Below are positions 1 to 45,136 of a stretch of DNA of 45,136 nucleotides, piece after piece. Every line of letters begins with the position of its first letter. The first letter of the stretch is position 1. The notes beneath the pieces were generated by a model, which was not told where the DNA came from, did no database searches, and was given only the letters and a program-made list of their open reading frames with translations. Source of the stretch: an uncultured Desulfatiglans sp. (GTDB taxonomy: Bacteria > Desulfobacterota > DSM-4660 > Desulfatiglandales > Desulfatiglandaceae); assembly GCA_900498135.1 (NCBI GenBank), contig LR026961.1:4455905-4501040 (forward strand), read 5' to 3'. The position numbers and the translations under genes are program-made.

Positions 1-125
1 TCCGGAAATGGTCTTTTTGGCCAATCTCGGCGTCAATCTGCACGTTTGCTTGTGCGGCGACCTGCAGGTCGCCTCCGCGCAAACGCTTGATTTCCTTGAT
101 ATTGGCCAAAAAGACCATTTCCGGA
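1..125. repeat. Dispersed palindromic repeat, intact copy
   Basis: This copy is almost a complete inverted repeat. It opens with TCCGGAAATGGTCTTTTTGG and closes with the exact reverse complement, and the match extends to 25 bp on each side. An inner pair CGTTTGC/GCAAACG surrounds a perfect 16-bp palindrome, GCGACCTGCAGGTCGC, at 57-72. Transcribed in either direction it could fold into one long interrupted hairpin. Related copies lie at 3139-3270, 19236-19462 and 40825-41000, with decayed halves elsewhere. No transposase gene is present, so a non-autonomous or REP/MITE-like element is the natural reading. The window begins exactly at its edge, so the outer flank cannot be seen. Confidence 0.85.
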
Positions 126-454
126 TGGAAACTCATTGCGATGGCAGTGCCGAAGCCTCAGCACGAGCATGCTCATCGGAGGCAGACAAAATCTCAGCTG
201 CGACAATGTCATTTCAGCTTACCATGCCTTCATGACGACGGCAAGGCCGCCCCGGGATCAAGACGAAGGCGGGTTGTCCGAGGAAGCGGTTTCTGGTATG
301 ATCTATCCCATTCGGGTTTTTCATCGGCAGCGTACCCGGCATTCGACCCCTCGACGCGGATCGGTATCGTTCTTTCCAGAGGGAGGCTCCAGGGGCACAG
401 GGCGATGCGCACCGCCCAGGATCCACCCACCGCCCCCGGCAAAGGTGCTCAAAG
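126..454. other. Upstream region, no gene seen
   Basis: About 330 bases between the palindromic repeat and the antiporter start. Short frames cross it on both strands, but none has a recognisable product or a good start context. No convincing promoter or terminator was identified. Confidence 0.5.
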
Positions 455-1693
455 GTGATCACGAACCCCCTTCTATCGGTCGGGCTTCTTCTCCTCCTCT
501 GCTATCTCGGCGGTCGGCTCGCCAATCTCCTCCACGCACCCCGGGTGGGCGGATACCTTCTGACCGGGCTCCTGCTGGGCCCATCGGTTACGAACATCCT
601 CCCAGAGCCTTTGATTCGCGGCGAATTGCTCGTCCTGACCAAGGTTGGGATGTCCCTGATCGCCTTCTCGATCGGTGGAAGCCTGATTGTCGAACGCATC
701 CGGCGCCTCGGGAAAAGCATTCTCACGATCACGGCCTTTCAGGCCGCAGGCGGTTTCCTGGTGCCGGCCGCCTGTCTGCTCGGGGTGCTCCCCTTGCTCG
801 TCGCCCCGCCGGAAGCCGATCCGGGCTGGTCCAGGATGCAAGTCGCCATGGCCCTGTTGATCGGGGCCGTCTGCGTGGCGACCGCATCGGGGGCCGTCCT
901 CGGGGTCGTGAGTGAAATGCGGGCCACCGGCCCTTTCACCACGGCCCTTCTCAGCGTCATCGCGCTCAGCTACGGGCTGACGATCCTTCTGTTCACCCTT
1001 TCCGTCGCCTTCGCTCAGACTCTCACCGGACCGGAAGACGTCTCTCTCCCGGCCCTGCTCTCCAGGGCCGCCCTCCCCATCGCAAAATCCCTGCTGCTCG
1101 GCGGGGCAAGCGCCGTTCTGCTCCTTCAGATCGGCCGCCTCATCCAGCAACGCGAGGCTTACATGATGGTCGTTTTCGGCACCATCTTCAGCACGAGCGG
1201 CGTGGCGGACGCACTCGGCCTCTCCGGTCTCCTGGCCAACATGGTGGTTGGCTGTCTGATCGTCAATCTGGGGGGAAACAAGGAGTTTTTCAGGGCGGCC
1301 GAACAGATCGAGGAACCGGTTTTCAGCCTGTTCTTCGGGCTCGGAGGAGCGCACATGCAGCTTGGGGTGCTCCAATCGGCGGGTCCCCTGGCGCTCCTGA
1401 TCGTGGTCGCCCGCCTGGCCGGCAAGACAGCCGGGACGTGGTGCGGCGCTTCGATCGCGCGGGCGCCTGACCCGCTGCGGCGCTACCTCGGGCTTGCCCT
1501 TTCTCCGCAGGCGGGCTGGACCATCGGCCTCGTTCTGACCGCCGAAAACATCTTTCCCGTCTCGGAGATCGGCTCCATCCTGGTCAACGCGATCATCGGA
1601 TCGGTCATCATCAGCATGATCCTTTGCCTGCCCCTGGTCCGTTTCGCGCTTCTCAAAGCGGGCGAAACCTCTTATGACGGGAGAAAGACATGA
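455..1693 (+). CDS. Cation:proton antiporter, CPA2 (KefB/NapA-like) membrane domain
   Basis: A 412-residue polytopic inner-membrane protein with about a dozen hydrophobic segments and an N-terminal LLLLLCYLGGRLANLLHAPR followed by GYLLTGLLLGPS, which is typical of the Na+/H+ exchanger domain of monovalent cation:proton antiporters. It ends after the membrane domain and has no attached RCK/TrkA-N nucleotide-binding domain, unlike KefB or KefC. The start is a GTG at 455 preceded by AAAGGTG. Its stop overlaps the ATG of the CBS-domain gene (ATGA), so the two are translationally coupled, and the separate CBS protein may supply regulation. The transported ion (Na+ or K+) cannot be told from sequence alone. 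Confidence 0.85.
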   Translation: MITNPLLSVGLLLLLCYLGGRLANLLHAPRVGGYLLTGLLLGPSVTNILPEPLIRGELLVLTKVGMSLIAFSIGGSLIVERIRRLGKSILTITAFQAAGGFLVPAACLLGVLPLLVAPPEADPGWSRMQVAMALLIGAVCVATASGAVLGVVSEMRATGPFTTALLSVIALSYGLTILLFTLSVAFAQTLTGPEDVSLPALLSRAALPIAKSLLLGGASAVLLLQIGRLIQQREAYMMVVFGTIFSTSGVADALGLSGLLANMVVGCLIVNLGGNKEFFRAAEQIEEPVFSLFFGLGGAHMQLGVLQSAGPLALLIVVARLAGKTAGTWCGASIARAPDPLRRYLGLALSPQAGWTIGLVLTAENIFPVSEIGSILVNAIIGSVIISMILCLPLVRFALLKAGETSYDGRKT

Positions 1694-2115
1694 AGGTATC
1701 CGAGGCGCTCCAAACCATTGGCAACACGTCCTATCTGACAGTCGAGGAGGATTGCCCCCTCAAGGAGGTGGCGCGGAAGATCGCCGGTCTGGAGCAGGTC
1801 AGAGGACTCTACCTCGTGGACCCCGAAGGCCGGCTGAAGGGTTCTGTGTCACTCGGCGCCCTGATCCGCAGCATCATGGCCATCCGCCGCCCGCATTCGT
1901 TCACGCGGACCCTTTCCCTCATCACCGCCGAATCCGTATCGGACATTGCCGACAAGCACGTGATCTATGCCCTGGAAGACGACGATATCGAGGAAGTCCT
2001 CGAAAGAATGGCCGCCCACAACATCAAAGAGATCCCCGTCGTCGACCGGGAACGCCGGATCATCGGCAACGTGGGGATCCTCCCCCTTTGGAATCTGGTC
2101 GAATCCGCGGCTTGA
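1690..2115 (+). CDS. CBS-domain pair protein
   Basis: A 141-residue soluble protein made almost entirely of two CBS motifs. The first, around residues 20-60, contains VRGLYLVDPEGRLKGSVSL. The second, around residues 85-135, contains HNIKEIPVVDRERRIIGNVG. CBS pairs bind adenine nucleotides and commonly gate transporters or enzymes. The start overlaps the stop of the antiporter by four bases, so the protein is probably a regulatory partner of that transporter. The partnership is inferred from gene order only. Confidence 0.85.
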   Translation: MKVSEALQTIGNTSYLTVEEDCPLKEVARKIAGLEQVRGLYLVDPEGRLKGSVSLGALIRSIMAIRRPHSFTRTLSLITAESVSDIADKHVIYALEDDDIEEVLERMAAHNIKEIPVVDRERRIIGNVGILPLWNLVESAA

Positions 2116-2556
2116 TGCGCCCCGGACCGCGAAGGGCGCCCGCGTGGGAATCTCCACCAGCCATCTCCACCCGCCGCATGTTCTGCAAAGACACTCAAAC
2201 CAAACAATTTCAATCCCTTAAAAATAAAAATAGACGTCTTTCCAGGCATTCGAAGGGATTCGGCTGAATCATTTTTATTGCAATCATTTACCTTTTGTGC
2301 TGATATGCAATTCTAAGGTGTTTTACTGCTACCCTTCTTTCGCGCTACCAGCTATTCATTTGATTTTTTTCATGCTACGGAGGAATCGTCCGCATTTCGA
2401 GTCTTGCAGAGAGTTGTTTGTTTATTACCCCGAATCGATGATTGCACCTGATTCGATTCCGCATGACAAAGGACGCTTCTGATAGCCTGCAGGGCTTGGA
2501 ATTCAAGCCCTGTGGAGATCTTCGCTTTCAACCCGAATGTAATGAGGAAATCGAAA
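2116..2556. other. AT-rich intergenic region
   Basis: About 440 bases, clearly richer in A and T than the flanking genes. An 8-bp inverted repeat, AATCCCTT at 2212-2219 and AAGGGATT at 2253-2260, is followed by a T-rich stretch; it might help end the antiporter-CBS transcript, but the loop is long. A promoter for the next gene is likely here, yet no pair of hexamers is good enough to mark. Confidence 0.4.
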
Positions 2557-3009
2557 ATGTGGAAGATGCTTTGTCTTTTGGCCTGCACGGCCCTGATCAT
2601 CCCCCAGTTTTCCTGTGCAAACCCCCAACATGAATCGGAAAAATCCATGTCGACCGGGCCTTGTTCCTACCATTACTATGACGGCAAAGCCAAGATCGTG
2701 TCCATCGAACAGAGCAACGCACCCAAAGCAACCGGCGGCCCTTCATACCCTCAGTATGAAGTCAAATTCCTCTTCACCACCGATGAAACCTATGATCAAA
2801 CCTATGCGGATATGGTCAATCGGGAGCAATGGCTCACCCTGACCAACTCATGGCATCCAGGACCGGAGTTCATCCGGAAATACGGCATCGAAGTCGGGAA
2901 GACCTTCGACTGCAAGCTCGGCATCATTCAGAAAGGGGCCTGTACACCCGTCGTCTTCGAGTTTCCTGACATCAACCGCAGCGATTACTTCGAAAACACC
3001 CAACGGTAA
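2557..3009 (+). CDS. Small exported protein of unknown function
   Basis: A 150-residue product starting MWKMLCLLACTALIIPQFSC, a short charged end and hydrophobic core followed by a Cys at residue 20. It could be a lipoprotein (weak lipobox QFSC) or be cut by signal peptidase I just after. The ATG at 2557 is chosen because GAGGAA lies 7 bases upstream; an in-frame ATG at 2542 has no ribosome-binding site. The mature part carries no motif I recognise. It has scattered aromatic residues and a few cysteines (TFDCKLG, KGACTP), which suggests a small folded periplasmic domain. It stands alone, with no clear operon partner. Confidence 0.6.
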   Translation: MWKMLCLLACTALIIPQFSCANPQHESEKSMSTGPCSYHYYDGKAKIVSIEQSNAPKATGGPSYPQYEVKFLFTTDETYDQTYADMVNREQWLTLTNSWHPGPEFIRKYGIEVGKTFDCKLGIIQKGACTPVVFEFPDINRSDYFENTQR

Positions 3010-3410
3010 TCGCTTATGAGTTCATTCTCTTCTGGGCCTGCACCGGTTTTCGAATGGTTTTCACAGATGGAACGAGCATCGATCGAGCGTTTTTTTTCAC
3101 AGCGACGGGCCGGCAAACCTGTCGATCGATGCGTGTCCATCCGGAAATGCGGACTTTTTGCCGCTGTCGAGAGAAGCAGGCGTTTGCACGGAGGCGACCC
3201 ACAGGTCGCCCCACAGGCAACCCTGCAAATGGACCCCGAGATTGGCCGAAAAGACCGTTTCCCGGGGGGAAGCCGATCAGCCTGCCTGAGCGCGTTTCGC
3301 ACCCGGAGATGTTCAACCGTCACATCCCCGGTAAAAACCGCTGCAGGACGACCGTTGCTATAAGGGAGTTTCCAATCATTTGAGTCCTATTTTGATGGGG
3401 AGGTGCGACG
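3010..3410. other. Intergenic region carrying a decayed repeat
   Basis: The 400 bases between the small exported protein and the peptidase hold a degenerate copy of the palindromic repeat (3139-3270). The peptidase has a strong ribosome-binding site, GGGGAGGT, at its 3' edge. Small frames in both directions run through the repeat and are not believable genes. Confidence 0.5.
3139..3270. repeat. Dispersed palindromic repeat, degenerate full-length copy
   Basis: It lies in the opposite orientation to the copy at 1-125. ATCCGGAAATGC and a run of T open it, GGAGGCGACCCACAGGTCGCC replaces the central palindrome with mismatches, and ATTGGCCGAAAAGACCG closes it. The spacing of all blocks is kept although many bases differ, so this is an older copy of the same element. 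Confidence 0.75.
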
Positions 3411-4766
3411 ATGAACAATCGAAGAAAAAAACAAGGCCTTTTTTCGCTGACCGGTCTCGTCATCCTGGCCGTGTTGCTGATCCTTTCACCCAATCCCGCC
3501 TTTTCCGACGAAACCGTCGATGAAATCAACGCCGCCATCCAGGCGGCCGGCGCCAACTGGGTCGCCGCGGAAAACCCTGTCACGCGCATGTCCCCCGAAG
3601 AGCGCCGCAAGCTCCTGGGGGCCATGGAGGAGACGGCGGGCCCCGAGGCCGAGGCGGCGGCGGCTCCCCGGGGGGCTGCCCTCCCTACCCAGTTTGATTG
3701 GCGAAACGTAGGCGGGTCGAACTACGTCAGTTCGGTCAAGAATCAGGGGGGGTGCGGCTCCTGTTTCTGTTTTGCGCCGGTGGCCGCCCTCGAGTCCAAG
3801 TACATGATCACCAACAGTCTTCCCGGCTCCACCCTCGACCTCTCGGAGCAGATCGTCCTTTCCTGCAGTACCGCGGGTGACTGCAACGGAGGCTATGCCA
3901 GCACCGCTTCGGACTTCCTGAAAAACACCGGCACGGCGGTCGAATCCTGCTATCCCTACACCGCCACCAAAGGACCGTGCTCGAATGCCTGCACCAATTG
4001 GCAGGATGAAACCTATTACTTCACCTCTAGTTGGAGTTATGCGAACAGTGGTGAAGTCGCCACCTCCACCGAGATCAAGAACGCCATCTACAACAACGGC
4101 CCCGTGGTCGTGTGGTTCAAGGTCTACAGCGATTTTTACGGTTACAGCACCGGGGTTTACACCAAGACAAGCGGAACATATGAAGGCAACCACTTCGTTC
4201 TCGTCGTTGGCTGGAACGACTCGAACAGTTCCTTTATCTGCAAGAACAGCTGGGGGTCCTCCTGGGGAGGCCTTGGCGGGTATTTCAATATCGGCTACAG
4301 CCAGCTCGCCGGCGACGTGCAGTTCGGATACTGGACTTACCAGTATGGCAGCGCCTACGGCCCCACTGTCGACTGGTACGCCGCCTACCGGACCATGCTC
4401 CCTGTGCCCGGGGATCTCGCCCTCTTCCGCGCCTACCGCGACAAGGTGATGGAAGAAACCGCCTTCGGCCAGTTCTGCTCGGGCATGATTTACAACCAGG
4501 CGGACAACCTCCTGCGGGTGCTTTTGACCCACCCGAGGCTGCTGATCCAGGCCCGACAGCTCGTCAAGGCCAACCGCGCGGCTGTTCAAAACGTCGTACA
4601 GGGGGGCTTCGGTACGATCGAAAACACGGATGAGGTCATGGAGTTCATGGGTGACGTGGCGGATTGTTCACCCCTCGACCTGCGGGTCTTTCTCAACCAG
4701 CTTGAAACCCAGATGCAGCGTCATCGGGCTGCCGGCGAACCGTTCCTCGGCTTTTTCCTCGAATAG
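3411..4766 (+). CDS. Secreted papain-family (C1A) cysteine peptidase
   Basis: A 451-residue preproprotein. Residues 1-33 form a signal peptide (basic start, hydrophobic core, cleavage near AFS-DE). A propeptide follows, then the mature domain from about residue 97 (LPTQFDWRNVGG). The catalytic set is complete: Gln112 and Cys118 in NQGGCGSCFCF, His261 in EGNHFVLVVGW, and Asn279 in CKNSWGSSWGG. The usual CWAF after the nucleophile is CFCF here. About 120 residues after the protease domain, rich in Leu and Arg, match nothing I know and may be a second, helical domain. The start at 3411 has GGGGAGGT just upstream. Activity outside the cytoplasm is inferred from the signal peptide. Confidence 0.9.
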   Translation: MNNRRKKQGLFSLTGLVILAVLLILSPNPAFSDETVDEINAAIQAAGANWVAAENPVTRMSPEERRKLLGAMEETAGPEAEAAAAPRGAALPTQFDWRNVGGSNYVSSVKNQGGCGSCFCFAPVAALESKYMITNSLPGSTLDLSEQIVLSCSTAGDCNGGYASTASDFLKNTGTAVESCYPYTATKGPCSNACTNWQDETYYFTSSWSYANSGEVATSTEIKNAIYNNGPVVVWFKVYSDFYGYSTGVYTKTSGTYEGNHFVLVVGWNDSNSSFICKNSWGSSWGGLGGYFNIGYSQLAGDVQFGYWTYQYGSAYGPTVDWYAAYRTMLPVPGDLALFRAYRDKVMEETAFGQFCSGMIYNQADNLLRVLLTHPRLLIQARQLVKANRAAVQNVVQGGFGTIENTDEVMEFMGDVADCSPLDLRVFLNQLETQMQRHRAAGEPFLGFFLE

Positions 4767-4799
4767 CACTCGTTTTTGACCGACAGCAACAAGACAGGC

Positions 4800-4840
4800 G
4801 TGAAGACAAGGCCCGCCGCTCCATGGGGCCTTGCCTTCAC
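4800..4840 (+). terminator. Stem-loop after the C1A peptidase
   Basis: GTGAAGACAAGGCCC pairs with GGGCCTTGCCTTCAC across a short loop, giving a stem of about 15 bp with one mismatch, 34 bases after the peptidase stop. There is no long T tract behind it, so it may act as an inefficient terminator or protect the 3' end. Confidence 0.6.
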
Positions 4841-4928
4841 GGTTTCACGAATCCGTGCAATCGGATGGCGGTTTTCCCAGGGCGCCCCGCTTGGCATGAT
4901 TCTCCGTGCTTCTTGGTTGTTTTGCCGC

Positions 4929-4958
4929 TTGACAGAATCCCCGTCTTCGTCTTACACT
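4929..4958 (+). promoter_or_regulatory. Candidate sigma-70 promoter of the cobalamin cluster
   Basis: A perfect TTGACA at 4929-4934 is followed 18 bases later by TACACT at 4953-4958 (four of six matches to the -10 consensus), in a locally AT-rich stretch. It lies about 215 bases before the riboswitch core, so it would give a transcript with a long leader. Confidence 0.5.
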
Positions 4959-5164
4959 ATTCATTCAAATTAATTGCCACACTCGCTTCAATCCGGAAAG
5001 CGCGCCGATACGCCGTTGCCGGGCGGCACGGAGCCCGGAGACGGAGGGGCTGCCGTGAAATCCAGCCGGGTGTCCACCGTCTTTCCCTGAATAGATCGGC
5101 GTCGGTCTGTCTGGCCTTGAAGCGAGAACGGGTTCCTGATCCTTTTAGGAACGGGAAACCCACT

Positions 5165-5355
5165 CAAGGATGTTCAGGCGCCTTACGAGGCTTAATAGGG
5201 AACCCCGTGCGAATCGGGGATGGGCCCGCCGCTGTAACTCCGCTCCGCTGCAACGCAGGGAAACCTTTCAGCACGTTTGGACCACTGTTCCGCCTCAACC
5301 GGAATGGGAAGGTCGCTGGAAGGGCGGGGAAGTCAGAAGACCTGCCTGAATACGA
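5165..5355 (+). ncRNA. Cobalamin riboswitch (AdoCbl-type leader)
   Basis: Conserved B12 riboswitch blocks occur in order. TTCAGGC at 5173-5179 pairs with GCCTGAA at 5344-5350 to form the closing P1 stem. AATAGGGAACCCCGTGCGAATC is followed by the B12-box block GGGCCCGCCGCTGTAACT near 5222-5240. GTCAGAAGACCTGCCTGA completes the core. It leads into btuF through a terminator at 5414-5449. The expected behaviour is that bound cobalamin favours termination and shuts off the uptake cluster; this direction is known for the class and inferred here. Confidence 0.92.
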
Positions 5356-5413
5356 GGCTTAAGCCGCGACGGAAATACGGCTGTCTCTGGATCTCTCGGA
5401 TAAAAACAGGGCT

Positions 5414-5449
5414 ATCCCCGGATCGAAACGTGATTCGGGGATTTTTTTT
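5414..5449 (+). terminator. Riboswitch-linked intrinsic terminator
   Basis: ATCCCCG at 5414-5420 pairs with CGGGGAT at 5436-5442 and is followed directly by a run of eight T. It lies 8 bases before the btuF start, so read-through or termination here decides expression of the cluster. The right arm may also mask the weak ribosome-binding region of btuF. Confidence 0.88.
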
Positions 5450-5457
5450 GGCGTAAA

Positions 5458-6357
5458 ATGCTATCGAGCCGCAGCCTGTTCATCGGTTTGTTCATCCTGG
5501 TCGCCTTCATTGCAAGACCCGCGTCCGCCGCCGCGTTCCGCGACGCCATGGGCAGGACCGTCATCCTGGATGGACCGCCCCGTCGGATCGTCTCCCTCGC
5601 CCCCAGCATCACGGAGATCCTGTACTTCCTCGGTTTGGGCGAGCGGGTGGCCGGCGTCACCCAGTACAGCACCTACCCCCCTGCCGCCCTCGACAAACCC
5701 AAGGTCGGGAGCTACGTGAACCTGAACATCGAGCGGATCATCAGCCTCGCCCCGGACCTCGTCATCGCCACGGTGGACGGGAACAGCCGGAGCGTCGTCG
5801 ACACCCTCGAGGCCGCAGGCATCCAGGTCTTCACCACCAACCCCAGGAACCTATTCGAGGCCCTGGACACCATCGCGCTTCTCGGGCGGGTCTGCGGGGC
5901 CACCCGGGACGGGGCCGCCGCCGCCGAGGCCCTGAAGGTCCGCGCCGAAGACTTGGCGGAGCGGGTCCGCGCCCTGCCCCGCCCGAAGGTCTTCGTGCAG
6001 ATCAATCTGCGACCCATCATGACGGTCAACCGGGACACCTTCCTGAACGACCTCATCACCCTGGCGGGCGGCGCGAATCCCTTCAGCGAAGAACCCTTCG
6101 CCTACCCCAGGATCAGCCTCGAAGAGGTCATCCGCCAGCGGCCCGACGTCATCCTGGTCTCGTCCATGGACCGCGGGGGCCGGTTCGAAGAGGCCCGCCG
6201 GGAATGGCTTCGCCTGGAGGACATCCCCGCCGCCCGCAACGGCCGCGTGCACCTCATCGATTCGGACCTCGTCGACCGGCCGTCGCCCCGCATCGTAGAC
6301 GGCCTCGAAGAAGCGGCCCGGTTCATCCACCCGGAAATCCCCTGGGAGCGGCCATGA
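5458..6357 (+). CDS. btuF: Periplasmic cobalamin-binding protein BtuF
   Basis: A 299-residue helical-backbone substrate-binding protein of the vitamin B12/siderophore type. A signal peptide (MLSSRSLFIGLFILVAFIAR, cleavage after ASA) precedes a core with PPRRIVSLAPSITEILYFLG and GVTQYSTYPP, which are typical of BtuF. The protein captures cobalamin in the periplasm and hands it to BtuCD. It is the first gene after the riboswitch terminator. The ATG has only a weak Shine-Dalgarno (GGCG), but later Met codons would remove the signal peptide. Its stop overlaps the btuC start (ATGA). With the riboswitch, B12 is much more likely as ligand than an iron chelate. Confidence 0.92.
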   Translation: MLSSRSLFIGLFILVAFIARPASAAAFRDAMGRTVILDGPPRRIVSLAPSITEILYFLGLGERVAGVTQYSTYPPAALDKPKVGSYVNLNIERIISLAPDLVIATVDGNSRSVVDTLEAAGIQVFTTNPRNLFEALDTIALLGRVCGATRDGAAAAEALKVRAEDLAERVRALPRPKVFVQINLRPIMTVNRDTFLNDLITLAGGANPFSEEPFAYPRISLEEVIRQRPDVILVSSMDRGGRFEEARREWLRLEDIPAARNGRVHLIDSDLVDRPSPRIVDGLEEAARFIHPEIPWERP

Positions 6358-7376
6358 TCCTGCATCGACGGGTGACCCCCGGCAAAGTCGTTTTCATCTC
6401 CATGGTCATGACCGGCATCCTCGCGGGGGCGATTCTCTTTTCCCTCTGGCTCGGCACAGCCGACATCCCCTTTTCGGCGCTGTGCCGCACCCTCCTGGGA
6501 GAAAGCACCGGGGGCACGACCGAGTTGATCATCCTCAAGGTCCGCCTCCCCCGTGTCCTGCTCGCCGGTCTCGTCGGTTTCGCCCTCTCTCTTGGGGGCG
6601 CCGTCTTCCAGGCGCTCCTCCGCAACCCGCTCGCCGAGCCCTTCATCCTCGGGGTGTCTAGCGGGGCCGCCCTGGGGGCCATCATCGGGATCATGCTCGG
6701 CTTCAGCTTCCAGCTCGGCATCCCGGTTTTCTCGTTTGCAGGGGCGCTGGTGACCATCCTCCTGGTACTCCTCCTCGGAACCCGCAGGATGGGGATGGAG
6801 TCCTCGACCATCCTCCTCACCGGGGTGATCATCAACGCCTTTTTCACGGCCGTGATCATGTTCTTCGTCTCCACCTCCACGGACAGCCGGCTGCACACCA
6901 TGTTGTTCTGGCTTTACGGAGACCTGTCGCAGAGCCATTTCGGGCAATCCGCGCTCATCGCCCCGGTTGTGATCCTGGCAGCGGTCGTCCTCTACGGCTT
7001 CGGCCGGGATCTGAACCTCATGACCCTGGGAGACGAGGCGGCCTGCCACATGGGGGTGGATGTCGAACGGACGAAAATATACTGTTTTCTGCTGGTCTCC
7101 CTGATGATCGGGCTGGTCGTCTCCCTTTCGGGTCTGATCGGGTTCGTCGGCCTGATCGTACCCCATCTCGCGCGCATGGCGTTCGGCCCCGACCACCGGC
7201 TTCTCATCCCCGTTTCGGCGATCGGAGGAGCCGTCCTCCTGATCGTCTGCGACACCTTCGCGCGGTGGGTGGTCTCGCCGAGCGAACTGCCCGTCGGGGT
7301 CGTGACGGCCTTCCTGGGCGCACCTTTTTTCATGATCCTTCTGCGGACACGAGGCAGCCAATGGAACCGATCCTGA
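6354..7376 (+). CDS. btuC: Cobalamin ABC transporter permease BtuC
   Basis: A 340-residue inner-membrane permease of the FecCD/BtuC family with about ten hydrophobic spans. Diagnostic stretches are LRLPRVLLAGLVGFALSLGG-like near residue 65 (VRLPRVLLAGLVG), QALLRNPLAEPFILGVSSGA, and GLIGFVGLIVPHLAR near residue 265. The start at 6354 overlaps the btuF stop by four bases, showing translational coupling, and its 3' end overlaps btuD by 16 bases. It forms the membrane channel of the BtuCDF importer. Confidence 0.93.
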   Translation: MILHRRVTPGKVVFISMVMTGILAGAILFSLWLGTADIPFSALCRTLLGESTGGTTELIILKVRLPRVLLAGLVGFALSLGGAVFQALLRNPLAEPFILGVSSGAALGAIIGIMLGFSFQLGIPVFSFAGALVTILLVLLLGTRRMGMESSTILLTGVIINAFFTAVIMFFVSTSTDSRLHTMLFWLYGDLSQSHFGQSALIAPVVILAAVVLYGFGRDLNLMTLGDEAACHMGVDVERTKIYCFLLVSLMIGLVVSLSGLIGFVGLIVPHLARMAFGPDHRLLIPVSAIGGAVLLIVCDTFARWVVSPSELPVGVVTAFLGAPFFMILLRTRGSQWNRS

Positions 7377-8197
7377 CCCTCGAAACCGTGAGCTATCGCT
7401 ATGAGGACACCTGGGCGATCCAGGGGATCCGCCTGGAGATCGGCGCCCGTGAACTCGTGGGGATCCTCGGCCCGAACGGATCCGGCAAGAGCACCCTCTT
7501 GAAGATCATGGGCGGACTGCTCAAACCGGAGAGCGGCTCGGTGCTCTATGCCGGCAGGCCTGTCGCTGCGCTCAAACGCAGGGAACTCGCGCAAAAGATC
7601 GCCTTCGTCGCCCAGGAGCATTCCTTCCGTTTCTCATTCAGTGTACTGGAGGTCGTGCTGATGGGGCGCTCGCCGCACCTCAAACGCCTTCAGTTCGAGA
7701 GCGAACGGGATCTCGAGATCGCCCTGCAGGCCCTGCGCACCGTGGATGCCGAACGGCTCGCCACACGGTCGATCCATGAACTGTCGGGGGGCGAGAAGCA
7801 GCGCGTGCTGATTGCCAGGGCGCTCGCCCAGGATCCCGAGATCATCCTGCTGGACGAACCGACGGCCTTCCTGGACATCAAATACAAGATGGAGATCTTC
7901 GAGCTGATCTCTTCGCTCGTGCGGGACAAACATGTGAGCGTCGTGGCGGTCACGCACGACATCGACCTGGCGGCCCTTTACTGCAACCGCCTGGTCATCC
8001 TCGAAAACGGTCGTCTTTTCAGTGCGGGCACACCGGCCGAGGTGGTCACCTCTGAGGGCATCAGCGCCGCCTACGACTGCCGCGTGCTGGTGGATACAAA
8101 CCCTGCCACGGGCGCCCCGCGCGTGAGCCTGGTCGGCAGGGCGGGGTGCCGCACTGGAAGCCCGGCCTGCGTGGAGGCTCCATCGACAGCTTCTTGA
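7361..8197 (+). CDS. btuD: Cobalamin ABC transporter ATPase BtuD
   Basis: A 278-residue ATP-binding subunit. Walker A GPNGSGKST is at residues 37-45, the Q-loop AQEHSF near 87, the signature LSGGEKQRV near 142, Walker B IILLDEPTAFLD near 163 and the H-loop VAVTHD near 198. The ATG at 7361 lies inside the end of btuC, which is usual for this operon. The final 30 or so residues after the domain are low in conservation. The protein powers the BtuC channel from the cytoplasmic side. Confidence 0.93.
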   Translation: MEPILTLETVSYRYEDTWAIQGIRLEIGARELVGILGPNGSGKSTLLKIMGGLLKPESGSVLYAGRPVAALKRRELAQKIAFVAQEHSFRFSFSVLEVVLMGRSPHLKRLQFESERDLEIALQALRTVDAERLATRSIHELSGGEKQRVLIARALAQDPEIILLDEPTAFLDIKYKMEIFELISSLVRDKHVSVVAVTHDIDLAALYCNRLVILENGRLFSAGTPAEVVTSEGISAAYDCRVLVDTNPATGAPRVSLVGRAGCRTGSPACVEAPSTAS

Positions 8198-8211
8198 AAG
8201 ATCCCTTGCGT

Positions 8212-8338
8212 ACAGGCCGCTGAAAAACGGCCGGAGGCAAGGCCTGCAAAACCCCGTGCAAGGAAGCGCACCCATCAGGGCTTCCCCGTGGCACGGGACG
8301 AGCGTAACACAGCAGACGGGCGTTTTTCGACGGCCTGT
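8212..8338. repeat. Long nested inverted repeat between btuD and exbB
   Basis: ACAGGCCGCTGAAAAACG at 8212-8229 matches the reverse complement of 8321-8338 with two mismatches. Inside it, CCCGTGC (8253-8259) pairs with GCACGGG (8291-8297) and GGAAGC (8262-8267) with GCTTCC (8280-8285). The RNA could form a 127-base interrupted hairpin. It is unrelated to the element at 1-125. It may separate expression of the ABC importer from the TonB genes. Confidence 0.65.
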
Positions 8339-8401
8339 CAAAACCCCGTTTTCGGCCGCAGCAAACTCCCCGGACCGGAGACGCGCCGGGAGGTTCACTC
8401 T

Positions 8402-9031
8402 ATGATCGACATCTTTTTGAGCGGGGGCCCCATCATGTACCCGCTGCTCTTGTGCTCCATCCTCTCGCTGACAGTGGTCATCGAAAAGGCCCTCTTCTGG
8501 CTCAGAGAGGATCGGCGCCGCGATCAGGGCCTGGTCAACGAAGTCCTCGAGCTCTGCCGTACCGGGGATTGGGAGAGCGTCCGGATCAAGACGGCCGGGT
8601 CGAGGGATTACGTGATACGAATCCTCATCAGCGGCATCCTCCACCGGGAATTCTCCATGGCCAAAGCGATGGAAACCAGCGCGGCCGACGAGGTCAAGCG
8701 CATGCGACGCTACCTGGGCGTCCTCGACACGATGATCACCGTCACCCCGCTTCTCGGGATCTTCGGGACGGTCCTCGGCATCATCGCCTCCTTCGAGATC
8801 CTCGGGAACATGGGCATCGAGGAGCCCCAGGCGGTCACCGGCGGCATCGCGCAGGCGCTCATCACCACCGCGGCGGGCCTCGGGATCGCGATCTTCAGCG
8901 TCTTCCCATACAACTACTTCACCTCCCGCGTCGAAAATGCAGTTCTGACGATCGAAAAATACGCCACCAGCCTGGAGATCGTTTACGAGAAACTCACGCA
9001 GCATTGCCTCTCGGAGAGCCCCCGGAAATGA
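8402..9031 (+). CDS. exbB: MotA/TolQ/ExbB proton-channel protein
   Basis: A 209-residue inner-membrane protein with three hydrophobic spans (residues 10-30, about 105-130 and 150-175). The conserved MotA/TolQ/ExbB block is VTPLLGIFGTVLGIIASF followed by GGIAQALITTAAGLGIAIF. The chosen ATG at 8402 follows GGGAGG; upstream in-frame codons run back into the palindrome and are unlikely to be used. With the following exbD and tonB genes it forms the proton-driven motor that energises an outer-membrane receptor. The location behind btuFCD points to B12 receptors as the client. Confidence 0.9.
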   Translation: MIDIFLSGGPIMYPLLLCSILSLTVVIEKALFWLREDRRRDQGLVNEVLELCRTGDWESVRIKTAGSRDYVIRILISGILHREFSMAKAMETSAADEVKRMRRYLGVLDTMITVTPLLGIFGTVLGIIASFEILGNMGIEEPQAVTGGIAQALITTAAGLGIAIFSVFPYNYFTSRVENAVLTIEKYATSLEIVYEKLTQHCLSESPRK

Positions 9032-9071
9032 GCAAAAGGCGCGCGTGCAGGCGACAGTGAGGGGATAGCCT

Positions 9072-9482
9072 ATGAAAGTCCCGCTCTATCATCCAAAGAG
9101 GGTCCGGGTGGAGATGATTCCGCTGATCGACATCGTCTTCCTGCTCCTGGTATTCTTCATCTATGCGATGCTCTCCATGGCGGTCCATCACGGGCTTCCC
9201 GTCCTCCTGCCTTCGTCGGAATCCGCCTCCGTCGAAAAGAGGTTGACCCTGTCCGTCACCCTCCAGGCGGGCGGCGCCCTCTTCCTGAACGAAGAACCCG
9301 CGACGCTCGAAGACCTCGCCCCCGCGCTGGCGGAAAAAACCAGGAACGACCCGGATGCCGGTGTCCTCCTCTTTGCGGATCGAACCATCCCCTACCAGGA
9401 CCTCTTCGAGGTCCTCGACCGGATCAGAAAAGCCGGGATCACGCGGGTCTCCCTGCAGGCGGAGGCGGAGAAGGCCCTATGA
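9072..9482 (+). CDS. exbD: ExbD/TolR biopolymer transport protein
   Basis: A 136-residue protein with a short cytoplasmic end, one membrane span (PLIDIVFLLLVFF, which includes the conserved membrane Asp) and a periplasmic domain. The Asp is the proton-carrying residue in the family. Its 3' end overlaps the tonB start by four bases (ATGA). Together with ExbB it drives TonB. Confidence 0.9.
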   Translation: MKVPLYHPKRVRVEMIPLIDIVFLLLVFFIYAMLSMAVHHGLPVLLPSSESASVEKRLTLSVTLQAGGALFLNEEPATLEDLAPALAEKTRNDPDAGVLLFADRTIPYQDLFEVLDRIRKAGITRVSLQAEAEKAL

Positions 9483-10273
9483 GGAGGTTGATCTTTTCCG
9501 CTGCGGCGGCCCTGGCACTCCACGGCCTGCTCTTCATCGGCCTTGGCGACAGGTGGTTGAAGACCGCCCCGGGCGCAAAGCGAGCGGCTCAGCCGCTCGA
9601 ACTGGCGCTCGAGGTCCCGCCGCCCGCCCCGGAAAAGGCCTCGGACCCCGCACCGCCCGCTCCGAAACCCCCTCCACGAAGGCCGGTCGCCGCACCCCCC
9701 AAGCCGCCGGAGCAGGTGAAACCCCGGGCACCGTCACCGCCGCACCCCGTCGCTGTCGCAAAACCCGCCCCACCGCCTCAGCGGATCGAGTCCGTCGTCC
9801 CCGAACCGACGGAGCAGCCCCCGGCTAAGGCAGCACCCGCTGCAGTGATGCAGTCTGAAGACGTTCATTCCGCGCCTCCTGCCTCTCCCGACCCGGTGGA
9901 ACCGGAGGCGCAGACGGAAACCAGGCCCGGCAGCCTGTCTTCCGCCGCTGCAGACAAGGTGTTCAGGCAGAGCGATGTCGGCCGGATCGAAGGCATCCGC
10001 AAGGCCGTCCCCAGATACCGGGAAAACCCGCCACCGCTCTACCCCGGCCTGGCGAGGCGCAGGGGCTGCCAGGGAACCGTGGTCATCGACGTCCTGGTGA
10101 CCCCCGAGGGCCGCGCCGCAGATCTCAAGATCGAACAGTCGAGCGGCTACGCTGTCCTGGATGACTCTGCCATGGCCGCGGTGCAGGAATGGGTCTTCGA
10201 ACCGGCAACGCTCGGAGGCCGCGCCATCCCGATGCGGGTTTCGGTGCCCGTCATGTTTTCGCTCAGAGATTAG
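9479..10273 (+). CDS. tonB: TonB energy transducer
   Basis: A 264-residue protein with an N-terminal membrane anchor (LIFSAAAALALHGLLFIGLG), a long Pro/Ala/Lys-rich spacer (residues about 40-170, many PPAP and KPP repeats) and a C-terminal TonB domain: PPPLYPGLARRRGCQGTVV, VTPEGRAADLKIEQSSGY, VQEWVFEPA. This is the full TonB architecture. The gene overlaps exbD. No TonB-dependent receptor such as BtuB lies in the window, so the receptor must be encoded elsewhere. Confidence 0.92.
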   Translation: MRRLIFSAAAALALHGLLFIGLGDRWLKTAPGAKRAAQPLELALEVPPPAPEKASDPAPPAPKPPPRRPVAAPPKPPEQVKPRAPSPPHPVAVAKPAPPPQRIESVVPEPTEQPPAKAAPAAVMQSEDVHSAPPASPDPVEPEAQTETRPGSLSSAAADKVFRQSDVGRIEGIRKAVPRYRENPPPLYPGLARRRGCQGTVVIDVLVTPEGRAADLKIEQSSGYAVLDDSAMAAVQEWVFEPATLGGRAIPMRVSVPVMFSLRD

Positions 10274-10459
10274 CCACCAGGCTGGGGCATCGAAGCCGCC
10301 CAGATCTGAGCGGACGCCCTTGGCGCACGCCCGTGCCGTTGCTCCGCTCGCGCGGGGGCTGTTTCGGGTTCATTTTTTTTCGCAGCCGTCCGGGAGAAAG
10401 ACCCCCCAACCGGCTGGAAACCTAAAGAAAGACTTCAAGGAACAGGAGGAACATCATCT

Positions 10460-11512
10460 ATGCATTGGCAAGAAATCATGACCCAGATTCAGCCGCTCTC
10501 CGAGCCGTGGCTCAGCCGGGCCTGGGAACGGCTCGACAGCCTGACCAAGCCGCTCCGCAGCCTCGGAAAACTCGAAGAGATCGCCGCCCGCGTCGCGGCC
10601 ATCCGCCAGGAGGACAAACCCGATGTGACCAACCGCGAGGTCTTTGTCTTTGCGGGAGACCACGGGGTCGTCGAGGAGGGGGTCAGCGCCTACCCCCAGG
10701 ATGTAACCGCTCTGATGGTCCGGAATTTCCTTGCGGGCGGCGCGGCCATCAACGTACTTGCGCGCTGCGCCGAGGCCCGCGTCAGCGTGATCGATATCGG
10801 GATGAAAACGGACCTCTCCGATGCTCGAGGCTTGATCCGCCGCAACGTCCGGCGCGCCACCGGAAACATCCTGCGGGAGCGGGCCATGACCGTTGAAGAG
10901 GCCGAGCGCGCGTTGTCCGTCGGGATCGAAACGGCGTTCGGCGCCTATGACAGGGGGGCGCAGATGATCGCCACCGGGGAGATGGGGATCGGCAACACGA
11001 CGCCGTCTTCGGCCCTCTTTGCCGGGCTCCTGCCGGCTGCGCCCCTCGAGGTAACCGGCAGCGGGACCGGTCTCGAAGCCGAACAGATGCACCGCAAGGC
11101 CGCAATCATCGAAGAGGCCCTGAAGCGGCATCGGTTCGCGCTGGCGGACCCCCTGAGCGCCCTTGCCGCCCTGGGCGGCCTGGAGATCGCCGGAATCTGC
11201 GGATTGTGCCTCGGCGGCGCCGCCAAAGGCCTCATCGTCGTGGTCGACGGCTTCATCTCGAGCGCCGGCGCACTGGTGGCCATGCGCCTCTGCCCCGCAG
11301 TCAGGGAATATCTTTTCTTCTCCCATCTTTCCTCCGAGACGGGCCACCGCATCTTTTACGAAAAAGAAGGACTCGCGCCCCTCTTCAACCTCGACATGCG
11401 CCTCGGGGAGGGGACAGGTGCGGCCCTGGCCATGCAGGTCATCGGCAGCGCCGTGCGCATCTACAACGAAATGGCCACGTTCGCAGAAGCGGGCATCGCC
11501 CCGGGGGCCTGA
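10460..11512 (+). CDS. cobT: Nicotinate-nucleotide:dimethylbenzimidazole phosphoribosyltransferase CobT
   Basis: A 350-residue enzyme that activates the lower-ligand base of cobalamin by transferring phosphoribose from nicotinate mononucleotide. Clear signatures are SLTKPLRSLGKLEEIA near the start, FAGDHGVVEEGVSAYPQ, GEMGIGNTTPSSAL and, near the end, LDMRLGEGTGAALAM, where Glu317 corresponds to the family's catalytic Glu. The start has an AGGAGG-like site about ten bases upstream. It is followed by cobS with a one-base gap, so import and nucleotide-loop assembly share one transcript. The length is normal. Confidence 0.95.
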   Translation: MHWQEIMTQIQPLSEPWLSRAWERLDSLTKPLRSLGKLEEIAARVAAIRQEDKPDVTNREVFVFAGDHGVVEEGVSAYPQDVTALMVRNFLAGGAAINVLARCAEARVSVIDIGMKTDLSDARGLIRRNVRRATGNILRERAMTVEEAERALSVGIETAFGAYDRGAQMIATGEMGIGNTTPSSALFAGLLPAAPLEVTGSGTGLEAEQMHRKAAIIEEALKRHRFALADPLSALAALGGLEIAGICGLCLGGAAKGLIVVVDGFISSAGALVAMRLCPAVREYLFFSHLSSETGHRIFYEKEGLAPLFNLDMRLGEGTGAALAMQVIGSAVRIYNEMATFAEAGIAPGA

Positions 11513-11513
11513 G

Positions 11514-12260
11514 ATGCAAGGACTCCGCTCGGCGATCCGCACCCTGACGCTAATCCCCGTGCCGGCCGGCGGCAGCGAGGACCTGGGGCGCGCCCTGCCG
11601 TGGTTCCCCGTCGCGGGTCTGCTCCTCGGCTCGGCCCTATACGCGGTCGATCTCGCCTTCCGGCAGTTTCCGCTGACCCCCTGGCCGGCCGGCACAGCCC
11701 TCCTGATCGTCGCCCTGCAGACCGTGCTGACCCGCGGGCTGCACCTGGACGGACTGGGCGACTGGGCGGACTCGCTGGGGGGGTATCTGGACCGGGAGAA
11801 GCGCCTGGCCATCATGAAGGATGTCCATATCGGGGCCTTCGGGGTCGCTGCCATCGGGCTCGACCTCCTGGCGAAATGGATCGCCTGCGAGCGGCTCGTC
11901 TCAGCCGGAAGGGCCGCCTTTCTCATCCCCGTCGCGGTCCTCTCCCGCGGCATGATGGTCTGGCTGATCAGCACCCTGCCCTATGCCCGCGCCGGCGAGG
12001 GGATGGGGCGTCCCTTCGTTCAGGGGGCCACCCCCGGCCGGTGTGCGGCGGCGCTGGCGATCTGCCTGTCGGCGTGCCTCCCGTTCGGACCGGCCGGGAT
12101 CGGGCTTTTCGGGCTGGCCTGGGCAACCGCCGTGCTGCTCGGGCTCCGCTGGCGCCGAAGCTTCGGGGGCATCACCGGCGACCTGCTCGGCACCGCCAAC
12201 GAAGGGCTGGAAATCGTCCTTCTCCTGGCCGGCGCCTGGCTCGTGAACCTTCCCTCTTGA
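11514..12260 (+). CDS. cobS: Adenosylcobinamide-GDP ribazoletransferase (cobalamin synthase) CobS
   Basis: A 248-residue inner-membrane enzyme that joins alpha-ribazole to AdoCbi-GDP, the final step of cobalamin assembly. The family block HLDGLGDWADSLGGY (around residue 78) and the C-terminal GGITGDLLGTANEGLEI are both intact. Several hydrophobic spans fill the rest. The ATG at 11514 follows the cobT stop by one base. CobU, which makes the GDP-activated substrate, is not in the window. Confidence 0.94.
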   Translation: MQGLRSAIRTLTLIPVPAGGSEDLGRALPWFPVAGLLLGSALYAVDLAFRQFPLTPWPAGTALLIVALQTVLTRGLHLDGLGDWADSLGGYLDREKRLAIMKDVHIGAFGVAAIGLDLLAKWIACERLVSAGRAAFLIPVAVLSRGMMVWLISTLPYARAGEGMGRPFVQGATPGRCAAALAICLSACLPFGPAGIGLFGLAWATAVLLGLRWRRSFGGITGDLLGTANEGLEIVLLLAGAWLVNLPS

Positions 12261-12672
12261 CGGCCCTGATGAGGGTCTTAAAACCAGTGACGACTCAAGG
12301 ATGTCCTTCTGGATTGCTGGACGACTGGGCCTTCCACCGTTTTTCCCTTCGTGCACTGCGCTTTCTCCCCACGCGGAAGATGGTCCTGGTGCGGACCTGC
12401 AAAAGGCCCCTCGGATACCCAAACTTCTGGAGCAGTTGATTCAGCCTTGACAATGCCCTACAATTCTGCAGCAGAGGCTTGCTGAACCGTTTTTCAGGGG
12501 TGCTGCGGCCGTCGATCGGCCGGCCTTTGCAGGGCGCGCTTCACACCGGGGCACCGGCGGGGAATGGGCGGGCGCTGCCGCAGCCGCCCGCATAAAAGCC
12601 GGCAAACGTGCCGGGGGCCGAAAGCTGTCCATAACCGCCCTCCGAAACTCACCCTCGAACAGGATGTTCTTC
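12261..12672. other. Intergenic region with GC-rich palindromes
   Basis: About 410 bases after cobS. It contains CGGCCGTCGATCGGCCG, a near-perfect palindrome around 12505-12522, which may form a stem in the transcript. No believable gene or promoter was found. AGG at 12661-12663 serves as ribosome-binding site for the following transporter. Confidence 0.45.
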
Positions 12673-14913
12673 ATGGACAAGACAGAAGCGTCCTCAGCGC
12701 GAGACCCGGCTCCCGGGGGCAACCGTTTGGGCACCTTCGGCGGCGTCTTCACCCCCTCGATTTTGACCATCCTCGGGGTGATCATGTTCATGCGGTCCGG
12801 CTTCGTCGCCGGCCAGGCAGGCATCTTCCAGGCGCTCCTGATCCTTCTGCTGGCAAAGAGCATCACCACCCTCACCTCGCTTTCCATTTCCGCCGTTTCG
12901 ACCAACACACCGGTCGCAGGCGGCGGCGCCTATTTTCTCATCTCGCGCGCCCTTGGCCCGGAGTTCGGAGGGGCCATCGGACTGGCGCTTTTCCTGGCCC
13001 AGGCCGTCTCGGTGCCGTTCTACATCCTGGGGTTTTCGGAGGCCCTGGTGCGCACCCTTCCTGCGCTGGCCCCCTACTACAGAAGCATCGCCCTGTCGAC
13101 CGGCCTGGTCCTCTTCACTATCGCCTACGTCGGAGCGAACTGGGCCATCAAGACCCAATACCTGATCATGAGCGTGCTGGCCCTGTCCATCCTCGCCTTC
13201 ATGGGAGGCGCCGCCCTCCATTTCAAAACGGAGACCTTTCTGGAGAACTGGCACGCCCCGATCCCCGCCGCGCTCTCCTTCTGGGCCCTCTTCGCCATCT
13301 ATTTTCCCGCCGTTACCGGGATCATGGCGGGGGTCAACATGTCGGGCGATCTGAAGGAGCCCGGACGCTCGATTCCGATCGGAACCTTTGCGGCGGTAGG
13401 CATCGGGCTCCTGATCTATGCCCTCCAGACCCTGCTGCTCGGAGGGGCGCAGGTTAGGGACGAACTGGTGGCGGCCTCCTACGAAACCATGGCGCGACAG
13501 GCCCTTTTCGGGGCCGGCTTCCTGGTCTCGGCCGGCGTCTTCGCCGCCACGCTCTCGAGCGCAATCAGCTCATTTCTCGGAGCACCGCGGGTCCTGCAGG
13601 CCATCGCCCGCGACAGAATCATCCCCGCCATCCAACCCTTCGCTGCCGGTTCGGCCCGGCGGGACGAACCGCGGCGCGGACTCCTGGTGACCCTGGCCGT
13701 CACCGTCCTGATCATCGTCCTGAGCGGCACGGACTCGAAAGGCAGGGCCTTCGATATCCTGGCGGCGGTCGTCACCATGTTCTTTCTCTATACCTACGGC
13801 ATGGTGAATCTCGCCGCATTCATCGAATCCTTTTCGGGGAATCCGTCCTTCAGACCCCGCTTCAAATACTACCACTGGCTGCCGGCCCTCTGCGGCGCCG
13901 CGCTCTGCGCGGGGGCCGCGTTTCTGATCGATCCCTTCGCGGCCGGTGTAGCGGTCGCTGCGCTCGGCACGATCTATACCTTGCTTCGACGGCGCGTGCT
14001 CCGTGTGCATTTCGGGGATGCACGCTGGGGGTTCCTCTATTCGCGGATCCGTCAGAACATGCTTCGGCTGGCCAAGATGCCGGCGGACCCGAAGAACTGG
14101 CGGCCTACCATCCTGGTGCTCATTGGAAACCCGGAAGAGAGACGGACCATCGCCCTCTATGCCTTGTGGATCGGGGCGGAACGGGGGCTGGTGACACTGG
14201 CGCGCGTCCTGGTTGGAAACCTGCAGGAATTGAAGAGCCGCCGCCTGACGGCGCTCGAACAGCTCAGGCGTTTCCTGGGTGAAAACCAGTTCGAGGCCCT
14301 TTCGACGGTTGTAGTGAGCAAGACGCTCGACGACGGACTTTCCACCCTCATCCAGGGCCACCCGTTTAACCCGCTGCGCCCGAATATCCTGCTCATGGGC
14401 TGGTCGTCGGATCCGGAGCGGGCCGGCTATTTCGTCCGTCATCTCCAGTCGGCGCTGGCCCTCGATATGAGTCTCGTCCTTGTCAAAGATAAAGGCCTGC
14501 CACGCAAAGACCGTCCTCACAGGATCGATGTCTGGTGGAGGGGGCAGAGAAACGGCTCCCTGATGGTCCTGCTCGCCCATCTGATCCACCTGAACGGGGA
14601 ATGGTCCGAGGCCCGCATTCGGCTTCTCCGCCTCATACCGGACGAGGCGGGCAGGAAGCCTTCGGCCGACGCCCTGAGGGCGCTGCTCGACCGCGCCCGG
14701 ATCGAGGCGGAGCCGGTTGTGCTCGTGTCACAGGCGCCTTTCCCCGATGTCTTGAAGCGGCACTCGGGGGATGCGGCTGTTGTGCTGCTCGGGTTCAATG
14801 TCCCTGAGGAAAAAGCGGCCACCGAATTTCAGGCGAACTTCGAAGGCATGTTCGCCGAGCTTCCCACCTCCTTACTCGTCTGCTCCTCAGGAGAGGCTGA
14901 TGTCTTCGTGTAA
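12673..14913 (+). CDS. SLC12-like (cation-chloride cotransporter family) APC-type transporter
   Basis: A 746-residue membrane protein. Residues about 15-440 hold roughly twelve spans, opening with LGTFGGVFTPSILTILGVIM followed by FMRSGFVAGQAG, the sequence pattern of the eukaryotic Na-K-Cl/K-Cl cotransporter family. FPAVTGIMAGVNMSGDLKEP is a second strong match to that family. A 300-residue soluble C-terminal region follows (NWRPTILVLIGNPEERR; LLRLIPDEAGR), resembling the SLC12 cytoplasmic domain. The ATG at 12673 is preferred over 12664 because AGG lies nine bases upstream. Bacterial members are less studied, so the ions or amino acids carried are uncertain. Confidence 0.85.
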   Translation: MDKTEASSARDPAPGGNRLGTFGGVFTPSILTILGVIMFMRSGFVAGQAGIFQALLILLLAKSITTLTSLSISAVSTNTPVAGGGAYFLISRALGPEFGGAIGLALFLAQAVSVPFYILGFSEALVRTLPALAPYYRSIALSTGLVLFTIAYVGANWAIKTQYLIMSVLALSILAFMGGAALHFKTETFLENWHAPIPAALSFWALFAIYFPAVTGIMAGVNMSGDLKEPGRSIPIGTFAAVGIGLLIYALQTLLLGGAQVRDELVAASYETMARQALFGAGFLVSAGVFAATLSSAISSFLGAPRVLQAIARDRIIPAIQPFAAGSARRDEPRRGLLVTLAVTVLIIVLSGTDSKGRAFDILAAVVTMFFLYTYGMVNLAAFIESFSGNPSFRPRFKYYHWLPALCGAALCAGAAFLIDPFAAGVAVAALGTIYTLLRRRVLRVHFGDARWGFLYSRIRQNMLRLAKMPADPKNWRPTILVLIGNPEERRTIALYALWIGAERGLVTLARVLVGNLQELKSRRLTALEQLRRFLGENQFEALSTVVVSKTLDDGLSTLIQGHPFNPLRPNILLMGWSSDPERAGYFVRHLQSALALDMSLVLVKDKGLPRKDRPHRIDVWWRGQRNGSLMVLLAHLIHLNGEWSEARIRLLRLIPDEAGRKPSADALRALLDRARIEAEPVVLVSQAPFPDVLKRHSGDAAVVLLGFNVPEEKAATEFQANFEGMFAELPTSLLVCSSGEADVFV

Positions 14914-15027
14914 CAAGCAGTTGTCCGGAGATCAAAGGCCACGGCGAACTGGTCTCCAATGCCATAGAAGCGGATCCCTCTGCAAATAAATCAGGCGGTT
15001 TTCTGGGAGGCCCTGCAGACGAGGCAA

Positions 15028-15077
15028 CACAAGCAGACAGGCAAGCTGGCGCCGATATAGGAAAAAAGGACCATTTT
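15028..15077. repeat. Decayed half copy of the palindromic repeat
   Basis: CACAAGCAGACAGGCAAGCT and GCGCCGATATAGG followed by AAAAAAGGACCATTTT line up base for base with the right half of the element in the orientation seen at 19300-19360, with scattered changes. It lies in the gap between the convergent transporter and hydrolase genes. Confidence 0.55.
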
Positions 15078-15147
15078 ACGCCGGGGAAAAAATGGGGACG
15101 GCGGGGCGAATCGTTTGAGCGGCACGCGGCAGGCGAGCCGATGCTCC

Positions 15148-16155
15148 TCAGGGCAGCCGCCGCGTCTCTCCGTGCTGCAGTACCCAGAACACATCGCCAT
15201 CCAGCCCTTTATCGGCCAGCGCCTCGGCCAGGCGGACAGGCGGCTCATACAGCGGTTCGTCGGTCAAGATAAAGGTCCCCCAGTGGATCGCCACCGAGCG
15301 GCGGGCTTCGACATCCAGGTGCACCTGCACCGCTTCTCCAGGATCCATGTGGTGATCCCGCATGAACCAGCGCGGCTCATAGGCGCCGATCGGAATGGCC
15401 GCCAGATCGAAAGGCCCCAACCTGCGGCCGATCTCCTTGAAACGCTCCGTGTAGCCGCTGTCCCCGGCGAAGAAAAAGGCGAAGCCGGGGGATCTGACCA
15501 CCCATCCCGCCCAGAGGCTTTGGTTCTTGGAGAACAAGCTCCGTTTGCTCCAGTGCTTGACGGGGACCGCGGTCAGGGCCGCCCCGTCTTCGGTGTGGGT
15601 TTCCCACCACTCGAGTTCCACCACACGCTGCACCCCGAGATTTTCAAACCACCGTTTGAGCCCTTTGGGGACAACGAAAAGGGTCTTTTCGCCGCCCTTT
15701 CGGGACAGCAGTCCCTCGATGCTCCCGACATCGAGGGAATCGTAGTGGTCATGCGACACCAGGACAAAATCGATCGGGGGAAGATCCGAGAGGGCGAGAC
15801 CCGGGGGCGCCACCCGCCGCGGACCCGCCCACTGCACCGGAGAGGCCCTCCTGGAGAAGTGGGGGTCCGTCAGGATGTTACGGCCGTCGATCTGAAGGAG
15901 CAGGGTCGCATGCCCGATCCACGTGACGGTGTTGACCGAGCGGTTGCCGCGCAGAAAATCCGGATCGTTCCGCGCAAGCTCGAAATGGTAATCCTCCGCC
16001 GAGGGAATGTCTTTGAACAAACGCTCCCAACGCCACTGGATGAAATCGGTGAAGCCTTTGTCATCCTTGCTGCTTTCCACACGCTGCCCCTCTGCGGCGC
16101 AGCCAGCGCAGAGAAGGGCGCCCAGCAACCACAGCATCATCCATCGACCCGCCAC
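15148..16155 (-). CDS. Lipoprotein metallo-beta-lactamase-fold hydrolase (NAPE-PLD/UlaG-like)
   Basis: A 335-residue protein. The start MAGRWMMLWLLGALLCAGC has a good lipobox LCAGC with the lipidated Cys at residue 19, so it is probably membrane-anchored in the periplasm. The metallo-beta-lactamase core contains TWIGHATLLLQIDGRNILTD, the metal motif SHDHYDSLD at residues 134-142, later FAGDSGYTERFKEIG and, near the end, AIHWGTF. This order fits N-acyl-phosphatidylethanolamine-hydrolysing phospholipase D-like proteins. The substrate is unknown. The gene is convergent with the transporter and reads toward it. Confidence 0.85.
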   Translation of the reverse strand: MAGRWMMLWLLGALLCAGCAAEGQRVESSKDDKGFTDFIQWRWERLFKDIPSAEDYHFELARNDPDFLRGNRSVNTVTWIGHATLLLQIDGRNILTDPHFSRRASPVQWAGPRRVAPPGLALSDLPPIDFVLVSHDHYDSLDVGSIEGLLSRKGGEKTLFVVPKGLKRWFENLGVQRVVELEWWETHTEDGAALTAVPVKHWSKRSLFSKNQSLWAGWVVRSPGFAFFFAGDSGYTERFKEIGRRLGPFDLAAIPIGAYEPRWFMRDHHMDPGEAVQVHLDVEARRSVAIHWGTFILTDEPLYEPPVRLAEALADKGLDGDVFWVLQHGETRRLP

Positions 16156-16572
16156 CCTTCGCCCTCCAAGTCCTCCGACCGCCGCGTCGAACCAACCTTT
16201 TTCACCTTCAAAGCCCTGAACGATGCTTCCACGTCAAACCGCGTGCTGTCAACAGATTCCCCGCCAGCAACCATCCCGGCAATGAACGGCGCGGCCGGGA
16301 TGCGTCCTTTTCCAAATCGATCCCCATGCAAGATAGCCCTTTTTTCACAAATGGCAAGCGCCGCTCCCCTTGGATCTTTGTTGGCGCAAGACTCCGGCGC
16401 CCCGGCCTGCCGCACAAAGTTCAACCTGCCGCCTCCTACAAAGGCGTCGGTGGAGGTGCCGTCAGGGATTCAAGCCCCAAATTCCTGCAGGAGGCCTTTC
16501 ATCTGCACTCCTGCAGGAAGTTCGACTCACGAGCGCATGCAGGGGCGTTTCGGCTGAGCTCTCTCCGGGGAT
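16156..16572. other. Intergenic region between the hydrolase and glnD
   Basis: About 415 bases lie after glnD and ahead of the hydrolase, both read on the minus strand. It contains an inverted repeat at 16482-16519. A 95-codon minus frame (16137-16424) overlaps the hydrolase start and has no recognisable features, so it is not called. A hydrolase promoter probably lies here but is not evident. Confidence 0.4.
16482..16519 (-). terminator. Stem-loop after glnD
   Basis: TTCCTGCAGGA at 16482-16492 and TCCTGCAGGAA at 16509-16519 form a perfect 11-bp stem with a 16-base loop, about 55 bases after the glnD stop. Behind it on the minus strand come only a few T bases. It could end or stabilise the amtB-glnK-glnD transcript. 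Confidence 0.45.
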
Positions 16573-19170
16573 TCATTCCATGAGCACGTGCAGAAGCGCC
16601 ATCCGGATCTCTTCCACCCGTCCCGGGTCTTCCACCTTTTGGCCCTCCAGATCCCGGACGTAGAACACATCGGCGATCTGGTCCCCCTTGGTCGAGATCT
16701 TGGCGATTCGGATGTCGAGTCCGAGGCCGAAAAGCGTATGGGTGATGCGATACAGGAGCCCGATCCGGTCGTCCGCGAAGACCTCCACGACCGTGAAAAA
16801 ATCGGACGCGCGATTGTCCACACGCACCTCCGGTGGGTGGGCCGGCTTTCGCTGAACGTCCAGGACCGAACGGCTCGCCTTCTCCTCGAGCCGGGGGCCA
16901 AGCGGCAACCGGCCGCTGAAAACCCCCCGCAGGTCCTCTTCGACCCTCTGCCAGATCTCGCCGGTACGGAGGGGGTCGAGCGGGTTGGTAACCCTGAAGA
17001 TGTCGAGTGCGGTGCCATCCCGCCAGGTATAGATATAAGCGCTCAGGACATTGATGTTTTCGAGGGCGAGCACGCCCGCCATATCGGCAAACAGGCCTGG
17101 GCGGTCCCGGGCCGCGAAGGTGATCTCCCAGCAATCCTCCGCCTCGTCTTTCCGGAAGGTCAACGCAAAAGGATCGATCACACCCCCTCCCGCCCCGCTT
17201 TGCATCTCGAGGGCCGTCTCGACATCCCGCAGGATCTCGGCCGACGTCCTCTCGAGCAGATAGCGATGCGGCATGTTTTCGATGATCCTCTCGACGCGAT
17301 CCGGGTCCATGTCCTTCGAGAGGCGCTGCCGAAGCTCGAGGCGGGTCGCCTCCATCCGTCTGGACGCATCGGCGCTGGCCAACTCGCCTCTTTCGAGGAT
17401 GTGCAGAATCTTGAAGAAGAGTTCCCGCACCAGGTTCGCGATCCAGTCGGTCCAGGCGCGCGGGCCTGTCGCCCTGGAATCGGCCCAGGTCAGGAGATAG
17501 AGCATTTTGAGGCGCTCGATGCTCCCGATCCCGCGGGCGCATTGCACGACGATCTTCTCGTCGTTCAGGTCCCTGCGGGTGGCGGTTTCGGCCAGGAGCA
17601 GGTGATTTCTCACCAGGAAAAGGACATCCTCCCCGGCCTTCATCGGATAATCGAATCGATCGAGGATGGTGCGGGTGATCCGGGCCCCTCTGAAGGCATG
17701 CTCCGGACCGCCCTTCCCAATGTCATGGAACAGCGCCGCCGCAAAAAGACTGCGCTTGTCCTTTATTTCCTCGAAGATCGTCGTGAGCAGGATATCTCCC
17801 TGCTGTCCTATCCTCTTCAGACAGGCCACCGTCTGGAGGACGTGCCGGCCCACCGGGTAAATATGGTATGCGTCGAACTGCACCTTGTCTCGCGTGCGGC
17901 CGAGTTCCGGTATGAAGACATCCAGGAAGCCGGTCTCGAATATCTCATCGAGTGCCGGCTGCCCCCGGAGGGATTCCACCATGCCGAGAAAGCCCTCGAC
18001 GGCCTCCGGCGCACAGCGGTAGGCATCGTCCACGAGATAGGAAAATTCTCGCACCAACCGCCGCGCCTCCATCGAAAGGGGATATCCAAGGCGGCAGCTC
18101 TCCTCGAAGATCTCCATCAGGAGAAGCGGACGGGTCAGGACGGCCATCGCCCCATCGAAGCAAAGGGCCTCCCCCTCGAGATGCAAACCCGGTCTGAGAT
18201 CGTCCACGACCGCTTCCTTCGGTGAGGGTCCGCCCTTTGGCAGATGCGTTCTCAGAAAGGCCCTGTAAAGCGATTTGATCGAGGCCATCGCCGCGTGCAG
18301 CCGGCCCATGAACTGCTCGACCGCGGCCGAATGGACCCAATCTCTGAAACCCTGCATGCCGGCGATCTTCTCCTGATACTCGAAGGAGAGGCGGTCGTTC
18401 TTTCGGCCGGTCAGGAAATGGAGGAGGTTGCGCGTACGCCCGATGAGCTCCAGGTCGGCTTCGAGCGCCCGGAACTCGGCGGTTGAAAGCCTTCCCTGGT
18501 ACTCCAGGTCCCGGGGAACCCGGAGGCCGAAAAAGACCTTTCCGAGCCAGAGCATGGCATGGTAATCCCGTAGCCCGCCCAGGCCCTCCTTCAGATTCGG
18601 CTCGAGGAGATAACTCGCATCGCCGTAAGTCATCTCGCGGATCCGCGCCTGATCCTCGATCCAGTGGCTGAAGGCCGACGCGCGTTTGCGAAGCACCTTG
18701 TCCTGCATCTTCGCGAGCAGGCCGAGATACAGTGGGGAATCCCCGCAGAGAAACCGCGCATCGAGCAGTGAAGTCAATACCTGAAAATCGCCTCTCGCAA
18801 GCGCAGCGCAATCCGCGACCGTCCGCACACCATAGCCGAGGTCCAGACCGAGGTCCCAGAGCGGGAAAAACACCTCGTCCGTCAAATCCTTCGCCGAAGC
18901 GGGGACCTTGCGGCCGAAGAGGATCAGGATATCGATGTCCGAATGCAGACATAAGTCCCCCCGGCCATAGCCGCCAACGGCGACAAAGGCTACAGGGCAT
19001 TTTTCCTTGAAGAGCGACCGGCCGATTCGACTGTCCTGCAGGGCTCGCCTGAAGTACTGATCCACCGATTCCGTATAACGCTCCGGAAAATCCCGGCCGC
19101 ATCTCCCCGCAGCCAGACCGGCAAGCAGTGCCTCCCGGCCGCTCTTCAATTCTTCGGAAGCCCGTGTCAT
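16573..19170 (-). CDS. glnD: [Protein-PII] uridylyltransferase/uridylyl-removing enzyme GlnD (first copy)
   Basis: An 865-residue bifunctional nitrogen sensor. The nucleotidyltransferase motif GGYGRGDLCLHSDIDILIL is at residues 66-84, with the metal Asp pair at 78 and 80. The HD hydrolase motif ALFHDIGKGGPEHAF has His482-Asp483. Two ACT domains follow: RDRPGLFADMAGVLALENIN, and DRIGLLYRITHTLFGLGLDI near the end. All catalytic parts look intact. The ATG at 19170 follows GAGGTGG; the frame continues upstream through the repeat but without a better start. It is third in the amtB-glnK-glnD order, cut off from glnK by two repeat copies. A second GlnD lies at 21909-24518. Confidence 0.93.
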   Translation of the reverse strand: MTRASEELKSGREALLAGLAAGRCGRDFPERYTESVDQYFRRALQDSRIGRSLFKEKCPVAFVAVGGYGRGDLCLHSDIDILILFGRKVPASAKDLTDEVFFPLWDLGLDLGYGVRTVADCAALARGDFQVLTSLLDARFLCGDSPLYLGLLAKMQDKVLRKRASAFSHWIEDQARIREMTYGDASYLLEPNLKEGLGGLRDYHAMLWLGKVFFGLRVPRDLEYQGRLSTAEFRALEADLELIGRTRNLLHFLTGRKNDRLSFEYQEKIAGMQGFRDWVHSAAVEQFMGRLHAAMASIKSLYRAFLRTHLPKGGPSPKEAVVDDLRPGLHLEGEALCFDGAMAVLTRPLLLMEIFEESCRLGYPLSMEARRLVREFSYLVDDAYRCAPEAVEGFLGMVESLRGQPALDEIFETGFLDVFIPELGRTRDKVQFDAYHIYPVGRHVLQTVACLKRIGQQGDILLTTIFEEIKDKRSLFAAALFHDIGKGGPEHAFRGARITRTILDRFDYPMKAGEDVLFLVRNHLLLAETATRRDLNDEKIVVQCARGIGSIERLKMLYLLTWADSRATGPRAWTDWIANLVRELFFKILHILERGELASADASRRMEATRLELRQRLSKDMDPDRVERIIENMPHRYLLERTSAEILRDVETALEMQSGAGGGVIDPFALTFRKDEAEDCWEITFAARDRPGLFADMAGVLALENINVLSAYIYTWRDGTALDIFRVTNPLDPLRTGEIWQRVEEDLRGVFSGRLPLGPRLEEKASRSVLDVQRKPAHPPEVRVDNRASDFFTVVEVFADDRIGLLYRITHTLFGLGLDIRIAKISTKGDQIADVFYVRDLEGQKVEDPGRVEEIRMALLHVLME

Positions 19171-19235
19171 AACCACCTCTCGCCGCTGCCGCCGCAGATC
19201 GGGAAAATGATTTCCCGGCAGAACCCGGTTTCCAA

Positions 19236-19462
19236 GCCGGAAATGAGGATTTTTAGCCAATATCAAGGAAATCAAGCGTTTGCGCGGAGGCGACCTGCAG
19301 GTCGCCGCACAAGCAAACGTGCAGATTGACGCCGAGATTGGCCAAAAAGACCATTTCCGGATGGAAATCAAGCGTTTGCGCGGAGGCGACCTGCAGGTCG
19401 CCGCACAAGCAAACGTGCAGATTGACGCCGAGATTGGCTAAAAAGACCATTTCCGGCCGGGA
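19236..19462. repeat. Palindromic repeat with 96-bp tandem duplication
   Basis: A full copy (about 19236-19361) is followed by a second unit lacking the left arm. The sequence from ATCAAGCG at 19271 repeats from 19367 with a period of 96 bases and is nearly identical. Both units carry the GCGACCTGCAGGTCGC core. Upstream, 19205-19236 also matches bases preceding the copy near 40825, so the mobile unit may be longer than the palindrome. The array fills the gap between glnK and glnD and might reduce transcription or mRNA stability into glnD. Confidence 0.85.
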
Positions 19463-19463
19463 G

Positions 19464-19805
<342 letters not shown>

Positions 19806-19831
19806 TCATTCTCCAATCCCGAAAAGGTAGA

Positions 19832-21052
19832 TTATAGGTTATACCCCGTCTCGTTGTGGAGGCTGACGTCCATCCCGCGCACCTCTTCTTCGGCGCTGAC
19901 CCGCAGACCCATCAGCAGGTCGATGACCTTGAGGATGACCCACGTCAGCACAAAGGCGTAGACGACGGTGGCAGCCACGGAAAGAAATTGGATCCACAAT
20001 TGGCCCGGGTTGCCGAAGAAAAGCCCGTCCCTCCCGGCCGGATTGACGGCCGTGCTTGCGAAGAGCCCTGTAGCCAAGGCCCCCCAGGTCCCTCCGAGCC
20101 CGTGGATACCCACCACGTCCAGGGAATCGTCATAACCAAGCCGGGATTTGAGCAGGATCCCCCCGTAGCAGATGACACCCCCCAGCCCCCCGATGATAAT
20201 GGCGGAAAGGGGCCCCACGAAACCCGAGGCAGGGGTAATCGCGACCAGTCCCGCCACCGCCCCGCTCGCGGCGCCGAGGGTCGTCGGCTTGCCGCGATGC
20301 ACCCACTCCATGAACGTCCAACTGAGGGCCGCGACCGCCGAAGCGACATGCGTGACGACAAAGGCGCTCGCCGCCAGGCCGTTGCCGCTGAGGGCGCTCC
20401 CGGCATTGAAGCCGAACCACCCGAACCAAAGCAGCGCAGCCCCCGTGATGGTCATTGGGACGTTGTGAGGGATGTAGGCCGTCTCCCCCCAGCCGAGGCG
20501 GCGCCCCAGGATGATCGCCGCAGCGAGCGCCGAGACACCGCTGCTGATGTGCACGACAGTTCCCCCGGCGAAATCGAGCGCCCCCATCCTGCCCATCCAT
20601 CCTCCCACGCCCCACACCCAGTGTGCCAACGGGTTGTAGACAACCGTCGCCCAGATGAGGATGAAGAGCAGAAAGGCGCTGAATTTCATGCGCTCCGCAA
20701 AGGCGCCCGTGATCAGTGCCGGCGTGATAATGGCGAACATGCATTGAAAAATCATGAAGGCCAGATGCGGGACCGTTGTCCCGTAGTCCGCGCTCGGCTC
20801 CATGCCCACGCCTTTCAGGCCGAACCAGTCCAGGCCGCCGATCAGCCCGGCATAGTCGGGGCCGAAGGCCATGGTGTAACCCCAAAGCACCCACTCGAGC
20901 GTCACCACCCCCAGGATGATGAAGCTCTGCATCAGGGTCCCCAGGATGTTCTTGCTGCGCACCATACCGCCGTAAAACAGAGCCAGCCCGGGCGTCATCA
21001 GCATCACCAGGGCGGCGGACATCAAAACAAACACCGTATCTCCCACGTTCAT
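19832..21052 (-). CDS. amtB: Ammonium channel AmtB
   Basis: A 406-residue membrane protein with about eleven spans and no evident cleaved signal. Family hallmarks are TPGLALFYGGMVRSKNIL near the start, DFAGGTVVHISSG carrying the first pore His, VVGIHGLGGTWGALATGLFA carrying the second, and a C-terminal tail DVSLHNETGYNL that usually contacts the PII protein. It is preceded by a near-perfect sigma-54 promoter at 21094-21110, about 40 bases upstream, and followed closely by glnK. The operon should be induced under nitrogen limitation. Confidence 0.95.
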   Translation of the reverse strand: MNVGDTVFVLMSAALVMLMTPGLALFYGGMVRSKNILGTLMQSFIILGVVTLEWVLWGYTMAFGPDYAGLIGGLDWFGLKGVGMEPSADYGTTVPHLAFMIFQCMFAIITPALITGAFAERMKFSAFLLFILIWATVVYNPLAHWVWGVGGWMGRMGALDFAGGTVVHISSGVSALAAAIILGRRLGWGETAYIPHNVPMTITGAALLWFGWFGFNAGSALSGNGLAASAFVVTHVASAVAALSWTFMEWVHRGKPTTLGAASGAVAGLVAITPASGFVGPLSAIIIGGLGGVICYGGILLKSRLGYDDSLDVVGIHGLGGTWGALATGLFASTAVNPAGRDGLFFGNPGQLWIQFLSVAATVVYAFVLTWVILKVIDLLMGLRVSAEEEVRGMDVSLHNETGYNL

Positions 21053-21093
21053 AACCTGCCTCCTCCTTTGCTAAATGTTTTTGAAAGGCAAAG

Positions 21094-21110
21094 AGCAAGC
21101 GTCGTGCCAG
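21094..21110 (-). promoter_or_regulatory. Sigma-54 (RpoN) promoter of amtB-glnK-glnD
   Basis: Read on the minus strand, TGGCACGACGCTTGCT matches the -24/-12 consensus TGGCAC-N5-TTGC exactly at every conserved base. Transcription would begin about 12 bases further on, leaving a short leader before the amtB ATG at 21052. An NtrC-type activator site is expected upstream but is not clear by eye; TGCATCACATGGTATA near 21185-21200 is a weak candidate. Confidence 0.85.
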
Positions 21111-21193
21111 ACTGGATCTGCCTGAAAAATACATTAAAAAAACCTTGAATTTCAGCATAATGCACCTAAACAGCAAGGCGGGTCTGCATCACA

Positions 21194-21202
21194 TGGTATA
21201 CT
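21194..21202 (+). promoter_or_regulatory. Candidate extended -10 promoter for the plus-strand glnB
   Basis: TGGTATACT fits the extended -10 form TGnTATAAT with one mismatch. No good -35 is found 17 bases upstream, which extended -10 promoters can tolerate. It lies about 215 bases before glnB, in the divergent gap that also holds the sigma-54 promoter on the other strand. Confidence 0.35.
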
Positions 21203-21285
21203 GATTTGTAGAAAACCACCGCCGCATATACATTTTTGTATGATTATTTCCGATCCATACCTCCACGCCCGGATTCCTTCATTGA

Positions 21286-21756
<471 letters not shown>

Positions 21757-21908
21757 GGGCTCTATCCACGCCGCTTGACCTTTCGCCGTCCGTGGACAAC
21801 GGTGCTTTACCCCGTGCGCCGGCCGGCGGTTCTCCGCCGCCTGCATCGCTCCGGCACCCAGGCTGGGCCGGGGGCTGCAGATCCAAGGCCGCGCTGCCCT
21901 GATCGACC

Positions 21909-24518
21909 ATGACCTCCAAAGATTTGCGCACTCAAATTAGCATCGTTTCGCGGTTCGTCTCCGATCGGACCGAACTGGTCCGTAAATTCATCTCATTGAA
22001 GAGCGGCTTCCGTTTCTGCCAGGCCTACACAGAGCTCGTGGATCGATTCACCCGGCGCCTCTTCTTCGAGGCCGGCCTGAAGAAGCGTGCGCGCGAACCG
22101 CGGAACAAACCCTTCATCATCCTCGCCCTCGGCAGCTATGGCCGGAGGGAACTCTGTTTCGGCTCGGACATCGACTTCATGGTCATCCACGAGGGCCGTG
22201 AAGATCCTGAACTGAACGAGATCATCCCCCGCGCCCTTTACCCGCTCTGGGACGCCCACCTCGAGGTGGGGCACGCGACGCTGACGATCCCCGCCTGCAT
22301 CCGCCTGGCCATGGAGGATTTCACGGTCCTTACGGCCCTTCTGGACGCCCGGCCGATCCTCGGGTCGCGCCCCTTTTACGATCTTTTCGAGCAGGCGTTT
22401 CTCTCACGTCTCTTTCGTGAACGCGAAAAGATCCTCAAGCACTTCATGGCCGCTCGCCGAAAACAGGAAGAGCAGTTTCGCACCGAGGCCTTTTTCGTCG
22501 AGCCCGACATCAAGGAAGGACCGGGGGGGCTCAGGGACCTCCATTTCATGAACTGGATGGCGAGAATCTATTTTTCCTGCGTCCGGTTCAGCCAGATCCG
22601 CCGTTTTGCCGTCTTCTCGCACTTCGATCTCTATACGCTCGCCCACTCGAAAAGCTTCCTTCTCAAGGTCCGCAACCAGCTGCACTTCCTTGCGCAGCGC
22701 AAGGAGGACCGCCTGCTGCTCACCTACCAGAAGGATCTGGCCGACCGCCTCGGCTACACGGACGACCCGAACCTCAGCGCACCGCTCAAGTTCATGAAGA
22801 ACGTCTATCGACACCTGAACCGCATCCGATATGGATACGAAGCCTTCCAGGTCAAGGCCCTCGATATCATCCACCCATCCCCTGCCGATGAGAACGCGTC
22901 GATCGGCCCCTTTTTCCAGGTGACCAACGGGAATCTCGTCCTCCGCCAGGACCTATCGCTCAAGACCGACCCCGGCCTCATCCTGAAGGCCCTCGAGCAG
23001 GCGAACGAACAGGGCCTCTTCTGGGGATCCGGCCTGATCTGGGAGGCCCGGCGGATCATCGCCCGGTCGAAGCGCCGCCTCCTGGGCCTCCAGGACGCCC
23101 GCCCGGCGCTCCTGCGCGTCCTCAGCCGCCCGCGCAACCCGAAAATCATCCGTCTCGCGCTCGAAATCGGGCTCCTGGAGCTGTTCATCCCCGAGTTCAA
23201 GCGGATCCGCAACCTGCCCGAACTTGGCTTCTACCACGTCGACACGGTGGATATCCATTCGCTCCGGACGGCGGAGGTGCTGGAACAGATGTCCGAAGGG
23301 GCATACGACGAACGGTGGCCCATCTTCCGTGCGGTCTTCGAGGGCCTCCCCCATCCGGAACGTCTGTTTCTGGCCGGGGTCCTTCACGATGTCGGGAAAG
23401 GCTATCCGGACGATCACAGCGTGAAAGGGGCGGCACTGGTTCGGCCGATCCTCCGGCGCTTCGGCATCGATCGAGCGGCGGCGGAAGCCATCGCCGCCCT
23501 GGTCAGGCACCACCTCCTTCTTGCCCGCGTGTCGCAGCGCCGCGATCTGAGCGATGAGAAGACCTCCGTTCAGACGGCACAGACCGTGCAATCCACCGAA
23601 CTCCTCGACATGCTCTTCCTCCTCACCGCAGCGGACAGCTTCGCCACGGGCCCGATGGCGCGCACGGAGTGGAAGCTCCACCTCATCACGGAGCTCTATG
23701 CGAAGACCCGGCGGATCCTCGAGAAGGACACCCTCGCAACCCCCCACGCCACCCGCCGATTCACCGAGCAGAAAAAACAGGTCCTCAAATCCCTCAAAGG
23801 CCGCTTCCCGGCCCGAGACGTGCGAAGGCTCCTCGAACAGATCTCCTCGCGCTACTTCATCGGCACGCCCATCGAGGACGTGGTGGCGCAAGTGGCCCTC
23901 GCCCTCGATCTCGGTGAATCCCCCTTCGCCTGGTCCGTGCGCAGGAGAGCGGATGCGCCGGTGACACGCATCCTCCAGTGCATCCGGGATCGGAGGGGGC
24001 TTTTCAGCGACCTGGCCGGGGTTTTCACGCTCAACAACATCGGGGTTCTTTCGGCCCAGATCTTCACCCTCAAGAACGGACTGGCCTTCGACATCTACGA
24101 GGTGACCAATCCCCTCGATCCCCTGCGGGAGGACGAAACATGGGGGCGCGTCAGGGAGCAGATCACGCAGGTGCTGCGAGGCGAGTTCTCACTGGACGAG
24201 CGCATTGCGAAGAAAGAGGAAGGGCAGCTTTCCCAGGCCGTCTCGTGGATCACGTGGCCCAGGTCGGTCCAGATCGACAACGAGGCCTCCGATTTTTTCA
24301 CGATCGTGGAGGTCGCGGCGGACGCCCGGATGGGGCTACTGTACCGCATCGCCAAGGTCCTGACGGCGCACGGGCTCGACATCCGCTTCGCCACCGTCAA
24401 CAGGGACCAGGAAAAGCTGCTGGGTGTGTTCTACGTGCAGACCCCCGAGGGGGAAAAGCTCTTCGACCCCCTGCCGATCGACCGGGTCCGCCGGTCGATC
24501 CAGGAGGTCATCCAGTAA
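21909..24518 (+). CDS. glnD: [Protein-PII] uridylyltransferase/uridylyl-removing enzyme GlnD (second copy)
   Basis: An 869-residue paralogue of the GlnD at 16573-19170, clearly diverged. The nucleotidyltransferase motif GSYGRRELCFGSDIDFMVI is at residues 75-93, with Asp87 and Asp89. The HD motif GVLHDVGKGYPDDHSVKG lies near residue 490, and HHLLLARVSQRRDLSDEKT follows it. Two ACT domains end the protein: RDRRGLFSDLAGVFTLNNIG, and ARMGLLYRIAKVLTAHGLDI. Every catalytic motif is kept, so it looks functional and not a decaying duplicate. Its upstream neighbour is a PII gene. The ATG at 21909 has no strong ribosome-binding site, so the start is less certain than the frame. Confidence 0.92.
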   Translation: MTSKDLRTQISIVSRFVSDRTELVRKFISLKSGFRFCQAYTELVDRFTRRLFFEAGLKKRAREPRNKPFIILALGSYGRRELCFGSDIDFMVIHEGREDPELNEIIPRALYPLWDAHLEVGHATLTIPACIRLAMEDFTVLTALLDARPILGSRPFYDLFEQAFLSRLFREREKILKHFMAARRKQEEQFRTEAFFVEPDIKEGPGGLRDLHFMNWMARIYFSCVRFSQIRRFAVFSHFDLYTLAHSKSFLLKVRNQLHFLAQRKEDRLLLTYQKDLADRLGYTDDPNLSAPLKFMKNVYRHLNRIRYGYEAFQVKALDIIHPSPADENASIGPFFQVTNGNLVLRQDLSLKTDPGLILKALEQANEQGLFWGSGLIWEARRIIARSKRRLLGLQDARPALLRVLSRPRNPKIIRLALEIGLLELFIPEFKRIRNLPELGFYHVDTVDIHSLRTAEVLEQMSEGAYDERWPIFRAVFEGLPHPERLFLAGVLHDVGKGYPDDHSVKGAALVRPILRRFGIDRAAAEAIAALVRHHLLLARVSQRRDLSDEKTSVQTAQTVQSTELLDMLFLLTAADSFATGPMARTEWKLHLITELYAKTRRILEKDTLATPHATRRFTEQKKQVLKSLKGRFPARDVRRLLEQISSRYFIGTPIEDVVAQVALALDLGESPFAWSVRRRADAPVTRILQCIRDRRGLFSDLAGVFTLNNIGVLSAQIFTLKNGLAFDIYEVTNPLDPLREDETWGRVREQITQVLRGEFSLDERIAKKEEGQLSQAVSWITWPRSVQIDNEASDFFTIVEVAADARMGLLYRIAKVLTAHGLDIRFATVNRDQEKLLGVFYVQTPEGEKLFDPLPIDRVRRSIQEVIQ

Positions 24519-24540
24519 AGACGCCCGCAGATGGGCGCCC

Positions 24541-24570
24541 AGATGGGCCAAAAAGACCCTTTCCGGATGG
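24541..24570. repeat. End fragment of the palindromic repeat
   Basis: GGGCCAAAAAGACCCTTTCC followed by GGATGG matches the terminal arm of the dispersed element with few changes. It lies in the short gap between the convergent glnD and kdnA genes. Confidence 0.6.
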
Positions 24571-24573
24571 GAT

Positions 24574-25776
24574 CTAAAGGATCCCCGCGGCCTTCTGAAC
24601 GGCCGCGATGATCTTCGGGATCTGTTCGTCCATCCGGATCTGGATCGGGATGGTCAGGCAGCGCGAAAGCCGCTCGGCGGTGCGCGGCAAGGCCTCGGGG
24701 TCATAGGCGCAGCGCAACGCGCCTTCGGGTGTCCTGAAGGGATACCCGGACCGGAAAGGCGTTTTCCCCCCCAGCAGGTGCTCCCAGTGCCCGTAGTAAT
24801 GCCAGGTGTTGTCGTACCAATAGACCGGCGGGCATCCGGCCTCCTTCATCACCTGGGCGAAGGACCGCGCCTGATCGGCGGTCGGAAGCGAAAACATCAG
24901 GAAGGACCCGATATCTCCGTCAGGGTCGGGGGATGAGCGGAGCTGCACCTGTGGGATCTTGGAGAGGACCTCCTGGATGCGCCGTTTGTTCTCGCGCTGA
25001 GGGGCCAGGATCGCGCGGTTGAGCTTGCGCAGCTGCGCCAGGCCGAGCGCCCCCTGCAGCTCCATCATCCGGAAGTTGAAGCCGATGAAATTCCGCTTCT
25101 CGAGCCCCCGGCCCACGGCGGGGTCGTGGTCGTGCCCGTGGTCGTGGTATTCGCTCGCCCGGATGTAGGCTTCCTCGTCCTGGAAAAGCACCATGCCGCC
25201 TTCCCCGGTCGTCATGGTCTTGACCGAGTCGAAGGAAAATGTCCCCATGCGGCCGTAAGTCCCTACGTGCTTTCCCCCGATCCGCCCGCCGCAGGACTGA
25301 GCGGTGTCTTCGATCACCGGCAGCTCGAAGCGGCACGCCTCCTCGATAATCGCCTCGATCCGCGCCTGGCCGCCGCACATGTGCACCGGGACGATCGCCC
25401 TGGTCCGCGGGGTGATCCTGCGCGCTATATCCTCCGGATCGAGGCAGAAGGTGCCGTCGATCTCGGCAAACACCGGCACCGCCCCGATGTCCAGGATCGC
25501 CTCCCAGGTCGCCACGAAGGTGAATCCCTGGGTGATCACCTCGTCCCCCGGCCCGATCCCGAGGGCCGCCAGGGCCACCCGCAGCGCCGCCGTCCCGGAG
25601 GAGACCGCCAGCGCCCATCCGGCGCCGCAATAGTCGGCGAAGGCCTTCTCGAACTCCGCGACCTTGTAGATCCCCTGCCGCTCCTTGTCGAACTCATAGC
25701 GGAACAGGACCTTGCGCGACAAAACATCCAGGATCTCTTTCCGCTCTTCTTCCCCCAGCACTTCAAAACCCGGCAT
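24574..25776 (-). CDS. kdnA: DegT-family aminotransferase, probable 8-amino-3,8-dideoxy-manno-octulosonate transaminase KdnA
   Basis: A 400-residue PLP enzyme. SSGTAALRVALAALGIGPGD binds the cofactor phosphate, FAEIDGTFCLDPEDI follows, and Lys186 in SFDSVKTMTTGEGG is the Schiff-base residue. The N-terminus MPGFEVLGEEERKEI, the His-rich HDHGHDHDPAVGRG and WYDNTWHYYGHWEHL resemble KdnA from what I remember of that subfamily, which puts an amino group on C8 of oxidised Kdo. The ATG at 25776 follows GAGGAGA. The adjacent iron-type dehydrogenase could be the KdnB that makes the 8-aldehyde. The general DegT assignment is firm; the KdnA function is a well-supported inference. Confidence 0.78.
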   Translation of the reverse strand: MPGFEVLGEEERKEILDVLSRKVLFRYEFDKERQGIYKVAEFEKAFADYCGAGWALAVSSGTAALRVALAALGIGPGDEVITQGFTFVATWEAILDIGAVPVFAEIDGTFCLDPEDIARRITPRTRAIVPVHMCGGQARIEAIIEEACRFELPVIEDTAQSCGGRIGGKHVGTYGRMGTFSFDSVKTMTTGEGGMVLFQDEEAYIRASEYHDHGHDHDPAVGRGLEKRNFIGFNFRMMELQGALGLAQLRKLNRAILAPQRENKRRIQEVLSKIPQVQLRSSPDPDGDIGSFLMFSLPTADQARSFAQVMKEAGCPPVYWYDNTWHYYGHWEHLLGGKTPFRSGYPFRTPEGALRCAYDPEALPRTAERLSRCLTIPIQIRMDEQIPKIIAAVQKAAGIL

Positions 25777-25931
25777 GGTATTCTCCTCTTTTCCCTGTTG
25801 GCAACCCCGAGGCCGCGAAGGATCAGGCCTCCCGGATAGGGTCATCCCCGTGTCTGCGCCTTTTCGGAAGACGCCTCGTTTCCGATTTCCCGACCGCCTG
25901 TCCCTGCGGCCGAAACCGGCCGTCTTTCGGA

Positions 25932-27098
25932 CTAACGGCCTTCAAACGCGCGTCGATAGATCTTTTCAGCCGCGGCTGCGCTCATCGGCCGGGGGTTGTT
26001 CAAGATGGGCCGCGTAACGTTCATGGCCGCCTCGGCCATCCGGGGAATGGCATCCTCCGGGACCCCCAGGTCCCGCAGCCTGAGCGGCGCGCCGATGTCC
26101 TGGGAAAGCTCCCACACCCGTTCGGCGGCCTCGGCGGCGAGGGCCCTTTCGCTCCTGCCTTTGGCCGGGGCCCCCATGGCGACGGCCACCGCGGCGAACT
26201 TCTCCGTGTGGCCGGGGAAGTTGAAATCGAGCACATAAGGAAGCATCAGCGCGTTGGCGATCCCATGCGGGATGTCGAAAAAGGCCCCGAGCGGGTAGGC
26301 CAGCGCGTGCACCGCCCCCACGCCGCTCATCGCCAGGCCGAGACCCGCCAGATAGCTCGCCTGCAGCATCCGGGTCCGATGATGGAGATTACCCCCCTGA
26401 AAGACGGCCCCCCTCAGGCTCCCGGCGATCGTCTTGACCGCCTCGAGGGAGAGGGCATCGGTGACGAAATGCGATTGGAGCGAGGTGTAGGATTCGATCG
26501 CATGGGTCAGGGCATCCATCCCCGTGTAGGCGGTCGGGTAAGGCGGAAGCCCGAGGGTCAATTCCGGATCGAGGATCGCCAGGGCCGGATACAGGTAGGG
26601 GCTGTTGATCCCCCCTTTGGTCTTGGTCCCACGCATGGTGAAAACCGCCGTGAACGTCGTCTCACTGCCGGTTCCGGCCGTCGTCGGAACCATGACGGTC
26701 GGCAGGCCGGGGACTTTCACGAGGTTGAGTCCCACATAGTCGAGTGCCTTTCCTTCGTTCCTCGCCAGAACCCCGATAGCCTTGGCTACATCGAGCGTGC
26801 TCCCACCGCCCACGCCAACGACGCAGTCCACCTGTTCCTGGCGGGCCAGCTCCGCGCCCTCGTCCGCCCATTCGGGGGCGGGCTCCGGGCTGATCCGGAA
26901 ATAGGGCACCGCCTCGACCGACCCTTGCGCCAGGATCTCCTGCACATGTCTGCCGAGTTCCATTTCGGAGAGGCCCCGGTCCATGACCAGCAGGGCGCGG
27001 GTGGCCCCCAACGCCTCCAGTTCAATCGGCAGGCTGCCGACCGCTCCACTGCCGAACAGGGTCTTTTTGACCCCTTCGATGGTAATCAAACGTTTCAT
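25932..27098 (-). CDS. Iron-containing alcohol dehydrogenase, candidate KdnB
   Basis: A 388-residue group III alcohol dehydrogenase. The nucleotide-binding motif VGVGGGSTLDVAKAIG is near residue 95. Metal ligands are present in YTGMDALTHAIESYTS (Asp and His) and in GVGAVHALAYPLGAFFDIPH (two His). The ATG at 27098 follows GAGGAGA. It lies 155 bases upstream of kdnA on the same strand. In the known pathway KdnB, of this same family, oxidises C8 of Kdo before KdnA aminates it, so the pair suggests 8-amino-Kdo in lipopolysaccharide. The sequence on its own also fits a lactaldehyde or 1,3-propanediol dehydrogenase, so the KdnB role rests on context. Confidence 0.7.
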   Translation of the reverse strand: MKRLITIEGVKKTLFGSGAVGSLPIELEALGATRALLVMDRGLSEMELGRHVQEILAQGSVEAVPYFRISPEPAPEWADEGAELARQEQVDCVVGVGGGSTLDVAKAIGVLARNEGKALDYVGLNLVKVPGLPTVMVPTTAGTGSETTFTAVFTMRGTKTKGGINSPYLYPALAILDPELTLGLPPYPTAYTGMDALTHAIESYTSLQSHFVTDALSLEAVKTIAGSLRGAVFQGGNLHHRTRMLQASYLAGLGLAMSGVGAVHALAYPLGAFFDIPHGIANALMLPYVLDFNFPGHTEKFAAVAVAMGAPAKGRSERALAAEAAERVWELSQDIGAPLRLRDLGVPEDAIPRMAEAAMNVTRPILNNPRPMSAAAAEKIYRRAFEGR

Positions 27099-27280
27099 GA
27101 CGGTCTCCTCGAGGTACAGGGATGCCCGGCGCCCCTGAGGCGCCCGTCCGGATTCGTCCAGATACCGGCAGCATCCAGAGATAAACCAACGCGATGGATT
27201 TATCAAGGAAAGATCTTCGGAGGAAGGCCGTTCGGGCAGGCACCGGGCCTGAGCCCCTCAGCGTTCAAGCGCTCCTCCAG

Positions 27281-27302
27281 CCCGCTCCGCCGGAGGAGCG
27301 GG
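27281..27302 (-). terminator. Stem-loop after the histidine kinase
   Basis: CCCGCTCC pairs with GGAGCGGG around the six-base loop GCCGGA, 27 bases beyond the kinase stop. There is no T tract on the minus strand, so it may be a weak terminator or a 3' end stabiliser. Confidence 0.5.
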
Positions 27303-27328
27303 TCAGAGGAGCAAATCAGGGTGGTCGC

Positions 27329-29704
27329 TTATAGGCTCTGCTCGGTCTGTTCATCCACCTTGACAGGGAAATACAGCGAAAAGGTAGTCTCCCCAGACCC
27401 ATAACAATCTTCGGGGCCAGCGCAGAATGTACAGAGGGATATCTGGCCCGGACAGACGCTCGCACCGTCGAGAAGATGGCGGCACCGGGTCGACGTCATC
27501 CGGATCTCGAACCCGTAACGTTGGGAGAACATTTTCATCCTGAGGAGATCCGCTCCCTTGCCGCCTGCGTTGAAGTCGAAGGGCCTCTTGGAGGAGTAGG
27601 AAAGGGTGTCGCCCGTCGTAAAAAACCCTTCGAATATGCGCTTCTTCGCCTCCTCCGGGATTCCGACCCCGCAGTCGTGGACGACCAGCTCCATGCCGCT
27701 TCCCCGCGGGTGGACGAGGACGTCGGTCCGCCCTTCGTCGGGGGTGTTCTCCACGGCGTTGCGGATAAGCCCGTCGACCAGCTTCTCGAGTACATCCCGG
27801 GGGATCCAGACGGGTGGCCCCGGCTCGGCCGCCAGACTCACGTCGACATGCCGGTGGGCGAACAGGGGCTTTAGGAACGAGATCCGCTCCCCGACGAACC
27901 CGTCCAGCAGGATCTTCTCGGACTCGCTCGTTTTCGGGCCGAAAAGATCGTCGATGCGCCTTCGGATCTTCTGGACGGCCACCCCCTCCCCAAGCTCCTC
28001 CGCCGTCAGGGCCTCGAGTTCGTCGGCGCACTCTTCGAGCAGGAGCATCATGACATCCTGGGTCTGCAGCGAACCGCCCATCAGGATATCCTCCGCCTGG
28101 CGCTGGATCTCCACCAGGCGGTTGAGGTTCCTGCGGGCCCTTTCCAGGGTCGGCGCCCACTCCGCCTCGGGGAGGACCTTCAGCTTACGGGAGAAGATGG
28201 TCATCGTGGACATGAGGACGGCCAGGGGCGTCCTCAGTTCGTGGGAGAGGTGGTTGATCATCTTGTCCTTCGCCTTGTTCATGCTCAGAAGCTCGTTGTA
28301 GGCCGATTTAAGCTTCTCGGAGACCTGGGCGTAGGCGATCACCACGGCGACGGTCCCTGCGACCATCTCCAGCAGTTCGATGTCCGACGGCTTGAAATCC
28401 CCGTCCTGCTTGTTGATGGCGCAGATGGCGCCCTTGATCCGGGTTCTTCCCACCAGGGGCACGAGCGCCAGATTCCGGGTGCTGTATCCCAGCCTGCGGT
28501 CACGCTCCTCGTGGAGTTCCCGGTTCCTGGATGTGTCCGAAACGATCATGGGCTTCCCGGTCCTGATGACCTCCCCGGCCATGAGCTGATCGTAGCGGAA
28601 CCTGACTTCCGCGGCCCGCCGGATAGCCTCATCCTGATCGTAGGCCGCCCCCGTGATGTAGAGCTCCTGCTTCTCCTCGTCCGGGAGGATCACCACGCAC
28701 CCTTCCGATTCGACGAGGTCCTTTACCTCCGTGTTGATGAAATGGAGCAGTTCGTGAAGCTCCGGATACTTCGGCAGCGCGAGGCTGATCTGGAGCATGG
28801 CCTCCTGGATCCGGGCCATGCGCTTGTCCTTTGTGATGTCACGATAGATCGCGATGACGCCGGCCAGATCATCGAGGCTCTCCGCATAGACCGCCGCACG
28901 GATGGAGACGTCCAGCAGGCGCCCGTCCCTTGTCAACCGCTTGGATTCGTGGTGCACCAGAATCTTGTCCTGGCGAAGGCGCTTCAACTCTTCCAGGGTG
29001 CTTTGGACCTGATCGAACGGGACGAAGGGGACCCTTCCCGCCTGGAAGTCTTCGAGCGTCCACCCGAAGACCTTGGTGAAATAGGGGTTGAGGTAGGTCG
29101 GGTGCCCGTCCATGGTGAACACGCCGATCGGGTAGGGGATAAAATCGACCAGCGTCTGGAGGCGGACCGAGGTCCGGCGCAGGGCGTCCTGCATCCGGTG
29201 GCCTTTGGTCACTTCCCTGAAGGTCTCGACAGCCCCGGTGACACGGCCGTTTTCATCCTTCAGGGGCACCGCCGTAACCAGAAACCACTTGCCGCCCCCG
29301 TCAGGGGCCGGCAAAAACCGCTCCACCTCCCAGGCATCCCCCGCCAGGGGCGACCTGCGGCACCCCGAGCCGAAGCGCGCCATGATCTCCGCCTCCGAGG
29401 CCTGGTCGACAATGAGATCCAACAGCACCGGCCCGGGCTCCGAGAAAAAGGTCCGCCATGGGTCTTTCTTCCCGATCAAGCTCCCGGGCGGAGTACCCGT
29501 CAGGTTCTCGTAAGCCCTGCTGCAGTGCACGACAACGTGCTCGGCATCGATCACGAGGACCGGCACCTCAAGACGCTCTATCGCAAGAGATAGGATGCCA
29601 TCACGCCTATCATCCTCGTTGCAAAAAGGAGCAGACCGCTCTTTTTTCTCACCGCATCCTTCAGAACCCAAGGCCGTCTGAGTGGTATCATCATCCACGG
29701 ACAT
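27329..29704 (-). CDS. PAS-PAS-GAF sensor histidine kinase with a cysteine-rich insert
   Basis: A 791-residue soluble kinase with no clear membrane span. The order is PAS (about 40-150; VLVIDAEHVVVHCSRAYENL), a second PAS (about 175-300; PYPIGVFTMDGHPTYLNPYF), GAF (about 310-455), a HisKA helix with phospho-acceptor His488 in HLSHELRTPLAVL, and a HATPase from about 640 (LIRNAVENTPDEGRTD; HDCGVGIPEEAKKRIFEGF). After the G2 region the ATPase domain carries Cys741, 751, 758, 761 and 767, spaced C-x9-C-x6-C-x2-C-x5-C, before the final ETTFSLYFP strand. No receiver domain or response regulator is next to it, so it is an orphan kinase. The signal is unknown; a redox or metal input through the cysteines is speculation. 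Confidence 0.88.
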   Translation of the reverse strand: MSVDDDTTQTALGSEGCGEKKERSAPFCNEDDRRDGILSLAIERLEVPVLVIDAEHVVVHCSRAYENLTGTPPGSLIGKKDPWRTFFSEPGPVLLDLIVDQASEAEIMARFGSGCRRSPLAGDAWEVERFLPAPDGGGKWFLVTAVPLKDENGRVTGAVETFREVTKGHRMQDALRRTSVRLQTLVDFIPYPIGVFTMDGHPTYLNPYFTKVFGWTLEDFQAGRVPFVPFDQVQSTLEELKRLRQDKILVHHESKRLTRDGRLLDVSIRAAVYAESLDDLAGVIAIYRDITKDKRMARIQEAMLQISLALPKYPELHELLHFINTEVKDLVESEGCVVILPDEEKQELYITGAAYDQDEAIRRAAEVRFRYDQLMAGEVIRTGKPMIVSDTSRNRELHEERDRRLGYSTRNLALVPLVGRTRIKGAICAINKQDGDFKPSDIELLEMVAGTVAVVIAYAQVSEKLKSAYNELLSMNKAKDKMINHLSHELRTPLAVLMSTMTIFSRKLKVLPEAEWAPTLERARRNLNRLVEIQRQAEDILMGGSLQTQDVMMLLLEECADELEALTAEELGEGVAVQKIRRRIDDLFGPKTSESEKILLDGFVGERISFLKPLFAHRHVDVSLAAEPGPPVWIPRDVLEKLVDGLIRNAVENTPDEGRTDVLVHPRGSGMELVVHDCGVGIPEEAKKRIFEGFFTTGDTLSYSSKRPFDFNAGGKGADLLRMKMFSQRYGFEIRMTSTRCRHLLDGASVCPGQISLCTFCAGPEDCYGSGETTFSLYFPVKVDEQTEQSL

Positions 29705-29751
29705 GGCAAAAACCTTGTTGTCAAAAAGCTAAAATGCTTTCCATCCGTAAA

Positions 29752-29766
29752 TCATTTCCGGATGGA
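29752..29766. repeat. Tip of the palindromic repeat
   Basis: TCATTTCCGGATGGA matches the outermost end of the dispersed element. It lies just upstream of the kinase gene and is too short to be certain. Confidence 0.35.
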
Positions 29767-29929
29767 TCTAGCTAATTATCAGTTATAACATATGCACTGG
29801 TCAATCAAGGAGTTTTACGGGCATCCCCCGTTGCCGTGACGGGGGCGGCGCGGGAGGCTCTTCTGCTGCACCACCAGAAAGATCGCGAGAAAAAATCTTA
29901 GGAAATCAGATACATATTGACCTGGGTGA

Positions 29930-29945
29930 TGCCGTTATAACGGCA
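29930..29945. promoter_or_regulatory. Perfect 16-bp palindrome, operator-like
   Basis: TGCCGTTATAACGGCA reads the same on both strands. It is flanked by GTGA at 29927-29930 and TCAC at 29952-29955, which extend the symmetry loosely. Size and symmetry suit a dimeric repressor site between the kinase and the large unknown gene, although a role in RNA is also possible. Confidence 0.45.
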
Positions 29946-30023
29946 GATATGGTCACAGTCGCCATTTTTCCAAGCGTGAACATTTTCGGATTATTTCATA
30001 TGGTGCATAATTCAATCACTATA

Positions 30024-32654
30024 TCATTTTCTATTAATATGTGTATCTATGTTATCATTGACATTTTCACTGTCATCTGTTTCTGAATTATCAGAAGGTA
30101 TAGAGAAATATTGATCGGGATCATAATACAAATTATCATCATTGCTGTCCAAATATAACATACTACTCATCTTTAACGTATTATCCATATTTTTCTGTCC
30201 ATCGTTTAATGGATTAATGTTTATCATTTTATTAAGATGCTCAATTCCAGTTATGCCCCTATCGCTATCATCAGAATCTTCCATAAAATTTATCGTATTA
30301 ATATTTCTTTGAATTTTATTTTCTTCCGGCAACCAACCGACTCCTATTTTGCCGTTTGAATCATTAAGTTTATTGAAATATTCGATATCTTCTATACTGA
30401 CATAGCCATCATCAGAATCATTCGAAATACTTGCAGTATCAATGTCTCTGTACTTTTCATCTTTTTCGATTATTTCCCTGTTTGAATTATTAGTATTCAC
30501 TAACTTGCTTTCATCGTATAAAGCCTCGACTTTTACTACAGTCTCCCAACTATAATCAATCCATTCTCTAGATTCCTCTACCTTGAATTTTTTCGGCAAT
30601 GTTTCTTTTTTAAAAACATACCGACTCATCATTTCATCTTTAGCTCCATCTTTTGATATTTTTCCTTCATACAATGAATCAATATATTCATAACATAATC
30701 TAATGATATATGTCATAATATGTCTACGTTCATTAATATTAATTGATGTATGCTGAGTTAACGCTGGCATTGCCAGCCATTTTCTGCATGTGATTTCAAG
30801 GGGAGAATAGGCATTGATAAAGATTTCCAGCGGGGCCGTATCATCTTTTGGTTTGCTATCCTGAATTCTATTTCGCAAACAAATTAGATTGAGATTATGC
30901 GTTTCAAGCAAAAGAGCCAGTCCCCACTTGAAATCTTCCATGAAATTCGACAATTTTTGCATCACGCCATCTTTTTTCATCTGATAGAGTTCATCAATCT
31001 CCGTATGATCGATGATCGTGTCAATGACATCTCTCAGGGTGTCATTGAAAGGAACTGCAGGCCAGATCAGGCCTCTTTCGTTATCTTGGACGCCAACAAG
31101 GCCGAAATCTTCATCCCCATCCCAGGGATCTTGGTCAAAATGAAAATTGGTCAATGGACCATAGGAACCATTAGGCAGGGTTCGGCTGCGATAAGTGTAC
31201 CTCCCGGTCATTCCTATCAGGTTGTAGTTACCATCGAGCGGCGGCTTCTGACGGCTAAAGTATTTCTCCCGGAATTTTTCTCTGGCCTCGCTCAAGGCCT
31301 CCTGTTTGGCCTGCTCCAGCGATTTCGATCCATCCACTTTTGGCTGCTGATCCGGAATGATCGAGGAATCTTGCTGGGCTGGGACCTCACTGTCTAGATT
31401 CTCGAGTTCCAGAGTTTTCCACTCAAGCTCCTTCAAGGGATCTTGCGGGGTCGGGATCTCTTGATTTCGATCTCTGCTTTCCATAGATTTAAGCTCTTTT
31501 TCCTCTTCAGAATCTACCAATTCTGGCTGCTGATCCCGAATGATCGAGGAATCTTGCGGGGTCACGGGCACAACGCTCAGTCCCTCGAGAACCGGCGGGG
31601 GAGAATCAGGCTCGGAGCGCAGCGATGGGGAAGTCCGCCCGTGCGCAACAATCGTATAATGAACGCCTCCGTCCAGATAGCGGTAGGAGTCCATTTCGCT
31701 CCGGTACCTGACGCTGCCGGTTACTTCGAAGCTCGTCGGTATGTCCGGCATCCTGAAGATAAACCGCGTCAAGGATTGCCGCCTCGCTTCGTAAGTTGAC
31801 TCTCCGGCCTGCTGCGCCTGTTCCTCGCCGTCCATCGGGTTCGACCCCAGAAACCGCCGGTATCTTCTCCATATCGTCTCCATCACCTGTCCCCGCGCCC
31901 CTTGGGGGCGCAACAACAACACAGACGGATGGAGCAAAAATTGGTTGAAGAGGGTATCGAGGTCCTGCCGGATCACAGGGTCATCGACTGCCCGGAGCGG
32001 TGCCGCTGCATCCCAGAGCATCTGCCGCTGCCTGAAAAAGGTCATGATATTTTCGCGCATCTCCCCGATGCGCCTGGACTCGGAGAGGTCTTCAGCGGAC
32101 TGCTCGATGATCCCCTCCGCCAGGCGCCTGAGGGTCTGCTCGCCGCCCTGTTGCCAGAATTCCGGCTGGATAATCGTCTCCTTCTTGAGATCCTGCACAA
32201 GGGCGTCGAACGTTCCCGGAAGCGGATCCGCGCCATCCGTCGTCCCGGAGAGGAAAAACCTCTGCTGGAAGGCCTTCTTCTCGCAGCGGATGCGGTCCAC
32301 CACCCTCCGCACACGGCGGCAGGTAAGCGGCCTCTCGCCGAGTTCTCGTTCGGCCCTGCTGCGGTTTTCCGATCCATAGAGAACCTCGATGGAACCGAGG
32401 AGCCTGTCCTTCAGGTAGATGTCTTCGCCCCTCAGTTTCACATCGACCTCCTGCGGCGCCCCTTTGAGATCAGGATGATTCTTCCGTATCGCCCGCGCAC
32501 GCCACTTTCTACCGCTCCCGAAGAGATCCCTGTAATGGACGCCCAACCAGCGCTCGTTTTCCCTTCCCTCCAGACCGATCTCCCCCCACCAGCTCCTGCC
32601 TGCAGCCTCCCGCAGATTATCGACAACACCTATCGCTTCTTTCAATGCGACCAT
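30024..32654 (-). CDS. Large protein of unknown family, paralogue of the 32847-34796 product
   Basis: An 876-residue product with no signal peptide or membrane span. The ATG at 32654 follows GGGGGAGGAG. Near residue 75, LRGEDIYLKDRLLGSIEVLYG and PLTCRRVRRVVDR match the neighbouring gene, as do RFFLSG, PGTFDALVQDL and DTLFNQFLLHPS. A unit of about 190 residues ends with RFIFRMPDIPTSFEV; a second, more divergent unit ends with RYVFKKETLPKKFKV. A linker repeats QDSSII-[RP]-DQQP twice. The last 200 or so residues are rich in Asn, Asp, Ser and Ile, with repeated DSDD...IE...NK blocks. The DNA is AT-rich over 30024-30900 but GC-rich in the N-terminal half. I recognise no domain. Confidence 0.75.
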   Translation of the reverse strand: MVALKEAIGVVDNLREAAGRSWWGEIGLEGRENERWLGVHYRDLFGSGRKWRARAIRKNHPDLKGAPQEVDVKLRGEDIYLKDRLLGSIEVLYGSENRSRAERELGERPLTCRRVRRVVDRIRCEKKAFQQRFFLSGTTDGADPLPGTFDALVQDLKKETIIQPEFWQQGGEQTLRRLAEGIIEQSAEDLSESRRIGEMRENIMTFFRQRQMLWDAAAPLRAVDDPVIRQDLDTLFNQFLLHPSVLLLRPQGARGQVMETIWRRYRRFLGSNPMDGEEQAQQAGESTYEARRQSLTRFIFRMPDIPTSFEVTGSVRYRSEMDSYRYLDGGVHYTIVAHGRTSPSLRSEPDSPPPVLEGLSVVPVTPQDSSIIRDQQPELVDSEEEKELKSMESRDRNQEIPTPQDPLKELEWKTLELENLDSEVPAQQDSSIIPDQQPKVDGSKSLEQAKQEALSEAREKFREKYFSRQKPPLDGNYNLIGMTGRYTYRSRTLPNGSYGPLTNFHFDQDPWDGDEDFGLVGVQDNERGLIWPAVPFNDTLRDVIDTIIDHTEIDELYQMKKDGVMQKLSNFMEDFKWGLALLLETHNLNLICLRNRIQDSKPKDDTAPLEIFINAYSPLEITCRKWLAMPALTQHTSININERRHIMTYIIRLCYEYIDSLYEGKISKDGAKDEMMSRYVFKKETLPKKFKVEESREWIDYSWETVVKVEALYDESKLVNTNNSNREIIEKDEKYRDIDTASISNDSDDGYVSIEDIEYFNKLNDSNGKIGVGWLPEENKIQRNINTINFMEDSDDSDRGITGIEHLNKMININPLNDGQKNMDNTLKMSSMLYLDSNDDNLYYDPDQYFSIPSDNSETDDSENVNDNIDTHINRK

Positions 32655-32756
32655 ACGACTCCTCCCCCTGCCTCGCTCCCAATGCCTCAAGTTTTATCCG
32701 GGAATCGATCCATTTCTCTCTCTGACATCCTCGAAATCGCGTCTACAAAGCGTGTC

Positions 32757-32795
32757 ATCCGGAACCGATTTTTTGCCCATCTCAGCGCCGTCTGT
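32757..32795. repeat. Decayed half copy of the palindromic repeat
   Basis: CATCCGGAACCGATTTTTTG followed by CCCATCTCAGCGCCGTCTG tracks the left half of the element at 1-42 with scattered changes. It lies in the gap between the two paralogous unknown genes. Confidence 0.5.
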
Positions 32796-32846
32796 TTTCA
32801 GAGCGACGTCAGTGAGATCCTGAATGAGCCGTGTTCTCCGCTGCAG

Positions 32847-34796
32847 TCACTGTATCTCCTGTTCCGCGAACAACGGACTTCGCCAGCCCGGGATCTTTCC
32901 CTGCTCGAAGTACATGCGGATATCATCGCCTGAGACCTCGAAGCGTGCGGGCGGCATAGGGCGGTTAAACATAAAACGGATCATGGCTTCCAGATCCACT
33001 CTCCCGGCTCCCGTGGAGGTACGCTCATCGAGAGGAAGGGAAGAAAGTTCTTGAATCTGTCCGCCACCTCGATCGATGGTAGAGGCCCCTTCCCGCCCGC
33101 AAAGCCGGGCCATCCCGCTCATCTCCAGGAGTCTCTGTTCATGTATCCCCCCGATAAACGCAGCGAAACGCCTGCTGACAAAAGCGATCAGCCGGGGGCG
33201 TTCCCGCTGAGGTTCGTGGAAGGCAATCGAGGGATTCACCAGGAGGTTTTCAAACGTAAGCACAAACGGCGCATAGTCCTGCATCGGGACATCACAGGCA
33301 CTGAACGCTCGAACCAGGTGCCTGACCGCCTCGTCCCGCTCCTTCAAAAATGCGCACATCTCGTCGCGGACTATTTTACATCCCTCTCGATATCTCTCGA
33401 TGCCGACCATCCTTTGAACGATACCCTCGGCAAGACCTTTCAGTACGCGCCTGAACTTCTCCTGCTCGCGCCAATAGAATACAGGGCAAAGCCCTTTTTC
33501 GCCAAGTTCGGTGACGAGGGAATCGAAATTCTGCAACGGTGCGAGTCCCGTATCCCATCTATCATTCCGATGAACGGATCGGCTCCCCAGCGCCATGAAA
33601 CGTCTTCTGTGCAATGCAACCTGAAGAGACTCCAATTTGGCCGTCTGGCCGCGATCCCCCGAATTCTGCGCCTGGATGACGAACGGCAATCTGCGCTTCC
33701 GGAAGAAATTCTGCCCGAAAAGACGTCTGATTTCGGCGAGCAGTTCTTCACCCTGCTGCAGGGGCGTCTCATCAGGTTGATCCGTGATAACGGGGACGGA
33801 GCTCTCTCTAAGGCCAATCTGCTCCACTTCCTCGGCAGGCACACGCGGGGCATCACCCAGCGGCGCGTCCAGACCCACCTGAAGGGCCCCTTGAACCAGG
33901 AGCGATTGCAGGGCGGATCGTCTCGCCTCCCCCTGAATCTCCACCGCGTTTTTCTGTGTCAGAAACTCCTTATATCTTTGGAGCGTCGCCTGCATGCATT
34001 CCCAACGTTTTAACGGATCGAGAAGAAGCAGGCTTCTGTCCATCAAGAAGAGACGATCGAAGAGCGTGTGCAGGTCATACAAGACGAGCGAATTCTCCGC
34101 AGCACGCGACCACGGAGCGCACCTGAAAACGGTCTTTCGCTGCGCAAGGAAGGTTTGGAGACCCTCCTTAACATCCCTCCATCGCTCTTCAGAGGTCATT
34201 TTGCGCTTACCGCCGTCGATGATCGATCTGGCCAGGTCTTTGAGAGCTGCCCGCGCCGCTTCCTGCTTCAGACCTGCCGGCGGCAAGGCTTCGGCCTCCA
34301 GATCCGCCATGAGGGCATCGAACGTGCCCCGCATGGGCGGCCCCTCGCCTGACGGGGTCTCCAGAAAAAACCGTGTCCGGAATCCGCGCCTGTCCTCATC
34401 GACCCGCCGCAGCACCTTTCGGATGCGGTGACACGTCAAGGGTTTATCGTCGATGATCCTTTCTGCGCCCTCCAGCGCCTCGGGTCCGTAAAGCGTCCTC
34501 AGCGCATTCCCGAAAAGACATCGAAGATAGACATCCTCCCCTTTCAGTTCAATCGCCGGATCAATCGTATACACCCATGGCTTGCGCGGATCGGTATTGG
34601 GGCGGATCTCGACGAAACGGCTTCTCGACCTGATTTTGTGCGCGGATGACCAGCCACTCCGCCCATACAGGCAGAGATCGCCTGCGTGGTCGAACCCCAG
34701 TTCGCCCCTCCTGGCAGCCGTCTGAGCGAAGACCGACACCGTATAGGAGGATTTCTCAAGATCACTCAATTCCAGGTCCTCCACTGGCACCGGCAC
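32847..34796 (-). CDS. Large protein of unknown family with an internal duplication
   Basis: A 649-residue soluble product. The start is probably GTG at 34796 (GAGGG nine bases upstream); a TTG nine codons in, with GGAGG before it, is an alternative. Residues about 70-290 hold ELKGEDVYLRCLFGNALRTL, PLTCHRIRKVLRR, TRFFLETPSG, RGTFDALMADLEAE and LHTLFDRLFLMDRSLLLLDP. Residues about 385-560 repeat the same plan (RRRFMALGS, FDSLVTELGEK, LKGLAEGIVQRM, LTFENLLVNPSIAF). It ends with IRFMFNRPMPPARFEV. The downstream gene shares this architecture. No catalytic motif, membrane span or signal is visible, and I do not recognise the family. Confidence 0.78.
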   Translation of the reverse strand: MPVPVEDLELSDLEKSSYTVSVFAQTAARRGELGFDHAGDLCLYGRSGWSSAHKIRSRSRFVEIRPNTDPRKPWVYTIDPAIELKGEDVYLRCLFGNALRTLYGPEALEGAERIIDDKPLTCHRIRKVLRRVDEDRRGFRTRFFLETPSGEGPPMRGTFDALMADLEAEALPPAGLKQEAARAALKDLARSIIDGGKRKMTSEERWRDVKEGLQTFLAQRKTVFRCAPWSRAAENSLVLYDLHTLFDRLFLMDRSLLLLDPLKRWECMQATLQRYKEFLTQKNAVEIQGEARRSALQSLLVQGALQVGLDAPLGDAPRVPAEEVEQIGLRESSVPVITDQPDETPLQQGEELLAEIRRLFGQNFFRKRRLPFVIQAQNSGDRGQTAKLESLQVALHRRRFMALGSRSVHRNDRWDTGLAPLQNFDSLVTELGEKGLCPVFYWREQEKFRRVLKGLAEGIVQRMVGIERYREGCKIVRDEMCAFLKERDEAVRHLVRAFSACDVPMQDYAPFVLTFENLLVNPSIAFHEPQRERPRLIAFVSRRFAAFIGGIHEQRLLEMSGMARLCGREGASTIDRGGGQIQELSSLPLDERTSTGAGRVDLEAMIRFMFNRPMPPARFEVSGDDIRMYFEQGKIPGWRSPLFAEQEIQ

Positions 34797-35613
34797 TCGA
34801 CCGTTCCCTCTCTATCCTTGCACCGCAGCAAGCTCCGCCATCTCCTCGCCGCCCGAAGGCCCGCAGGCGTTGCGGCCAAAACCTTCCGCCCGTGCCCGGC
34901 ACCTCGCGCTCGCCTCATTTTCCTCAATGCAATACGATCCTCCCCCAACATACATCCTCGCGGATCATTCCCAAATACACATCCTCGGTGATCATTAGCA
35001 AAAAACGTACCATGCGCGGAGATCCTCACCCGCTGAGCGGCTGGACATCGAGGCTTTGTCCAGCTTCTACCGGATGCCAAACAAATTGGCGGGCGGCGCC
35101 CGCCACGAACAGTTGGCCGCCGGCTCGGCACGTTTATGCCGGGCCTCCGTTTACGAAGAGCACGCATTGCACAAAAACTTGGGTACCCTGGCACGGGATT
35201 GTGCACCGCAGAAATGCACCCCTCCGCATCCATGAAGCAGGCGGCAGCAAACCATCCCCTGGTCCTTGCCACTCCTGGAACGAACCGAAGTTCCCGGCCG
35301 GACCCGGCTCTTATCAGTGCAATCCTCTCTGCGAACATCCCTCCACGCGAAGGCCCTGCCCGGTGGGTGAGCGCCTGCAGCGGCGGTCCGCCCGAATCGA
35401 TGACACGAACACCATCGCGAATCCGCCGGGCCCGCCGAGGACGGGACCAGGGTCCTGCCCTTCGGCGGTCGGCATCCCTGTTAGCCTTGCTGATGATTTC
35501 GGATGCTTTTTAATATAACTTAATTACTATCATTAATTATTTATCTTGCATATCGAAGCAAACTTTGCTAGCCTGTTATGTCAGATCGTTTGCTGAAAGG
35601 ATTGAACCTCAAG
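34797..35613. other. Divergent intergenic region
   Basis: About 815 bases between the unknown minus-strand gene and the plus-strand redox operon. It includes a pair of direct repeats (34952-34996) and an AT-rich stretch at 35505-35560 likely to hold the operon promoter; TTGCAT at 35546 with TAGCCT 17 bases on is a poor candidate. Frames of 125-190 codons cross the middle but look like GC-rich shadows without recognisable features. Confidence 0.45.
34952..34996. repeat. Two 18-bp direct repeats, 27-bp period
   Basis: ACATCCTCGCGGATCATT at 34952-34969 and ACATCCTCGGTGATCATT at 34979-34996 differ at two positions. They lie about 155 bases ahead of the unknown gene's start. A period of 27 bases is not a whole number of helical turns, so binding of one protein on a single face is not assured. 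Confidence 0.55.
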
Positions 35614-36039
35614 ATGAACCAACCGGAGAGTCAAATCCTCGCCCTCTTCTATTGCCGGCAGGTGCCCGGCGGCGGCGAGGCCGAACGCCGCACCCTCGAG
35701 AAACAATACGGAGAGGTCCTGCGCCTCTTCCCCATCCCCTGCAGCGGCCGCCTTGAACCGGTGCACCTCCTGAGGGCGCTCGAGGAATTCGCCGACGCAG
35801 TCTACATCATCACCTGCCCTGAAGGGGCCTGCCGCTACTTCGAGGGAAACCGCCGCGCCCGCAAGCGCGTCGCCCGGACCCGCGGCATCCTGGCGGCCAT
35901 CGGGCTCGAACCCGAACGGGTGGGATTGATCACAGGCTCCCTCGAAACGCCCCGGACCCTGGCTGACTGGGTGCCGGAGATCTTCCGGCAGATCCAGCAC
36001 CTCGCGCCCTCCCCGGTCCTTGCAACAGCCATGCGGTGA
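35614..36039 (+). CDS. MvhD-like hydrogenase/heterodisulfide reductase iron-sulfur subunit
   Basis: A 141-residue protein of the MvhD/FrhD family, which carries electrons between a hydrogenase or other donor and heterodisulfide-reductase-type complexes, often through a [2Fe-2S] cluster. Seen here: FYCRQVPGGG near the start, IPCSGRLEPVHLLRALEEFAD, then TCPEGACRYFEGNRRARKRV. The start MNQPESQ at 35614 has AAAGGA upstream; an ATG at 35578 lacks a ribosome-binding site. It stands at the head of the metV-metF operon, which suggests a link from an electron donor to methylene-tetrahydrofolate reductase. No hdrA gene is nearby, unlike the complete Moorella-type complex. Confidence 0.85.
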   Translation: MNQPESQILALFYCRQVPGGGEAERRTLEKQYGEVLRLFPIPCSGRLEPVHLLRALEEFADAVYIITCPEGACRYFEGNRRARKRVARTRGILAAIGLEPERVGLITGSLETPRTLADWVPEIFRQIQHLAPSPVLATAMR

Positions 36040-36129
36040 AACCCATTCCCGGAGCATCGACGCGGCAGACCGTCTCGGCGTCTGTGATCGAGCCTGTTTC
36101 CCTATTCTGTCGCTAAGGAGAAGGACATT

Positions 36130-36798
36130 ATGATTACCGCAGAACAGAAGCCCCTCGAAGACATCAGGGGAATGATCGCCCCTTACAGGCGCCTCCTTGT
36201 GCTCGGCTGCGGCAGCTGCGTCGCCGAGTGCGCAGCGGGGGGCGAAAAGGAAACGGCCATGCTGGGCTCGGCCCTTCGCATGGCCGCCAGGATGAACGGG
36301 GAGGACGTCCTGATCGAGGAGAAGACCCTCGACCGCCAGTGCGTCCGGGAATTTGTCGTCCTCCTCGACGAGATCCTCGACCGATATGATGCAATCCTGT
36401 CCCTCGGCTGCGGCGCAGGCGTCCAGGCCGTGGCCGACATGTATCCCGAAATCCCCGTGATCCCGGCCCTCGACACCGAGTTCATCGGAGAGACAAAGGA
36501 CCAGGGGTACTGGGTGGAAAGCTGCATCGGATGCGGCGACTGCATGCTCTACGATTTCGGCGGCGTCTGCCCCCTCGCCCGCTGCGCCAAGCGCCTCCTG
36601 AACGGCCCCTGCGGCGGATCCATGAACGGCCGCTGCGAGGTGGACCCGGAACAGCCCTGTGCCTGGCAGCTCATCATCGACCGGCTCGACCGGTTCGATG
36701 CCCTCGAGCGTCTCGAAGCCATCCACCCTCCGAAGGACTGGTCCCGGAAGCAGGGCAGGGGGCCCCGCAAAATCATGAGAGAAGACCAGCAGAGGTGA
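36130..36798 (+). CDS. metV: MetV, zinc/iron-sulfur partner of methylene-tetrahydrofolate reductase
   Basis: A 222-residue Cys-rich protein. LVLGCGSCVAECAAGG near residue 25, LGCGAGVQAVADMYP near 100, then ESCIGCGDCMLYDFGGVCPL and NGPCGGSMNGRCEVDPEQPC make up the MetV (MTHFR C-terminal-like) cysteine framework that holds the clusters. It works with MetF in the methyl branch of the Wood-Ljungdahl pathway or in folate metabolism without direct NADPH use. AAGGAGAAGG precedes the ATG. It is followed after seven bases by metF. Confidence 0.9.
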   Translation: MITAEQKPLEDIRGMIAPYRRLLVLGCGSCVAECAAGGEKETAMLGSALRMAARMNGEDVLIEEKTLDRQCVREFVVLLDEILDRYDAILSLGCGAGVQAVADMYPEIPVIPALDTEFIGETKDQGYWVESCIGCGDCMLYDFGGVCPLARCAKRLLNGPCGGSMNGRCEVDPEQPCAWQLIIDRLDRFDALERLEAIHPPKDWSRKQGRGPRKIMREDQQR

Positions 36799-36805
36799 TC
36801 CCGAT

Positions 36806-37726
36806 ATGAGCCGACTGAAGCATATCCTCGAAAGCGGCGCCTTCGCCGTGACCGCAGAGTGCGGCCCCCCGAAAGGGGCGGACCCCGGCGTCGTCCTGAA
36901 GAAGGCCGAGATCCTGCGCGGCAGGGTGGACGCCGTCAACGTCACCGACAACCAGACCGCCATCGTGCGCATGTCGAGTCTTGCGGCCTGCAGCCTGCTG
37001 AAGGGCGCGGGCCTCGACCCGGTGCTGCAAACAGTGGTGCGGGATCGCAACCGGATCGCCCTCCAGTCCGACATCCTGGGGGCATCGGCCCTCGGGATCC
37101 GGAATGTCCTCTGCCTTTCCGGGGACCACCCCTGCTTTGGTAACCAGCCGCAGGCCCTGGGGGTCTTCGATCTCGACTCGATCCAGTTCCTCCAGGCGGT
37201 CAAGGCGATGCGGGATGAAGCGCGCATCCTCGGGGGCGATCCGCTCAGCAGTCCGCCGGATCTCTTCATCGGGGCGGCGGCCAACCCCTTCGCCGACCCG
37301 CTCCCCTTCCGCGTCGTCCGCCTTGCGAAGAAAATCGCAGCAGGGGCCCAGTTCATCCAGACCCAGTGCATCTACCACCTCGAGCGTTTCGTCGACTGGC
37401 TCGACCGGGCGCGGGACCGCGGTCTGACGGAAAAGGCCTTCATCCTCGGGGGCGTCACCCCCTTGAAGTCCGCCGCCATGGCCCGGTACATGAAAAACAA
37501 GGTCTCCGGCATGGATGTGCCTGACGACATCATCCGGCGCATGGAGGGTGTCCCCAAGGAAAATCAGCGCGAGGAGGGGATCCGGATCTGCGTCGAAACC
37601 ATCGAGGCCCTCAAGGCGATGCCGGGTGTAAGCGGCGTCCACATCATGGCCATCGAGTGGGAAGAGGCCGTGGGGGAAATCGTCGAACGCGCCCTGCTCC
37701 TCCCCCGCCCGGACGTCCCGGCGTAG
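36806..37726 (+). CDS. metF: Methylene-tetrahydrofolate reductase MetF
   Basis: A 306-residue flavin enzyme of the TIM-barrel MTHFR family. VTAECGPPKGAD near residue 13 contains the catalytic Glu region, VDAVNVTDNQTAIVRMSSLA follows, then NVLCLSGDHP, and AGAQFIQTQCIYHLERFVDW carries the family's Q-T-Q block. The length is normal. The ribosome-binding site is GAGGTGAT. The enzyme converts methylene- to methyl-tetrahydrofolate; with MetV and the MvhD-like subunit next to it, electrons probably come from an iron-sulfur carrier. It is 9 bases ahead of the first GltB-like gene. Confidence 0.93.
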   Translation: MSRLKHILESGAFAVTAECGPPKGADPGVVLKKAEILRGRVDAVNVTDNQTAIVRMSSLAACSLLKGAGLDPVLQTVVRDRNRIALQSDILGASALGIRNVLCLSGDHPCFGNQPQALGVFDLDSIQFLQAVKAMRDEARILGGDPLSSPPDLFIGAAANPFADPLPFRVVRLAKKIAAGAQFIQTQCIYHLERFVDWLDRARDRGLTEKAFILGGVTPLKSAAMARYMKNKVSGMDVPDDIIRRMEGVPKENQREEGIRICVETIEALKAMPGVSGVHIMAIEWEEAVGEIVERALLLPRPDVPA

Positions 37727-37735
37727 GAGGCTCCC

Positions 37736-39133
37736 ATGCCCGCAAAATACCTCATCCAGACCAAACCGGAGCCGCACCGCTTCGAACCGTTGACCCCTTC
37801 AGGGATTATCGCCTGGGAGGAAGGGTGCCTCAGGTGCGCCGTCTGCGTCAAAAAACGCTGCGTTTACGGCGTCTATGACCGCCGCGGCCTGAACCCTCGG
37901 CAGATGATCGAGTCCATCGACAACCAGTGCATGAACTGCATGCGCTGCGTCCAGAGCTGCCCGAAGGAGCTCATCCACAAATCCAGGAACCCGGAATACG
38001 CGGCAATGGGCGACGGGCACTGGACCCCCGACATCATCGCCCGCCTCTGGTATCAAGCCGAGACGGGAAAGATTCCCGTCTCGGGCGCCGGCTATCCGGG
38101 GCCCTTCAGCGGCCCGGGCTTCGACGCCATGTGGACCGACATGTCCGAGATCGTCCGGCCCACCCGCGACGGCATCCACGGACGCGAATACATCAGCACC
38201 GCCGTCGACCTCGGAAAAACGCCCGCCCACCTGCTTTTCGATGAGGTGGGTGGCATGGCCTCGGAAGGCCCGCAGGTCGAAGGCATCCCCCTTCCGATCA
38301 TCTTGCGCCTGCCGCCCTTCGGCGACTGGTCCGATGACACGCTCAACGGATGGGCGCTTGCCGCCCGCCGCCTGGGGACCTTTTTCTCGCTTCCCATCGG
38401 CGGGGTCAGGGCCTCCTGGGGAGAGTTCGGCCCCTCCCTCATCCCCGTTCTCGAACCCGGCATGGACGACCTGCATCGGGTGCCGAAGTGGTTCAAAATC
38501 ATCGAGATGGGATGGGACAAAGGATGGCGCGGGCGCTTCGAACGTCTCCAATCCCTCCTTCCATCCGCCCTTGCGGCCTTCCGGATACCCCTGGTGCAAG
38601 GCGCGGAGGAACGGGCCGCAGAGCTTGCCAATGCCGGCGTCCCCATCATCCACCTGGAGGGGAGCGTGGACGGGCGCTGGCGCGACACCGCTGCCCGCTA
38701 CCTGAAAGACGGCATTCGGGCGGTGCACCTGCGGCTGGTGGACATGGGCATCCGCAACCAGATGACGCTCCTCGTGAGCGGGGGGATCTCCATGGCCGAA
38801 CAGGTGGCCAAGAGCATCATCTGCGGGGCGGACGCCGTCCTCGTCGATCTTCCGCTCCTCATCGCGCTCGAATGCCGCGTCTGCCGGCGCTGCACAGAAG
38901 GTCTCCCGTGCCCGGTCGAGATCGGCCGGGCCGCACCGGACTGGGTCACCTCGCGCGTCGTCAACCTCGTCGGCGCCTGGCACAACCAGCTCCTGGAGGT
39001 CATGGGGGCGATGGGGATCCGCGACGCCCGGCGTCTGAGGGGCGAGGTGGGCCGCGCCATGTTTTTCGAACAGCTCGACCGCGAGACCTTCGGGTCCCTC
39101 GGCCCGATGGAGGAAGGCTTTGAACTCGAATGA
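37736..39133 (+). CDS. Degenerate FMN/ferredoxin GltB-like protein
   Basis: A 465-residue protein. It has two N-terminal iron-sulfur clusters, GCLRCAVCVKKRCVYGVY and QCMNCMRCVQSCPKELIH, then a region resembling the FMN-binding glutamate synthase domain (HLEGSVDG; LLVSGGISMAEQVAKSIICG), and a C-terminal cysteine group ECRVCRRCTEGLPCP. The substrate-loop GGTGA motif of real GltB proteins is missing: where the downstream paralogue has DGSYGGTGAAP this one has EGSVDGRWRDT. It may have kept FMN and clusters for electron transfer while losing glutamate synthesis. TAGGAGG precedes the ATG. It overlaps the next gene by 14 bases. Confidence 0.75.
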   Translation: MPAKYLIQTKPEPHRFEPLTPSGIIAWEEGCLRCAVCVKKRCVYGVYDRRGLNPRQMIESIDNQCMNCMRCVQSCPKELIHKSRNPEYAAMGDGHWTPDIIARLWYQAETGKIPVSGAGYPGPFSGPGFDAMWTDMSEIVRPTRDGIHGREYISTAVDLGKTPAHLLFDEVGGMASEGPQVEGIPLPIILRLPPFGDWSDDTLNGWALAARRLGTFFSLPIGGVRASWGEFGPSLIPVLEPGMDDLHRVPKWFKIIEMGWDKGWRGRFERLQSLLPSALAAFRIPLVQGAEERAAELANAGVPIIHLEGSVDGRWRDTAARYLKDGIRAVHLRLVDMGIRNQMTLLVSGGISMAEQVAKSIICGADAVLVDLPLLIALECRVCRRCTEGLPCPVEIGRAAPDWVTSRVVNLVGAWHNQLLEVMGAMGIRDARRLRGEVGRAMFFEQLDRETFGSLGPMEEGFELE

Positions 39134-40703
39134 CCCGTCCCCTTTTCGATTCCCCGAAGTGGTCCGGACGCCCTCGCGCTTTCGCAACCCCATCGGGAAG
39201 TACCGTCTTCACCGCACCTCGGCCTGCACCGCCTGCGGTCTGTGCGTCGAATGCTGCCCGTACGGCGTTCACGTCAGGCGGCGGGGACAAGTCGAAGTCG
39301 CCCGCGCCTACCTCTGCGTGGGGCACGACTGCAAAGACCCCTGCCACTTGAAATGCCCCGAGGGCGCCCTCAGTCTCAAGCGCAGCGTGGACTTCGACAC
39401 CCTGGGCGACTTCCGCTGGACTCCGGACCTGCTGGCAAGCACCTGGCACATGGCCGAGACCGGCACCGTGCCTCCGGGGGGGCTCGAATACCGCACGGGC
39501 GGGTCTGGCGGCGGCTTCGACAAACTGCGGCTGCGCTTCCGGAAGCAGAACGGCTCCACGGCGGGGGAAGATGCGAAGGGCAGGAAATCAGCGCCGGGGG
39601 TCTCGAGTTCAGGGGCCCGGGAGGTCGAAACCGGCTCCTCCCCTCGAAAATCCGCCTGGACGGAGGATGGAAACGGAGTCGACGTAGGGGTCGAGCTGAA
39701 CCGGCGAGGCGACAACGCCCACCGGATCCGCATCGAGGTCCCCTTTTACGGGGGCGGCATGTCCTACGGCTCCGTCAGCATCACCACCATGCTGAGCCGC
39801 GTCAAGGCGGCCGCGCTCCTCGGCACCTTCTGCTGCACCGGCGAAGGAGGCTACCCGGACGAGCTCAAACCCTATGACGACCACGTCATCACCCAGGTGG
39901 CAACGGGCCTTTTCGGCGTGCGCGAAGAAACCATCCAGCGGGTCCGGATCGTCGAGTTCAAGTACGCCCAGGGGGCCAAACCGGGCCTCGGCGGTCACCT
40001 CCTCGGGGACAAGGTCACCTCGGGCGTGGCGCGCATGCGCGAGGCTGTGGTGGGGCACCCCCTCTTTTCGCCCTTCCCGTTCCACAGCGTCTATTCCGTC
40101 GAGGACCACAAGAAGCACGTCGACTGGATCAAGGCCATCAACCCCAAGGCCCTCGTCTCGGTCAAGGTCTCGACCCCGACGGACGTCGACATGGTGGCGG
40201 TCGGGAGCTACTACGCCGGCGCCCACATCATCCACCTCGACGGAAGCTATGGCGGTACAGGGGCTGCGCCCGACATCGCCAAGAAGAACATCGCCATGCC
40301 GCTCGAGTACGCGGTCCCGAGGGTCCACCGCTTCCTACGGGAGGAGGGGGTCCGCGACCAGGTCACGGTCATCGCCAGCGGCGGCATCCGCACCCCGCAC
40401 GACCTCGCCAAGATCATCGCCCTCGGCGCCGACGGGATCTGCACCGGCACCGCGGACCTCGTCGCCCTCGAGTGCATCCGCTGCCACAACTGCGAGAGCG
40501 GGCGGGGATGCGCCCGCGGCATCGCCACGACGGACCCGGAGCTCATGCAACTCATCGATCTCGACTGGGGCACCCAGCGGATCGTCAATCTGTTCAGCGC
40601 CTGGCGCAGGGAGCTCGTGCGCATCCTCCAGCGGTTCGGCATGCGGAGCCTTTCCGAACTCGTAGGCCAAACGGACTGCCTGGCGCACCTGGATTACCTG
40701 TGA
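39120..40703 (+). CDS. Ferredoxin-fused FMN glutamate synthase domain (GltB2-type)
   Basis: A 527-residue protein. The only suitable start is TTG at 39120 with AGGAAGG just upstream, inside the previous gene. N-terminal clusters are ACTACGLCVECCPYGVH and HDCKDPCHLKCPEGAL. A variable linker (about residues 140-190) precedes the FMN domain: FYGGGMSYGSVSITTMLSR, GEGGYPDELKPY, KPGLGGHLLGDKVT, LDGSYGGTGAAPDIAKKN and VTVIASGGIRTPHDLAKIIA. A final group CIRCHNCESGRGC fits the 3Fe-4S cysteines. It is the synthase half that reduces 2-oxoglutarate plus ammonia to glutamate; the glutaminase half is encoded next. No NADPH subunit gltD is seen, which points to ferredoxin as donor. Confidence 0.88.
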   Translation: MNSNDPSPFRFPEVVRTPSRFRNPIGKYRLHRTSACTACGLCVECCPYGVHVRRRGQVEVARAYLCVGHDCKDPCHLKCPEGALSLKRSVDFDTLGDFRWTPDLLASTWHMAETGTVPPGGLEYRTGGSGGGFDKLRLRFRKQNGSTAGEDAKGRKSAPGVSSSGAREVETGSSPRKSAWTEDGNGVDVGVELNRRGDNAHRIRIEVPFYGGGMSYGSVSITTMLSRVKAAALLGTFCCTGEGGYPDELKPYDDHVITQVATGLFGVREETIQRVRIVEFKYAQGAKPGLGGHLLGDKVTSGVARMREAVVGHPLFSPFPFHSVYSVEDHKKHVDWIKAINPKALVSVKVSTPTDVDMVAVGSYYAGAHIIHLDGSYGGTGAAPDIAKKNIAMPLEYAVPRVHRFLREEGVRDQVTVIASGGIRTPHDLAKIIALGADGICTGTADLVALECIRCHNCESGRGCARGIATTDPELMQLIDLDWGTQRIVNLFSAWRRELVRILQRFGMRSLSELVGQTDCLAHLDYL

Positions 40704-41022
40704 ACCTCCACGACGGAGCGGCCGATGCTTCACGGACCGCCCGCAGGCGCCCGGTCAACGGAGAATAGGGCCTTTTTGCGCCGCAGCACCCGGAAATGAT
40801 TTCCCGGTAAAACCCGGTTTCCAATCCGGAAATGAGGATTTTTCTTCACCGCTTCGCCGCTCAGTCCCACCGCTACGCGGCGGGTCCCGGTTTGGCCAAT
40901 ATCAAGGAAATCAACCGTTTGCGCGGAGGCGACCTGGAGGTCGCCGCACAAGCAAACGTGCAGATTGACGCCGAGATTGGCCAAAAAGACCATTTCCGGA
41001 TGGAAACCTAAAGAGGCAGCTC
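40704..41022. other. Intergenic region inside the glutamate synthase operon
   Basis: About 320 bases between the FMN subunit and the glutaminase subunit, almost all of it taken up by the long copy of the palindromic repeat (40825-41000). The ribosome-binding site AGAGG lies just after the repeat. No gene is evident. Confidence 0.6.
40825..41000. repeat. Palindromic repeat with an internal insertion
   Basis: It starts TCCGGAAATGAGGATTTTT, is interrupted by some 50 bases, resumes at GGTTTGGCCAATATCAAGG, passes through GGCGACCTGGAGGTCGCC (one change from the usual centre) and ends ATTGGCCAAAAAGACCATTT and CCGGA. The 30 bases before it match those before the array at 19236. It is the longest copy and ends 22 bases before the glutaminase-subunit start. 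Confidence 0.8.
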
Positions 41023-43713
41023 ATGCAAGACGCTCGAACCATAGAACGGATCATCCACAGCCGCAAATCCCTCCTCGAGGGTCTCCCGCGCCGCGAGCGC
41101 TTCGAGACCGAGGCCGAAGGAGGCTGCGGGGTGACGGGGTTCGCCTGCAGCATCCCGGTCAGGGGCCGGCACATCTTCGAACCCTCCAGACAGATGCACA
41201 ACCGGGGGAACGGCCGCGGCGGCGGTATCGCCGCCATGGGGTTCGACCCGCGGATGCTCGGCGTCTCCCGGGAGATCCTTGACGAGGACTACATCCTCCA
41301 GATCGCCGTGATGGAAGAAGACGTCATCCGGGGCCTGGAGGAGAAGTGGATCACCCCCCACTTCGATGTACACCTGAGCGAGAAGATCCCCCACGTCGAC
41401 GACTACCGCGACATCCGGGGGCTGGACGTCCAACCCCCCGACGTCTGGCGCTATTTCGTGCGGGTCAAACCCCCTGTGCTTTCCGCCTTCCGTGAACGGA
41501 ACGCCCTCGAAGGCCTGGCGGCCCGCCGGGCAGAGGACGAATTCGTCTACCGGAACAGCTTCGGCATCAACCGCGCCTACTACGACGCCTACGGCAGGCA
41601 GCGCGCCTTCGTCCTCTCCCACGGGCGGAATTTCTTCATCCTGAAGATCGTCGGCTACGCCGAGAAGGTCGTCCAGTATTACCAGCTCGAAAACTTTAAG
41701 GCCCACGTCTGGATCGCGCACCAGCGCTACCCCACCAAGGGCCGGGTCTGGCACCCGGGCGGCGCGCACCCCTTCATCGGCCTGAACGAGGCCCTGGTCC
41801 ACAACGGGGACTTCGCCAACTACCACTCCGTGGCCGAATACCTCAGCCAGCGGAACATCCGGCCCCTGTTCCTGACCGACACCGAGGTCTCGGTACTCCT
41901 CTTCGACCTCTATAGCCGGACCTACGGCTATCCGCTCGAATACGTCATCGAGGCCCTGGCCCCCACCATGGAGCGCGACTTCGACCAGCTGCCGCCCGAA
42001 AAGCAGGCGGTCTACCGCGCTCTGCAGGCCGCGCACATCCACGGATCCCCTGACGGTCCATGGTTCTTCATCATCGCCAGGAACGACACGGAGAACCAGC
42101 GGCTGCAGCTGATCGGCATCACCGACACCGCCATGCTCCGCCCCCAGGTCTTCGCGCTCCACGACGGACAGGTGCAGGTGGGCCTCGTCTGCTCGGAAAA
42201 GCAGGCGATCGATGCCACCCTGAAGAGCCTCTCGGACGAGGACCCGCGCATCGGCACGGTGGCCGATCTTTATTGGAATGCCCGCGGAGGCAGCCACACC
42301 GACGGCGGCGCCTTCATCTTCAACCTGGACCTCCAAAAGGAGGATAACCCGCTCGAGCGCCGCCTCACCTGCAGCGACAAATTCGGGCGGGAGATCCGGG
42401 TGCGTGAGGGCCAGACCCCTTATCTGCCCGGGCGCGTCTATTACCTGATGGAAGGTGAAGTGAGCGGACGCTTCGAGATCGCCTCTTTTTTCGAGCTCCA
42501 GCGCCCCGATCTCCTCTACCGCTACGTCCGCGACGGCATTGCCTCCTGGGACTACGCCGACCTCTTCGACTGTCTGCAGGAGATCAAATCTTGGGCCCTG
42601 AAGGGCGACGCCCATTTCGAGGCAGCCCTCCAGACCCTCACAGACCTGATCGACCGGCGCTACCCGACCTTCGACAAAAAGCGCCGCTCGGTCCTCCAAC
42701 TCCTCAACCAGACCCTCGAAACGATCCTGCGCCATTTCCCGTCGCTCGACCGGGAGGAGGACCGGAGCGCCTATCGCCTGATCGACTGGGAGACCCGCCG
42801 GTTCTTCCGCGGGCCCGCCTACGGGGAAAAGGTGCTCATCATCGATGCGGCGCTCTTTCCGCCCGAAGGAGACCACTGCGACAGCCGGCTCATGGCCGAG
42901 GCCTATCACCGCGGGTGGCGCCGTTTCATCGTCTTCGGCCTCAAGGGGCAGCGTTTCCACGGATGCGGGTTCGGCCCCGGTTCAGCCAGCGTCCGCATCG
43001 ATATCTATGGCAGTTCCGGGGACTACCTGGCCTCGGGGATTGACGGCATGCAGATCCGCGTGCATGGAAACGCGCAGGACCAGCTCGCGCAAATCATGAA
43101 ATCCGGCAAGCTCGTCATCTACGGCGACACCGGGCAGACCTTCATGTACGGCGCCAAGGGCGGCGAGGTCTACGTGATGGGAAATGCGGCCGGCAGGCCG
43201 CTGATCAACGCCGTCGGACGGCCCAGGGTCGTCATCAACGGCACGTGCCTCGACTATCTGGCCGAGTCCTTCATGGCTGGCGACCCTCACAATGGCGGCG
43301 GCTTCGTAATCCTGAACGGAGTCGCCTTCGACGCGGATGGCCGCGTCATCCCCCAGCAGACCCCCTACCCCGGATCGAATCTCTTTTCACTCGCCTCCGG
43401 CGGCGCCATTTACATCCGAGACCCCTGGCGGACTGTGGACGCCCAGCAGCTGAACGGCGGGGAGATCACGCGCCTGGAAGACAGGGACTGGCGGCTCATT
43501 TTGCCTTATTTGAAAGAAAACGAAGCGCTCTTCGGGATCTCCGTCGAAGAGGACCTCCTGCAGGTCGAAGGCAGAAGAAGAACCCCGAGCGAAGTCTACT
43601 CCAAGATCGTCCCGCGATCCGCGGTGCAGAAGGCCCTCGCTAAAGACGGCCTCGACGAATGGGTCGAACCGGAGATCCCTGCGGCGCCGGCTGCCGCCGT
43701 CGGAGCTTCCTGA
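41023..43713 (+). CDS. Glutamate synthase glutaminase domain fused to a GXGXG domain
   Basis: An 896-residue protein. A 34-residue leader precedes Cys35 in GGCGVTGFAC, the class II amidotransferase nucleophile, so a propeptide must be removed for activity. HQRYPTKGRVWHPGGAHPFI and EALVHNGDFANYHSV complete the ammonia-releasing site. From about residue 635, GCGFGPGSASVRIDIYGSSG and YGDTGQTFMYGAKGGEVYVM form the GXGXG beta-helix found at the C-terminus of GltB. The FMN domain is missing here but encoded upstream. The ATG follows AGAGG. This reflects the split archaeal-type arrangement. A middle segment (about residues 450-620) is unassigned. Confidence 0.88.
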   Translation: MQDARTIERIIHSRKSLLEGLPRRERFETEAEGGCGVTGFACSIPVRGRHIFEPSRQMHNRGNGRGGGIAAMGFDPRMLGVSREILDEDYILQIAVMEEDVIRGLEEKWITPHFDVHLSEKIPHVDDYRDIRGLDVQPPDVWRYFVRVKPPVLSAFRERNALEGLAARRAEDEFVYRNSFGINRAYYDAYGRQRAFVLSHGRNFFILKIVGYAEKVVQYYQLENFKAHVWIAHQRYPTKGRVWHPGGAHPFIGLNEALVHNGDFANYHSVAEYLSQRNIRPLFLTDTEVSVLLFDLYSRTYGYPLEYVIEALAPTMERDFDQLPPEKQAVYRALQAAHIHGSPDGPWFFIIARNDTENQRLQLIGITDTAMLRPQVFALHDGQVQVGLVCSEKQAIDATLKSLSDEDPRIGTVADLYWNARGGSHTDGGAFIFNLDLQKEDNPLERRLTCSDKFGREIRVREGQTPYLPGRVYYLMEGEVSGRFEIASFFELQRPDLLYRYVRDGIASWDYADLFDCLQEIKSWALKGDAHFEAALQTLTDLIDRRYPTFDKKRRSVLQLLNQTLETILRHFPSLDREEDRSAYRLIDWETRRFFRGPAYGEKVLIIDAALFPPEGDHCDSRLMAEAYHRGWRRFIVFGLKGQRFHGCGFGPGSASVRIDIYGSSGDYLASGIDGMQIRVHGNAQDQLAQIMKSGKLVIYGDTGQTFMYGAKGGEVYVMGNAAGRPLINAVGRPRVVINGTCLDYLAESFMAGDPHNGGGFVILNGVAFDADGRVIPQQTPYPGSNLFSLASGGAIYIRDPWRTVDAQQLNGGEITRLEDRDWRLILPYLKENEALFGISVEEDLLQVEGRRRTPSEVYSKIVPRSAVQKALAKDGLDEWVEPEIPAAPAAAVGAS

Positions 43714-43729
43714 CATCGGGTATATCTTA

Positions 43730-43759
43730 TTGACATGGACTGAAGATATCCTTCATTAT
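43730..43759 (+). promoter_or_regulatory. Candidate promoter of carAB
   Basis: TTGACA at 43730-43735, and CATTAT at 43754-43759 (four of six -10 matches) with an 18-base spacer, in an AT-rich island after the glutaminase gene. Transcription from here would give carA a leader of about 150 bases. Confidence 0.5.
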
Positions 43760-43913
43760 ATTTGTTTATGGTTTTCGAGTTTTCGTCTGGGCCCTCCGGG
43801 GCCCCGCCCCTGAATCCCAGAATCGTTCCCTGCCGTTCCCGGTCCGTTTTTCGATGAACCGGAGGCAGTCGATTCCATCCATGGTCCCGCGGCATCCGCC
43901 CGGCGCGTTGCGT

Positions 43914-45065
43914 ATGAAAGCATTGCTTGCACTTGAAGACGGCACCCTTTTTCCCGGCCGGTCCTTTACCGGCCCCGCCGAGGCGGTGGGCGAGGTGGTA
44001 TTCAACACCAGCATGTCCGGCTACCAGGAGGTGCTCACGGACCCGTCCTACTGCGGACAGATGGTCGCCATGACCTATCCGCTCATGGGGAACTACGGCA
44101 TCAACGACGAGGACGTGGAATCGGACCGGATCCAGGTGCGGGCCTTCCTGGTGCGGGAATACCAGCCCTACCCCAGCAACTGGCGTTCCCGGAGGAGCCT
44201 GGCGGACTATCTCACCGCCGCCGGGATCCCCGGCCTCGAGGGCATCGACACGCGGGCCCTCACCCGCCATCTGCGCGTCTCAGGCGCCATGCGGGGAGCG
44301 CTTTCGACCTCCGATCTTGACCCGCATTCCCTGGTCGAAAAGGCGCGGCAGGCCCCCGACATGCTCGGCCTCGATCTGGTGCGCGAGGTCACGTGCCGGC
44401 GTCCCATGCTCTGGACCGAGGGGAACCCCTCACCCATCGAGGGCGGACTCGATGGCTTCCGGTGGCCGGAACGCCCCGGCACCTGGAGCGTCGTGGCGAT
44501 GGATTTCGGCGTGAAGTACAACATCCTCCGCTCCCTCGCGCAGCGCGGCTGCACGATCCTGATGGTGCCCGCGGACACGCCTGGCGCGCTGATCGACCGG
44601 CTCGACCCGGACGGCCTTTTCCTCAGCAACGGACCGGGCGACCCGGCGGCCGTCACTTACGGCATCGCCTCCATCCGGGACCAGCTCGGCAAGCGTCCGA
44701 TCTTCGGCATCTGCCTCGGCCACCAGCTCATCGGTCTCGCCCTCGGCGGGGCTTCGTTCAAGCTCAAGTTCGGGCACCGCGGCGGCAATCAGCCCGTCCA
44801 GGACCTGACGACGGGCAAGGTCGAGATCACCTCCCAGAACCACGGGTTCTGCGTCGACATGGGATCGCTCGCCGAAAAGGACGTGGAAGTGACCCACGTC
44901 AACCTGAACGACGGCACCCTGGAAGGCCTCGTCCACAAGCGGATTCCGCTCTTCTCGGTACAGTACCACCCCGAGGCCTCCCCGGGGCCCCATGACGCCG
45001 CGTATCTTTTCGACCGCTTCATCGCCCTCATGGAGCGCCACCGCAACCCCAAGCTGCAGCCCTGA
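43914..45065 (+). CDS. carA: Carbamoyl-phosphate synthase small subunit CarA
   Basis: A 383-residue glutaminase subunit. MKALLALEDGTLFPGRSFTG starts the family domain, VFNTSMSGYQEVLTDPSY follows, and the class I glutaminase has Cys267 in GICLGHQLIGLALGG with the later HPEAS His-Glu pair. It supplies ammonia to CarB for pyrimidine and arginine synthesis. The start at 43914 is chosen by homology; upstream in-frame ATGs at 43854 and 43881 exist, with GGAGG at 43861, so a longer form is possible. carB begins 9 bases after the stop. Confidence 0.93.
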   Translation: MKALLALEDGTLFPGRSFTGPAEAVGEVVFNTSMSGYQEVLTDPSYCGQMVAMTYPLMGNYGINDEDVESDRIQVRAFLVREYQPYPSNWRSRRSLADYLTAAGIPGLEGIDTRALTRHLRVSGAMRGALSTSDLDPHSLVEKARQAPDMLGLDLVREVTCRRPMLWTEGNPSPIEGGLDGFRWPERPGTWSVVAMDFGVKYNILRSLAQRGCTILMVPADTPGALIDRLDPDGLFLSNGPGDPAAVTYGIASIRDQLGKRPIFGICLGHQLIGLALGGASFKLKFGHRGGNQPVQDLTTGKVEITSQNHGFCVDMGSLAEKDVEVTHVNLNDGTLEGLVHKRIPLFSVQYHPEASPGPHDAAYLFDRFIALMERHRNPKLQP

Positions 45066-45074
45066 ATCCGGACC

Positions 45075-45136
45075 ATGCCAAAGCGAACAGACATCCAGAA
45101 GATCCTCATCATCGGGTCGGGCCCCATCGTCATCGG
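45075..45136 (+). CDS. carB: Carbamoyl-phosphate synthase large subunit CarB, start only
   Basis: The window ends 62 bases into this gene. The visible residues MPKRTDIQKILIIGSGPIVI match the highly conserved CarB N-terminus. The position right after carA confirms it. Nothing else can be said from this fragment. Confidence 0.9.
   Translation, partial: MPKRTDIQKILIIGSGPIVI

What the first reader, a model, noticed from the sequence alone, without database searches (positions are those of the whole stretch)
30024..34796. Two adjacent paralogous proteins built from a duplicated, unrecognised unit
Both genes share LxGEDxYL, PLTCxRxR, RFFL, GTFDAL and DLxTLF blocks, and each seems to contain two copies of a roughly 190-residue unit ending in R-[FY]-x-F, four residues, P-x-x-F-[EK]-V. 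Three units end RFMFNRPMPPARFEV, RFIFRMPDIPTSFEV and RYVFKKETLPKKFKV. I know no family with this layout. Duplication inside a gene and of the gene itself implies an active history. They may form a hetero-oligomer, but function is unknown.
Basis: partly seen in the sequence, partly recalled or inferred. Interest (0 to 1): 0.65.

Follow-up and report, generated by a model that had tools for sequence, protein, structure and literature searches.

The report
Genus-only pair of orphan helical proteins
Two neighbouring bacterial genes encode related proteins built partly from a repeated, probably helical unit that was found nowhere outside this genus; one of the two is already broken in the sister species, so this is a real, fast-changing private gene family of unknown job, and probably not an obligate partner pair.

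Summary
The observation mostly holds. Gene A (30024-32690, -) and gene B (32847-34796, -) are clear paralogues (32% identity over 283 aa, E 3e-34). B contains a second copy of the unit (HMM E 1.7e-7). A's second copy is too diverged for a profile search; it is supported by the tail motif (0 of 20,000 shuffles) and weak local profile similarity (2 to 4 of 1,000 shuffles). No relative was found in Pfam, NCBIfam, PHROGs, PADLOC, PDB sequences, phages, plasmids, viral contigs, two pattern scans of species genomes, or several hundred genomes of the phylum, except in the one other held species of the genus. There A is intact at the same place (70% identity), but B is a relic left by two deletions. 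So homologues do not always occur as a pair, which argues against an obligate hetero-oligomer. A evolves fast (dN/dS about 0.5; neighbours 0.1-0.17) yet keeps its frame. AlphaFold gives a helical unit of moderate confidence without a fold match. The genus also encodes an Ysc-type injectisome, whose secretin is found in only these 2 of 85 genomes of the class; a secreted effector is an open, untested reading. Verdict: a genus-restricted, rapidly evolving orphan paralogue pair.

The parts
30024..32690 (-). Gene A, 888 aa from TTG (876 aa from the ATG at 32654, which the sister species' gene supports)
   Evidence: Open frame; intact orthologue at the same place in the sister species, 70% identity
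31722..32585 (-). A, first unit (aa 36-323) including tail RFIFRMPDIPTSFEV (31722-31766)
   Evidence: E 3e-34 to B; AlphaFold helical model, mean pLDDT 68
31296..31701 (-). A, acidic linker with a 45-bp direct repeat (31334-31378 and 31517-31561, 91% alike)
   Evidence: net charge -16 over aa 331-455
30579..31295 (-). A, probable diverged second unit (about aa 466-704) with tail RYVFKKETLPKKFKV (30579-30623)
   Evidence: Tail motif 0/20,000 shuffles; local profile 2-4/1,000 shuffles; not found by HMM or hhalign
30024..30560 (-). A, AT-rich acidic C-terminal tail (aa 711-888), much shorter in the sister species
   Evidence: GC 29-32%, third-position GC 0.27, net charge -24
32847..34796 (-). Gene B, 649 aa from GTG
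   Evidence: Open frame; paralogue of A; only a relic in the sister species
33927..34706 (-). B, first unit (aa 31-290), without the tail
32934..33749 (-). B, second unit (about aa 350-621) with tail RFMFNRPMPPARFEV (32934-32978)
   Evidence: HMM E 1.7e-7, hhalign 93%
33502..33643 (-). The stretch of B that survives in the sister species (79% identical, L003 206-347)

Best explanation
A and B are a tandem pair of genus-specific (orphan) soluble proteins. They most likely arose by duplication of a gene that already held two copies of a mostly helical unit of about 250-290 residues. A is the copy kept under weak purifying selection; B is a redundant or conditionally useful copy that can be lost. 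These steps rest on sequence evidence. Inferred, not shown: the units are helical protein-binding modules, so that A works as a cytosolic two-domain adaptor or scaffold whose acidic linker and tail tolerate fast change. Its role would be accessory rather than core, because it is confined to one genus.
For: Paralogy and internal copy; tail motif. Found only in two species of one genus. A intact in both at the same place, B a relic in one. dN/dS of A 0.51 against 0.10-0.17 for HK, Fe-ADH, DegT and GlnD; third-position excess 116/131/173 and frame kept over 720 aligned codons. Helical model, pLDDT 80-92 over most of residues 130-250 of the unit. No match to families of enzymes. No obvious signal peptide on reading the N-termini (by eye, no predictor run).
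Against: The binding role has no direct evidence. The model is moderate, its first 60 residues are unreliable, and a whole-B model failed. A's second unit is not found by profile methods. Only two species are available, so selection estimates are rough.
Confidence: 0.45

Rival explanations
1. A and B are substrates (effectors) of the genus's own Ysc-type type III secretion system, delivered into other cells. This would explain lack of relatives, fast evolution, odd composition and easy loss of B.
For: Injectisome genes SctC, D, J, K, L, N, O, P, Q, R, T, U, V, SctW-like and YscX in G000; secretin above the cut-off only in the two genomes of the class that have A, 2 of 85. Fast evolution and AT-rich 3' part.
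Against: Both species are one genus, so the co-occurrence is a single event and any genus-specific gene would show it. The genes lie about 1.8 Mb from the cluster, between housekeeping genes. No effector domain, and no secretion signal was tested.
Confidence: 0.22
2. The pair is a remnant of a mobile element or phage, or foreign DNA, on its way to loss.
For: AT-rich 3' part (GC 29-32% in a 60% region); B decayed in the sister species; dS in the second half of A higher than in neighbours (0.7 against 0.16-0.30).
Against: No match in phages, plasmids, viral contigs or PHROGs; no integrase or tRNA at the site; A keeps a frame and some constraint.
Confidence: 0.18
3. A and B form an obligate hetero-oligomer.
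For: Adjacent, same strand, paralogous, 156 bp apart.
Against: The sister species keeps A without a working B.
Confidence: 0.07

Closest known systems
Taxonomically restricted (orphan) tandem paralogues of bacteria in general
   Same: Confined to one genus, fast evolving, one copy decaying, no domain assigned
   Different: Unusually long (649 and 888 aa) with an internal repeat and a steep fall of GC along gene A
DUF2582 (PF10771), winged helix-turn-helix
   Same: 34 residues of A's tail (aa 761-794) give E 0.002
   Different: 18.6 bits, under the cut-off of 24.2; lies in the acidic AT-rich tail, outside the units; read as chance
Type III secretion effectors
   Same: Lineage-restricted, fast-evolving, in a genome with an Ysc-type system
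   Different: No sequence match to any known effector, not linked to the secretion cluster, no secretion data

Membership tests
Type III secretion effector | Genome encodes a non-flagellar type III secretion system | tested here: met
   Sct genes in G000 and secretin in both species
Type III secretion effector | Secretion through that system | not testable with these tools
   Needs an experiment
Type III secretion effector | Sequence relation to known effector domains | tested here: not met
   No Pfam or NCBIfam family above cut-off. New effectors often lack such a match, so this weighs little
DUF2582 (PF10771) | Score above the curated cut-off | tested here: not met
   18.6 against 24.2 bits
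Known anti-phage defence protein | Match to a PADLOC model | tested here: not met
   No family up to E 1
Phage or plasmid protein | Relatives in phage, plasmid or viral collections | tested here: not met
Known solved fold | Fold match well above background | tested here: inconclusive
   Best Foldseek E 0.3, best VIA Z 5.1 to a designed helical repeat; moderate model

The most novel reading that the evidence does not exclude
A and B found a new family of type III effectors made of a private duplicated helical unit, delivered by this bacterium into unknown target cells.
Probability: 0.15. Interest if true: 0.6.

Novelty: new member of a known kind. Interest (0 to 1): 0.32.

Why it matters
The unit is a protein family without a relative in the collections searched, so a structure could show a new fold. 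The pair is also a clear case of gene and domain duplication followed by loss of one copy between sister species. If it proved to be an injectisome substrate, it would give a first handle on what the type III system of this genus does. As it stands it is one of many orphan families.

Tried and rejected
Obligate A-B partnership: weakened by the B relic in the sister species. DUF2582: below cut-off and outside the units. PDB sequence hits to dihydrofolate reductase at E 0.19 and above: read as chance. Fold matches (P450 at E 0.3, TBC1D7, IE1, designed helical repeats): unrelated to each other and at the background for helical models. Whole-B model: unusable, pLDDT 32. Pattern scans of species genomes and viral contigs: no candidate confirmed; such scans need an exact peptide pattern, can miss distant relatives, and may leave out near relatives of the window's genome. 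One alignment failed through a frame slip of mine; scripts failed on a file not yet present, a missing module and the time limit, and were rerun. Synteny of the site in other genera was started with the histidine kinase and not pursued. Literature on type III secretion in this group gave only general hits.

Full report
Observation. The window holds two long same-strand ORFs, A (30024-32690, 888 aa) and B (32847-34796, 649 aa). After splitting both proteins, B's second half matches A's first half (blastp E 6e-10) and B's first half (E 6e-5). An HMM of the first units finds B's second half at 28 bits, E 1.7e-7, where the best of 1,000 shuffles has 5.1 bits; hhalign gives 93% probability. A's second half is not found that way (-0.6 bits; hhalign under 1%). 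Weaker support remains: the local profile alignment is reached by only 2 of 1,000 shuffles against the first-unit profile and 4 of 1,000 against B's second unit, and the tail motif stands at A 690, where 0 of 20,000 shuffles had it. In six frames of the window even a looser form of the motif occurs only at the three quoted places, and the sister species has loose forms at both equivalent places of A. The motif was defined after seeing these copies, so its figure is optimistic. The internal duplication is thus shown in B and probable in A. B's first unit has no tail.

Distribution. In whole-genome searches the family occurs only in the window's genome G000 and in the one other held species of its genus, G001: 2 of 148 relatives, 2 of 85 in the class, 2 of 394 drawn from the phylum. 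Neither genome has further copies. Pfam, NCBIfam, PHROGs, PADLOC and PDB sequence searches gave nothing above threshold. Phage, plasmid and viral collections and two pattern scans of species genomes gave nothing confirmed. Metagenomes could not be scanned.

History. In G001 the neighbourhood on the A side is the same: histidine kinase, iron alcohol dehydrogenase, DegT aminotransferase and GlnD genes follow in order. A is intact (729 aa, 70% identity; 85% in the first unit, 59% in the second, 40% in the aligned tail). B is a relic: two deletions, with short shared sequence at the joints, removed its start, its first unit and most of the second, leaving about 142 bp and the last few codons. The G001 contig ends just upstream of this, and the other flank of the site lies at the end of another contig. 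So the two genes are not always found as a working pair. Over the whole of A, dN is 0.19 and dS 0.37; four neighbours have dN/dS of 0.10 to 0.17. Differences by codon position are 116, 131 and 173, a third-position excess, so A is still constrained, though weakly. Base composition is odd: GC falls from about 62% at the 5' end of A to about 29-32% at its 3' end, third-position GC falls from 0.75 to 0.27, and the sister gene shows the same fall. dS rises along the gene from 0.17 to 0.7 and more. I have no tested explanation for that gradient.

Structure. AlphaFold2 on A's first unit, with the other three units as its alignment, gave mean pLDDT 68 and pTM 0.56: unreliable strands in the first 60 residues, then helices, with pLDDT 80-92 over most of residues 130-250. 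Foldseek and VIA-align found no convincing match among solved or viral structures. A whole-B model failed. The fold is therefore open, and a weak match does not show that it is new.

Function. What is shown is an orphan, still constrained, fast-evolving gene with a dispensable paralogue. That the product is a cytosolic helical binding or scaffold protein is inference from helical content, acidic linkers and the lack of enzyme matches. A specific rival came from the rest of the genome. An Ysc-type injectisome is encoded at about 2.64-2.67 Mb, and its secretin is above threshold in exactly the two genomes of the class that carry A. Both come from one genus, so this is a single co-occurrence and weak evidence; A and B lie about 1.8 Mb away. 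I rate the effector reading at about 0.2. A type VI sheath gene is present too.

Verdict. The feature is real and was well spotted. The pair is confirmed, the internal repeat is confirmed in one gene and probable in the other, and the hetero-oligomer idea is weakened. The family is new to the libraries searched but of a common kind, orphan paralogues. Interest stays moderate to low until a structure, a partner or a secretion result exists.

Noticed in passing
window 40871-41007; related copies at about 1-132, 3141-3270, 19257-19456 and (partial) 29753-29832: An interspersed palindromic repeat of about 137 bp with TTTGGCCAAT...ATTGGCCAAA-like ends. About 45 matches were scored in this genome and 43 in the sister species out of some 400 first-look candidates each, mostly 93-98% identical; several contigs of the sister genome end in it. 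It folds better than all 200 shuffles (z -4.1).
   Followed up: partly
L031 (G000:C1:2655000-2674999) and L033 (G000:C1:2640000-2655200): A near-complete Ysc-type type III secretion cluster (SctC, D, J, K, L, N, O, P, Q, R, T, U, V, a YopN/TyeA-like protein, YscX) with several unassigned ORFs beside a TPR protein. Its secretin is above threshold in only 2 of 85 genomes of the class, both of this genus.
   Followed up: partly
window 30024-31300: GC falls to about 29% inside gene A while the surroundings are at 60%; synonymous divergence from the sister species is several times higher in this part than in the 5' part. Unexplained.
   Followed up: partly
G000:C1:614663-615562 and 644623-645405: Two matches to the type VI sheath family VipB about 30 kb apart, one clear and one diverged, also present in the sister species.
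   Followed up: no
window 34848-34961: A stretch upstream of B that stays 93% identical in the sister species although B itself is deleted there; possibly a regulatory region.
   Followed up: no
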